DNA from: Scolanthus callimorphus
Taxonomy: Eukaryota > Cnidaria > Anthozoa > Actiniaria > Edwardsiidae
Direction of reading: 5' to 3'
DNA: 64,000 bases
Assembly: GCA_033964015.1 (NCBI GenBank)
Contig: CM066912.1
Location: 22,493,073-22,557,072 of the forward strand
Part shown: positions 1-64,000 of the stretch, one piece after another
How the letters are laid out: every line of letters starts with the position of its first letter
How positions within the stretch are numbered: position 1 is the first letter of the stretch
Program-made: the position numbers and the translations under genes
Notes under the pieces: model-generated
The model's input: the letters and a program-made list of their open reading frames with translations, nothing else
The model's database searches: none
Told to the model about the DNA's origin: nothing

Positions 1-92
1 AGTAAGTCCAGACTCAGCTTACTAAGATGGCGGTTGACAAAACTCTGTATGACTGAAATGGGAATGCAAAACCATTTTATTTGCAGTATAGT

Positions 93-712
93 CTAAGGCG
101 CCGTCGCGCATTTCCCTTCGTAAACGGTCGTTGCCTTTTAGAACGGTCGTTGCCATTTCTGTGAACGGTCGATGCCTTTCAGAAAGGTCGTTGCCATTTT
201 GATCCCTTGGGACAGTTAGTAATTATCATATATATAGCTTCGTTCTATAGATGCTAATGAAAGATAGTACAAATCCAATTAAAAAGCACCTCCAACCAGC
301 GAATTAACTCGTAGCGCACTGGTTAGGGTTTGGGTTAGTAATTGGGTTACCGGTTAGGGTTAGGGTTCTAAACAGGTAGAATTTATACAATATTTTTCTT
401 TTACCTTGACTGAGACATATCAAAAATAAAACGTGAAAATTTTCTAAGTGTCGTCCAAATGGCAACGACCGTTTACGAAAGGGAAATGCGCGGCGCCGTC
501 CACACTACGCCGGGTAAATTTGAAAACGGCTATTTTGCCTCGTAAACGGAACAAAAGTTTTCCGTCCACACTACGCCGGCTAAATTTGAAAAACGCACAA
601 AAAAGTCAGCTTTGCGCATGCGCCAGATGGGGTGTAGTGTGTGGAAGGCACAAACCGTATAAATAATTAGCCGTTTTCAAATTTAATCGGTGTAGTGTGG
701 ACGGTGCCTAAG
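93..712. repeat. Composite MITE with nested inverted repeats
   Basis: The outer ends are inverted (TAAGGCGCCGTC near 94 against GACGGTGCCTAAGG near 700). Inside, 97-135 pairs with 461-497 (GGCGCCGTCGCGCATTTCCC arm), and 498-530 pairs with 670-708 (GTCCACACTACGCCG...). It looks like one non-autonomous element nested with another. No coding capacity is evident. Confidence 0.7.
321..368 (+). repeat. Telomere-like TTAGGG stretch
   Basis: Imperfect repeats of GGTTAGGGTT and GGGTTAGTAATTGGGTTA, resembling interstitial TTAGGG telomeric repeat, lie inside the composite MITE. It is short and degenerate. Confidence 0.5.
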
Positions 713-924
713 GCCTTTTCTTTGTCCAGTAACAAAACATGGTTACGGCGCGCGCGTTGCATGCCGGAAGACGAGATTTGTCGAACAAGCTGTCAAAAGT
801 GTGCGGACTGCATTCTGGTATTTGCAGGGCGCGGACATTTCTTCGGTTCATGGTTTCGTTTCTTGGCAACAAAAGCATTCCTGTAAAAGAGTTCATAAAC
901 ATTCTCGGCGTATTAACGAGCCTA

Positions 925-1150
925 GTCAGCCACTCCTTTGTTATTGTTTTCAGTCGATATCAGACAACGAATTACGTGTACAAATCTTGAAATAGTCTTT
1001 TAAAAACAAAGTTTTATTATTCATTTATCGAATTCAATCGCAAATATTGCACTACATTCCCTAAATCAGCCGATGGAAATGGATGCTTTCTCTGTCTCGT
1101 TATGTTGCTAGGCTGACAAAATGGAGGCTGACAGGACTCCTTAACGTCTG
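925..1150. repeat. Dispersed repeat, copy 1 (second copy at 63388-63610)
   Basis: The stretch GTCAGCCACTCCTTTGTTAT ... AAATCAGCCGATGGAAATGG ... GCTGACA recurs in the same orientation at 63388-63610 with scattered substitutions. The family is unknown to me. Confidence 0.7.
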
Positions 1151-1762
1151 CAGGGCGCAATTCCGAGTCTTGACTAGGAGGATTCTGCTTACCTTTTTCA
1201 CAACTCCGAGCTTTTCTGGAGCATTGTCAAACAGGCGTCAAAAGCATCACGCTCTAAATAAACACCAATAACATTAGCATCGAAATGGTACCGTGGTACG
1301 AGTACTACTAAATCAGCGTTGACGTTTCACCTGTAGACAAGGGGGGCGTTTCATTATCAATCTCCCCTCTACTATGTCTAAGGCCTCGTACACACGATTG
1401 CGTTTTGTTTTTAAAAACGCAACATTTTCTTTTTGCGTTTTCAAAAGAAACCGCGTGCACGCGTAGCGTATCAGATAAGCTCTCAACAGCAATAATTTTG
1501 GAGAATGGGTACCACAATTTCTATGGCGACGAAACTTCCGTATATTTGGCGACTAGATTTTTGTTATTTAGGCGACAATATCCACTTTCAAAATAGGTTG
1601 ATGCTGGGCCTTGCCTGAATCAAGCTCATTGATTACATGAGCATATTGCACCTGCAAAAAATATATATGAAATTTGCATGGCACTTACCATACTTTCCAT
1701 CAACATCGCTGTTGAAAAAACAAAACCTTATGTTACTATACATTGTGCACCTCTAGCCCCTA

Positions 1763-1978
1763 GAGCGGATTCAGATGACCGCCGAAAGTAAGCCATTTAG
1801 TTAGCGTTCTATTGGCGGAGAGCAAAGCATTTTGTCATTCAACCAATCAAATTGCGAACTAAAATCAAAACGCGGCAATACTTTGCCTCCTGATTGGTTG
1901 TTGTTGAATGGCTTCCACTCTGATTGGCTGGCGGCTTCATTTTTGCATTACTTTTCGACACTCATCTGACATCCACTC
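1763..1978. repeat. TA-flanked MITE, GAGCGGAT family
   Basis: The left end GAGCGGATTCAGATGACCG pairs with the right end CATCTGACATCCACTC, flanked by TA on both sides. The centre carries AACCAATCAAATTGCGAAC and CTGATTGG modules also seen in the copy at 48725-48965. Confidence 0.75.
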
Positions 1979-2039
1979 TATACACAATTTGGAATGATGA
2001 CAATAAACGTAATAATAATAAAAAAAATAAGAGACTCAC

Positions 2040-2100
2040 TCCTTATCTGGGCCTGTGATCTCTTCAACTACTCTCTGAGGGACAAGAAGACCTCTTTTTT
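2040..2100 (-). CDS. Parvin exon 8 (inter-CH linker) with apparent 1-base deletion
   Basis: This exon encodes KRGLLVPQRVVEEITGPDK, which matches the parvin linker before CH2. The preceding exon ends in phase 0 at ...HVQ. Six A residues at the start of this exon put the literal frame into TAG; seven would restore KKRGLLVPQ. The acceptor (TTTACAG) and donor (GGA|GTGAGT) are both sound, so this is most likely a homopolymer length error. Confidence 0.78.
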
Positions 2101-5100
2101 CTGTAAATATGAAAATGAAGTGATGAACAGAACGATCAAGGAATCAGATAATTGAAAAATGGAGTGGGTAACCACTACCTTTGTTGCTCAATCTCAGCAT
2201 AATAATAAAATGTACAAAATTCCTCATGACTTAGTTAGAGCAGAATAATAACATAAGTATGGTTTGTTTGCCAAAGTTGAGAGATGCCCTTGACGAGGCA
2301 CTAGGAGAAGGAGGCTGAAGACCCACACAATGGGGGTCACACCTTCTACATCCTTATGACACTTTAACAATTAGACTGCAAGCTTGAGTTTCCTAGGAGT
2401 GAATAAATAGTGCCGAGATGCATAGTGTCGACTTACTATTTTTAACTTCTCAAGTGAGTATAAGAAATCTGAAACTGGGGGAGCCATTCAGATTGGAGGA
2501 TTCCTGATAGTATGTGTATGTGAGTGATGCTTGTAAGGTCTGTAAGTACCTGCACATGCATGGTGTTGATTTTCACATCAGGGGTAAGTTTTTTCTGGCA
2601 GTTGAAATGTCTTGCGAGAGCTACCAGTAGATGCAAGATGGCCACTGTGTCCTTGGAGTGAATTCCTAAAAGTAATCAAAAGCCTTTTGATCAAGGTTCA
2701 AGAAGGAAATTATACCACACCAACTAGAACCAAGCAGGTTCATTGACTTACTTTCAGTTGTCCACTTTGCCCTGTGTACAGGGATTCCTAAAACTTTGTT
2801 GATTTCATCAATGAGAACAGACAGTTTGGCTTGCTAAATGGAGACAGAAAAAGGAAAAGTTAAGAACCATTTGTTCTGCTTCATTCTCACATTCTTTAAG
2901 TAAGGTTTCAATCAGATGTAGAGTGCTTGCAGTCTCTTCTTTGGAGAACGCCTGTGAAAACGAGTGCATGAAAAGCCAGAGGAGTGCCGAAGATGGGACG
3001 ATGGCATGAAGTGTCGAAGGCACAAGCAAAGTGCTCGTTTTTTCACATGTTTGTTTTCACAGACGTTCGCCAAAGAAGGGACTGCAAGCAGTCTAATCAG
3101 ATGGGTTGGGCATACAATTTGTATTGCACAGAAGAAAAGGTACATCACACTTAACACTAACCTGATTCTCAACAGTCTGTGTTACTTCTTGGAACTCCTG
3201 GAGAATAATATCTGCTAATTTCTCTGACAAAAAAGAGAGAGATATCATTTTATGATCATTTTTTCAGAATGTGGAATACTAATGGAGTGAGTTCAGAACT
3301 TCCAAGTTTGCAGTGTGTTAACTGGGAGCACAAAGAAATGTCAAAGAGACTAAGATCTGTGGGAAGTGGAACATACATGGAACTATCTGTGGAAAGTACA
3401 AGGAATACAATCTAGTTATGACAGGGCAGTGACACACTAAACAAGTGTCAAGGGACTGGAATCTAATGACAGCACATGTAGCTGCCACAGGCAACAGATA
3501 TAATGGTCTGGCTGGCACATTTATATTCTTATATGATGTGCACCCAGGTACATGTGTGCACAATCATCTAATCTGATTTCTTTACCCATTAAGTGTGCCA
3601 AATAAGGCCATCATACAGGTCCTCCTCCACATTATGCACAACAATTCTCTTGTCTGCAAGTACCTCATTAATCCACTCTAACAACACCTAAAAAGGCAGG
3701 ACAAAATATGTGTATACTAGGGATTCAAGATGTACTTAATATTGGACATTCATATTTATTCTTAAAACTTGGATATGTATTTATTATAGACAATACTAGT
3801 ATAGCCTCCTGTATTGGAATGGACTTTAGGTTTGAGCCGAAATCCTTGTTTAATTATATCAACAATGTGATGAAATAGGAATACTATGGTATTTGTCTAA
3901 TACTTACTGTCATCAGTCACACTTAAACATGATGATAATATCACTTAACATGTGACCAAGAGGGCGTGGCAGACTGCTGCAGAACCCTTGCTTGGAAGCA
4001 CACATAACATAGGGTTTATATCTATTCGATTTTGATTACTAACCAGCTTGAGTTGGTTGACTTTAGGGTCCTCTAAAGATCGAGGTTCAATCATAAATCG
4101 CTCTTCATTTTCAGCTAACAGTGAGAAATAGGTACACAGTTAGAAAAAAGCATTATAGTAATTTTAGTTTAATTGTAACATGCATCTTTCGTGCATAGAG
4201 GGGGGATTTATCTCAATGGTTGGTTGGTTTTGCACATGCATGGCACATGACATGTTCTCATGTAAACAACAAGGACATTGTTTCATTCCTCCCCGGAGTT
4301 ATCAATACCCTTGAGATAGTAGTAACTAATTGCCCAGATGTGGATAGCATACCTGCCAACCTAGCCTGAATCTTTTCTTCCTACACTACAACGTTTTCTG
4401 TGTTTTCTCACACAACGTTGGAGCGTAGGAAGAAAAGACGGCTGAAATTCAGGCTACTGCCCAACCCTGAAAGCTAACATCAGGAAATGGTGTTTCAAAT
4501 ACAGTTCAATTGAATGAAGAAATCAGAAAATCAAAAAGTTTTAGATTTTTTCCCCTGGAACAACCAGTAAGAACTGAGAGTCAACCACTTAAAATGAGAA
4601 AGTTGGCAGGTATGATATCTGAGATAAACAACGTGCAATGCTGGCATTATGTGAACACAAATACTCTTACTCATGTCATACGTGTCTGGTGGTATCATAT
4701 GGATAGGTGTGGTTGGTGATTCTATGGCAAATTTTCCCTCTGTCTCCAGGGCATCAACTGTTGAAAATACAAATAAAAAACAGCTTTAATGTCAATGCCA
4801 AATATCAACAACAAGCATTCTGAAGGAGGTAATGGCTTTATATCAACAGTAAAAGGTAAGCTGGCTACGGCGGTGCATAATGACTGCATGTTATGGGATG
4901 GCCCCATTGGAAATACACTAGTTATACAATGCTTTGAATAGTGCAGATATCCCATGTATCACTAAAGGCTTGTGTGTGTATGCTAACAAAAATGCAAAAG
5001 TGACAACTGGGATATTCGCGCTACAGAAAATTAAAGCAACGTTTTACATAAATGCAGTGCACGACGGGAAGATTGAGTGGAATACCGCCAAATATACAAC

Positions 5101-5807
5101 GCCATTCCTGCATTCTGATTGACTGTATTTCTGTTACGTGGTATAAAACATGGTATATTTAATAGTTTAGACCCTCTTTCTATATCTGGTGCTCAATGGG
5201 ATTTTGATTTATGGCAAATAAGATCATTAGATTTTGCAACTGGTCAACTGTATTATTTTGATTGGCTCTGCAAATGTATGTCTAAATAATTATTATTTTC
5301 TTTAATTAATTTAAACTTGGTTCCACCTTACTTAAAAAAAGCCAATTAGTCTCCTTTTACATAGTGCCTTATGCCATAAATGCCACATCTGAATATATTC
5401 AGTATGATTCAAAGGGTGTGTTTGAGGCATTCCTGAGTCTTCACGTAAATTTTTGACTCATCTCTTTCACAGAAACCGATTAACACTTACACAAAGGATA
5501 ATTTATAAGACTAGGTCTGCTGGATTTCAAAAAAAGCTGATCTTGAATTAACAAAACGTACAATCCAACCAACAGCTGCAGACACGAGACCAAAACAAAC
5601 GCTGAATGTTCTTTTTTCAGAGCACAACTTCGACACATTGGGAATAAAAATATTGACATTTCACCCACCTTCGGAGTCGGCTTTCTTTCGTCGAGAAAGA
5701 GTGCCCATCCACCCAAATTTTCCTGCATCTTTTTTAGAGTTATCCCTCTTTAATGTCCTCCCGGTGAGTGGACTCGGACTCGCAGGAGGCCGTGGACTCG
5801 ACGCCAT
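2040..5807 (-). CDS. PARVA/PARVB-like: Parvin (alpha/beta-parvin family), 5' part, eight exons
   Basis: Parvins are cytoplasmic focal-adhesion adaptors with two calponin-homology (CH) domains; they bind ILK and paxillin and link integrins to actin. Exons read on the minus strand: 5669-5807, 4671-4757, 4044-4114, 3586-3687, 3162-3223, 2752-2833, 2550-2665, 2040-2100. All have GT donors and AG acceptors. The start is the ATG at 5807, giving a Pro/Ser-rich leader and the family-typical TLSRRKKADSE stretch. CH1 follows: VLLEWINEVLADKRIVV, EEDLYDGL, VHRAKWTTE, VAILHLLVALARHFNCQ. The last exon carries VPQRVVEEITGPDK, the linker before CH2. CH2 is not seen and should lie left of position 2040 or outside the window. 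Exon phases agree throughout except at two sites: exons 3586-3687 and 2040-2100 each lack one base relative to the homologous frame. Family assignment is firm; the paralogue (PARVA, PARVB or PARVG) is not decided. Confidence 0.93.
3586..3687 (-). CDS. Parvin exon 4 (CH1) with apparent 1-base deletion
   Basis: This exon encodes the first half of CH1 (VLLEWINEVL ... EEDLYDGLIWHT). Read literally, the frame hits TAA at the 3' end just before the donor. Homology and the phase of the next exon (3162-3223, which begins in phase 1 with the EKL motif) both demand one extra base near 3590, which would give ...HTL-M-E-KL. The exon is 102 nt where 103 is expected. The likely cause is a shortened T run. 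Both splice sites look normal. Confidence 0.8.
4362..4456. repeat. Short foldback (MITE) in a parvin intron
   Basis: TAGCCTGAATCTTTTCTTCC at the left is inverted at the right (GGAAGAAAAG...ATTCAGGCTA), with AACGTT cores in the loop. The structure is that of a small terminal-inverted-repeat element. Confidence 0.65.
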
Positions 5808-6177
5808 GTTGGATTCTTGACAACAAACATTTCGAAGATTCTTCTAAGGTACGTCATATATTTTTCTTGTATAATACAACTTCCCTGATTCGTTGAACTG
5901 GACAATAAATACAATTTTGGCCAATCAGTAATGGTGTACTCTGTAGCCAATCATGTACCCTGAAGTATAAAGTTTGACTTTGGAACCAATCAGAAGATAG
6001 TTTATATGATTTGTTGATAGCCTCGTTTTCATTCAAATACCTTTTCAAAAATGGCGGCAGAGGCTTCGCCGCCAAACCTTCAAATAACAATTTGGTTCAA
6101 GGAAGGTTTCCTTCCATATAAATGGTTTCTTGGGTACCCACGAATAACAATTTTACTAGAATAACCAAGACGTTAAA
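5808..6177. promoter_or_regulatory. Bidirectional promoter between parvin and CEP290
   Basis: The two start codons (parvin ATG at 5807 on minus, CEP290 ATG at 6178 on plus) are 370 bp apart and diverge. The interval has three CCAAT pentamers on the plus strand, at 5921-5925, 5947-5951 and 5986-5990, each inside an extended CCAATCA context typical of NF-Y sites. At 6047-6058 there is an AAAATGGCGGC motif resembling a YY1 site. No TATA box stands at an obvious distance from either gene. Shared regulation is an inference from spacing and motifs. Confidence 0.7.
6051..6164 (+). other. Candidate upstream ORF (37 codons) in the CEP290 leader
   Basis: ATG at 6051 opens 37 codons (MAAEASPPNLQITIW...) closing at TAA 6162-6164, 13 bases before the CEP290 ATG. 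Its ATG overlaps the YY1-like motif. If transcription starts upstream of 6051 this would be a short translated leader ORF that lowers CEP290 initiation. If the start site is downstream of 6051 the ORF does not exist in the mRNA. The peptide matches nothing I recognise. Confidence 0.35.
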
Positions 6178-7026
6178 ATGGCGCCTTTGGATTGGGATAG
6201 AGTTATGGGAGCCGATACTATCGGTCTTCCCAACAACTTGGACGAAGCAGACGATCTGTACGCTCTGCTCGAGTCGGTAGGTGTTAGTTTGCATCGTCGC
6301 TATGGGAAAACGTGAGATAGATTATGCAGAAAGTGATGAAACGGGCTTCGTACCTGGGCATTACAAGCTAATGTTTATATTTTAAGTTTATTTAAAAACG
6401 ACCGCCTTTCAATCCCCAACCTTTCCATAGTGGACGTCCAGAAAAGTTATCCGATCGCGAATTTCCATGTAGAATAATTATTATGACATGCTATGGCGCT
6501 ACCTCACCTGTAGTACATCTATTATCTGTCAGACATGGGACAGAAAAATTATATCTATTGTGTGATTCCAGAAAATATCTTTACAGAAAATATCTATATG
6601 ACTATACCCCTCCCACAGGTGCCGCGGAGGGGGCCCTACCACTTTTCCAGAAATTGTCATAAATGTCTTGTTTAGCCCTACCACTATCATGATACGTTCT
6701 TCCTTATCAGCCCCACCACTTGAACGCATGCTCCGCAGCTCTAATTGTCCCGTGAAATGGATTTGAGATGCCTATATGCTCCCTTCCATCCCTCTGGAAT
6801 TTCCAGTGAAAAATATTGTATGGGAAGTAAACAGAAAAATCCCCCCCCCCCCCCACACACACAGACTCTGGGATTTCCTGGTACCACATACTGTTAGGTA
6901 GTGTTTGGTCAAGTAATGTTGGTGTTTGCTATCTCATGTTCAAGGCTAATATTGACAGTGGATCTCCTGATGCTGTGGACCCAGCCAGATGATCAAACTC
7001 TTGAAGTCACCAAGGCTGTCATGATG
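6178..7026 (+). CDS. CEP290: CEP290 exons 1-2 (N-terminus)
   Basis: Exon 1 is 6178-6276 and encodes MAPLDWDRVMGADTIGLPNN...LYALLES, equivalent to the vertebrate N-terminus. Exon 2 ends at 7026 with LEVTKAVMM. Its start is uncertain. Acceptor 6945 fits the exon 1 donor at 6277 but needs one base removed (about 6992, a CC pair) to keep frame. Acceptor 6959 keeps frame only if exon 1 extends to 6280 and uses GTGTTA as donor. The first gives a peptide length closer to vertebrate CEP290; the second needs no sequence change. Confidence 0.85.
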
Positions 7027-10000
7027 GTAAGACCAGGCATTAGCCTTTCAGATGAGACACACATGATCGTAACTATTGACTGTTAATAAGAGTTGAATGG
7101 TTATAAGGTCGCTCTAGCTTCAATAGTGCCAACAGTAGACCAATCCCATCTTTGCTGATTAATCCATGGGCAGTTTTCCCAGTGGGATTCAAAATATTTG
7201 CATTTGAAGGAAGGCCTTGCTGAAACTTACTTTAATTTATGGCAATCATTAGCCCCTACCGCAGGAAACACAACAAGTTTACCTGCCAATTGAACAGAAA
7301 GTATTTTTCATTGCTGAAAACAAGTACACCTTTTGCTATTCATTACGAGGAAATATGCATTCATTTGAACTAATAGGTGGACAATAACACACAAATACAT
7401 TCATTTCCTCCAAGCAACACTCATTAGCGTGAAATGCTGACTCAGTAAGGATATTTGCATTTTTGTAAACATTCATTTGTGTTATTAAGCATTCATTTGC
7501 GCCTTTATAAATTCAAGTGCGAAATATAAATTTTTGACAGCATATTAATCACATTCAACAACAAGAAAGGAATAGTCATTTGCTTGATTAAGCAGCATTC
7601 ATTTGATGAATGTAACTTTTAATAACATTTTTCAATACAAATCAATTAGTCAATAGCATTTTTTAACAGTCTTTACAATCTCAGTGATAAACATTAGCGC
7701 TCTTGTACAGTCAATAACGCCTTTTTAAACATTCATTCACAAAAATATGTTTTCAATTGAGAGTTACAGTTGTCAGTGAGAAAAAGGCAAAAATATGTTT
7801 GGGTCGTTAGCCTCGATTTCCTGGCCATCGAGGCAGCATGGCAAATACATAAGTTTGCATAAAGCGGTACACTGTGCGCTCTTTGCCGGGGTAATGGTTC
7901 CTATGCAGCGCTGCTTTGCCTCTAACAGCACTGGGTGTGAAAAACTCCTACTGGGATCCCGCGACATCTAGCCTCTGCTCTGTCGGACATCAAAGTTTGA
8001 ATCTCAGGTCTTGAAATATCACCTTTTAAAGCTGCCTTAAGTGCGCTAATCGCCTGTTCTACTATGTTGAGAAAAGGACTATAGGCCGCAGCATTTCCAA
8101 CTCTGTGTTGACGGCTGGGACAGTGGGGTGCGATGTGCTGGCGCTCCATCGTAGATGAATATGACCTCCTTGTGGGATCTAGGTTGGGCCTTGTCTCAGC
8201 AAGGACACGTCAAATCGCTCGCCATTCATTCCACCAATGAATGCCGAATAGTGTACTAGACCGTTCACAGGGGTTACTGCCAAGGCAACCGTGATGTTTC
8301 GACCACGCTGGCCACACACCTGTCGATAGGCTCTTTCTCTCAGGCACGCCCTCCTGTGGTTTCTGCCGGTCCAGATGTTGAACTCGCACTTGTCTACAAA
8401 TACACAATGCCGAAGCACCGCATGATCCATGAACCAGTTCGCGTACTACTGTCTCCTAACCAAACATCAGGCCCTGTTCCTGTCTGCTGGTAGTCGCCTA
8501 AACAAGTTTAACCCTATACAACATAACCCTCTAGGGTTCTCGCGATGGTACGGTCATGAATCTCTGGTTTTGCTGGCAGCCTTCGTCTGAGCTCTGTGTT
8601 GATCTGGTTTAGGGTTAGCACACAGTTCTCGTTTATGATCTGCTCGAGGCACTGCCACCATATCGTCATCAACACGCACATTGATGCGTCCGCCGCGTGG
8701 TCTTTCTTGGATTCTCCCTTCTCTGAAGTAACGTGCTACGACTCCTCTCGCAGTAGATGGTTTACTCCTAGCGAATCGCCACCATAACATAATCTTCTTG
8801 TCATCTTCAAATGCGCTGACAATCCTTTGGCGGTGTTCCAGGGGAATCCTGATTCTTCGCGGTGGTATTGTTGAAGCTGTACAGTACAGTATACAAACAA
8901 ATTGACTGAGAAAATTAACAGAATTCGATGTATTTTATGCTAGTTTTGTTTTGAAAAAAAGCTGCATAACCATATTTAACATCTTTTAAACGACCAAACA
9001 TAATTTTGCGCTAATCTCACTGATTATAATCTCAATTGAAAACATATTTTTGTGAAATGAATGTTAAAAAGGCGTCATTGACTGTAAAAGAGCTCTAATG
9101 TTTATCAATAAGACTGCAAAGACTGTTAAAAAATGCTATTGATACTTTTGATTTGTGTTGAAAATTGTTATTAAAAGTTATGTTCATTTAAACGAAAGTT
9201 CAATCGTGCAATTGGCTATTCCTTTCTTTTTAATGAATGTAAAGACATTTTGCTGTTGAAAGTTTATTTTTCGCATTTAAATTTATAAAGGTGCAAATGA
9301 ATGCTTAATAACGCAAATGAATGTTTACAACAATGCAAATATCCTTATTGAGCTAGCATTTAACGCTAATGAGTGTTGCTCAGAGACAAATGAATGTATT
9401 TTTGTGTTATTGTCCGCTTTTAGTTCAAATGAATGAATATGACAAAGCACGATTTAGTCAATTGAGCATGTCTAGCGACTATTTTCCCTCGCGCTGCAAA
9501 CTTCGAATGAATGTAAAGACATTTTGCTGTTGAAAGTTATTTTTCGCATTTAAAGTTATAAAGGGCAAATGAATGCTTAATAACGCAAAGAATGTTTACA
9601 ACAATGCAAATATCCTTATTGAGCTAGCATTTCACGCTAATGAGTGTTGCTCAGAGACAAATGAATGTATTTTTGTGTTATTGTCCGCCTTTTAGTTCAA
9701 ATGAATGAATATGACAAAGCACGATTTAGTCAATGAGCATGTCTAGCGACTATTTTCCCTCGCGCTGCAAACTTCGCATCAGAAAAAACTTCTTTAAACG
9801 CATTCCCTAGGTCTCAAGGATTATTTTGATATAACTTTCGTCACGATCCGCTATTAATTTGCGTTAATTATTATATATATATTCAATTATATCACTTTTT
9901 ATGTAAATGATAGTTTACACACGGCTTTTATGAAAACCAGCTATGCTGATGAAACTACCGTGTCTAAATAAAACATCTATCTATCTATCTATCTAGAGTT

Positions 10001-13000
10001 ATCCTAGAAACTCCAAACGCAAAGTTCGACAGTGAAGTCGGCAAAGCGAAGATGATAAGATTCAAAGCACGCTTTAGTCAATTGAGCATGTTTAGTGGCT
10101 TTTTTCCCTCGCGCTGCAAACTTTGCATCAGAAAAAAACTTCTTAAAACGCATTCGCTAGGTCTCAAGGATTAATTTGATATAACAAGTTTCATCGCGAT
10201 CCGCTTTTTATTAGAAGACTTCTCCTGTAAACTTCAAACGCAAAGTTCGACAGCGAGTCGGCAAAGCGAATATGACAAGATTCAAAGCATGTTTTAGTCA
10301 ATTGAGCATGTTTAGTTGCTTTCTTCCCTCGCACTGCAAACTTCGTATCAGAAAAAACTTGTCAAAACGCATTCGCTAAGTCTCAAGGTTTAATTTGATA
10401 TAAGTTCATCGCGATCCGCTATTTATTAGAAGAGTTATCCTGTAAACTCCAAACGCAAAGTTCGACAGTGAAGTCGGCAAAGCAAATATGGCAAAGCACG
10501 CTTTAGTCAATTGAGCATGTTTAGTTGCTTTTTTCCCTCGCGCTGAAACTACGCATCGGAAAAACTTACTCAAGGCAAAACCTGCATAACAAAGGAAACT
10601 ACACGCACTTTTCGTAAACTACACCCACACTACACGCACCTACACGCACACTACACCCACACTACACGCGTGTAAGTGTTACATCCAGGCTGTACTGTAT
10701 TTCCTCGTAATGAATAGCAAAAGGTGTAATAAAGATTCATCTAGTAAGCACAACTATCATTGACACCAGTAAGGGTCACGAGCTGGAAGTCTAATGCAAT
10801 TAGTATAAACCAACTAATGGTCTATTACAAATCCTGCATTCTGATTGGCTGAGCTACTAATGGTCTATTAGTGATAGACCGTGCCTGGCAAAACCACCAC
10901 CTTTCTTTGCCAGAAAACTTGATTTTTTCAACATAGAATAATGGAATTCATTGCAAAACCGACAACTAGTTGGTTTATACTAAAAAAATTAGACCTCTCG
11001 TCCTCATGTGCTATGATATCAATAGACCATTCGGCCTTCGGCCTCATGGTCTATACATCATAGCACATTCGGCCTCGAGGTCTAATTGTTAAGTATGTAC
11101 TGTATGAGGCAGCAATATGCATTTCACTGTTTTTAATGTGTTGAATAGATAAAGAACACTCAAGCCGAAGTTGCAGAGAAGAAATCAAACAGGGTGGAGG
11201 GGAAGAGGTAAAGACCAACGCCAAGTAATATTGATTGTATTTTTACCTTTTTCAATTGTAACCATACCTCATGGCTACAGGTACCAGTACACGGGTTATA
11301 AAACAGAAGGTGATTTGGCGGTGTGTCACCGTCTCATGGTTTCAATGGATGATGGGTACCGGTGTTGAACCGTATATCTTCACTGCTGACTGCCAGCATT
11401 ATTACTTCAATACTAAAGTCAATAGAATACATGAATATGCTAGTTGTATCTTGCCCTGAAATGCAGGAAAACACCTTTTCTGCTACCAAAATTTTCCCCT
11501 GTTCCCCCTTTTGAAGGCTCAGCCCTTACGACCGTCGTATGGGACCTCCAATTCAGCTGCCTACTTCCAAAACTTAGCCTGCTACTGACTCCAGGCTAAT
11601 TTTCAGGACGCACTGCAAGTGATTTTAGGGAAGTATTTCCTTAACAAAAGAGGAAAAGTATGAATGTATGACATTTCCTAATGCGGGGCATGTCTGGCCG
11701 TAACTCCTCTACTCAGACACAGACTTTTGCAGGCTAGCATATCCTAATGTTTTTAATTGATTCTAAATTCTGATTGTCCTATAATTTTCCTAGAGCAAGA
11801 GTGATGGATGAGATAGCTCACCTTGAGAGAGAAAATGATGAGTACAGGGTATGCAATAACCACTCGCTTTGACCGATTGCACCCATTTTCCAGATACCCT
11901 TAGAGGGGAGTAACCCCATGGGGGTTATTCAATAAGGACATGGGTCAACAGGGGTCGATGATTTTTTGCAGTAGAAATTTCAGTCAGGAAGATCTTATGG
12001 AGGTTATGGAGAATTGTCATTGGGGAATATGTTTTTTTAGCCAGGGAAGTCCCCCTACCCCAATGATTCCACTTTAAACTCATTTAGGTGGTATAAAAGC
12101 AACTGCAAAAATGAATTAAATATTTAGTAATGTCATCTACTGAGTCTATAGTATATATGGGATGATATTGATATCTCAAATATTGGGCAATGAATGTGCA
12201 CCAATGAATTTACATTTTGCTGACTACTTTGTATATTTTGTGTTCCTAGAAACATGCAGGTGTTGGGTCAGATGACTTCATGCGTGAAATCCAACATTTG
12301 TCCAACAAAAACAGGGTAAGAAATATACAACACAAAATATACTCATCAAAGCTCATGGTATCCATCTAATTCACTTCTTTTAATATTAGGCAAGAACAGA
12401 AATGCGAGAAAAGGATGAGCATTGTTTGCAGAAAAGAACAAAACAGAGAAGGTATAATAGTTCCATGCTAGTGTTATGCATCTCGAAATCTCAAATTGCA
12501 AATTTTAAGTGCAATATTGTGCTGTTTCTCATTTTTGAGTCCTTGATTTTATATTTCAGCCCTAGAAAAGTCCTTGTAAAGTCATGAGATTTCATCAGTG
12601 CTTTGTTGTGTGAACCCTATCAGCTTTTAACATAACCAGGGTGTGTCGCTTGCATATATAACTGAGTGTTAAAGCTTGTATGTTTTTCTTTATGGACAGC
12701 TGGCAAACAGGGTTGAAGAACTGGAACGAGAAAAACCGGAATTTGAAAAGAGAAGTAATTTTTATTTTACAGCTTATTCTTTTTGTCACATAAATTATCT
12801 GGTCTATTTTTCTCTGACATCTAAAAGTGCTTAATTGTTATTATTCACATTAGGTTGATCGATCTAGAACAGATAGTCGTGACCTGCAGAAGCAAATTGA
12901 ACAACAAGTAAGTTTTGACAGTGAATGCTTTTTTGTGTTGAGAAACAAGCAATAATATATTATTCTGGCCTCATTTTTTCCAATACAAGAACGGGTGTAC

Positions 13001-13030
13001 TGGTATTGCACTGAAAAATATTATTGATGG

Positions 13031-13077
<47 letters not shown>

Positions 13078-16000
13078 AAGTCTTGCAAGCAGCAAACTCA
13101 AGTCCCATCATTATGTGTTGCAAATACACTATTCCCCTTTATAACATCGTTGATAACCACTTCTACCAGAATCCTCTTCAAATTCATTCTGTATTCAAAA
13201 GTTTCAGGTCCTTGGGAGCTGCAAGGTAATGGTGTTAATGAGGCCTTAAACGTGTTGCTAATACCTTTTTTTGGGGGGGGGGGGGAGAATAATTTACATT
13301 AATTCAGCACATTTGGCAAAGTGTATGGGTGTGGTTTCTCCTGTTTTGTCTGCTTTTTACCTTATTTGGTGTGGTTTATTCTTTCATGGATGGGTGTCAA
13401 GTTGAACAATACAAATCTTTAGACTAATGGCTCTGGTGTTCTAATATGAAATATATAGAGGATATTACACGGTGGCGCGAAGATATGGATTTTATTTTCG
13501 AGTGGCAAGAACAATATTTTACGAACGAGCGCAGCGAGTGAGTAAAATATTGTTTTTGACACGAGAAAATGAAATCCATATCTTCAAGCCACCGTGTAAT
13601 GTTCTTTTTATTATATGGATTAGAATTGACATAGCGGCAAAATACTACAAACTGAACAACTCACTGGTAAAGTCGAAAGTGTTTATTGTGAAATGCTCCC
13701 TCAATCTTTCTGATTCCCAGTGTCGTTAAGAACTAATTTACCTTTTTGTGTTGCTGTAGCTTTCTCTGCCATAGTTGAAATAAGGTTTTTCTCTTTACAA
13801 CTAGAACAAAACTTAGTTTGTGGCTTAAAACTCGTGTGACCGAGCGAGCGAGATTTCATGCAGACGAAGTCAGGAAAACAACACTGCAACGCGCACATCC
13901 GGGACATTCGGTACATAACTTTTTCATATTTCACTAGTGAAGATATGGAAAATACGAGTGTTTTAGTTTCCGGTAAAACACTGTCATCCATATAATAAAT
14001 TTCTTCAACGTTTTTTTTTCCTAACTAGCGCGAGTCAATGGCAATGCACAGGGGTGGCACTGACACCTATAAGTCTGAGGTGGCCAAAAAGAACAAGGAA
14101 CTTTCAGAATTCTTGGATGAGTTGAAGGTAGGTGTTGATTCAATGTTGAAACTGGAACAAGCACTGTGTATTAAAAATAAAAATGCCTTCATGGGTGTGA
14201 TTTCCTTTGTAATTTGTTACGACTATGCATCTTAGCATAGTTAGTAGAGTCTACTAACTATGATCTTAGTAAGCTGCTGCAACCCTTGTTTTTCGGCCCA
14301 AATTTATGTACCATGTGACTCGCATGCTTAATTTTTGTACAACCTGTCAAAGAATATGTCTATTCTAATCACCAAAAATACATTAAAGTTTACTGGGAAT
14401 AACGAAATAACAGTACAGGTTTGTTAAATGACCTTTTAACTGTTAAATCAATAAATCTAGTGTTTTTATCTACTATCAAGCTGATGTAATTGGATTGCAA
14501 GTTGAATTATTTGCTTGTCGACAAGCGTGCGAGTGTCCCTTTAAGTTTGAGCATCCTTTGTTTTGTTGCTCTCAAATAAAGTTAAGGCCCAACAGTATTG
14601 ATCATGTGGTACATAAAAAAATATCACTGGGCTTCTGGAGGGCTGGAAAAAAAAAGAGGTTTGTGGATTTTATAATTGTGGATCTTAGATGAGTGCCAAA
14701 AATAGCCTCCTCCGCAGGCAACGCTCGAAAGAAAAAGAAAAAATAAGAAAAAAAAATGGCGGAAGTAAACTTAGCCATTCAGAAGCAAGATAAATCCTCC
14801 AACTGACCAATCAAGGACGATGAAAGTATGATCTGCATTTGTGATAGCTACTGGTAAGTCAGTCAATCAGAATGTGAGGAAATACCAAAAAGTCAGTTGG
14901 TTTGGTCAAAACTAATATGCAAGTCATACTATCTTACTTTCGTCCACTGATGGTTAGTTCTTGAATGGGTTTTGTTTCTTCCAAGTGTATCAGCTTTGTG
15001 TTTAGTTGCCAACAAACATTCGATAGCTGCTCTATTACATGACTTATTACAATTGATTTACAACATAACTAGTCTGATTTCAGATGACTGTCATAAGTAA
15101 TTACTCCTATAGGAAAAAAGAAATGTATTGGCAAATACGTCAAGTCGAGGCTGGACATGCCCGTCCAGCCTTGTTTCGATTTATTTTCCCATACATTTCT
15201 TGTTAAAAAATAATAAGCCAGAATACGAAGTTTTGAAAATTCATATCTCAGTCAGTATTCAAGCAATCTTCACCAAACTTTGCAATTTTACTAATATGGA
15301 TGTGTAGAATTGGAAACTGGTTTCATTTTCGGATAACTATTATATATTAATAATCAATATTGCGTGATAAAGGCCTATGATGCAACCTCAAAAAGATATA
15401 CAAGCATCTCGGGTGGCCAGCGGTACAGCCGATTGCGTTTGAGCGTTTTACCCTAACAGTTTTCGCACGTTACGTTTGAACGTTTGAAAGTTAGCGTTGT
15501 GAGACAAAAAGTCGGACATTTCCAAGGGCAACCGCCATGTGTATTGTTCATTGACCAATCAGAGAGGACAGAACTCTTTGGTTCGCCATAGAAACGTCTC
15601 GTTTCATCCTAGAAACGCAAGTTTCAAACGTTCAAACATAACGTGCGAACTGTTAGGGTAAAACGCTCAAACGCAATCGGCTGTATTTACATCAGCAATA
15701 AGTGCCGGCGGAACTGCTCGTCACCGCCACTGGCGATATTTACAGCAGTTTGAGAAAGAAAGTTCCAGTTTATAATAGTGTGAGGAATAAAGCTATACTT
15801 ATGTATATTTGTGCGCGTGGAAAGAGGAATAAAAAGAGGAATAATTAAAACCTATAGGAGTGATTACAAAGTGATAATCAATTACACACGGTTGTCATCT
15901 AAAATCCACTCTAATCTGCACTAGTAGCGATGCATCACTCAACAAAAAAAAAATCCAATTCGAATGAAATCACTTTGCCCAAAAAAAAATCATTTTGTGA

Positions 16001-19000
16001 TGAATTGCCTAAGAGAGGAATAAACCACTGCTCTCAGGGTAACCAAACCGTTGTGCGCGTCGAAAAAAAAAACGTCTCCAATTCTGCATTCTATTTCCAC
16101 GGGCCGGCATGCTTTTTCTTAAACTTCTCTGAAAGACCCGAAAACTGGCAATGCCTATGGAATATTTTGTAAAACTCCATTAGTTCTGCTGTTGCCCATT
16201 TAAATCGCTTGCTTTGATATTCAAGCCTGTAACAGGCGAGTTTTATATTTCGACTCAGTCATGACGGTTATTTTCAAGAACACTTATTAAACCCGCGGAG
16301 AAAGGAATGTAGACAGAAAAATGAGCCCGAGCGGGCAGAATCGTATACGTTTCAGCGGGGTAGCCAGGAATTTTGAAGGGGGGGGGGGGGGGGGGGGGGG
16401 GGATGCTAAACTTTTCTCCAGCAAATACAGTAAATGTATGGGAAAATTTCCGAGAAAGGGGGGATGGCCCCCCCCCCCCCCCCCCCCTGGCTACGCCCTT
16501 GCGTTTTTTTTACTCGCACCACGACGGTTCGGTGAAATCCGTGGTATTGTATATTCATTTATTAAATTTCATACCATAAATATCTCTAGATGCTACAAGA
16601 AACCAACGAGGAGTTGGAAGAAAAACTGAACGACTCCAAACGCGAGCTCCAAATGGCTACTGCTGAAATGGACAAGATGGCTGAAGAGTACACAAAATTG
16701 AAGGTAACCCTCCCACCGCTATTGGGACGGGGGCGAGCGTAGCGTGACACCGGTCCGGGCGGCTGCGAGGATACTACGCTAAGCCAGACTGAAATTTTAA
16801 TTCGTCATAGTAAAAATAATTCATTTCCCGAGTGATAAAATATACCCTGCTAGCAGAGACCTAGTGTTTTCTCTGTATTTCGCTGTGCTGAGTGTTTTAG
16901 ATTATAGAGCAGATTTCGTAAAGGCCCGTTTATATTTTGCATTTTTTGTCGCGCGAGTCACTGCGATTTTTCTCGCACGTACGCGTCAACTCAAAATCAC
17001 CAATGTAAACTACGTGCAACTCGGCTCGATCTGCCGCGATTTTTGTCGCGGATATGTTCATGTTCGAAACTCTTTGCAACTTGATGTGACTTGAAGAAAA
17101 GAGAGCACAGAAATCGCATCGGATTTGCATCACGTTTACACAAGAGTTGGAACTGCAACTCGCGCGAGAAAAATCGCCGCGACAAACGCAACAAACATCG
17201 CAAGTGTAAACAGGCCTTAATACTGTGAAACGCATCGGGACACGGTGCGTTCACGGCACGATGCGGAACCTAGGTGCGATTTCCAGCCATGGTGGGGTCA
17301 TTTGACGAAGCCGCGTTCCTCGTTGATCATCGTTCCAAAAACTAACGGCTGGAACCGAGCCTACAGGGAACCTCGCCATCTTGCCAATGGTCAGCCCATC
17401 ACATCACGCAAAATGATTGGTCAACCATCGAATTGCTTACACAAGACACGGCACAATATGGTTACGGCGCGGACACATGCGACGTATGTTCTCCCCAGTT
17501 ATACGAAATCTGTCAGCCAATCACATCACGCAAAATGTCCGTTTAACCAATCAAATTGCTTAGACAAGAAACTGCACAATATGGTTACGACGCGGACAAG
17601 GTACGAAATGCGGCGTTACCCTGTCGTACGAAATCTGCTCCCATCGCTGCGCCGTAAATCGCATATTGAATTGGTCGTAATTGGATAGCCTGGTGTCGCA
17701 TTCATTAATTCTGCTTACAGATAGAAAAGAAAGACCTCTAAAACAGGCGGGAAAATATCGTGATGATTGTAATAATAACGGCATTGAACATTTTGATAAC
17801 GATAATTGTGATTGATTGATTGATTAAATGATTGATTATTATGATATTGATGCCCAATTTGATGCCCACAGACTATACTTCAACAGTCAGACCTTATTCT
17901 GGAAGAGATGAGGCGAGAACGCGACGCTCTCAGAGCACAGGTAAGGGGCGATGAAGAATCACACTGAGGATTTTGCCGAGGACCAAAATGTGAGAAAAGT
18001 CAAAGCCTTGCTCAAAAGTGAACGTGAGCAACGTGTGGCAAAAACCTGGATACTAGAAAATAAGCACCTTTTGAAAGGTTTGCATGCACGTAGTAACTCA
18101 TGTTAGTCCCGTTCAGAAATCTTGATGTTGATTTAAGGGTTACCATATAATAACCATCACCCTGTTACGAAAAGTTAAATTATTTACGTCCTGAATTTTC
18201 TAACTAAATAGAAATGGAGAGAAGACTCCGTAATCTTCAAATCCGAGCTCAGCTCATCTGAATACCTTGCAATACTTTATAATTGTTCACAGGTTCAAGA
18301 CTTAAGGGTGCAGGGTCCTCGAAGACCGATGTTGATGATGACGTCATGATGACCGTTAACGCGAAAGTAGAGGAATGGAAGGTAACGATAGATTGAAGTA
18401 GTTCACGTGCTCACCGCGTGGTAGTGACAGTACCTGGCTTGGATTATAAGAAACAAGCCACGTGCTCACCGCGTGATAGAGCATTTTTCCTGCTACGCAT
18501 ACCCCCAGTCATACAAACATCTGTAAATTTTCAACTTTCGTTTTCTCGGAGATATTGTATACAATGGAGCGAAATTTTGTAGTTTTACTAAAGTGATGAG
18601 TGTGTTTCTAGTGCTGGTGTTCATTTTAACAAAATCGATTTTAATTTTCGGCGGCCATTTTGGAAAAAGGTCTATTTCCCCATAGGCCTTTTTTGAGATA
18701 CACCGGAAGTCGCGGGTCGTAATGCATTGTGATCTAGCTTCGGTACAAACAAATCACCAAACAATGGGCAGTTTTTTCCAGTGGAGTTCATTTTGAATTC
18801 CACTGGGAAAAACTGCCCATTCTTTGAGATTGTTTGTACCGAAGCTAGATCACAATGCATTACGATTCGTGACTTCCGGTGTATCTCAAGAAAGGCCTAT
18901 GGGTAGATCAATTTTTGAAAATTTGATTTGAAAATTTGAAAATTTGAGTTCCTCCATAAGGGGGCACGGCAATGTTTGAAAGAGCGAACATGAATCCAGT

Positions 19001-22000
19001 TTCTTTGCATCATAATACCATTTATCGTGGACTATTAATTTGATTGTCAGGCTGTATTAGCGGGTAAAGACATGGAGATCGAGGAATACAAGGCTACGAT
19101 GGCCGAGTTAAAACAGCGCATCACAGGACTTGAAATGGACACAGATAGCGCATCAATGGCGATGTTACAACAGGTGACTTCCCCTTTTTCCCGTTTATTT
19201 ATGTGTCACGAACATATACTTTGGACACAAACGAGCACACGCTTTAAATGGTCCAGTTTCGAATGCTCCGATCTACCGCTGAATAGGCATCAAAGGCGCA
19301 TAAATACAGTGGGAGCCTCGATTTGAACCCGAAAGTTGCGAATACCAACAAGTCCAAAAAGTTTTGTCTATTGTCTCCATTCAAGCTTCATCAGTTTCTC
19401 GTCGGTACTCACAAATTTTTCTACTTCAAACTGAGGCTCCCACTCTATTTATGCGCCGTCGATGCCTATTCACCGGTAGAGCAGATAATTCAAAACTGGA
19501 CTATTGTACTATCTTGCCCACGTGCGAAATTGAAGATTTCGTGATGCGCGCAGCAATGCACTTCAAAGGCGGATAGTGTGGTGACGCTACATGCACTGCT
19601 TAAAATACTTGCGAGTCGTTACTATTCCATCGCCGATGAGTTTAATATGTAGTGTAAGGAGATACCGGGATCGATGCCCGGATTCTCCACCAAATGGATA
19701 GTTGTTAAAAAACGTCTGTTAAAGAACGTCTTGCGTGACATTTCATTTTCTGTTCCATAAAATTCTATGCTAATGAGGTGCCGAAAGTGTTGAAGTCGAT
19801 TTCTTTCAAAATTTAGCTACCCTATCAAGTTTTCGTTAGAAATCTTACCTTTCTGTTGGCTTTTAATGAACTGGCAATTGTACTTTTAAAGTTTCTAGTA
19901 GTATTTTAGAACCTCAACAGAATCATTGTCACGGACAGACGTCCTTTTAAAAAATAAATCCAGACCTCTGGAATTCTGGGGAGGATTATCCTAGTGTACC
20001 CTGGAATTCCAGGTTGGATACTCTACTACAGTGGCAGAGGCCATCCAAAATTAAGAATTCCAGGATGGAAAAAAAAATTCCAGAGTACGTGGTGAAGAAG
20101 GAATCCACTGGAATTCCAGGGTTTGTAGCTGGCAGAGAGGGTGTGGATTTCTGTTGCGACTACCCGATGAAAGTTACTTCTCAACTTTAATTTGCTGCCT
20201 TACACAACTGAGAACACAATTAACACATTGATATGGACCGTACTAAATGTACTATTTATTAATGTATATTATTTTAACATACATAACATGTGGCCTCTCT
20301 GATCCTATCAGGCCTTGTCGGAAAAAGATGAACAGATACAGAATCTCAAGTCTGAACTAGAAAAGGTACGTTGCTATTATACTAAAACAATTAGCTGCCG
20401 CAGGCTCCGACCTTATCGGCACATTGTCGATAACCACGCCGCCTTCGCCAACTAATTGTTAAGTATTATGTTGTCGATTATTTACAGGCATCCATTGAGA
20501 TGCAGGGTGTCGTCGCACAAGTGGATGAAGTCAAAGCACAGGCTGACAAAGGTAAAATCATTGTTTGTGATTGGAGTCATGAATGAGCAACAATGATAGT
20601 GATGAGCATGGTTAGTGTAAGAATGATGATATGAGGTTCGTACGCGTCCTTGAAATCCTGGATTTTCATTTCCTTCCTGGAAGGCCTAGAATTTAAGAAA
20701 AATCCTGGAAAAATTGTCAACTCAAATGGTTGAATGATGAGTCATTTCGGGAATCTGATTTTGGGCTACAAATTATGACATCCTCCAGACTTATCGTTTT
20801 TTAGGGGGGGGGGGGGGGATTTCCACAAATGAAAACTCCTGAAAAAAAAAGACTTCATGGAAAATTATGGATTTTGACACTCAGAAAGCGTACGAATCCT
20901 GTGATATGCTAGTGATGTTTATAATGTTCATGTCAATGAGATGCTGATGAGGACGATTATTTTGATGATAATGTTGATGTAAATGATGTGGTAGGTGGTA
21001 ATGGATGATGTAGATGATAATAATAGCGAAGTTGATGATTGGGCCATGAATAACAAACGATGATGGCGATGAGCATGGTAGTATAATAATGATGATGTGT
21101 TAACTGTGGGTTTATGATGATCTTGTTGATAATGATACTGATGACATGATAAAGATGATGTTAATACTGGTGAGGTAGATGATATTAATGATGATGTTGA
21201 TAATGATAGTAACGTCGATGATCGGTGGCCTCTCGCTCCAATGATTTTGCATTTTCTTGTACTTAGTCTGTTTAGTGCAAAATAACTTAAATTGCTTTTA
21301 CAATGACAGTTTGTCCCGACCGAACCAGCGAGTCGCCTAATTTTATAATTGTTATTCCTCCATCAGAAAAAAATATCATCTATTAGAGAAGAGTTACCTT
21401 ATTTTAGCTACTCCTTTCTTCCTTCCCACTCTAGCTTGACAATTAAAATAGTGATTCTGGCGTTTCCTTGCTCGTTCCCTTTCACGCCTTTCCTTTCGTA
21501 ACTTGGCCTCGACTTCAATAGGTGTCAGAATGGCGCACAAAGGTACCCCAGCATAGTTGGGGTTAATCTTGGTAGGGCTTTCTTCACCGTCAAATATCTT
21601 CCTTGAGCGCTGCAGTTCCGATTTCTACTTCGTCCTCGAACTTATGCAGCGCTTCTTGTCTTTTTTCTGTTTCTTTTCGACTTGGGCTGGCCTTTCTCGA
21701 TGCAGGACCATTCCTTGAAACCATCATATCGTAATCTCGGTCAATTTTATGCTCTGGTCCATTAGGCCATATAAATTGTGAGTCTTCATTTCATACCTTG
21801 TCATACCGGTTGAGTGTTTCTGTGCAGGGAGCCATCTATGTGGTCTTCTACCCGTCCCCCTAGACTTTGTGCGTCCCTGGGCCCGCCAAAGTGGAAAGCA
21901 GTATCTTGACTATTCTTCATGTCCTCGACTATACTTCTATCACTTCGAGGAACTGGACGTCTTCTGATAAGCCTTATCAATAAGCCTTTCCTTGTAATCC

Positions 22001-25000
22001 GATTTTCTTTCCCTGATGATGACCTCAGATGTTAGAAAACATAGTGCTCTCTCCTAACAACCTCCTTCTTTTCAAGTGGTAACTTTGCATACGAGGTAAC
22101 AGCAAAACAAATGCTTTTATAGCATTTTAGGGCCTGAACACAATACATCACACGTGCGTCACCCTGCGTCAAGCACTGGTCTCCGTGCGCAATTCCCACG
22201 TTATTTAAATCCTTGTTTATCGCCTTGCCCATCGCCACGACAACATATCTAACATCTCATTGGCCATTTTTGCTTTGCAAATTAGTACGAGATTACTAAT
22301 TTTCTGATTTAAATAATATAATATGATCAGTAATTACTCATTGGCAGTTGTAATTAGTATTTTGCAACACCCTTTCCTTTACTAATTGCCTCGGTCATAT
22401 ACGTGCGTCACCCAGCGTCAGGCATTGCGTCTCCGTGCGCAACACCCACATTAATTATTTCCTTGTTTATTGCCTTGCCCATGGCCAAAAAAACATATCT
22501 AACATCTCATTGGCCATTTTCACAGTTGCTAATTAGTACGAAATTGCTTATTTTCGTATTCTAATATATATTGTGATCACTGATTACTACTGATGAGTTG
22601 TGCTCAGTATTTCGCAACTCCCTTCCTTTCCTTAATAATTACCTCGGTCATTTGTCTACCCAACACGAAATTGTTCATTTCCTCATTCTAATTATATATT
22701 GTGTTCACAAATTACTAATTAGGAGTTGTGCTTAGAATTTCGGAAATCCCTTTCTTTAGTCATTTCCTCGGTCAATTCCAAAACCCGACAGATGTTTGTC
22801 ATCACTTAATGCAGAAATACCAAGTGGAAATCGCTTGAATTAAGGTTACAGGATACATTCGCGGCCTTCTATTTGCGAATTTTCGAAAATCACAGTTCTT
22901 CCTCATCAAGGCCTGATCTTTACTCTCTCGAAAAAAAATTCTTGAAATCTTAAAAGCAGCGTGAGAAATGTATAGAAAACTAGAAATGCCCGAGAAATAT
23001 GTCTTTCAATACAGGCGAGATAATCCTTTAATCCTATTGTGATGTCTACTCGGTTCAGCACACATCATTAGCATTTTCGCGTAACATACGGGACATTTAG
23101 GTGACTGTTATGGTCCGCCATATTTTGTCACACATTGTGCCGTTCTCTGGTTTAGTGTATAAGTGTCGTGTAGAAGCGATTTTTCTGGAAATTCTCTATT
23201 CTCAATCATGGGGAAGCGAAAATAGCTTAACCGCAGTCCTTGGGTCTCAAAGCGTGCGAAAGGAGTAAAAAAAGCCAAATCTTTAAGCTTTCAGGAGAAC
23301 ATGAAATAACAACTCGCTCTGTCTGACAAAGGCTCATGTTCGATCAACCCAATCCAAGGAATGCTGACGAAGAACAGCGGACAGAAGATCCACCAATTGC
23401 ATCAAGTTCGATGCAGATAAAGAATCGTCTGAAAGCCAAAGCGATTTGTCTTTGTCGTTTTTCTCGGCGCGCGCCTTTGCTTTGGTTTCGCTTTTCCCTT
23501 TTCAAAGTATGGGCACTTCTTAGAACTCGGTTTTGGACGTGGCTCAACCACACCGTTTGATTTCGAATTCCAAGACGATAATAAATGTTCGCTTTGACAA
23601 TTTAATACAAGAGACCGGAAGAAGCCTCATTATCTATTCCGCGCGAAAAAGTATGTCCTTGCTGGCACACCGGGGTGCCTGCCGTGATTGGCTGAAAGTG
23701 AAGTGCGTGATGACAAATTCGTCACTAATCCCTCTTATGTTTACACAATTTTAGAAGCCCAAAACTCGCCTTAAGATTTCGCTAAATCTAGTGCATAAAT
23801 GCTTTGATAGACCAACAGGTTTTAAACGGAATGCTTTGAAATTTTGCCATGAGATAGATAAATGGTTGGGGAGCAAAAGTGTGTCGGGCTTTTGTGAATT
23901 TCGCAGTATTTCAAAAATTATTTATCACGATAGGGTCCCAGTTAACTATTAAACACAAGATCAACTTGATCGTTCGATCATTCCTAAACAAAGCCTTCAA
24001 TTGAAAAAGCCCGACACACTTTTAGAGACAACAATGTGGTGATTGATATTGCGCAGTCAGATTTGCCAAGCATGTAAACTGCCGCGGCCTATCAAAGCGT
24101 TTATCAGGGGCGGTCGAAAACGCGGTTTTTGCTATGCGCCGTAAATAATTTTCATGAAACTGCTACAAAAGCTTAACAGCAGATAATTTCACATTTTATC
24201 TTTAAAATGATGTATTGGGTATGGCGATGCGCTGAATATTTGCGCCGCGACAAGGTTTTGAAAACGCACACCCAGCGAATGTATCCTGTAACCTTAAATT
24301 GCCATTGGCCATTTTCAGTGTTGCTAATTACTACGAAATTGCTAATTTCCTCATTCTAATTAAGTCCTGTTGTTCTACTTAAGTTACTACTTACGGATTG
24401 CGCGTAATATTTTGCAGCACCCTGATAAATTCCAAAACCCGATCAATGTTTTTTTCATTGTTGATAGCAGAAATTCCCATTGGTAATCACACTATTCCTG
24501 TTTCCTGGTAAGCTAAATCGCTTATTATTCCTGTGCGGCGATTTTCCCTTTTTTTTCTCTCGCAAAACCCTCCTATTTTTGTACTTTTAATATTTGTGTG
24601 TTTTTTCATACAAGAGAAATAGGTGAATTCAACATGCTAAAAAGGGCATTTCCGGCCTAGCAATATGCATGCAAAAAATTGTCGATTCTGATTGGTCAAA
24701 GGCAGAACCGTTAGATAGATAGATAGATTTTATTAAAGCATCGCAACCAGTAGGTTGAATTACGCCAGAAACATATAAGTGAGCTGAAACGGGTAACACA
24801 ATACATTGCTTTAATGCCAAGCTGCGGAATATTCGCAGAATATGAGCAGATTTTGAAAATAATGTTGTTGAAGGCTTCAAGTTGTTAAATGTTAGTATAT
24901 TATCACTTACCACTGTTGCTCTACTTTATTTAAGCGAAAAATGAGATATTATGAAGAGAAACCTGCTTGGGCTAGCAGTCGAGAGTTCATTATTGACCAA

Positions 25001-28000
25001 ATATTGTCATAAACTCGATACGAATAATCCACAGCTTGGTTCACCGTTACATGTTTCAACTAAGTTATATGTTTCTGATTACGCTAAATACATAAAATTG
25101 ATAAAATACTAAAATTGATTATAAACAAATGTAAAAATATATGAATATATTCGGTATTCTTCCAAAACATGGCTAAGCCTTCAAGGCATTATGAATAATT
25201 AACTAATGTTTAACGTTAATGTTTATTCCCTATGAATCGAGCGAGGAATACCACCATCATTAGACACGTACGAATTGCGGGAGAAAATCGTTGTAAACGA
25301 CTTCAGGTTTTTTTTTTTTGGGAAGTTCACCTAGCTCCGGGCAATTTTAAAATAACAAATCGAATTAACACGAATTAGTATGATTACTATGTACATTGCA
25401 ACCACATTGCAAAATGTCACGGCTTTTCAGCAAATATTAGAACATATGATCTAAGTAAACAGCTTACAGTGCTTGATGTTAATTTTTGAAATTAATATTA
25501 ATCAAATGGCTAGTAAATGGCCAGGATTCACAACCGGTAGAGGTTTTTTTTTTAAGTCACGGACGCGTAAATTACTCAGTATGGAACTACCGAAATCATT
25601 AACCGTCCCAAACTCGCCACGAACGATCGGTTGGTGTTTTATTGTGCAGTCGCAAAAAAAATCCCCCCCGCCCCTGTTGAGGACCCGTCACAGCTACAGA
25701 CCCTGGATTTGTTTTAATTTGAACAACCCACCTCCAGTGATTCCAGTGATTTTCTCATTACCGACCCTGGAATTTCGTATTTTAAGGGTGCCCACCCTGG
25801 AATTCCAAGCTCTACTTTGACCACCCACCCTGGAATTCCGAGCTCCATTTTGACCACCCACCCTGGAAATCAAGAGGTCCTCAACAGGGGGTGCAATTTT
25901 TTTTTGGCGACTGCCCATTTCGATCGACCCGCTTTTGCCCTCTCGGTTACTCATGAGACCATGAGACCACCTACACATACAGTGTTCAGAACTTAGAACA
26001 AGCTGAATTCATGTTGTTCCCTTTTTCTTTCTCGTTCCCTAATGCGCCTTGCATGTCGTATCTTGGCCTCGATTTCAATAGGTGTCAAGATAGTGCACAT
26101 GGGGACGCCACTATCGCTCGGGTCAATCTTGGCAGGGCTTTCTTCCCTGTCAAAGACCCTCCTTGAAAACTCCAGCTCCAGATTTATGTCCCTCATTGTT
26201 ATGCAGTTCTTGGCTACTTTGTTGTACTTTGTAACTTGGTTTGGCCATTCGCGGCGTAGGATCATGTCTGGAAAATATCACCTTGGTGTCATGTCCATCC
26301 AACTGCATGCTCTGTACCACTGGGAGTGCAGGATTTGGGCATCCATCTCTTTCCTCTGCATTCCTTCGTTATTTAGTTTGCTACGAAGGTAAACATTCCT
26401 GGCTTCTTCTATGCATCTTTGTTGATTTTTCTGCGCCCGTCTGACCGCTGAGGTAGAAGGCAGCATTCTGCAAGTCCTCCATTGGCTTGCACGCTTGAGA
26501 TATGCCACTTCGAATACTTTGAGACTTCCCTTGTATTGCTACCTTCAAGAAATGCGCAAGGGAAAACCTTTTTTTTTTTTGGTTTCCACAGTTTGAGCTG
26601 TTCTTGCTGTTTTTAGTTTCTTGTGAGGTTTTTTTTTCCAGCTATTTCTTTCGTTTTTATATACTCAAAAGACGTCATTGCCTGTAAAGAGGTCCAAATA
26701 AATGTATCGTTTCCCAACTGCACAGGAGTTTTGCCCAATAGCGCATCGACTGTTTAGATGACGAAAGGCTGAGTCTGTTTGGTCAATGTAGCGAATGTGG
26801 AGGCGTTTTTTAACATGCCAGAACGCGTTCGTAATGCGTCAACCACGCGTCATCCTACGTCAAGCTTTCAGGACGTGTTGGTAGTGCGTAAAAGCGTGCG
26901 TCTGCCTACGTCAACGCTAGCAACGGTTTTCTCATGCACTTCAGCAGAGCGAATGTCAGATGACTGCGGAAAGTAAACGAGACTTACTTTGTACTTACTC
27001 CTAAGGTTTTAATCAAAAATTGGGTGTTTACTTTGTTTTCGGTTTTACCACAGGCATATGTAAAACACTATTAAAACAAAATTCTAACTTGTTATTTAGA
27101 ACGAGACCATTATACGTCATCCTGTTTCAAGCCACCAGGTCGTGGCGTTAGAGCGTCAAAACTGCGTCATTCGTTTTCCTGTTTTTTTTTTTATATTGTT
27201 GTTTTTGTACCGTGCGTCATAATGCAATAATAGTTCAATATCCCTCCTACTATCTGATTAGCATTAGATATGGATAGAACCCGTGACGAGCAAGCCCGAA
27301 AGGGGGACCTAATGAGTTAGATACAAAAAGAAAATATGCCAAACCTACACGAGATATTTGGAAACAATTGAATTTGAAGAAAAGTCAAAGTCATCACGCA
27401 AGGAGGAGGAGGAGGAGCGCTATTCTGTAAGGAAGAGAATAGCCTTCCTCCTCCTCACAGAATGACCCTCCTCCTCACAGAATAGCTATCCTCCCCCTCA
27501 CAGAATGACCCTCCTCCTCACAGAATAGCCCTCCTCCTCACAGAATGACCCTCCTCCTCACAGATGACCCTCCTCCTCACAGAATGACCCTCCTCCTCAC
27601 AGAATGACCCTCCTCCTCGCAGATTGACCCTCCTCCTTACAGAATTGCCCTCCTCCTCGCAGAATGACCCTCCTCCTCACAGAATGACCCTCCTCCTCAC
27701 AGAATGACCCTCCACCACACAGAATGACCCTCCTCCTCACAGAATAGCTTTCCTCCTCCTCTTCCTCCTCTCACAGAATAGCCCCTCCTCCTCCCTCAGC
27801 CAAAATTAGTATTCCTCACCAAAAAAAGGGCTAAAATAGTGTGTGACTTCATTCTCACCATCCTCACCGGAAGTGAACTGCTGCTCACCGGCCACCCTTA
27901 AAAAAATAGAGTAATTCGGTGGGTCCTATACTACTGATGTAGAAGGGCAGAAAGACGCCGTGTTGATGCCGATACTGGGATGTTCGTAACAACCTGAACA

Positions 28001-31000
28001 TACCCCCTCCCTCCACCCCGGAATTCAAGGTTTCTATAGGACCACCCGCCCTAGAATTGGAGAAGTCATCAAATTGGGAATGGGCTTTTTAAGACTACTA
28101 TTAATAATAATTCCAGCCCAACGAGCACAAATAAAAAGTAAAGAAAAGTATTGAAACAGAAAAAGTAAAGAAAAGTATTGAATACAGTTAAGAAATAAAA
28201 CGATTTTTCTGTGCCTTCATAGAGTTTTGAAAACCGAGGCGTTTGTTTGGGAGAATTCGAGAGCAGATCATGAAGCACGAGACGAAGTCGAGTACTTCAT
28301 GTTCTGACTCGAGAATTCTCCCAAACAAAAGCCAAGGTTTTCAAAATTCTATGAAGGCACAGGAACAGTGTTTTATTTCTTTTATAAAATAACTTCTAAG
28401 ATCCGATATTTTCAAGCAATTTGCCGCGTTGTTGCGTCATTTCTATGACCTTCATAGAGTTTTGAAACAGCGCTCGACAAATCAGAGCGCGCGAACTATC
28501 TATTATTTTATAACAATAACTACAACATAGATTATACAGGATAATGGTTCACCTAATAAGGTCGCTTTTTCACGCCTAGCATGCACTACCATATTCCAAA
28601 GTACTTTTGCTTTAATGACTTGGACATATGTTTATCTTATTTTCGGTCGTCGTGTTAATTTGTAGGAGTTCCCTCCGCTTACCAGCAGAAGAAGATCCTG
28701 GAACTCGGATCCACTCTGAAACGAGAACAACTGATTGCAGGGCAAGAGAAGGAGAGACTGATCAGGGTAAATTTATTGAATGTTTTTTGCATTGACGTGG
28801 ATTGGAGTATTGTTATTGTAACCTCGTTTTTTATGCATACTTTGTAATCACTCCTATAGGTTTTATTCAGTACAGTGGTTATGCATTGCTTTAGCTTGCA
28901 TTGGAGTGAAATGGCGTATCGTTTAGCTTGCATTCGAGTGAAGTGGCGTAACTTGTTTATCCATGGTAGTTTATCAGTCACATTTTACTATGGTGTTTGT
29001 TGTCGTCGTTGTTTAATGATATGATACAAGCAGTATTGACTTTGCTCCTTACTTAAATTGTTTTGTTTATTCCAGGCAGAGGATGCTGCCAGACAAAGGA
29101 TAAAGATCTCAGTGAACTAATGGCTAGAATGGTCCAATATGAAAAGGTAGACCATAAATTGACCAATTGTATTTGGAATGATTTCGAGTTTCACGTCACT
29201 CTCTGAGCAAGAGTGGCGCCGCGCTATTGTGCTTTCGTCTCGCTTGTGAGAGTTTGGTTTTAGCTTTTCCCTTGTGCTGCGCATTTTTCCAAGAGCGGCG
29301 CAAGCCTAAGTAAAAGGATATTTCATGATTGCTTGGAGATACGAACTTCAACACAATAAGTTACAAGTTGTAACCAAGGTCATGGAAATACCAAATCGTC
29401 ATTTCGTGTTTTCCAAATCTAAGAAATGAGCATGTAGCACAGGCAAGGATGTTGACTTCACACGTGAAGAGATCAGATCCTCACGATATCAGGTTTAATA
29501 TGATAAATGTGAAATGTTGAACCGTTGGTATTGAAAATACCCTCGACGGATTCGATGTTGGCCTAGGGCGATAGCCAAATCACCGTACTTGACGTATTGA
29601 CGTGAATGGGCTGTTCCATTTAAGATCCGTTACTCTCCTATCGAGGAACCTTGAATTTCCATAGGTGTATTTGTCCCTGGAATATCCGCAGGGAAATATC
29701 CTGGAATTTCCACAGAACCTTTCTTTTAACCTGGAATTGTCACAGGGCATTCATTTGCAAGTTTGGAATCTCCACAGGGGACACAAGAATGGGGAATCTC
29801 CACAGGGATTATACAGATGCCTGGAATTACCACAGGGTAGAGCATTTTCCAAAAATTCGGAGTTCCTCTGGGGTGCGGCTATTTTTGTGGAACAGCCCAA
29901 TATGGGCCACTCATAGAGCTCTTCTTTTGTTTTAAGGGCGAATATGGTTTGAGCGAAGCCGTGCAAGAGATCAAAGATCACAAAGCCCAGTTACAGATAC
30001 GTGACCAGTAAGTGAGCTCCTTCGCAGTATCTCATTGCAATGGTAGCGCGGATTTCACATGAATGTCCAAAGTAAATCAGGCCGTTTTCTGTGCGTTTAT
30101 ATAGGTGGGCGCATCGTGACGTCATAGCCTGTCACGAAATCTTCAACTTTTGATACAGGCGTCCAAGTTAAAATCTATCCATACCACGGAAAAGATCACA
30201 TTGACATTAGTCAGAAAACCAATTTTTGAGCAGTAAAAGTTGAAGACCGGCCACGCTACGTCAAAAATAAAACGGTTTATAAAAAACATAAATATAATTC
30301 TAATATCTTTAATTAATAAGCTACCTAAAATCTAAAGTTTGCCCCCCCCCCCCCCCCCCCCCCCATAAAAACGTCTATACAAACCTCTGTAAAATACGGC
30401 TTGTTTACGTTTGTTTGCAAGGCTGAAACCGATCGGTCTCAAACTTGGCAGTTTTACTAATTTCAGCACGCTCTTTCCACTGCTTGTGGCAAATTTTAGC
30501 TAGCTAAGTCGTTGATAAAATTTTCTAATTTATAATTAGACCGAAAATGCGCCCCCCTATTGGTTGATGTTTTGCCAGGCAATCCGCAAGTCGTACTTAC
30601 TTGCGCCCTGATTGGTGTGTTGTTGAATGGATTACGTTCGTGATTGGCTTAGTGTATTTACGTGTCATTTAGTCACTCATCTGAAATCCGCTTTTAAAGA
30701 GAACGTCTTCCGGTGTCTTGGGATTCTGCCATTGTCGTTATGGGAAAGAAACCAAGAAATTGAACCGATGGGGTCTGCAACTCATTAGTGGCTGGCCTTT
30801 TTCCAGAGTGAATCATTCTGATTCGCTATATTTAGCTGTCATCCTTGGCGCCTGTAGTATCTGATAAGTCCGTCTCGGGCATAATCACAGTATCGCTGTT
30901 ATTCAATCATTAACACTTATTGGATGAGGCTGAGCATGATAGTGAGATTTGTCAACGCCGAGATGTGTGTTATCTGCCGAAGCGAGCTGAGGCGGATAAC

Positions 31001-34000
31001 ACTAACTCGAGGCGTTGACAAATCTCACTATCATGCGAAAACCGAATTCAATAATTGTTTTATTATTCAGCAACCAGGATTCTTACCTAGCTAAGTGAAG
31101 TCGACGATGAGGCCTTGCAAGGCGAAGCGGTTTTTTCAACTTCAGCTTACGTCCATTAGTATTTCCCTCTTCGTATTCAATTCAAATAGCCATTGTTGAT
31201 GTTTAGATATCCTGAGCAATGATCTCTCGGCAAAAGAATAGCAGATTCAACGAGAATATTGGCAAAATTGGCTTTCGCTTCCGAAATGAAAACCAACATG
31301 GCGGCCAAACCTATTGGCTTGCGTTATGACGTCATTAGAGTGCATCAATCGTAATGTCTGGAGTTTGACGTCACGACTGCGTGCCAACATATGCTTTCGC
31401 TGTGTACTCTTAGCAAATCAGCATCGAGATAGGGCATGCTTGAATAGTAATGTTGGTTATTCTTCAAAATTATTTTAAAAGCCGACGTTTTTGGTCATAG
31501 AAACTATGGCGCAGTTAGACATTTCATTTTTGGTCATTTCCGCTCTCTCATCTTGACTTTTATACTGCTCCATTACATCATGAAAATTGTTGAAATGATT
31601 TTATTTTATTTTATTTTTAAGAAACATCGAGTCTTTGACAGCAACTGTCAACAAGCTAAGTCTGGCTGTAAACGATCTTGAGATGGAGAACGAAGAGTTG
31701 CGGGAACGGCTAGGGATGGCCCGAGGGATCGACTCGACATCGAGGATATTAAAAGAAGAAGAAAATCAAGTCGGAGCAGTCTGCCGCACTCAACAGAGTC
31801 CTCGTAAAAGAGGTAGGTGCAACCCAGTTTGAATTTATTTGGAATTATCGACAGTCGTCAATTACAACAATTACAATTGTTGATAATTGTAAGGGTTATC
31901 GTATGCGATCGAAAGAACCTTAGTGTGCGTGTCAATAAAAGAGATGTAATGAGAAAACATATGATTCTCTCATATAACCAGCAGCAAAGCTGAGCTGAGC
32001 TTGTATTTAGTTGCAGCTTGTTTACTTCGTTTGTTTTGTTTTGATCATTGTCATTGTTCAAGCGTATATATTTTCCAATCTTTCTAATGATTCGTTCGAA
32101 AAACATTTGCAAAAGTCGATGCAGAATCTATATCCATCCGTCCTCTTTTCAAACGATAACGTTTGATCTCTCTAGTGTTCTAGAATCTATGCAAAGTCGC
32201 ACTTGTCTGTATGGGTTTAGAACAAGGATCACTCTTTTGGCTGTCTTCTTGATACTTATCATCTTGAAACGCGAATAGAAGACATTGATAGTTTAGTAAG
32301 ACAATTATTACGCTATGAAAAACGTCGATTTTCCTTCATATTTTCAGATCGAACGACTGGAAGAAGAACGTGTCAATCTAAAGAAGCAGTTAAGAAAGCA
32401 GGCAATGCACCGCGGAGAAAGGCAAGATAAAACGTTATTGCTATATCGCAGTAAGACTTTTCTCGTGTTTTGTTTACGTAAGTTAACGTAGTTTTAGTGT
32501 GAATGGGGTATTAGTTTGGTTTGGGTTTAGTTTTGAAACCTGTGCTATCAGTTACAAAGATGACACTCATCCGCTGAGGACTGGGAATTCAAGAATTTGC
32601 CATCAGAGTAGTTTTCCCAAAGAATACATACCGATGTTTGTTTGTTTGTCCCTGCTCCTCCTACTTTATTAGACCAGCACAAACTGACCGCTTCAGAACT
32701 TTTTGTAACCTTATTTAAGGTAATCATTGGAATTATTGTAACCTGTCCTCCGTCCTGGCGTGTTATATATAATATATTATTATTATTCAGCACATCGATG
32801 CACTGCCCAAATATGGTCATTGAGACGCCAATAGCTGTCTTCTTTACATGACATATATCCTGCGATATCCGTCTCTGAGGGAAATATGATGTGTTGAGCT
32901 CGTGATTTCATACGCAATTTTTTTTTTCTGGGATTTTTTTCTGCTATCGATATGCTGAATAATAAACCATTATCCTGCTCGATTTTTGCAGAATATCGTC
33001 TGATTAGTATCAAACGATATTCTGCGCAATCTCGCAGGATAATGGTTAATTATTATACAACTGTGACGTCATTTACCATATAAGGTCAAAATTGAGTGCA
33101 GATATGGAGCCGTATTACACGGCAAAAGCCGTATTACACTGTTGAAAGCCGTATTACACTGTAGGAAACGACAGAACCCAAAAATGGCGAGATTTCTACC
33201 CTAAGGTCAGGTAAAGTCAGATAGGCTTGATTCTTTGCATAGAGTATCCTTCTACAATAAGAAACAAATAGAAATGAGTATTTTTTTTCTAATTGATCCG
33301 TCTTTAGGATATGAGGAGTTACACTTTGGTTGCTGCAGCACTTTTTGACATTTTTTGTTAGAATTGTACAAATTTTGCCATAAAACGATGCAGTAACCAA
33401 AGTTTAGCAGCTGATATCTTAAAGACGGATCAATTAGAAACAAAATACTCATTTCTATTTGTTTTGTTTCTTATTGTATAAGGATACTCTATGCAAAGAA
33501 TCAAGCCTATCTGACTTTACCTGACCTTAGGGTAGAAATCTTGCCATTTTTGGGTTCTGTCGTACGAAACCGGTTACGAACCGGTTTTGCGCGCGCACTT
33601 GAATGGCTTCCCGATCGTGTGCTAGAGAAATCACATACGTTTTCTATTGAATCTTGAAAAGAAAATGAATATTTTTGCTCGTCGTATAATAAATAACTCA
33701 TGAGATGTTTTTTCATGTAATACTGGCGGTCATTTTACTCATTGCTCGCATTTTTCCTCATTTCCGCATCTCGTACAATATCCGCCCGTATTATATGAGA
33801 AAACATAGAATAAGATATATATATTCTCGATGTTGACATCAATGTATTTATTATTTATTTACTATGAACTGACCTATTCATGTAATTCAGATATTAACTG
33901 CGATAGGATAATAAACGAACACTGTTATTATTATTATTATTTCTCTAGTGTACAGGGACTTTCAAAGAGACGTTATCGACAAAACAAAATGTCCATATTA

Positions 34001-37000
34001 TAATCGCACCTAGTGTGTTCGCACCTCGTATTTTACAACCTTTACAAATAATTGAAACAACGGCGATGCATAAGACTAATCTGTATTTAACTATATTGGT
34101 GTCCTAACCGTTTATTTACTTATTTATGTTGTTGTTTGTTACAGAGCCGTCGAATTAGGCATCACAGCTGAAGACCTTGCTGACATCCAGACGAGCCCCA
34201 CGCTATACCTGTCAGGAAGCGGTTTGTCGTTGATTCAGACACGGAGGAGGCGCAAACACGGGTAGGTCTATTATGGTCTTTCTTGCGGGGTGTACCCAAA
34301 ACAGAATGAATTTGCTTTTATCGAGAGTCAATAGTTCCCAAAAAACTGTATTCAAGTTCCAAAAGTTACCCTTCTAAGTTGTTGTTGTCGAGAAAATACT
34401 CGTTTCCTGTCCCACACACAACCTTTTAAAGAAGAAACTAGATGTTATGTGGTAGCAGAAACATATTATTGTGGAAAATCCGTTTTTTCCTTCGTGCAGA
34501 ACAAGAGGCTTGAAGTTGATATCGAGAAAAAAGAGAAAGAAGCAGACGGCATCAAAACAGAGATGAAGAAATATGAGAAGGAAAACAAGGAACTGAAGGA
34601 GGAAAACAAACAGCTTGAGATCGGCATGAGGGAGATTCTCGCCCAACTGAGAGAAAACGCTCAACAACAGACAGCAGCAGGTAAGAACAGTGTCTTATGT
34701 GTATCACAGATACACGCTCGCTTATTGCCATCATCCTTTCACACTGCGGATGCCTTTAAAATGGTATAGAGCCGATTTCACATGACTGTGAAAAGTACTG
34801 TGACACGGCGCGGTACTGTCGCAGTGGCGGTACGGAACCTGGCCTGCTATAGATACCGAACGAAACCGCGTACTCGCGGCGCGGACACGGTCGCGGAGTG
34901 GTACAACTTTGTCGCGGAACTTTTCACAGTCATACGAAATCTGATCTATGGTCTAAACAGATCCGTGTCTTGATCCGGAATTTTGGCAGCTCTATTCGCA
35001 ATGTGCTACGGATGTGTGACTCACACTCAAGAGCACCGAAAAGACATAAGAACTTGTTATGCCTGAATCACATGTTCCCATTTCGCTTGCGTTGCCGAGG
35101 CTCTTCAAATGGTTGTGCTACTCTGAGCAACATTGGCACCCCCCGCCATCCCCCCCCCCCCTTTGAGGAATTGGAGTCCAGGGTAGGAGTATAACCCGAG
35201 AAAATTTCCTGCTTGGGTATTCTCAACAAAATGTGGAATTTCACGGTAGGTAAACTTTAATTCCTTAGTGACCATGCACAGTTCCATTGTGGGTAGGACC
35301 AACGCAAAATTACCTGGGGGTAGCATTTACTCTAGTCTTCGACAGGGGAGTCCAATTGAGATGTGTGTAATATTTCATTTTCTTTTTGAAGCGCCACCAG
35401 TTAGAAATCAGCAGACCTACGGGCAGGCTTCAGGGCCTGTCCCGTTCTCCACCGAGCTGCACCCCTCTCAGATGCACCCACAGCAACCAGATCATCCTCA
35501 ACAACAACGAGTACAGCAGCAGCATCAACAACAACAGCAACAACATAATATACAACAACACCTCCAGAAGACGACAAACCACTCCAAATACAGGTCCCAG
35601 CACTTGAAAAGCTTATGGCTGTAAGTGTTCGCGCACTGCAAAACGTTTTCATGTCCAGATATTTTTTGATGCTACGTAGCTCATATTAATCTGGTAACAT
35701 TTTGTTTCAGATGATCGAGTCCAGAAATGCTATTGGACAGTATGACACGACATTGCAGCTCAAGGCGGAGGCGAGTATAATGTTGTTGTGACACCAAAAC
35801 AAAATTCGATTTCCAAAATCGCGAATTTAGTTCTCGCGAAATATAGCGAGAATAAGGTAGTAACATTTTATAAAGCGGTTTTCATACGACTGCCGTGATT
35901 AATGACAAATTACTCGGCAATTGTGATTGCTTCGGGTTGTGATTGGTCGCGGACATGATATTTGATCCTTCAGCCATCAGATCGCGCAGATAAAACAATT
36001 ACACAATTATTTGTGATGTACTACTTCTTTCGCGAAAAGGAAATATTGTGAATCACTTCGCTGTCTGTTTGGCTCGTTGTTGAATCGGATTTGATTCGAC
36101 ATGCAGTCATGCAAAAACTGTATTAACATGAAAGGCTCCCTTCTTAGATTGAGCAACTGACTGGCAGGAATGACGAACTACGTCATGAGCTGAACAATGC
36201 CAGGAATGAGACATCCAAGGCTCTGATACAAGTAGAGAGACGAGAAGCCAAGGTAAACAAAAAACGGGTAATGTGATTGGTTCACATGAGTTGAACAATG
36301 CCAGGAATGAGACATCCAAGGCTCTGATACAAGTAGAGAGACGAGAAGCCAAGTAAACAAAAACGAGTAATGTGATTGGTTCACATGAGTTGCTTGTATA
36401 GTACAAGCATCTTGAATGGACAATAGACCGCAACTGGGATGGAACTAAGGACCAACGTTTTTACAGTCCTATTAAGGAGGCTGCCTACAATTTTTTCAGC
36501 CCTCAACCCCCAATCTTGTATGCCTGCTGTTCACGCTCAAAAACCTGTACCAGTCTGAACTTTCACATGGTTACCCTGGAGGGTTTGAACTTTATTGTAG
36601 TGTGCATTTTTTTGTGATCGGAGTTGCTATAGCAACGTTATAACCACACCCTTGTTTATAATTAGCAGCAATCGGACGCGTTGCGCGACCTAAACTTTTC
36701 AAATGACACCCCTCGCACTAATCCCTGAGTAGCTAACATTAATCACAGCAAGTTTGGAGAGCATTCATTGGGCCGATTTTATGTTATTCGAACGGACTTT
36801 TTCAGGCTCCAAATGTCAAAGTTATTTATGCCGCAAAGATTTCCTTGAAAAAGAATGGCTAATATCTGCGGAATTAAAAGATCCTTGCCGCCCGAATAAT
36901 CTACAAACCCAAGGCAATGTACCAGCCAAATTTCACTTCTTGGAATGCTTCCGATTTTGTTTGGCATGTGTTCAAGCAAACTGCAAAATTTGAGAAATTA

Positions 37001-40000
37001 TATTATAAATCTTACGTTTGTTATAAAATTTACACTTTTCGCCTCTGACAAAAATCTCATATGATTTTTTTTTTATACTTCCGTAAATTATCTTGAATAT
37101 ATACCAAAAATAACCCTCTAAGTCTCGAGTTCATTGAAGTATTTTAAGGCACCGAGAAAAAATGCTAAACTTCACCACTCTTTCGGTTTGCTCGAGCCGG
37201 TTTTTGTCATTGTACTTTGTTTTCACCTGTTGTAGCTTTCACGTGGTTTTCCCTGTAATTAGTGAAGCGAACTACATTCCAGCGTGTTGTAATTTTCATG
37301 GGCCATTGACTCAACCACATTAGTTACGAACCGAGTTAATGAGCTGATTAAGTGCGCTTCTGCGCACTACGTCCAAGCACCAATTTAATTGATTCAAGAG
37401 ACAAATTAGTATTCAACTTAGAACACGGACTAAAACGGAGCATAGCAACAGGAGTGAGAGCATTTGTTTGTTCCTTTATATTTCCCTGCACCAGAAATAA
37501 TGGCGCCTTATAATCAATCAGACATTATGAAGAAAGATGACAATATCCCATGCAGTGGACAGTTTAAACATCGAGAATTCGTAGGATGTATAATTTTGCT
37601 CAAAGCGTTGCTATGCAAATCAGTGTTATCTGGAAAAACTTTAAAGCGCGTGCAAACTTCTTCCGCAATTTATTACTTACTCGGCATTTTCCCAACGAAA
37701 TGAAACCTCACACAATTTTTATCAATGTTTCCTTGAGATATTGTGCTAAAAGGAATTTTAATCCGGTACGGTTTTAACATATTATTTCACAAGGTTTGAT
37801 ACCCACTTCATCTCAAAAGTTCCACATGAATAGGGTCGTTGTCATATTGTTGCTCCATAATATTGCTTGATAAATTTGAAACATTAATTTGTTTGCCTCT
37901 TAAATTCAATTTACTAGCTGGAAATTTAATCAGAAAGTAACCTGGTTATTTGTGCTCGCGATTTGGGGTTTCTTTTGTAATGTATAGACTGCAAATGCCC
38001 TCTCGTTTAAGAATGCTACACACGATACACAGTGACGCGCGCCCGGATTCAATTGAACACCAAACGCAACACTCAAAAATAAATAAACTCCATAAGAATA
38101 AGTTATTTGTGCTTGCGATTTGGGTTTCTTTTTTGTAATATATAGACTTCAAAGTCACTGTAGAGAATCCTATACGCGAGCCTTGATTCAATTGAACATG
38201 TAAACATTGAACTTCGCGCTCAAATAAGTAACTACAGAATATGGACAAATTGTTAAGATCAAAGCATTATTTCATTTGTTTACCACAGTAATTGGCCTGA
38301 TAAACTAAACATTGACGCAGTTAACGGTATCATATGGGAACAGCTGCTAGCGGCAAAAATTCATCACTCGAAGAAACTTTTTCCTTTTAGTAAGTTTGCA
38401 GTTAAGAAAATATCCGATATCCGATCTTTATTCTGTAAATTAAATATGGTTTCAAAACTGTCGTATCTAGGAAAACACCGACGTTCCTCTTGAGAGGCGG
38501 GGCCCCTTTGGAGTTGAAATGGCTCACCAACTCAATAAAGTCTCCCATCTCTTGCGTGGCTTGTTTAGCCTGTTCCGCTGTGACAGGGATAAGGCTGGAA
38601 GCGGTGTTTTTTCAAGAGTCCTCTGGTTACAGGGGCGTAGCCAGGGGCTCCAGGGGAGGCCGCCCCCCCCCCCCCCCCCCCCCTTTCTCGGAAATTTTCC
38701 CATACATTTACTGTATTGCTGGAGAAAATTTGAGCATTTTCGTCCCATCTTTTCACTCGTTTATCCAAAGCTCACCGAGACCCAGCGTATAATCATGTCT
38801 TTTATTTTCACTAGCCAGTCTGTTTTATTATTTAGTTCTAGGCAGTCGAGAAACACGTGATCGATATGTAAGCCACTTCTGGGCTCTTTGAGTTTGCCTT
38901 AGGAAATTAAACGCCCTGTATTTGGCATCGACTGATAGAGGGTATCTTTCCGAGCTCGGCCCTACATGCATTATTTGTTGCTTTCTAGCTTACTCCAAGT
39001 GCTAGTTTACAGAATTTTGTACCATTTTTGGGGAAAATTGGCCTTTTTTCGTCTTATACCCTAAAAGATACCTGGAACCCGAATTTTAACCCCTAAAAGA
39101 TACGACGAGCACCCCGCCCGACGACATATGGGAGTCCCCCGTATGATGCCAGGTAACTTGAATGCTGAGTGGCACACGTTTAAGATTCTTTCTCTATGTA
39201 AAGCTTTCTCGTGTGGTATATCCATGAAAGCTCACAGATACGCACACATTTCGACGAGTGAGCACGTTTTTTTTATTGACTTTGAGCCCCCTTGAGCCCT
39301 AACCAAGGACTCTTGACTATACACCGCTTCCAGCCTTATCCCAGTCACAGGCGGAACAGGCCAAACTAGCAACGCAAGAGATGGAGACTTTATTGAGTTG
39401 GTGAGCCAACTCAACTCCAATGTTTTCCTAGATACGACAGTTTTGAATCCATATTTCTAATTTACAGAAAAATCGGATTTCGGATATTTTCTTAACTGCA
39501 AACTTACTGAAAGGAAAACGTTTCTTCGAGTGATGAATTGTCGCCGCTAGCAGCTGTTCCCATATGATACCATTGACTGCGTCAATGTTAGTTTACCAGG
39601 CCAATTACTGTGGTAAACAAATGAAATAATGCTCTGATCTTAACAATTTGTCCATATTTGTAGTTATTTACTTGAGCGCGAATTTTGAGGTTTAGGTTCA
39701 ATTGTTTACATGTTCAATTGAATCAAGGCTCGCGTATAGGATTCTCTACAGTGATTTGAAGTCTATATATTACAAAAAAAGAAACCCAAAATCGCAAGCA
39801 CAAATAACTTATTCTTATGGAGTTGAATTTATTTATTTAGAACGCCGAATTTTGAGTGTTGCGTTTGATTTTCAATTGAATCCGGGCGCGAGTCACTGTG
39901 TATCGTGTGTAGCATTCTTGAACGAGAGGGCATTTGCAGTCTATACATTACTAAAGAAACCACAAATCGCGAGCACAAATAACCAGGTTACTTTCTGATT

Positions 40001-43000
40001 AAATTTCCAGCTAGTGAAATGAATTTAAGAGGCAAACAAATTAATGTTTCAAATTTATCAAGCAATATTATGGAGCAACAATATGACAACGAGCCTATTC
40101 ATGTGGAACTTTTGAGATGAAGTGGGTATCAAACCTTGTGAAATAATATGTTAAAACCGTACCGGATTAAAATTCCTTTCAGGACAATATCTCAAGGAAA
40201 CATTGATAAAAATTGTGTGAGGTTTCATTTCGTTGGGAAAATGCCGAGTAAGTAATAAATTGCGGAAGAAGTTTCCACGCGCTTTAAAGTTTTTCCAGAT
40301 AACACTGATTTGCATAGCAACGCTTTGAGCAAAATTATTCATCCTACGAATTCTCGATCTTTAAACTGTCCACTGCATGGGATATTGTCATCTTTCTTCA
40401 TAATGTCTGATTGATTATAAGGCGCCATTATTTCTGGTGCAGGGAAATATAAAGGAAAAAACAAATGCTCTCTCTCCTGTTGCTATGGCTCCGTTTTAGT
40501 CCGTCTTCTAAAGTTGAATACTAATTTGTCTCTTGAATCAATTAAATTGGTGTTTGGACGTAGTGCGCAGACGCGCACTTAATCAGCTCATTAACTCGGT
40601 TCGTAACTAATGTGTCAACATTCATCTGACTCGCAAAGCGTAGCAAACAATGTCACGCAATAACAACCATATGCATTATCTTTTGTTGTTGTAGTTAGTT
40701 AGTTTGATTCCCATGATGGAATGTAGTCCGCTTCACTGATTACAGGGAAAACCACGTGAAAGCTACAACAAGTGAAAACAAAGTACAATGGCAAAAACCG
40801 GCTCGAGCAAACCGAAAGAGTAGTGAAGTTTAGCATTTTTTCTCGGTGCCTTAAATACTTCAATGAACTCGAGACTTAGAGGGTTATTTTTGGTATATAT
40901 TCAAGATTAATTTACGGAAGTATCAAAAAAAAATCATATGAGATTTTTGTCAGAGGCGAAAAGTGTAAATTTTATAACAAACGTAAGATTTATAATATAA
41001 TTTCTCAAATTTGCAGTTTGCTTGAACACATGCCAAACAAAATCGGAAGCATTCCAAGAAGTGAAATTTGGCTGGTACATTGCCTTGGGTTTGTAGATTA
41101 TTCGGGCGGCAAGGATCTTTTAATTCCGCAGATATTAGCCATTCTTTTTCAAGGAAATCTTTGCGGCATAAATAACTTTGACATTTTGGAGCCTGAAAAA
41201 GTCCGTTCGAATAACATAAAATCGGCCCAATGATGCTCTCCAAACTTGCTGTGATTAATGTTAGCTACTCAGGGATTAGTGCGAGGGGTATCATTTGAAA
41301 AGTTTAGGTCGCGCAACGCGTCTGATGGCTGCGTATTATAAACAAGGGTGTGGTTATAACGTTGCTATAGCAACTCCGATCACAACACAATGCACACTAC
41401 AACAAAGTTCAAACCCTCCAGGGTAACCATGTGAAAGTTCAGACCGGTACAGGTTTTTGTGCCTGAACAGCAGGCAAACAAAGTTTGGTGGTGGAGAGCA
41501 GAAAAAATTGTAGGCAGCCTCCTTTTAAGCGTTTTGAAACGATTAATGCCTTGCCGTGCTCACTTTTACTTTACTTGTCACGTAACTGGTCCGAAATATA
41601 AAATGTATACTGGGAAGACACTAGAACTGAGCAACTAAACTGGTGTTCTTGTTTTAACAGATCGAACAACTCCAAGAAGAAGTTAAAGCGTTAAAAGAAA
41701 TTGGTATGCACGTTGTTTTAAAATTGAGAACTGGTACTATCTGCATCTCAATATATGTGTAAGATACAAGATCCTGGAAAGCCCTGAAAATTACTTGCCA
41801 TTTCTCAAAATATGCTTATTGTCGTGGAATGTATCATCGACTTTTTTAAAGTTCAGATGCATGAATTACATCGGAAATGTACGACACTTGATTTCCAAGG
41901 TCATTTGCAGGGCAGTGAATTCTGAATCCTATAATTATGACACTGTCATAGCAAATGCTATTATGACACTGTCATAGCAAATGCTATGAATGTTTTGCTG
42001 TTGCGCTGTAGGCGAAGGAGTGATCAGACTACAGCCTCTTCAGCTACCAGAGGGTATGACCCCATCCTCGTCGGAGATCATCGCAAGTTTGAATGAGCAC
42101 CTAATACATACACTTCAGGTATTATGATAATGCTATTGGCAATGTGGGACTTTAGAGATAATTTGTTGGGTCTCTAGCGGGAGTAAAATATTTGCGCAGC
42201 AGATTGTTAACACCGAGAGTAAAAGTAAAGTACTTCAGGCGTCGCCCTCGCATTTCGAACAAATTCGTGATACACTTTTGGAATAAGAAATGATTTCCTC
42301 ATTCACAAAGCCAATACCTTTACAGGGTTTACACGGTGGAAAGTCCTTGAATTCAGGTATAATGATGATCCTTCAGGTACAATGATAATTCTATTGGCAA
42401 TGTAGGAATTTAGTTGTTAGGTCCATAGCGGGAGTAAAAGCTTTGCACATCAGATTGTTACTGCGATTTTCATAAATCTGCGAACTCTCGCTATCGATTT
42501 CCAACCGTAAAACCGCCTTCTGGCTTCCGTCAATCAAACTTCCGAGTATGATATGATTAAATGTGCGCAAATGCGGCCTTAACCACCACTGAAAAAAACT
42601 GAGAAAAAAATCAGGCATAGAATGGGATTCGAACCCACGACCTTTGCGATACCGGTGCAATGCTCTACCACCTGAGCTATCCACGCCACAGGGAAAGGTC
42701 GTATTCGGGTTAGCCCTTTATATGAAGTGACTTGTCGCTTGGCCCAAGCGAAAGTGTAAATGAATAAATGTCACGTAGTGGTGTGATAGGTATGATACGA
42801 TTATAAAATGTGCGCAAATGTGGCCGTAACCACCACTGAAAAAACCTGAGAAAAAAATCAGGCGTAGAATGGGATTCGAACCCACGACCTTTGCGATACC
42901 GGTGCATTTATTCATTTAAACTTCCGAGTCTTTTCGTCGTTACTATTTGTGCTTTTTGATTGGCCAGCGCCTTAGCAGCGCTAGAATGGCTTCCTGTCAC

Positions 43001-46000
43001 GCTAGCAATCGTTAGGTGCTGGCCAATCAAAAAGCACAAAGATTAACGACGAAAATACTCGGGAGTTTGATTGACGGAAGCCAGAAAGCGGTTGGAAATC
43101 GATAGCGAGGAGAGTTAGCAGAATTATGAAAATCGCAGTAACACCCAGAGTAAAGTACTTCAGGCTTCGCCCTCGCATTTCGAACACATTCGTAAAACTA
43201 GTTCTGGGATAAGAAATTGATTTCCTCATTCACAAAACCAATAACTTTACAGGGTTCACGCGGTCCTGGAAAGTCCTTGAATTCTGAAAAAGTCATTCAA
43301 GGCCTCGAAAAGTAAAAGTCTTGGAATTTAAAAAAATAAGCTTAAGGTCATTGAAATGGTCTTGGTTTGACATACTTTTAGGATGATCAGATTCTTGACC
43401 TAATTAAATTTCAAATGTCTAGGTATGTTCAATATGTTCGTCATCAGTTTTGACAGTTTTTTTTTCCGGTAATAATTATGTTAATATGTTTTTTAGTGCT
43501 TGATTTTTTATTTATTTTAGTCCTGGAAAAATCCTTCAAAGTCCTGGAATTTCAACTGATGCATTCTTGTGTGAACCCTGATGTTATCATTTATTTTCAA
43601 GGTTGTAGCATTGTCTGAAAATGTTCCGCACAACGCCTGGTGAAGCTCTGCAAAAAAAGCTCTAATAACCTAAATACTTTGCTTGTCCAGGAGTTATCGT
43701 TGAAAGAAGAGATTCTGGAGAAGATGACACGGGACCTCGAGACGTACAAGAGAAAGTTCTCTGTCATGATGCATCAACAGGTTAGGAAATTGTCGAGTGC
43801 GTGTTGAAGGACAAAAAATTCGAATAAAAAAACGTCAAAGAAAACATCCATTTCCATATTCACATTTGATGGAATGAATGGAGGAATGCATGTCCTGTCC
43901 GTAAACCAATTATCAAACTTTGTTAAAGATTATTATTTAAAGATGTGTACACGGAATTCCATTTCTAACGTTGAATGTAAACAATAAAGGAGTGGCTAAG
44001 GCTCTTTAAATCTCCATCGCCATCATCAACATACTCACCAACACCATCATAATCATCAACTATATTTTCATTCCATATAGGGGATTGTATACAAAGAGTA
44101 CAGCGAGCAGAAGGAGGAATGGGAGAAGGAGACCAAAGGGCTTGATGAGGCGAGGAAGGCAGCTGAGCTCGCACGAGAGCAAGATGCCCTGAGACTCAGG
44201 GAGTTTGACGTATGTATTGAGCGTTTGAACCTTGTTTCGGATGTTCACTTCCGTTAAGCGGTTTTAATACATTTCAAAAACAATCATACGATGTTAGCTC
44301 CAATGTGCATTTTGATTTCCTTTCCGCTGCTAGTACACCTCTTGCAAATTTGATTGTATCATTTTGTACAGGTATTAAAATGCTTCCATATCACGGCATT
44401 GGCCGTACACGTCATGTGTCCTGTTCCTGCTATTCTCTTTGTCGTTTACGTAGCGGTATCCCTTGTGTACATTCCAATGCATCACTCATTTCGTGTGTTC
44501 AAAATAAAACACAGCTCTAAATTTGAATGTAATCATCCCCAAATCACTTATATCACTTGGTATTAGCCTAATAGGCAATGTAGGCAAGTTTTAGCGACAA
44601 GACTGCCGATTTACAAAATAATTTTGCTGTAAATTCAAACTTTGAAAACTTGTCATCCTGACAAGATTCCAAAAACTCATTGTTGCAATCGGTTTCCATC
44701 CGCTCTGTAATAGGTCCATGAAGCCTACAATCATGATCGATTTGTAGTGAAAGGGCTATTTAACAAACCTAGACTATTATTTTGGCTATCCATCAGTTAT
44801 TGTATGATTTTTTACACCACCAAAAGTGTGCTAAAATCGTGACACTGCTTCTTTAACAGCGTTTGTTGGACACGTTGTCCTGTGATCCGGACAAACAGCA
44901 GAAACGGCTGTCCGAATTGACCCGTAAGATAACAGTGCTCAGAGTGAACGAAAAAAGTCTATCCCGTCGCTATACTGCCATGCAAGAAGTGGAGGGAGCC
45001 CTGAGGAGGGAAAACAAGAAGCTGAAGAACGATATAGTTCAAATGGAGACGGCAGTGACAGAGAGACTCGGGTTTCTGCAAAGGCATAAGGTAATGACGT
45101 CGTAGGAGGAGGAGTTGAGGATGTGAAGCAGGAGGGGCAGTTAAAGGGGATGATAAGAAAGATCATGATAATGTTCGTAAACGGTAATGATGAAGGGGGT
45201 CACTTATAGGAAACATGATACCCTACATTCTCAGCATATTCCGGGCGCGACTCTGACGTGACCTTTTACCTCCTCCTCAAAATTAGTATTCTTTCTCAAA
45301 AAAGGGCTTATTCCATACCTACTATACTACTGAAAGTGGTATTTTGGTGGCGATGATAAGGTGATAATAATGTATAACCCTCGCATACATGAATGTAATT
45401 GTAATATAACTAGTATGCCTGTATATATTCTGTAGGAGACATCTACGTATAAGGTTCATGCGCTGCAGCAAGCGTTGGACGAGAGCGTGCCAAGCAAAGA
45501 CCTGGAGTCGGCGAACAAACAGTACAACGATCTGACAGCTAAATATCGAGACCTTCTACAACGAGAGAACACGCTTGTGTCACGCTCCGTCACTGTGGAA
45601 AATCTTGAGGTATGGATTGACAGATGGCCGGCTGTTTGACAGTCTCCACGTGACACGTTGCCTAGATGATGTATGAGTTTTGTATTTTTATCAGGGGAAG
45701 GTGCAGAATTCATTAAGTTGCAGAATTCATTAATTGTAAGACTGTAACAAAAAGAAAACGGCACGGTCACGGCAAGGTCACGGCGCGACACGGTTACGAT
45801 AAGGAACCTTGTCTGCTTGGGTTCACGGATCCCACCGCCGTTACTTTCACGACACCTGTACGGTGCGATGCGCGCCGTGACGTTTTCAAAGTCATAAGAC
45901 ATTTTCTCTCCATATACTTACAGCCGATTGCGTTTGAGCGTTTTACCCTAACAGTTCGCACGTTACGTTTGAACGTTTAAAAGTTGCGTTGTGAGACAAT

Positions 46001-49000
46001 AAGTCGGACGTTTCCAAGGGCAACCGCCATGTGTATTTTCCACTGACCAATCAGAGAGGACAGAACTCTTTGGTTCGCCATAGAAACGTCTCGTTTCATC
46101 CTAGAAACGCAACTTTCAAACATTCAAACATAACGTGCGAACTGTTAAGGTAAAACGCTCAAACGCAATCGGCTGTAGTTTATCGTTTAGCTTTCTTTTT
46201 GTCGTTCTCTTATTTGCAGAGTGACTTAAAAATTTTACGCGATCACGAGGAGGAGATAAAGAAAGAATTGACGTCGTTAAAAGAAAGAAACCACAACTTA
46301 GAACAGATGCTCAATGAGTTGATTGCCAAAGGTACAGATAGTGTTCCTGATGCCCTGGGGTACTAATATTTATTTAAATTGTCCAATGAGGGTTGGATCA
46401 ATTCAATTTACGTATTTATTACTGTTGTAGATGGCGGACCGGTTGCAGAGAATAGTCCAGCAAAACAAGAGGAAATCAACAGAATATCCCGTAAATTGGC
46501 AACACTGGAGATGAAGGTTCGTTTGCTAAGTATAGATAACAGCAGAACCGATCCTGACCTCTCGTTTGTGCAGAAACAGTAACCAGATTTGTTCCACTGT
46601 ACTACTGTGCTAGAATATCCTGATCGGGCTCTTGTAGGTAGAAGAACACTATGAAAAGGGTGCAGCAAACGGTACTTGGCCAATCAGTATGCAGCTCAGT
46701 TTGTTTGTTTGTTTGTTCGCTTCTTTGTTTGCCTTTTTACTTTACCGGAATACACCAACATTTCAACACTTCAATTAATTTAAAAAAACATGCACCTATT
46801 TCACAAACTGTGTTGGAAGCTGGCCCAGCTGATTACTTCATTTTCATTTGGGCTGCGTCACAAAAATGGACCGCACGACCAAAATTATATATTTGGCCTC
46901 TAGACTCATAGACATATCTTCCAAGTGTTAGATTTCTTATGTACACGAATTAAAAAGGGATTTGTTTTTTTGGAAAAGTCAACATAATTTCATCAGAAAG
47001 TAAAACAGCTCATTCAGTCGTCCGGGACCCTTTGCCATGACGCGGCCTATTTGTTCGTTTGATACTGATCATTATTCTGACGAATGATATCTTACTTTTT
47101 CTTCGTCGACTAATAAAAATGTTTTCAGGAACTAAACGAGCGCGAGCGTGCAGATCATGCAAGTCGAAAATACGATCATCTTAAGAAAGTCTTCAACGAG
47201 CTGGAAGAAAGAAACGTTGACCTGGAGCAGAAATTTGCCGAGGTAAACTTAGTGTTCCATTTGTGTCGTTTTCCTTAAGGATGTACCATGTTTCCTTCAG
47301 GAGTCAGGCATACCGCCGTTAATGCAACAAGAGATCCTCAGTTTATATTGCATGAAAATAATGTGCTTCTAGTACGTGACTTTCAGTAGTGGAAACGAAA
47401 TCACATCCCACAGTCTTATTGTAAATCTTAATATGAGATAGACCAGTGAGTGATAGTGACATTACTCGGCTTGTAATTGGATGCAGGGAACAATTCAGTC
47501 TTGTTTGTGACTGCCAAGGTGTATTTTGCTGTGAAATGTACTCTATGTTTACTCGTTTTTGTTGTTGTTGTTGTTACCATTCAGATTGGTCAGCTTAACA
47601 TCGAGGCCCAAAGAATTGAGCGGCAGCTTCGAGAAGAACTTGAAGGTAGTTTATGTTTTTGTTGTTGTGTCTCAACCATGCGGCAGTTTGTTATTTTTGG
47701 TTAGTCAGCCTTTGTTCGGTAAAAGACTCGTGGTCTGAAACGTGTGCTTATCATTAACAAATCCAGATGATTTTGGATAAGTAAACCTATTTGATAATAC
47801 AAAATACTCGTTACCTTGTCAGGTGCTGTGACACGCGGTATGCACGAATCAATACTAAAGAGGTTGCAGACATTAGAGGAGTCTGAAGCCCGGCTTAAGG
47901 TGGAAGAGTCCCGGCTGAAGGAGGTAGCGGAAGTGGCAGCGCATCAAGCCGAAGCGCTTCGAAGCCAGCAAGAGGGACAGGTTAGTAGCTGTAAGAGCTG
48001 TAACGGTCGATTCACAGTAAGCAGGGCTCGAGTCTGGGTTATGATGCTCTGGTAAACATCTGGTAAAGAGAACATATTGATTGGAGTTTGTTCACTTGCT
48101 TACTCTTTTTTTTTCTTTTCTTTTTTTCTTTCAGGAGCGTGAGTTGATGGCCTTGCGGAAGCAGCTCTATGATGTGCAGATGGAGAGTGACGAGAAAACG
48201 ATCATAGGTATATATTAGATGTATATAAATACAACACAAGGAGAAATGTTGAAATTCTGACTCCACCAATATTTCAACTGTACAAGACAGCCTTCATCAG
48301 GGTTATGTATAATATACATAATTATCACAAGCAAGCTGAAACCAGCCAGAGAAGGAAATATAAACAAACACAAAGAATATAAAGAATCGAACCCACGTCC
48401 TCTGGATTTCCTAGCCAGATGTGCTAACCACTACACCATCGAGACATCCACGCGTGTACGCAGATGAATTTATGGGGCAGATAGTTGAATACTTAGTCAT
48501 TCTTATATGAAAATCCCAGTAACACATCGCAGAATTATGAAAATCGCAGTAACAGAATAGTTTCGTAGGTAGACTAGATACACTAGCCTTTTTCCCGACA
48601 GATTTTTCTTAGATTCTAGCAGGCGACTGGAAGGCACAAAGCCTTTTTACAATACATAATTATCACAAGCAAGCTGTGTTTGTTTATATTTCCTTCTCTG
48701 GCTGGTTTCAGCATGCTGACGCTTAGAGCGGATTTCAGATGACCGTCGTGTTTGCGATTGGTTTGCTTTCTCGTTGGCTGCTTATTTCTATCAACCAATC
48801 AAATTGCGAACTAATTACAAGCAAGGCATTACTAGCCAATTGGTTCGGATCCTGATTGGCTGGGCTGGAAACCATTCAGCAGTAAGTTGTAATTACTCTT
48901 GTTTCTGATTGGCTAGTGATTGCACAATTGCGTTTACTTTCACGATGGTCATCTGAAATCTGCTCTATTTCAAACGTTGAGCTGTTTAAGTGATGACACT

Positions 49001-51465
49001 GCCTCGTACAGGTTCATGCTGGTCTTTCAGCATTATTATAGAGAGTCTAGTTGTGCGACAGTTTTGTGACCTAATGACATGATTTGCAACAGTCAACTCT
49101 AATTTGTGTAATAAACCTGTTTAGTGCGATTTTCATAATTATGCGATGTGTGACTGGGATTTTCATATAAGAATGACTAAGTATTCAACAAACGATTAGC
49201 CAAAAGTTCAGCGTTGTTTAATGTTAAAAGCCTTCATCAGGGCAACTGAGGAAGGTAGTAGAAACCGTTATATGTACACACGTCAATTAATGCGCAAGGA
49301 ACGCAACAGTTTACCGACATGTTCTCTTCGCTTACTTAGTACTTATTGTAATTTATTATAGACCTTGCTTGATAATGGAGCCATGACGACCCCGAAAAAA
49401 GTCGCGTAGTCAATCGTTTGTATTTCTTCTTTAATTTTTTTTTTCTTGGCGCCTTTTAGGAAAGCTTCATCATCACATCGTTGCCCTACAAGTCAGTGAA
49501 GGTACGGCTGTCAGAAAGTTGGAGGCAACCACCCAGAAGGTATCCAAACTGGAGGCTCACATCTTGAGACTCGAACAGAAAATTAACGAGAAAGACCAGG
49601 TATTGTACCACTCCAAACTGGAGGCACGAAACAAGGCTAACTTTCTCAAGCGAACTATACAGGTAGGTAAAGCTTTTACTACAGGTTTTCTCTAGACACG
49701 ATGCAATTTCGGCGCTTTTTGTCGATTTGTCTTCCGTGATTTCGCTCTGGTTTAAAACATGTTCGAAACTTCGTGCAACTTGATACGACTTTGAACAAAA
49801 GAGAGCGCAGAAATCGCGTTTACCTTGAGTCATTACTGAAAGTTACTGCGATTTTCAAAATTCTGCGAACTCTACACCGACCAACAAAGCACTGTTTGGC
49901 TTCCGTCAATCAAACGAGTGAACAACTCTGCTGGGCGATTTCACGGAGGATTTAATAAAGCGTGCAATCTCATAGGGGCTAGCTAGGCTTCAAAACATAA
50001 TTATCACTGTCAAAATGCAAATAAACTCAGAAAACATGCGTGGACTCGACTTACTGCGGTTTTCGTAATTCTGCGAACTCTCGCTATTGATTTCCAACCG
50101 CAAAACCGCCTTCTGGCTTCCGTCAATCAAACTCCCGAGTTTTTTCTTCGTTACTTTTTGTGCTTTTTGATTGGCCAGCGCGTAAAGCAGTGCTAAAATG
50201 GCTTCCTGTCGCGACAGCAACGTTACGTGCTGGCCAATCAAAAGCACAGAGTAACGACGAAAAGACTCGGGAGTTTGATTGACGGAAGCCAGAAGGCGGT
50301 TTGACGGTTGGAAATCGTTAGCGAGAGTTCGCAGGATTATGAAAACCGCAGTAAAAGGTTTGATTGACGGAATCCAAAACGCAGTTTGGCGTTCGGAAAT
50401 GTCAAGTGGGAGTTCGCAAAATTATGAAAAACGTTTTGAATTGTTAGTATCAGTGTTTCGAGAAACCATTAGGCAGCACGGATCACTGTATTTTTTTTTT
50501 TTTGCAATAACTTGCTTGTTCCTCTACTAGGATCTTCGTCGCCAGTACAGTGGAGCGTTACCGCTAATGAAGCAAGAAAAGTTTGCTAACACCATGCGAG
50601 CTCTGCATGAGGATAAGGTAAGTATAGTATTAATTATGCACCATCTCTGCATCATATCTCTCTTTTTTCATGTTTTATTTTGCTTTGTTCGTATATACCC
50701 ATCGTGATATCTTTTATTTCCTTTTCCCTCTTCAACACACAATCTAGTGCCATCAATGTTTCCTTTTCCCTCGATACAATACAATTTTCCAATGACCAGA
50801 GAATGCAGGCTAATCTAGTAAAGTCTATTGTATTCTAGTCAAGTCTAGTCTAATCTACTCTGGTTCAGTGTATTCCAGTCTAGTCTAAGGCCTAGGACAT
50901 AGGTCTAAGCATTGGCCGTTCCTAATGCAAAAGAGGAAACTCTATTGTCTAAGTTCATTTGTATAAGAAGCGGCTCATGACTGGACCGGTGTATGTCCTA
51001 AGCCTTGTCTAGTCTAGTCTATTATGAAGATTAGTGTCTAGTCTTGTCTAATGCCATCTTGTCAAGGATTGGGTATATATCCCAGTCTAGGCCAGTCTAG
51101 TCATCAGTCAAATTACCTTATTACCTTTTCCCTTATTTATTTTTCGCTGTAGTCTAATCTAGAAAAGGAATTGAGAAAAGCAAGAGATGATAGATCCCTG
51201 GCCGAAGACAAACTAGCTGAGCTTGCGCTTAAGCACAACAGCCTGGAAGAACTTATTGCGACTCTAAAAGATGGCAAAGGTGCCGCAAAGGTAAGCAACC
51301 TGGCGCTCTGTTCTACACCGGAACTGTTACTTTGAATGATGTTCTTTTAAAAGATGCAGATCGAAAGTAAGGCATCATACAGCTTGGGCAGTTATTTATC
51401 TATAGATCAAAGAGACAGACAAACAGTCTAACAAAAAAGGAACGGACGGATGACGGATTGAATGT

Positions 51466-51498
<33 letters not shown>

Positions 51499-54400
51499 GG
51501 ACATACAGCAGACACTATTTCTAGCACCTTAAAATAGAGACAACTTTGGTTGATATGATGCATGTGGAAAACGTGGGTTCCGCCTGTATTTGCCGGGACG
51601 CAGATGGCACAATTTGTTACAAACAAAAGAGAAAAAAAAAACTTCAGCGCATCTTGCCTTTATTTGTACCCAGGTAACCGAATGGCACTCCAAAATGAAC
51701 GAGATTCGACTGCAAGATCTGAAATTGAATCGAACAGTCGATCGCATCAAAGAACAATGTAAATTTCTGGAGAACCTCAACAAGCAGCACGAGCGTACGA
51801 TATCCGATTACGAGGAGGAAGTCGTACAGATGACAAAACATCACGAAGAGAGACAGTTGCTATGGGAACAGAGGGAGGTGGAGCTAGAAAGGATGATTGA
51901 CAAGTAAGGGCGTGATTTTTTACTGGGTGTTTTTATCTTGGAAAACCCGGTCCGTGCGAATTTATTTTTTACGCCCACTTCATGGCACTTAGAAATTTTT
52001 AAGGCAAGTTATTGAGAAAAAAAGGAAAAAGTATTCATGGTGGTGCGAACCCTCAACCCTGTGCAAATTACCTATTCATAACCCAACATCTTACATATGA
52101 GCTACGAGAGAGTTCGCAGGTCAACATGCTCCTTTTGATTCACTCGTAGAACGAGAATATGTGAATCGTAATGAATATTTATACTAGCTAGCCGCCATCT
52201 TGAAGTGGGCGTAAAAAATAAATTCGCCCGGTCCGTGTTTTAAACGGGGTTTAATGAATGGAACCTTTCCAGTTTTGGGGAATTATTCGTAACTACCATA
52301 GTATACCGAGATACCAAATGATTGTAGGCTTCATGGACCTACAGCGGATCGCAACGTATTGCGACAATGAGTTTTTGAAATTTTGTTGGGATGAACAGTT
52401 TTCAAAGTTTGAAGTACATCAACATTTGTATTAAAACCGGCAGTCTTGTCGATAAAACCTACCTACATTGGTTATTAGGCTACTATCAAGTGATGTAAGT
52501 GATTTTGGGATAATCACATTACATATTTAGAGCTGCATTTTCGAATTCATTCAAATAGCCGTGACGCAGACCCTTTAAATTAACGTAGCTTTTACTCGAG
52601 GAATGATTCGTAACCACCATAGTATCCCGAGATAAATGCCCACCGTATTTTCTCAGGTTCGAGAAGCAGCAAGAAGAAATGATGGCAGCGGCTACTCGGT
52701 TTGAGGAGGCGACAGGATCCTTGCCTGACCCCACCCTCCCTGTAGCTAATCAGCTGGAGCTCGCGATCAGAAAGATAAAGGAGCATATCCGGGTGATAAT
52801 AAGCACACGAGAAGAAAATACAAGATTGAAAAAGGTAAGACACGTATTTTGAGTCGCACAGTTTTTGTTTTATCGTGATTCTATAAAAAAGAGTAAAAGA
52901 AAACTAGAAAGACATCATTCTCCTTACAAGCGCGTGTTCTTAAGCCTGGTGCACACTTGCGACATAACGACTTAAGAAAATTATCACGCGAACAAAATTT
53001 AGTGGTTTCAAGAAGTTGAAGTCCTCAAAAAATAACATAAGATTGTTTTGGTGAAGTAATCTAATGAAGATCCATGGAAAATATTAATTGTTTCGATTAT
53101 TTTCCCGTACTTTTTTCGTTGCAACATAACGTCCATATGTCGTTATGTCGCTAGTGTGCACCAGGCTTTAGGCAGTCATAACGATTGCCATCCGACGAAA
53201 CTTGGTGAACAGTCTTCAATGCATGGTTAATGAGCAAGTAAAGTCAAGGTTACGTCCACACAAAGGGATATTAACGTCAAGTAAATCTAGAACTTCCCCA
53301 GTGCCGTATTGTTGCCACTCTCCAACTCATTCGAAAATCGTTGAAAATCTTTAATAGAGCATCGCTGAAAATGTCCGAATGAAAATGATTGAATGATACT
53401 ATAAGATTCTTCGATAAACGACGACTCAAAACGATGCCTGGTATGTTTGAAATTCGAGAAGGTGATTGCCGTATTTTCGATGAGTTGATCGTTTGAGACC
53501 CGGTTAGTACTATTTGTCTTGATTAGCTGCATACTACGGTAATAATCGAGGTCCCTTGTTTTCTTGTTCATGTAAAAACAGAAAATGGAAGAAGCTGAAC
53601 AAGTTGTGAAACAATCAGCCGAGAAATTGACTCAGAAGGACAAGGTAGGTATTCCAATTCCTTTACCTCCCCTGCTTGCTTGCATCCCTTTTCGATAGAT
53701 TCTTCAGAAAATGTATTTTAATTCTTAAAAGCGATTGCAAAATAAATTATTGGAGCAAAATAATTTACATCATAGTGTATACTTATGTCTTACTGTTTTT
53801 GATATCTGATCTAAAACACTCATTTCTTACAAACACCAAAGATCGAAAACGAATCCTGAAACTTTATATAGACTGATTTATATAGACTGACAGCACCATG
53901 AAATAAATATTACATCACAACTTTGAAAAGATGTGACCATTATTTTTGAAAAAGAAGTGCGTCATATTGAGCAAGGTTGTAAAGGATTAAAAATGTTACC
54001 AAACCCTGACTTGTTCCTTTTCAGGTCATCAATGAGCTGCGTCTCCGTCTTCCTATGTCTGAGAGGGAAGAAATCACTGCTGCTGCCAAGAAAGCTGCCG
54101 GAGACAAGGACGACGACTATCAGCTAAAACAAGCGCTCAAGGTGGCACAGGCTACAGTATCGAGTCTGCAGGTATGGTACACTCTCCTGTGAGTGACAGG
54201 AGAACATCGGTATAGGTATGTGGTATAGTCCCACAACGGAAGAAGAGCCATCTAGTAGAGCCATTTCCCTTTACCTAAAAACTGTTCTAGAGTTTTGTTG
54301 TCTTAGTATGGCGAACACTGCACTGAGTATGTAAATGTAAATGTATGCACTTGTATACCGCGAATATCCGTATCCATACATGTTCAAATGCGGTTTACAG

Positions 54401-57400
54401 TATGTGGATCTCTGATGCCTAAGATGCGGCCTGCAATTGTATGCATACAGTTGACAATCATGAGTGGTTGTTGATATATCATTCTGTGGTGAGCACTGTG
54501 GTTGTTTAACGTCCCTCGCATAGTGGTTGATTGTAGTGGGCTAAGAGACGGGACCTCAGTTTATATTGTCTCATCCAAAAGACGTGAAACACAGGAGAAA
54601 TGACGAATCACTTCAACCCACGATGAGCACAAGGTTCGAGTCATCAGAAAAATCCCGACTGGGATTCAAACCCGGTGCACAGAGGTGAGAGGCGAGCGCT
54701 TTACACGCTGCGCCACCCGTGCTTCCCAGGATGGTCACTTCCAAGGATGGTCACTTTAACGTCTTCCTGGTTCCTTCAAGCCCTTCTGGTTCCGTGAAAC
54801 ATACGGTCTTACGTCCTTATCCGAGAAGACGCTAAGGTCTAATCATTTGCAGCTGGTAGAGCAAAGACAGCACCTCAGTTATTTAGAAAAGAGCCATATG
54901 TTTGTTTCCACGTCTGTTGGTTATATTCCACGTTTGTAACTTTACTTTTTGTTTGTATTTGCTTTTTAATGCTATTCCATCTTTAAAGAGACTGCTGGGA
55001 TGTGGTCAGGAATCGCGAAACGCAGTGTGCCGCTTTCAATACATTTAATCTGAGTTGGAAACAATTTCGCGAAAGGAATTTACTAGTATTATCCCATTTC
55101 ACAGGGTTTGTATGCGTCCTGGAAATCCTGGATTCTCATTTCCTTCCTGGAAAGTCCTGGAATGTTAAGGAAAATCCTGGAAAAATGTTTCAATGTTTCA
55201 ACTCAAATGTGGTTAAAGCAGTCAGTTTCGTGAATCTGATTTTGGGCTGCAAATTATGACTTCCTCCACACTGGAGCCATTGACTGGTGCCATTTCTGTC
55301 CAATAAAAACTCCTGGAAACGTCCTGGAAAAATAGGACTTTCTGAAAATCCTGGATTTTTGTCATTCAGAAAGCGTACGAACCCTGATTTCAGAAGATTT
55401 CCATTTCTGCCAACAGCAAATGCTTGCGCGGAAGGAAGAATCACTTGCCAAATACCAGGAGATGCTGAAAGAAGCTCGCGAAGAAGCAAAGGCACAAGCT
55501 GAGCAACACAGGGCTGAGATTCAGCTCTTGCAGGATCGGCTCCACTTAGAGTCGGATGAAGTGTTCAAAAGGACCAAACTCATGCATCAGGTAAGTGTAA
55601 TCATTATACATTGTACTTAGAGTCGGATGAGGTGTTCAAAAGGACCAAACCAAACTCATGCATCAGGTAAGTGTAATCATAATACATTGTACTTAGAGTC
55701 GGATGAGGTGTTCAAGAGGACCGAACTCATGCACCAGGTAAGTGTAATTATAATACATTGTACTTAGAGTCGGATGAGGTGTTCAAAAGGACCAAACCAA
55801 ACTCATGCATCAGGTAAGTGTAATCATAATACATTGTACTTAGAGTCGGATGAGGTGTTCAAGAGGACCGAACTCATGCACCAGGTAAGTGTAATTATAA
55901 TACATTGTACTTAGAGTCGGATGAGGTGTTCAAGAGGACCAAACTCATGCATCAGGTAAGTGTAATCATTATACATTGTACTTAGAGTCGGATGAGGTGT
56001 TCAAAAGGACCAAACCAAACTCATGCATCAGGTAAGTGTAATCATAATACATTGTACTTAGAGTCGGATGAGGTGTTCAAGAGGACCGAACTCATGCACC
56101 AGGTAAGTGTAATTATAATACATTGTACTTAGAGTCGGATGAGGTGTTCAAGAGGACCAGACTCATGCATCAGGTAAGTGTAATCATTATACATTGTACT
56201 TAGAGTCGGATGAGGTGTTCAAGAGGACCAAACTCATGCATCAGGTAAGTGTAATCATTATACATTGTACTTAGAGTCGGATGAGGTGTTCAAGAGGACC
56301 AAACTCATGCACCAGGTAAGTGTAATCATTATACATTGTACTTAGAGTCGGATGAGGTGTTCAAAAGGACCAAACCAAACTCATGCATCAGGTAAGTGTA
56401 ATCATTATACATTGTGCTAACTATCTCGATTCTGATTGGCTAAGAGCGCCTTTTCTTTCGGAATCAATGTAAGTGTAATTATTATACTTTGTACCCAGAT
56501 GAGAATCAACCACCATCACCATCCCTAAGATCTTGTTTCTCCAATTTTCGATGAAGCATGATTTATTTACGATGTGTTTTTCGATGGTGGTTACTTAATA
56601 ATTGTTGTTTTGCCGTTTCTGTTGTTCCAGGAGTCTGTAAGCTCATCTCGTCAAGTTCCAACCGAGAGAGAGGTAAATCAATTAGAGTTAAAATATTGTC
56701 TTATTTCATATTGATCCATTTCATTTTACTGCTGATTCTGGCATCTGTGTGGAGTCTTGCAGTCTGATTTTTTCTAGATTCGCTACTTTTTCGAGGCATG
56801 TCGCGGCAGAAGCACATCCACTGCGAAACTGAGCATGGACGAGCTGATTATCTCACATGGTTTCCTTGACAACGCCAAAACACAATTGCCTTGTACGCGT
56901 TTATGTTACTGTAATTTCAGTCTCGACAAACACTGAAAGTTCTTAATGTTTCCTTCTAAATCAGTCCCACGAATTTATTGCATAAACTCATGAATTTTAC
57001 TCGTGAATATGCGAAACATAGAAACGAGTATTTTATCGTGGCGGGGCCCGATGTCACGAACTCAGTGACTTTAAAGGAGCTCTCGCACGCTTGCTGGCCA
57101 CCTCTCTGACAAGAAAATAGCTGAAATCGCAATCCAATTCCATCCGATCGATAGCAGGTCAAAACAACCTAGAATTGCATTTGTCTAAGACTTAAAAGGT
57201 TTTTCTATTAATGTGGAGGATTATTTTGATTACTACGGGCAATTGTACATATGTTTTTATGGCTACAATTTTGCTTATTTTATGTAGATGTCCACGGTGG
57301 ACCAATATTAAACGTGCGAGTGCCCCTTTAAGGTTGAAAGTTCTTCTACAGATAAAAGGTTCCATTTGATCTTCAGTGCGGGCCGTTGTTTGGCCACCAT

Positions 57401-60400
57401 TGCTGGGCCACCTTCTCCTCTTTTCTTTGCAACCCCTGTTAAGGTAGCCAAGTTCATACTTTTATCCTGATACTAGCTGCGTCGACTGGCGGAATTAGAA
57501 GAGACTGTGGCGGAACAAGACAACGCTTTGGCTGTTGCAGCCGAGAAGTACAAAAGGATACGCGAGGAGATGGCGCAGATGAAGCGAGATCACGATGATA
57601 CATTGAACACTATGAAGCGGGATTACAAACAGTAAGGGTAGATCCTTCATGTATGGTACACTATAGTGTCCTCTGTATAAATATCTCCCATGTTTTATAG
57701 AGCTAGGATATCTATACAGAAGGACCCTAAAGTGTACCATATATGAAGGATCTAGCACGTGTAGTAAGTGTTGTATAAGAGGAGAAACTAAGAGCAGACC
57801 GCTCAATGCCACATCGCGCTATGTGAACGGTCGGTGATCTAATTGCGATCTCACTTGCAACGTCGCGGCGACTTCGCAAGCGTTTTGAACATGTTGAAAT
57901 TTCACTGTGAGGTGCAGTTGCTATGTTTTCGTATCGCCAAACAAACTGACAAATGTCGCAGTGCAAAATATCTGGCTCACAGTGCGGTGTGGCACCTCAA
58001 AGCGCAGCCGAAATCGCGCCGTGTGAACGGGCTATTGCATTGATGTTAACTCTTATAGTCCAGTTAATAGCTATCGTCTGCCCTCTCGAATGAACTCCAT
58101 TTAGAACTATCATTGATATATAGATTTAGCCACTGGTAAAAGTAGTACTATAGTACCCTTTTGGATTTCATACATGCGCTGTTGTGACGTCAGGCTTCGC
58201 AGGAACAATCGGGAATTGCCTTAAAAAATCACTTCGACCCCTTTCTGGGCCCGTTTTTCTTAGGCATGGTGCTCCGCTCTGCGGTCTTCGACCACTAATG
58301 AGCTCCGCTATGAAGATTCTAGAAAGGCGAAAATTAGTGCATAATCATATAGTTATCCGTTTCGATTGCAGGAAGAAAGGCAAGTACGAGAGCACTGTAA
58401 AAAAGCTACAAGGCGAAAAAGAGGAAAGGGATAGTCGTATTTCTGAACAGGAAAAAGAGGTAAATGTGTCTGAAGAAGTGCCAGATCATGCCATCATCAC
58501 GTCTTCGTTGTCTGTATTATCGTAGACACAAGCACTCGCTGTCACCACTTTCTTCCTTTTGATTATTGTTATCGGCAACACTTTATTTGCCGACACCCGC
58601 ATCCACTATCGTCACGATTTTGTCATTATCAACATTGTTATTTGTTATAATCACCATCATATTCACTGTCATCGTGATCATCGCCATCGCTGTTTTCATT
58701 GTTTTCGTTGACATCTCCCATTGCACAGTAAAATGATCAAATTAAACTGACTTCAAAGTAGACGTCATCGTGTCTTATATAAACTACTTTATTCTAAAGT
58801 GTAACCTTGTATCGTTTAGATCGAGGTTCTTAAAGAAGAGCTAGAAGTAGCCAAAGAGGCGAACGAGCGCGCTCCGACGAAGACCATGAAGTCGTTGGTT
58901 GAGCGTTTAAGGAACCAGCTGGCCCTCAAGGAGAAACAGCAAAAGGTTTGACTTGAGATATTATAACATTTATTTTCGATTACGCTTTCTTTCACAAACC
59001 ACTTTCCCAGTCTCTTCGCTTTCGAGCGTACCTGCGAGAGAAGACGTATGAATTCACCACGATATTTTCTCACCCAATACATAATTACTGACCTAAAATA
59101 TCCGTCATTAGAATGTGGTTGGTTGCTTTCCTTATAGCCTCTCTCAGTAACACATGCAGTTGAACGATTCCAAAACATCCAAACAAGACACTCAGGCGCC
59201 ACATTGAAAAAGGCATAGGTTGTCAAAAAAGCGGTTGGTTACTTTTTAACATAATGGAGGAGAAAATTCAGAGGTCTCATGTCGCAATGTAAGGTACAAA
59301 AGAGAGGGGAAGGGACGGTTGGAATATGTTACGTGTATTTTAATATGGACCATTCTAAAACGTCCCCACCCCGTTAGCTCTGCGCGACTTTATAATCACA
59401 ACACCTAGTACTGAGATATAAAACATCACGATTGAGATTCAAGTGTTACTATGATTCAATTCAATTCAAAATGAGGTAAAAAAAATTGACTGAATTGAAA
59501 ATGAGGTACCAAAAACGAAACGGAAATATGAACTTCAACATGTTTTCGAATAAATAAGCGATAAACTAAGTGGCAGGATACTGTCATACTGCAGAATAGA
59601 ATAGGCCTACTATCAAATCAAACGGCTGCTGTGACTGTTTTTCCGCCATGTTGATTGTTGAGCGTAATTTCCTTTGCAGTCTTTGAGTCAAGCGCTGTTA
59701 CAGCTTCGTGCTGACATGGTCACCACTGCAGAAGAGAATGTTCAGGTAAGAGTGATAATGCCCTTGAAAAGAGCGAATATGCCATTACGGTAGAGCAGAT
59801 TTCGTATGGCTGTGAAAAGCTCCGCGACACGGCGCGGCACAGTCGCGGTCGCGGCACGGAACGTGGCCTGCTGTAGTTACGGAATGAAATCGCGTCGTCA
59901 CGACACAACTCTGTCGCTGCGCTTTTCACATTCTGCTCTATCACAGCGATCGCGATTTATTAGCGGCAATCTACGTGTCCTGCACTGGAAAGGAATGGTT
60001 CGGGACTAGTGAAATTATGATTATGATGAATATGTGGTGCTGCTGCTGTTGTTGTCGTTGTGGATGATGGTGATGATTTTAGTGGTAGTCGATAGAGAAG
60101 ACAGTTAATGAGAATGAAAAGATTTCGGTGAAGTTGTTTCTAATGAGAAGATGGGTATGATGATGTTCTTTTTGTCGTCATCATTGGTCGACAGCAATGC
60201 TGGTGAAGATGTTGACGAGAATGAAGAACATTATTTTAAGTTGTTTATTATTACTATGATCCTGTTGTTGTTGTTGTTGTCGTTGTTGTCGTCGTTGTTG
60301 TTGTTGTTGTTGTTGTTGATGTTGTCTCTATTGAATAATGTGCCTTTAGTTTCAGCCATGTTCATGTTAACTTTATTGTGGCCTTTAATAGATCCATGCA

Positions 60401-63400
60401 AAGAAAGCGGAACAAGAGGTCAATGTCCAGCAAGTGGTCGATAAAGAAACCTCCAGCTTACAGGTAAATATCAATTAGTTATTCTATATGAACCAAGGAG
60501 GGAACGATATAATGCATTTGCTGCAGAGAGATAAAGTTGTGCCCAGACGCCTAATTCTAGGTCGAAAAGATGGCATTCGGTTCCGTTACACACTGTTTCT
60601 ATTTTTCATTTTCTTTTTTGTAGAGTCGAATAGAGGAACTTCAGACGAGAATGGAGAAACTCAAACGAGAATTGAAGAAACAAAAGGACAAAGAAACAAA
60701 TTTACAAGAAGAGAAGGAGAAACTTAAACTAGTAACTAATATTATCTTCTTCAAAACTTCTCACTCCAATCACTCCCATTTGTTCACATGCCAGCTAGCG
60801 AAAGCTGCGTAGCTTCTCTAAAAGAACATTGAGAGAGAGCTCTCGTCCTTATTCGACTCTTCTCCCCTTTAGAGTCGCTATCAAGCTAGCTGATGACACA
60901 GACCTTTTCACAATTGTGACAAAACGTGCGGCCAAGTTTTTGTGCCACCCTTTTACTTCGTGTCAAGAAGATAGAAACGATAGCAAAAAAAACTTTTAGA
61001 ATGTCCATACTTTGTATTCGCCATGACTCCTGTATCTTGCTCGCATTGATGCCTAGCTTGTGTCGACACAACATTAATTTCGATTTTAACAGGAGCTAGC
61101 CAAGAAAGACGATGCTGTGGTTAAGCTGGGCGTGGAGATAAAAGATCTGGAGCAAATAGAGCAGAAACTTGAGAGCAAAGCAGAGGAATTGGCTGACGAG
61201 AAGCGGAAGGTTAGATGTCTAAAGACCCATTAAATCTGTTTGTTTGTCTTTTTTGGTTGCTAGCTTGTTTGTTATATATATATATCTTTTTTTCATCACA
61301 AAGCTTGGGTTCCAGTCACCATATCAGACAGGGAATATGTCAAAAGAAATTCAGAAAAAGTCATGAAATATTTATTCCATTCTGCGTTTAGAAAGATGTG
61401 GTAAATCTCTCACTGCTTTCACTTATTCAAAGTCAATTCTGGGCTCATTGCATTTGTTTGTTTGTTTGCTTGTTAGAAGATACCTTCATCGCAGGCTTGG
61501 TTTCCAGTTACCTATGAAGACATGAAAATATGAAAAGAAATTGTGGGTTTTTTTATCCCAAAAAACTCATGACATATTCTTTACAATGAAAAATGTGGTA
61601 AATCTCTCAGTATGATCAACATTCAAAAATGGGCCATGTTCGAATTACGCTCCAGTGCCTACAAACAATAACCTCAAGTTGAGGCTCTCTTCTAAAATTA
61701 CCGTAAGTGTATTAGAACGTGGAGAGAGCCTCGATTTGAAGCTTTTGTCTTGTGAGCATTGGAGCGTAATTCGAACCTGGGCTATTGTTGGATCATTGAA
61801 AATCATGGAATTTATTTCATGAAAGGTGGGAACAGGGCCTGACCAACTCTTTCACGTGTCCGCAGGCCACTCGTGCATTCGCCGAAGCTGAAAAGTTGCG
61901 CGAAAAGGTGAAGTCACTGCAGCAACAGTTAAGGGTTCAACAAGCCGAGGGCGAAGTGGTTGCCATGGTGACGGAAGACGTGGAGGGTGCCATTCCACCA
62001 TCAGAGGAAATTGAACCCACCAGAGATGACAAGGTCGGTGGCTTAAGGCTTCCCAATGAATTCTGGAATATATTCCCATCGCATTTGTCGCTTTCGATCG
62101 CATTGTTCTATCCGCGCGATTGCGATCGTTTTCAGTCTTTTCCGATCGCGAGAGAAGTGTATAATATAATTGGATCGCGAATGCACTATTTCATGCGATT
62201 GGCGAGACTGATGAGATCGAAGAGATTATGTGGAAATCAGCCTTTAGAAGCACCAGTTATACTCATTGAAAGTAGCAAATTAATACATAAACGCGTGGGT
62301 TGCTTGTATGTTTTGTTATTGTTTTGGTTCGTTTTGACACTACCAAATGGTGCCCACAAGTCACATGCATAGCTCCGAAGTTGTTGTGAATTTAGTTGTA
62401 TGTTGATGCATGCGTTTCATGTGTTCAGGCCGCCAAGAAAACAGAGGAGTTAGCAAGATGGGAGGAAGGCAAAAAATGGCAGAAAAAGGTCGAGTCTCTG
62501 CGCGAGAAGCTCTCGGAGAAAACAAAAGAGCTGGAGAAGGCAGAGAAGACGATATCTATGCTACGAGATGCCGTAAGCAGGGGAGAGAAAGACAAGTCAG
62601 GACTACAGGGTCGACTTAGAAGGTGAGCTCTTGATGTTTGCACTAATATTAGACCCATACAGGGATGAAAAGGGAATTCACCTATTTTTTAACAAATTGT
62701 TTTGTGGCGTGACTTCTATAAGTAGATTCTTCCTCATGTTGGAATGTTGAAGGACCAAATTTGCATGAAAGATATAGCCAAGTCAACCCAACAGACTGTG
62801 GACTAAAGAAGCGTGACCGACATAGAACTTTGGAAAAAAAAACCGTTTTGGCGTATTGAGCAACTTGTATTGAGCAGGCGTTCGGATTGGTCGTTGCAAA
62901 TGTCGTGAACTTCAATCCAACAGAAATCGAGAAAAATTGTTCGACTGTTTTTTTTTTACCTGCATATACGAAGTCTATCAAAATAATGCTAAAACTGGTG
63001 CAAAATGCGACGACTAGAACTGGAGAACTAAGCCATATTACATTACGACTTATTTTTAGGAGAGCTGCCCTAAACAATAAGAGAAAAAGACGCATATTTT
63101 AAGATATTCAGTTCGGGCTCCCTGTGCTGGGCTGAGATCACATGTTACACGCGAGGTGTATCTTGCGGGTCTGAATTTGTGGACCTCATTAATCTCATTA
63201 GGATCGAGCTTTGGGGTACAAATACCCTATTTTCCTATCAACCTCTGGTAAAATTAATGAACTAAAGCTGAAAATCATGATGTCTAGTACTTGTGTGCCA
63301 AATTTGATGGAGTAAGTGACTAATTAGGTACGAGTGACACTTTAAGCTAAATTGTCTTGTGGAATAAAAATAAAAAGCTTAAAGAGCCTTTGTCAGCCAC

Positions 63401-63763
63401 TCCTTTGTTATTGTATCATTCGATACTAGAAGATGAATTACATGTAGAAATCTCTTAATAAACACCTAAAAACAAAGTTTCAGATTTGATTTACCTAATT
63501 CAATTGAGAACATTGCTCTATTTTCTCTAAATCAGCCGATAGAAATGGATGCTTTCTCAGACTGGTATGTTGCTATGCTGTCAAAATGGCGGCTGACACA
63601 GGCTCTTTAATCAATGTTTAGAATTTGCGCAACGTACGTTTGTAACGTGTGGCATCATTTTTTACACAGCGCCGCTCGTATTGGTAGCACAACTGTCACT
63701 GGCCCACCTTCAGACGACTTTGTGCAGGAGTTGAAACACAAGATATTTACTCTAGAGGAAGAG
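6178..63763 (+). CDS. CEP290: CEP290, centrosomal/ciliary transition-zone coiled-coil protein (56 exons, 3' end outside window)
   Basis: CEP290 is a very long coiled-coil protein of centriolar satellites and the ciliary transition zone. It helps bridge axoneme and membrane and gates ciliary entry; partners in vertebrates include NPHP5 and CC2D2A. Diagnostic segments appear in order and in frame: MAPLDWDRVMGADTIGLPNN (N-terminus), VMMTVNAKVEEWK, KENKELKEENKQLEIGM, IEQLTGRNDELRHEL, RKITVLRVNEKSLSRRYT, SANKQYNDLTAKYRDLLQ, QYSGALPLMKQEKFANTM, FEEATGSLPDPTLPVANQLE, VINELRLRLP, TMKSLVERLRNQLALKEKQQ, ARWEEGKKWQKKVESLREKL. Introns are GT-AG apart from two GC-AG cases. About 2,060 of a usual ~2,480 residues are present. 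Exon coordinates are given in the block entries. Some exons before 35.7 kb carry apparent single-base indels; the other conserved features argue for a functional gene. Confidence 0.97.
7922..8790 (-). pseudogene. Degenerate Tc1/mariner-like transposase
   Basis: Pieces of a DDE transposase are seen in order but in different frames. 8554-8790 holds a helix-turn-helix-like stretch (ARGVVARYFREGRIQERPRG). 8179-8430 holds FVDKCEFNIW, where the first catalytic Asp is expected, plus the family signatures AYRQVCGQRGRNITV and HYSAFIGGMNGERF. About 8130-8165 encodes YDGAPAHR (second Asp). 7922-8149 encodes YSPFLNIVEQAISALKAALK (third acidic residue, Glu). Frame breaks between the pieces mean no intact enzyme; this is a dead copy. 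Confidence 0.85.
9225..9765. repeat. Tandem duplication inside the transposon right arm
   Basis: Two near-identical ~270 bp blocks (9225-9495, 9505-9765), both containing AATGAATGTAAAGACATTTT and TATCCTTATTGAGCTAGCAT, lie head to tail. Confidence 0.8.
9980..10005 (+). repeat. ATCT microsatellite
   Basis: Short run of ATCT units inside the transposon right side. Confidence 0.9.
10071..10560 (+). repeat. ~215 bp tandem repeats at the transposon right side
   Basis: Units with GCTTTAGTCAATTGAGCATG, TTTTTCCCTCGCGCTG, AAACGCATTCGCTAGGTCTC and AAAGTTCGACAGTGAAGTCG recur at spacings of roughly 210-220 bp. Two earlier, more widely spaced copies start at 9451 and 9723. Confidence 0.8.
10799..11089. 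repeat. Two adjacent foldback elements
   Basis: Arms TTAGTATAAACCAACTA (10799) and TAGTTGGTTTATACTA (to 10982) pair. Directly after, 10988-11089 is a near palindrome with ATTAGACCTC...GAGGTCTAAT ends and GTGCTATGAT/ATCATAGCAC inside. It ends about 60 bp before CEP290 exon 3. Confidence 0.75.
11149..12907 (+). CDS. CEP290: CEP290 exons 3-8
   Basis: Exons: 11149-11207, 11794-11848, 12250-12315, 12390-12451, 12700-12754, 12854-12907. They encode the N-terminal coiled coil (VMDEIAHLERENDEYR, HAGVGSDDFMREIQHLSNKN, LANRVEELERE, SRDLQKQIEQQ). Exons 3-5 and 8 are in clean phase. Exon 6 (62 nt) and exon 7 (55 nt) keep the overall frame open when read literally. The homologous reading of exon 7, however, starts in phase 0 (LANRVEELER) and ends one base later (RNLKRE), so an extra A near 12735 and a lost base in exon 6 are implied. 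Confidence 0.88.
13033..13072. repeat. AT dinucleotide microsatellite
   Basis: About 20 consecutive TA units in CEP290 intron 8. Confidence 0.95.
13463..13602. repeat. Foldback element with AACAATATTTTAC core
   Basis: ATTACACGGTGG...GAAGATATGGATTT is inverted as AAATCCATATCTTC...CCACCGTGTAAT. The inner arms CAATATTTTAC and GTAAAATATTG flank GAACGAGCGCAGCGAGTGA. TATATGGAT motifs at about 13615 and 13989 suggest that a larger element extends to ~13998. Confidence 0.7.
14029..20551 (+). CDS. CEP290: CEP290 exons 9-15
   Basis: Exons: 14029-14127, 16590-16703, 17872-17940, 18293-18381, 19051-19173, 20312-20365, 20488-20551. Products in order: YKSEVAKKNKELSEFLDELK, ETNEELEEKLNDSKRELQ, LILEEMRRERDALRAQ, VMMTVNAKVEEWK, EIEEYKATMAELKQRITGLE, EKDEQIQNLKSELEK, VVAQVDEVKAQADK. 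All junction phases match except inside exon 12. That exon is 89 nt where 90 is expected; one base is missing near 18303, between VQDL and KGAGSSKTD. Large gaps between exons are filled with MITEs. Confidence 0.93.
15077..15906. repeat. Larger MITE hosting a nested TA-flanked MITE
   Basis: GATTTCAGATGACTG...AGTAATTACTCCTATAGG (15077-15113) is inverted as CCTATAGGAGTGATTAC...GTTGTCATCTAAAATC (15851-15906). The MITE at 15426-15683 is inside. A solo CACTCCTATAGGTTTTA match at 28850 suggests a further fragment. Confidence 0.65.
15426..15683. repeat. TA-flanked MITE with ~60 bp perfect arms, copy 1
   Basis: CAGCCGATTGCGTTTGAGCG...AACAG and its reverse complement form the ends, with TA flanks at 15424 and 15684. 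A second full copy lies at 45921-46175 in the same gene. The loop has ACCAATCAGAGAGGACAGAA and GGTTCGCCATAGAAACG in both copies. Non-coding. Confidence 0.88.
16352..16503. repeat. hAT-like MITE with long G and C runs, copy 1
   Basis: GGGGTAGCCAGG at the left and CCTGGCTACGCCCTTG at the right form the ends; runs of about 20 G and 19 C flank TTTTCTCCAGCAAATACAGT. The same core occurs inverted at 38630-38745. The ends resemble the CAGGGGCGTAGCCAGG termini of hAT-derived MITEs. Confidence 0.72.
16906..17640. repeat. AGAGCAGATTTCGTA MITE containing a second nested MITE
   Basis: The outer ends are AGAGCAGATTTCGTA (16906) and TACGAAATCTGCTC (to 17640). A nested element occupies 16921-17219, with ends AAGGCCCGTTTATA and GTGTAAACAGGCCTTA and arms rich in TCGCGCGAG/CTCGCGCGAG. 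The outer element has internal duplicated blocks (CCAATCACATCACGCAAAATG twice). The 147-codon frame across 17245-17688 is part of this repeat, not a gene. Confidence 0.72.
18682..18900. repeat. Near-perfect ~100 bp-arm hairpin
   Basis: CATAGGCCTTTTTTGAGATA...CAATGGGCAGTTTTT is inverted as AAAAACTGCCCATT...TATCTCAAGAAAGGCCTATG, with a short loop around TTCATTTTGAATTC. Both arms are highly similar, suggesting a young foldback element. It lies between CEP290 exons 12 and 13. Confidence 0.85.
19658..19692 (+). other. tRNA 3'-half-like minihelix ending in CCA
   Basis: GGAGA, then CCGGG, loop ATCGATG, CCCGG, ATTCTCC, ACCA: an acceptor-like stem plus a T-arm-like stem and loop with a templated CCA. 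D-arm and anticodon arm are absent. On the minus strand the same sequence begins TGGTGGAGAATCC, the form of a retroelement primer-binding site. Which reading is right cannot be told from the sequence. Confidence 0.4.
20635..20901. repeat. hAT-like MITE (CAGGGTTCGTACG type), copy 1
   Basis: Left TTCGTACGCGTCCTTGAAAT and right GCGTACGAATCCTG, with internal TCCTGGATTTTCATTTCCTT and ATCCTGGAAAAATTG. A second copy with the same core is at 55102-55386. It contains a G run of about 13. Confidence 0.75.
20930..21225. repeat. GATGAT-rich low-complexity tract
   Basis: Imperfect GATGATGTTGATAATGAT-type repeats in CEP290 intron 15. No coding signal. Confidence 0.75.
21430..22260 (-). pseudogene. Antisense coding-like fragment, copy A, family unknown
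   Basis: On the minus strand about 21470-21625 reads RSRKIFDGEESPTKINPNYA and AGVPLCAILTPIEVEAKLRK, followed by an Arg/Glu-rich tail. Upstream (21625-21720) it reads SRKETEKRQEALHKFEDEVE. The same domain occurs in copy B (25993-26510) with about two thirds of residues shared and many conservative changes. Frames break between the pieces. Both copies are bordered by similar GTGCGTCACCCTGCGTCAAGC-type sequence. I do not recognise the protein. Confidence 0.55.
22255..22770. repeat. ~140-240 bp repeats with CTAATTAGTACGAAATTGCT
   Basis: Three partly overlapping copies (about 22255-22400, 22498-22650, 22655-22770) share CATCTCATTGGCCATTTT, TTAGTACGAAATTGCT and TATTGTGATCA modules. A fourth (24296-24432) lies beyond the TTAA element at 22844-24293, so that element apparently split the array. 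Confidence 0.7.
22844..24293. mobile_element. TTAA-flanked non-autonomous transposon (Kolobok/piggyBac-like target site)
   Basis: The ends GGTTACAGGATACATTCGC and its exact reverse complement are flanked by TTAA at 22840-22843 and 24294-24297. Inside are a few short frames (for example 23336-23560, 23533-23754) with no transposase motifs that I can see. TTAA duplication is shared by Kolobok and piggyBac; the sequence does not choose between them. Confidence 0.75.
25646..25914. repeat. MITE with internal CACCCTGGAATTCC repeats
   Basis: The ends GCAGTCGCAAAAAAAATCCC and TTTTTTTTGGCGACTGC are inverted, followed inward by CCTGTTGAGGACC and GGTCCTCAACAGG. The centre repeats ACCCACCCTGGAATTCC several times, alternating with CCGACCCTGGAATTTC. 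Confidence 0.78.
25993..26508 (-). pseudogene. Antisense coding-like fragment, copy B, family unknown
   Basis: The minus strand carries an open stretch at 25993-26265 reading SRRVFDREESPAKIDPSDSG, VPMCTILTPIEIEAKIRHAR and RRIRERERKREQHEF. A second frame at 26278-26508 reads RRAQKNQQRCIEEARNVYLR and NNEGMQRKEMDAQILHSQWY. These look like one helical, basic protein broken by a frameshift near 26270. It is paralogous to copy A at 21430-22260. It could be a duplicated gene fragment or part of a cnidarian-specific mobile unit. Confidence 0.55.
27410..27790 (+). repeat. Minisatellite, ~19-20 bp unit GACCCTCCTCCTCACAGAAT
   Basis: About nineteen imperfect copies of (A)GACCCTCCTCCTCACAGAAT, strongly strand-asymmetric (pyrimidine-rich on plus). 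It is preceded by an AGGAGGAGGAGGAG run (27399-27417), which can pair with it. Confidence 0.92.
28209..28362. repeat. Foldback element with GTGCCTTCATAGA ends
   Basis: GTGCCTTCATAGAGTTTTGA...GAGAATTC is inverted as GAATTCTC...TCAAAATTCTATGAAGGCAC. A partial extra copy (CCTTCATAGAGTTTTGAAAC) lies at 28448. Arms are about 65 bp. Confidence 0.8.
28666..30007 (+). CDS. CEP290: CEP290 exons 16-18
   Basis: Exons: 28666-28766 (QQKKILELGSTLKREQLIAG), 29076-29146 (intended QKDKDLSELMARMVQYEK), 29937-30007 (GEYGLSEAVQEIKDHKAQLQ). Exon 17 is 71 nt where the reading needs 72. Read literally it runs into TAA after ISVN; one extra A near 29096 restores KDLSELMARM. A MITE ends 38 bp upstream of the exon 18 acceptor. 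Confidence 0.92.
29608..29898. repeat. MITE built of ~25-30 bp ACCTGGAATTTCCACAGG repeats
   Basis: The ends GGGCTGTTCC and GGAACAGCCC are inverted. Between them the phrase GGAATTTCCACAGGG (with small variants) recurs about nine times. The element ends 38 bp before the exon 18 acceptor. Confidence 0.82.
30343..30364 (+). repeat. Poly-C run
   Basis: About 21 consecutive C bases in CEP290 intron 18; length in the sequence is unlikely to be exact. Confidence 0.9.
30933..31036. repeat. Foldback element GCATGATAGTGAGATTTGTC
   Basis: GCATGATAGTGAGATTTGTC...AACGCC is inverted as GGCGTTGACAAATCTCACTA...TCATGC, with GTGTTATC motifs in the loop. The flanks (TTATTG/CAATAA) extend the symmetry weakly. 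Confidence 0.8.
31622..34261 (+). CDS. CEP290: CEP290 exons 19-21, with three apparent 1-base deletions and a GC donor
   Basis: Exon 19 is 31622-31812: LEMENEELRERLGM, then IDLDIEDIK, then SEQSAALNRVLVKE. These three pieces lie in three frames and need one extra base at about 31731 and one at about 31752. Exon 20 is 32348-32421 (IERLEEERVNLKKQLRKQ...HRGE). It ends at AAAG before GCAAGA, because only that end gives the phase needed to join exon 21. Exon 21 is 34145-34261: AVELGITAEDLADIQ, then DEPHAIPVRKRFVVDSDTEE, one base missing near 34191. The boundary phases of the three exons agree once the three bases are allowed. Confidence 0.88.
32964..33047. repeat. Short hairpin AACCATTATCCTGC
   Basis: AACCATTATCCTGC...GCAGAATATCGT is inverted as ACGATATTCTGC...GCAGGATAATGGTT around a TGATTAGTATCAA loop. 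Confidence 0.82.
33169..33562. repeat. Foldback MITE with ~130 bp arms
   Basis: CGACAGAACCCAAAAATGGC...GTATCCTTCT is inverted as GATACTCTATGCAAAG...GCCATTTTTGGGTTCTGTCG. Both arms include GATCCGTCTTTA or its complement. The preceding GCCGTATTACACTGTTGAAA units are a short tandem. Confidence 0.83.
34500..36252 (+). CDS. CEP290: CEP290 exons 22-25, including a glutamine-rich insertion
   Basis: Exons: 34500-34680 (RLEVDIEKKEKEADGIK...QLEIGMREILAQL), 35392-35620, 35711-35770 (MIESRNAIGQYDTTLQLKA), 36148-36252 (IEQLTGRNDELRHELNNARN). Exon 23 is about 76 codons. It holds a proline/histidine/glutamine-rich stretch (HPQQPDHPQQQRVQQQHQQQ and onward) where vertebrate CEP290 has a much shorter segment, then returns to conserved sequence (QIQVPALEKLMA). 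One base is missing somewhere in exon 23. Exon 24 ends at GAG before GCGAGT, a second GC donor required by phase. The 3' part of exon 25 and its donor are duplicated in the intron. Confidence 0.92.
34769..34946. repeat. TA-flanked MITE (GAGCNGATTTC family)
   Basis: GAGCCGATTTCACATGACTG...TGAAAAG and CTTTTCACAGTCATACGAAA...TCTGATC form the ends with TA flanks; the middle is GC-rich (ACGGCGCGGTACTGTCGC). The relative at 59793-59938 shares ends and middle. Confidence 0.78.
36184..36383 (+). repeat. ~100 bp tandem duplication of the exon 25 3' part and donor
   Basis: The stretch CATGAGCTGAACAATGCCAG...GAAGCCAAGGTAAAC...GTGATTGGTTCACATGAG occurs twice (starts 36184 and 36285). The first copy holds the real donor (AAG|GTAAAC). 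In the second one G is lost (AAGTAAAC), so its donor is weakened or dead. Confidence 0.9.
36476..41522. mobile_element. Giant inverted-repeat (foldback) element, ~2.1 kb arms
   Basis: The left arm 36476-38618 and right arm 39311-41522 are inverted copies. For example, the frame reading FLEKEWLISAELKDPCRPNN appears on plus at 36754-36993 and on minus at 40950-41243. The ends start GGAGGCTGCCTACAATTTTT; TTAA lies at 36472-36475 and at 41525-41528 (two extra T). The ~690 bp centre includes a G/C-run MITE (38630-38745). No transposase motif was recognised. The frames inside are short and not obviously genes. The element fills most of CEP290 intron 25. Confidence 0.85.
38630..38745. repeat. hAT-like MITE with long C run, copy 2
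   Basis: CAGGGGCGTAGCCAGGGGCT, a C run of about 19, then GAAATTTTCCCATACATTTA and TTGCTGGAGAAAATTTGAG: the inverted equivalent of 16352-16503. The right terminus is not clear. Confidence 0.68.
41661..45090 (+). CDS. CEP290: CEP290 exons 26-30
   Basis: Exons: 41661-41703 (IEQLQEEVKALKEI), 42012-42118 (LQLPEGMTPSSSEIIASLNE), 43691-43780 (EILEKMTRDLETYKRKFSVM), 44081-44209 (GIVYKEYSEQKEEWEKETKG), 44860-45090 (RKITVLRVNEKSLSRRYTAM, ETAVTERLGFLQRHK). All lengths and phases are exact and all splice sites are GT-AG. The long intron before exon 26 contains the 5 kb palindrome. Confidence 0.97.
42550..42688 (-). repeat. tRNA-derived SINE with complete tRNA-like head
   Basis: On the minus strand the head (42615-42686, 72 nt) folds as a tRNA: acceptor GCGTGGA/TCTATGC, box A TAGCTCAGGTGG, T-arm GTGGGTTCGAATCCCAT with box B. 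The anticodon position reads GGT (Thr-like), but position 33 is C rather than T. The body follows (CTGATTTTTTTCTCAGTTTT, GTGGTTAAGGCCGCATTTGC). A true tRNA-Thr gene is possible but less likely, given the second copy with the same body. Confidence 0.75.
42790..42905 (-). repeat. Truncated second copy of the same SINE
   Basis: Body and T-arm/anticodon part match the first copy (ACCGGTATCGCAAAGGTCGT...ATTCTACGCC), but the head stops at the anticodon stem. The D-arm and acceptor 5' strand are missing and the flank reads ATTTATTCATTTAAAC. Confidence 0.75.
43250..43580. repeat. hAT-like MITE, CAGGGTTCAC ends
   Basis: CAGGGTTCACGCGGTCCTGG at the left and TCTTGTGTGAACCCTG at the right. Several CCTTGAATT/AAGTCCTGGAATTT modules lie within. 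A partial relative is at about 12535-12620. Confidence 0.78.
44520..44745. repeat. Dispersed repeat, copy 1 (inverted copy at 52310-52540)
   Basis: AAATCACTTATATCACTTGG...ATTAGCCTAATAGGCAATGT...GGTCCATGAAGCCTACAATC is found reverse-complemented at about 52310-52540 in the same gene. Unknown family. Confidence 0.72.
45436..49662 (+). CDS. CEP290: CEP290 exons 31-38
   Basis: Exons: 45436-45609, 46220-46331, 46431-46516, 47129-47242, 47585-47645, 47823-47980, 48135-48207, 49460-49662. Products include LESANKQYNDLTAKYRDLLQ, ISRKLATLEMK, KVFNELEERNVDLEQKFAE, QLNIEAQRIERQLREELEG, KLHHHIVALQVSEGTAVRKL and SKLEARNKANFLKRTIQ, all collinear with vertebrate CEP290. Every junction is phase-consistent without sequence changes. 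Confidence 0.97.
45921..46175. repeat. TA-flanked MITE with ~60 bp arms, copy 2
   Basis: Same element as 15426-15683, nearly identical including the loop; flanked by TA at 45919 and 46176. Its right end is 44 bp before the exon 32 acceptor. Confidence 0.88.
48230..48455 (-). repeat. tRNA-derived SINE (second family)
   Basis: The minus strand from about 48450 has box A-like GATGGTGTAGTGGTTAGCAC, anticodon-arm-like TCTGG...CCAGA and box B ACGTGGGTTCGATTC. The body runs left into CCTGATGAAGGCTGTCTTGT. The head is tRNA-like but its anticodon loop is oversized, so it is not a functional tRNA. Confidence 0.65.
48725..48965. repeat. TA-flanked MITE, GAGCGGAT family
   Basis: GAGCGGATTTCAGATGACCG and CGATGGTCATCTGAAATCTG...CTC form the ends with TA on both sides. 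The interior ACCAATCAAATTGCGAACTA and CTGATTGGCTGG is shared with 1763-1978. Confidence 0.82.
50054..50351. repeat. CTGCGGTTTTCGTAATTCTG MITE, intact copy
   Basis: Long arms: AACCGCCTTCTGGCTTCCGT, CAAACTCCCGAGT and GTGCTTTTTGATTGGCCAGC on the left, each inverted on the right. A truncated third relative precedes it at 49848-49930. Confidence 0.82.
50531..54171 (+). CDS. CEP290: CEP290 exons 39-44
   Basis: Exons: 50531-50617 (DLRRQYSGALPLMKQEKF), 51153-51290 (ELALKHNSLEELIATLKDGK), 51674-51903 (WHSKMNEIRLQDLKLNRTVD, HHEERQLLWEQREVELERMI), 52657-52834 (FEEATGSLPDPTLPVANQLE), 53582-53644, 54025-54171 (VINELRLRLPMSEREEITAA). This is the most strongly conserved part of the protein in the window and leaves no doubt on identity. 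All phases agree. Confidence 0.97.
50815..51110 (+). repeat. CTAGTCTAATC-type minisatellite tract
   Basis: Imperfect TCTAGTCTAGTCTAATCTA repeats are interspersed with unique sequence. The tract ends about 40 bp before exon 40, whose first bases (TCTAATCTAG) match the repeat motif. Confidence 0.7.
51464..51505 (+). repeat. AGAC microsatellite
   Basis: About nine GACA units with one interruption in CEP290 intron 40. Confidence 0.9.
52310..52540. repeat. Dispersed repeat, inverted copy 2
   Basis: Reverse complement of 44520-44745 (GATTGTAGGCTTCATGGACC...TTGGTTATTAGGCTACTATC...AAGTGATTTTGGGAT), with moderate divergence. Confidence 0.72.
52942..53168. repeat. MITE with GCCTGGTGCACAC ends
   Basis: AGCCTGGTGCACACTTGCGA...CATAACGAC and GTCGTTATGTCGCTAGTGTG...CACCAGGCT are inverted and sit at a TTAA/TTTA context. 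Non-coding. Confidence 0.8.
54300..54724 (-). repeat. tRNA-derived SINE (third family)
   Basis: The minus strand from 54724 has GGTGGCGCAGCGTGTAAAGC (box A), CGCTCGCCTCTCACC and a box B-like CACCGGGTTTGAATCCCAGT, then a body ending in short TACATTTACATTTACAT repeats near 54320. The head resembles tRNA but lacks a clean acceptor stem. Confidence 0.65.
55102..55386. repeat. hAT-like MITE (CAGGGTTCGTACG type), copy 2
   Basis: CAGGGTTTGTATGCGTCCTG at the left and ATTCAGAAAGCGTACGAACC...CTG at the right; the core TCCTGGATT and TTCCTTCCTGGAAAG is shared with 20635-20901. It ends 30 bp before exon 45. Confidence 0.82.
55417..55590 (+). CDS. CEP290: CEP290 exon 45, source of a downstream minisatellite
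   Basis: The 58-codon exon encodes MLARKEESLAKYQEMLKEAR...LQDRLHLESDEVFKRTKLMHQ and ends at CAG|GTAAGT. Its last ~43 bases plus the donor and about 28 bases of intron are repeated eleven more times immediately downstream. The exon itself keeps GAA in LESDEVF where all repeat copies have GAG, so the exon copy is distinguishable. A MITE ends 30 bp upstream of the exon. Confidence 0.95.
55591..56412 (+). repeat. Exon-boundary minisatellite, 71/76 bp units
   Basis: Eleven head-to-tail copies follow exon 45; the GTCGGATGAGG anchor is at 55622, 55698, 55769, 55845, 55916, 55987, 56063, 56134, 56205, 56276 and 56347. Each unit repeats the last bases of the exon, the CAG|GTAAGT donor and ~28 intron bases. 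Most steps are 71 bp; three are 76 because of an extra CCAAA in ACCAAACCAAACTC. A variant with GACCGAACTCATGCACC follows each of the first three 76 bp forms, so the array has a two-unit higher-order pattern (about 147 bp) in its left half. Confidence 0.95.
56631..59745 (+). CDS. CEP290: CEP290 exons 46-50
   Basis: Exons: 56631-56672 (SSSRQVPTERE), 57477-57631 (LRRLAELEETVAEQDNALAV, QMKRDHDDTLNTMKRDYKQ), 58372-58459, 58820-58945 (APTKTMKSLVERLRNQLALK), 59680-59745 (SLSQALLQLRADMVTTAEEN). The APTKTMKSLVERL...LALKEKQQ block is a CEP290 signature. All phases agree; exon 49 uses a weaker GTTTGA donor. Confidence 0.96.
57645..57748. repeat. Foldback hairpin next to exon 47 donor
   Basis: CCTTCATGTATGGTACACTA...TAGTGTCCT is inverted as AGGACCCTAAAGTGTACCAT...ATATGAAGG, beginning 14 bases after the exon 47 donor. 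Confidence 0.8.
59793..59938. repeat. TA-flanked MITE (GAGCAGATTTCGTATG)
   Basis: The ends GAGCAGATTTCGTATGGCTG and CTTTTCACATTCTGCTC, with flanking TA, surround a GC-rich middle (CGACACGGCGCGGCACAGTC). Same family as 34769-34946. Confidence 0.8.
60262..60327 (+). repeat. GTT/TTG microsatellite
   Basis: Long run of TTG units with a few TCG interruptions in CEP290 intron 50. Confidence 0.9.
60392..63763 (+). CDS. CEP290: CEP290 exons 51-56 (into the C-terminal third)
   Basis: Exons: 60392-60463 (KKAEQEVNVQQVVDKETSSL), 60624-60731 (SRIEELQTRMEKLKRELKKQ), 61093-61209 (VVKLGVEIKDLEQIEQKLES), 61866-62033 (KVKSLQQQLRVQQAEGEVVA), 62429-62622 (KTEELARWEEGKKWQKKVES), 63670-63763 (SDDFVQELKHKIFTLEEE). 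The ARWEEGKKWQ segment aligns with the start of the region called the myosin-tail homology domain in vertebrates. Exon 56 ends in phase 0 before GTACTA at 63764; the next exon is not in the window. Confidence 0.95.
61302..61600 (+). repeat. Diverged tandem duplication in intron 53
   Basis: GCTTGGGTTCCAGTCACCAT...GGTAAATCTCTCAC (61302-61410) recurs at 61494-61600 (GCTTGGTTTCCAGTTACCTA...GGTAAATCTCTCAG), about 190 bp apart. Confidence 0.7.
61638..61776. repeat. Foldback MITE GTTCGAATTACGCTCCA
   Basis: GTTCGAATTACGCTCCAGTG...GAGGCTCTC and GAGAGCCTCGATTTGAAG...CATTGGAGCGTAATTCGAAC are inverted; ends 89 bp before exon 54. Confidence 0.82.
63388..63610. repeat. Dispersed repeat, copy 2 (first copy at 925-1150)
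   Basis: TGTCAGCCACTCCTTTGTTA...AAATCAGCCGATAGAAATGG...GCTGACA, same orientation as the copy near the left end of the window. It sits 60 bp upstream of CEP290 exon 56. Confidence 0.7.
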
Positions 63764-64000
63764 GTACTAATAAGCAGCATCGCCACTAGAAATTAATTGC
63801 ACCGATACCTGAATGATAAAATGTATTTGCTGTAGATATGTAATTTACTTGATTATATTGTAGCGGACCTTGTTTTTCAGTTGTCACGTGACTAAACTTA
63901 TCTCATCAAATATAATTTCAAATGCTTTATACTCAATAGAACAGTAGAGAACAATTTACGTTCTGAATTAAGTTTTCTTAGTAAATTTTAGGTCACCATG
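63764..64000. other. Start of CEP290 intron 56; nothing further recognised
   Basis: AT-rich sequence with no coding, repeat or structural signal that I can support. The next CEP290 exon should lie beyond the window. Confidence 0.6.

Follow-up and report, generated by a model that had tools for sequence, protein, structure and literature searches.

The 64,000-nt window of the Scolanthus callimorphus assembly analyzed here (C2:22493073-22557072) contains, within the ciliary gene CEP290, a tandem array of 12 units (55544-56415, +), each carrying the splice donor CAG/GTAAGT (slashes mark borders), in which the first unit is a genuine coding exon end with its own donor. It is best read as a minisatellite that differs in length between two gene copies and originated in a tandem duplication spanning the exon-intron border; a local assembly glitch is unlikely, and a generic satellite was rejected within the scope of the assembly search.

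Tandem Repeats Finder called a period of 71 with 12.0 copies at 55544-56415, as well as periods of 147 and 218. Unit splitting resolved eight units of 71 bp and four of 76 bp (in order: 71, 76, 71, 76, 71, 71, 76, 71, 71, 71, 71 and 76 bp), with a 5-bp insertion as the sole indel among them. Minisatellites are described as head-to-tail units of about 15-100 bp (PMC3618361), a range that includes these 12 units of 71-76 bp and the 22 units of 70-76 bp found at a second locus (see below). Each unit is composed of 47 nt of the CEP290 exon end and 24 nt of the following intron, and the array edges are sharp on both the left (CTCC/ACTTAG) and the right (CATTGT/GCTAAC). Unit 1 (55544-55614, +) comprises the authentic exon end (55544-55590), the authentic donor and the first 24 intron nt, and units 2 to 12 repeat it with few changes. 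The first-pass annotation had described a CEP290 exon end and its donor amplified downstream, and this was borne out, with twelve units including the authentic one; its split into about 43 exonic and about 28 intronic bases proved to be a rotation of the unit, since the sharp boundaries give 47 + 24. Unit 12 is followed by a 53-bp stretch (56416-56468, +), of which 26 bp resemble a dispersed repeat at 31407-31432 (-). Next to it lies a diverged, intron-only half copy (GTAAGTGTAATTATTATACTTTGTAC; 56469-56494, +), lacking the exonic part and absent from the earlier description. Long exact blocks of 217, 189 and 181 nt occur inside the array at offsets 365, 218 and 147, respectively, which fit block-wise growth.

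The assignment of the host gene to CEP290, already made in the first-pass annotation, was confirmed by the Pfam domain CEP209_CC5 on the stitched protein (E = 2.2e-50) and by the closest protein among the best 120 of 1774 above threshold, Nematostella CEP290 (82% over the searched region). A Nematostella-guided gene model placed exons across most of the window on the + strand. The array's exon (55417-55590, +) is 174 nt long and in phase 0 according to the gene models and the alignment to Nematostella CEP290, and its final 47 nt make up the exonic portion of unit 1. The next exon (56631-56672, +; 42 nt, 14 codons, acceptor TTGTTCCAG/GAG) was skipped by the guided model and present in the unguided first model, and its residues match Nematostella. 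The two exons join as MHQ/ESV. In all 13 of the 22 relatives in which the junction motif was found, the protein reads straight across the site with nothing inserted; the other nine gave no match to the motif. A 254-residue piece had no matches among solved structures, and an exon-end pattern had none in a prokaryotic genome collection, a result that is uninformative for an animal.

Donor 1 (55588-55596, +) is followed by eleven others with GT starts at 55667, 55738, 55814, 55885, 55956, 56032, 56103, 56174, 56245, 56316 and 56392 (+), and CAG/GTAAGTGTAAT is the donor in 12/12 units of the window. All are CAG/GTAAGT sites of consensus strength, as expected from the earlier claim of twelve near-identical strong donors. 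With a weight matrix trained on the sites of CEP290 itself, leaving out the array's exon, donor 1 scored 12.0 bits and ranked first among the 43 modelled GT donors of the gene (median 8.4). Outside the array, CAGGTAAGT was not found on either strand of the window (chance expectation of 0.26 per strand, from base composition alone), nor, both arrays excepted, in the 154 kb surrounding the window or the 170 kb surrounding the second locus. A 30-base donor-centred pattern, allowing up to 3 mismatches, gave 12 matches, all within the array, and none in 100 shuffles. Fourteen non-modelled GT sites outside the array score at or above the median modelled donor, indicating that strong decoys per se are ordinary. 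As acceptors, the AGs inside the array all scored at most 1.4 bits, compared with 1.7 at the lowest and a median of 8.6 among the 44 modelled acceptors; the array thus supplies donors but no credible acceptors.

Use of donor 1 would yield the 174-nt exon and leave an intron of 1040 nt, and the exon would grow to 250, 321 and so on up to 975 nt with donor 12, where 239 nt of intron would be left. Among the 46 modelled exons the median length is 104 nt and the longest has 231 nt, which the exons from donors 2-12 would all exceed. Introns shorter than 250 nt account for 6 of the 45 modelled; this length set includes four exons placed manually, and any exon overlooked would inflate the intron lengths. 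When donor 1 is passed over, an in-frame TAG is reached at 55618-55620 (+). The first-pass annotation had anticipated this stop after 10 codons; nine sense codons precede it, and the TAG is the tenth. Its claim that any downstream donor truncates the protein is true for plain read-through, but a micro-exon route through the acceptor ACTTAGAG/TCG would keep the frame in 7/11 copies, with acceptors that score below each of the 44 modelled. Among 34 protein-collection matches to an exon-plus-read-through query, no transcript of this animal was recognised; the top match was 57% identical across 93% of the query, and the best identities, up to 78%, came from matches spanning at most one third of it. 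Short reads carry a risk at such an array, as aligners are reported to produce spurious splice junctions between repeats (PMC10632439).

A search of the animal's own 597-Mb assembly with a 357-bp query from the array gave nine matches at two places, the window and C2:36177357-36178940 (such repeat counts are lower bounds). The latter is the same exon position in a second CEP290 copy, located on the scaffold that carries the window, thus the check for the same array at unrelated loci, proposed in the first-pass annotation, returned only a homologous site. The second array has 22 units of 70-76 bp, and its locus also has the 53-bp tail and the half copy, whose GTAAGTG reads GTAGTG there. For its last donor, number 22, the computed exon is 1684 nt and the intron 243 nt. 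The order of unit types is a b c b c d b c e d f g in the window and h b i j h b i j h b i j k d d h b i j k d l in the second array; types b and d are identical between both. The exon-bearing type h (unit 1 of the second array) recurs at units 5, 9 and 16, indicating that the coding unit joins the turnover of the array. The array's exon differs between the two copies at four sites, all synonymous. The simplest reading of the unit orders and shared types is that diversification of the array preceded the separation of the copies, each of which later amplified blocks of its own.

In both arrays taken together, 11/71 columns vary and 0/9 donor columns do (P = 0.20), and CAGGTAAGT is intact in 34/34 units. 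No signal of selection on the decoy donors was obtained, either with the window array alone (P = 0.37) or with both arrays, and the exonic part of the window array showed no significant synonymous excess (3 of 5 variants, P = 0.22).

The second CEP290 copy lies 13.6 Mb away in the same orientation, and C2:36120345-36217101 and beyond corresponds to window positions -307 to 82780. Blocks of at least 400 bp align at 81-99% identity and reach at least window position 82780. A 3-kb right-flank query matched two collinear pieces at C2:36265267-36269137 with 99% identity, implying a homologous span of about 99 kb. The homology starts at window -307, 232 bp to the right of a 100-N scaffold gap (-639 to -540), and to the left of -307 no collinear homology was found, only scattered short repeat matches. 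One CEP290 exon searched against the assembly hit exactly two places, the window copy and the second copy. The copies diverge by 2.6% substitutions in the flanking intron, with a dS of 2.8%. These values are close to the heterozygosity of 2.5% given for another edwardsiid, Edwardsia elegans (PMC12053456), and, like the start of homology beside the gap, they favour misplaced haplotypes. However, each copy has apparent coding lesions of its own, which would be unexpected in both of two alleles of a needed gene if none of them were an assembly error, and no gap interrupts the second copy in the 170 kb examined. We lean modestly towards alleles rather than paralogs; the difference of 12 versus 22 units may be either allelic or paralogous.

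The lesions in the window copy are 1-nt deletions relative to the second copy in the exons at 29076-29146 and 31622-31816, which put CEP290 out of frame if they are genuine and not errors of the assembly. In conserved exons of the second copy, CGA is replaced by TGA at two codons and 2 nt are missing, near C2:36169224-36169390, 36172338-36172475 and 36185906. Apparent lesions in both copies make normal protein output uncertain and count against the explanation favoured below. The copies show a dN/dS ratio of 0.19 when four gapped exons are omitted. Comparison with Nematostella placed 10 of the 18 codon differences that change an amino acid on the second copy and 3 on the window copy; 5 are undecided.

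Several other repeats were observed in and around these loci. A dispersed repeat at 55105-55386, 74% similar to 20635-20901, stops 30 bp short of the acceptor for the exon that runs into the array. A 271-bp unit is present in two tandem copies with 97% matches (window 9232-9776). Another CEP290 intron contains an array at 27447-27745 in which every 20-bp unit (CCTCCTCCTCACAGAATGAC) looks like a 3' splice site; as acceptors these units mostly score 5.8-8.5 bits, one of them 1.7, compared with the modelled median of 8.6. This array is shorter in the second copy, with the motif present 6 times versus 12 in the window. An element of ~1.1 kb with inverted ends of ~300 bp was located at C2:22590419-22591540, with matches of ~90-94% at dozens of places in the assembly (40 of 3135 candidates scored). 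A tRNA match lies inside a CEP290 intron (42614-42686, -), at the Rfam gathering score (55 bits), and the repeated frame around it hints that it is possibly a tRNA-derived repeat. It is the sole Rfam match of the window at gathering scores, with none in the donor array; the folding energy of that array (z = -0.79) was equalled or exceeded by 4/20 shuffles, and a structured RNA was therefore rejected.

We consider it probable, with considerable room for doubt, that the array arose by duplication, grew by unequal exchange and is tolerated because donor 1 is used by exon definition. A tandem duplication with ends 47 nt inside the CEP290 exon and 24 nt inside the next intron would have created a second donor. 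Unequal exchange would then have expanded it into a minisatellite, to 12 units in the window and 22 at the second locus, the authentic exon end staying in place as unit 1. The exon would be recognised across itself, and donor 1, the nearest to the upstream acceptor, would yield the normal exon. The decoys would be removed together with the intron, and their occasional use would produce an early stop and a message that is presumably short-lived. The origin by duplication is supported by the exon end forming unit 1 with sharp boundaries, and the explanation as a whole by the same array standing at the same place in the second copy, with its own block order and the shared types b and d.

Choice of donor 1 by exon definition appears the most likely outcome, since the junction is conserved, the alternative exons exceed any modelled exon and the plain alternatives truncate the protein. 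The dependence of the locus on the first donor, stated in the first-pass annotation, should likewise be taken as a prediction. In a human survey of near-equal donors, the upstream one was preferred with long introns (exon definition) and the downstream one with short introns (intron definition), the preference switching near an intron length of 200-250 nt; with long introns, good inclusion was reported only for exons below ~500 nt (PMC9225289). The exon-definition configuration, a short exon with flanking introns longer than ~250 nt, is present here, with an upstream intron of 1245 nt (54172-55416) and a donor-1 intron of 1040 nt around the 174-nt exon, thus the exon-centric rule points to donor 1. 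Against this, the 239-nt intron of donor 12 lies at the switch, and the intron-centric rule points to donor 12. The classical two-donor experiments, in which the downstream donor wins (as told in PMC9225289), also count against donor 1, as does the same survey with strength unmatched, where the majority of events go to the downstream donor. The preference for the intron-proximal site among comparable donors has been called unexplained (PMC6002489). According to a footprint cited there, U1 covers 23 exonic and 12 intronic nt, so that a 71-nt spacing could seat U1 on every unit.

A different role for the decoys would be dosage control, in which they are steadily used, the TAG-containing products are degraded and the array length sets the amount of full message. 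In keeping with it, the donors are intact in all units of the two arrays, the arrays differ in length, each plain read-through product contains the stop, and for MIR137HG an association between VNTR length and the use of alternative donors is described (PMC6692358). However, intact donors are expected by chance in units this young, given the P value of 0.20 above, and we regard this explanation as unlikely. The same low probability is attached to the broader proposal that the exon end is unit 1 of a concertedly evolving donor VNTR in which the first of 12-22 donors is picked and decoy loss acts as a length-coded splicing rheostat, which must be taken as speculative.

Equally improbable, in our judgement, is that the array is tolerated because its gene copy is decaying or no longer needed. 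The deletions in the exons at 29076 and 31622 of the window copy would agree with this, as would the two TGA codons and the 2-nt deletion in the second copy, together with the concentration of amino-acid-changing differences there (10/18). Nevertheless, the low dN/dS between copies speaks against decay, the one-exon search showed no third, clean copy, and the single-base deletions may be assembly errors.

Micro-exons or recursive splicing, with the downstream CAG/GTAAGT or TTAGAG/TCG sites acting as acceptors and the array removed or included stepwise, seem very unlikely. By sequence, CAG/GTAAGT is an acceptor end joined to a donor, the consensus of a recursive splice site, and the frame-keeping ACTTAGAG/TCG acceptors would also suit this route. 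A recursive (zero-length exon) site is a functional acceptor with a pyrimidine tract directly before a donor. As acceptors, the CAG/GT sites of the array score only -0.5 to -1.6 bits, compared with the modelled minimum of 1.7, and all in-array acceptors fall below the 44 modelled; in addition, splicing between neighbouring units would leave an intron of ~30 nt.

An array made by repeated or mis-joined reads is slightly less probable still. The assembly is imperfect here, as the contig starts at a 100-N gap and the copies may be misplaced haplotypes, but the units differ among themselves in a patterned way, neither array contains an N, and the two were placed separately with different length and order and a common 53-bp tail and half copy. 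An artefact is unlikely given this second, differently organised array. A generic satellite that happens to sit in CEP290 would account for the tandem unit and its satellite-like length, but it was rejected as the least probable explanation, since unit 1 is conserved CEP290 coding sequence and the assembly search found two places at the same CEP290 exon (repeat counts being lower bounds).

Border-crossing tandem duplications, and repeated units with splice signals that lead to introns, are already known (PMC4974935, PMC3629103). In the model of intron gain by tandem genomic duplication (Rogers; the potato RdRp gene, PMC4974935; ATP2A1 as told there), the duplication likewise crosses or carries splice signals, and in potato RdRp, as described there, it crosses the intron-exon border. 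The feature that this model looks for, a duplicated segment carrying splice signals, is present in CEP290 as CAG/GTAAGT in every unit. The CEP290 array differs from the model as described in being on the donor side, with many copies, no credible acceptor and no new intron evident. The reported intron gain from a 24-nt tandem repeat also involves multi-copy units with proto splice sites in a gene, and there too unit differences argue against assembly error. In that case, as described, the units were exonic and AGGC sites gave rise to new introns, whereas in CEP290 a consensus donor with intron sequence is repeated inside an existing intron.

Competition of two or more equal donors for one acceptor has been described in the constructs of Reed and Maniatis (via PMC9225289), in exon 1 of oestrogen receptor alpha (PMC6002489) and in intron 4 of DOK7 (PMC5585400). 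Compared with those descriptions, the CEP290 case is natural, with 12 or 22 identical donors spaced by 71-76 nt, and the proximity rules predict opposite ends of the array. In MIR137HG a length-variable array also lies in a transcript and its length is associated with donor choice, but the splice sites are apparently outside the repeat (PMC6692358), whereas each CEP290 unit is a donor and unit 1 is part of a coding exon. Among the open-licence papers listed, no description was found of an authentic donor present as a many-copy tandem array in which the exon end is unit 1.

The 5-bp insertion, present in 8/34 units of both arrays together, would shift the frame if moved into position 1, and a coding exon end is thus caught in minisatellite turnover. 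At the CEP290 array two rules of donor choice clash, as proximity across the exon points to donor 1 and proximity across the intron to the last donor. As a naturally occurring series of identical donors, present at two lengths within a single assembly, the locus would allow an in vivo test of the rules outside vertebrates, with site strength held constant.
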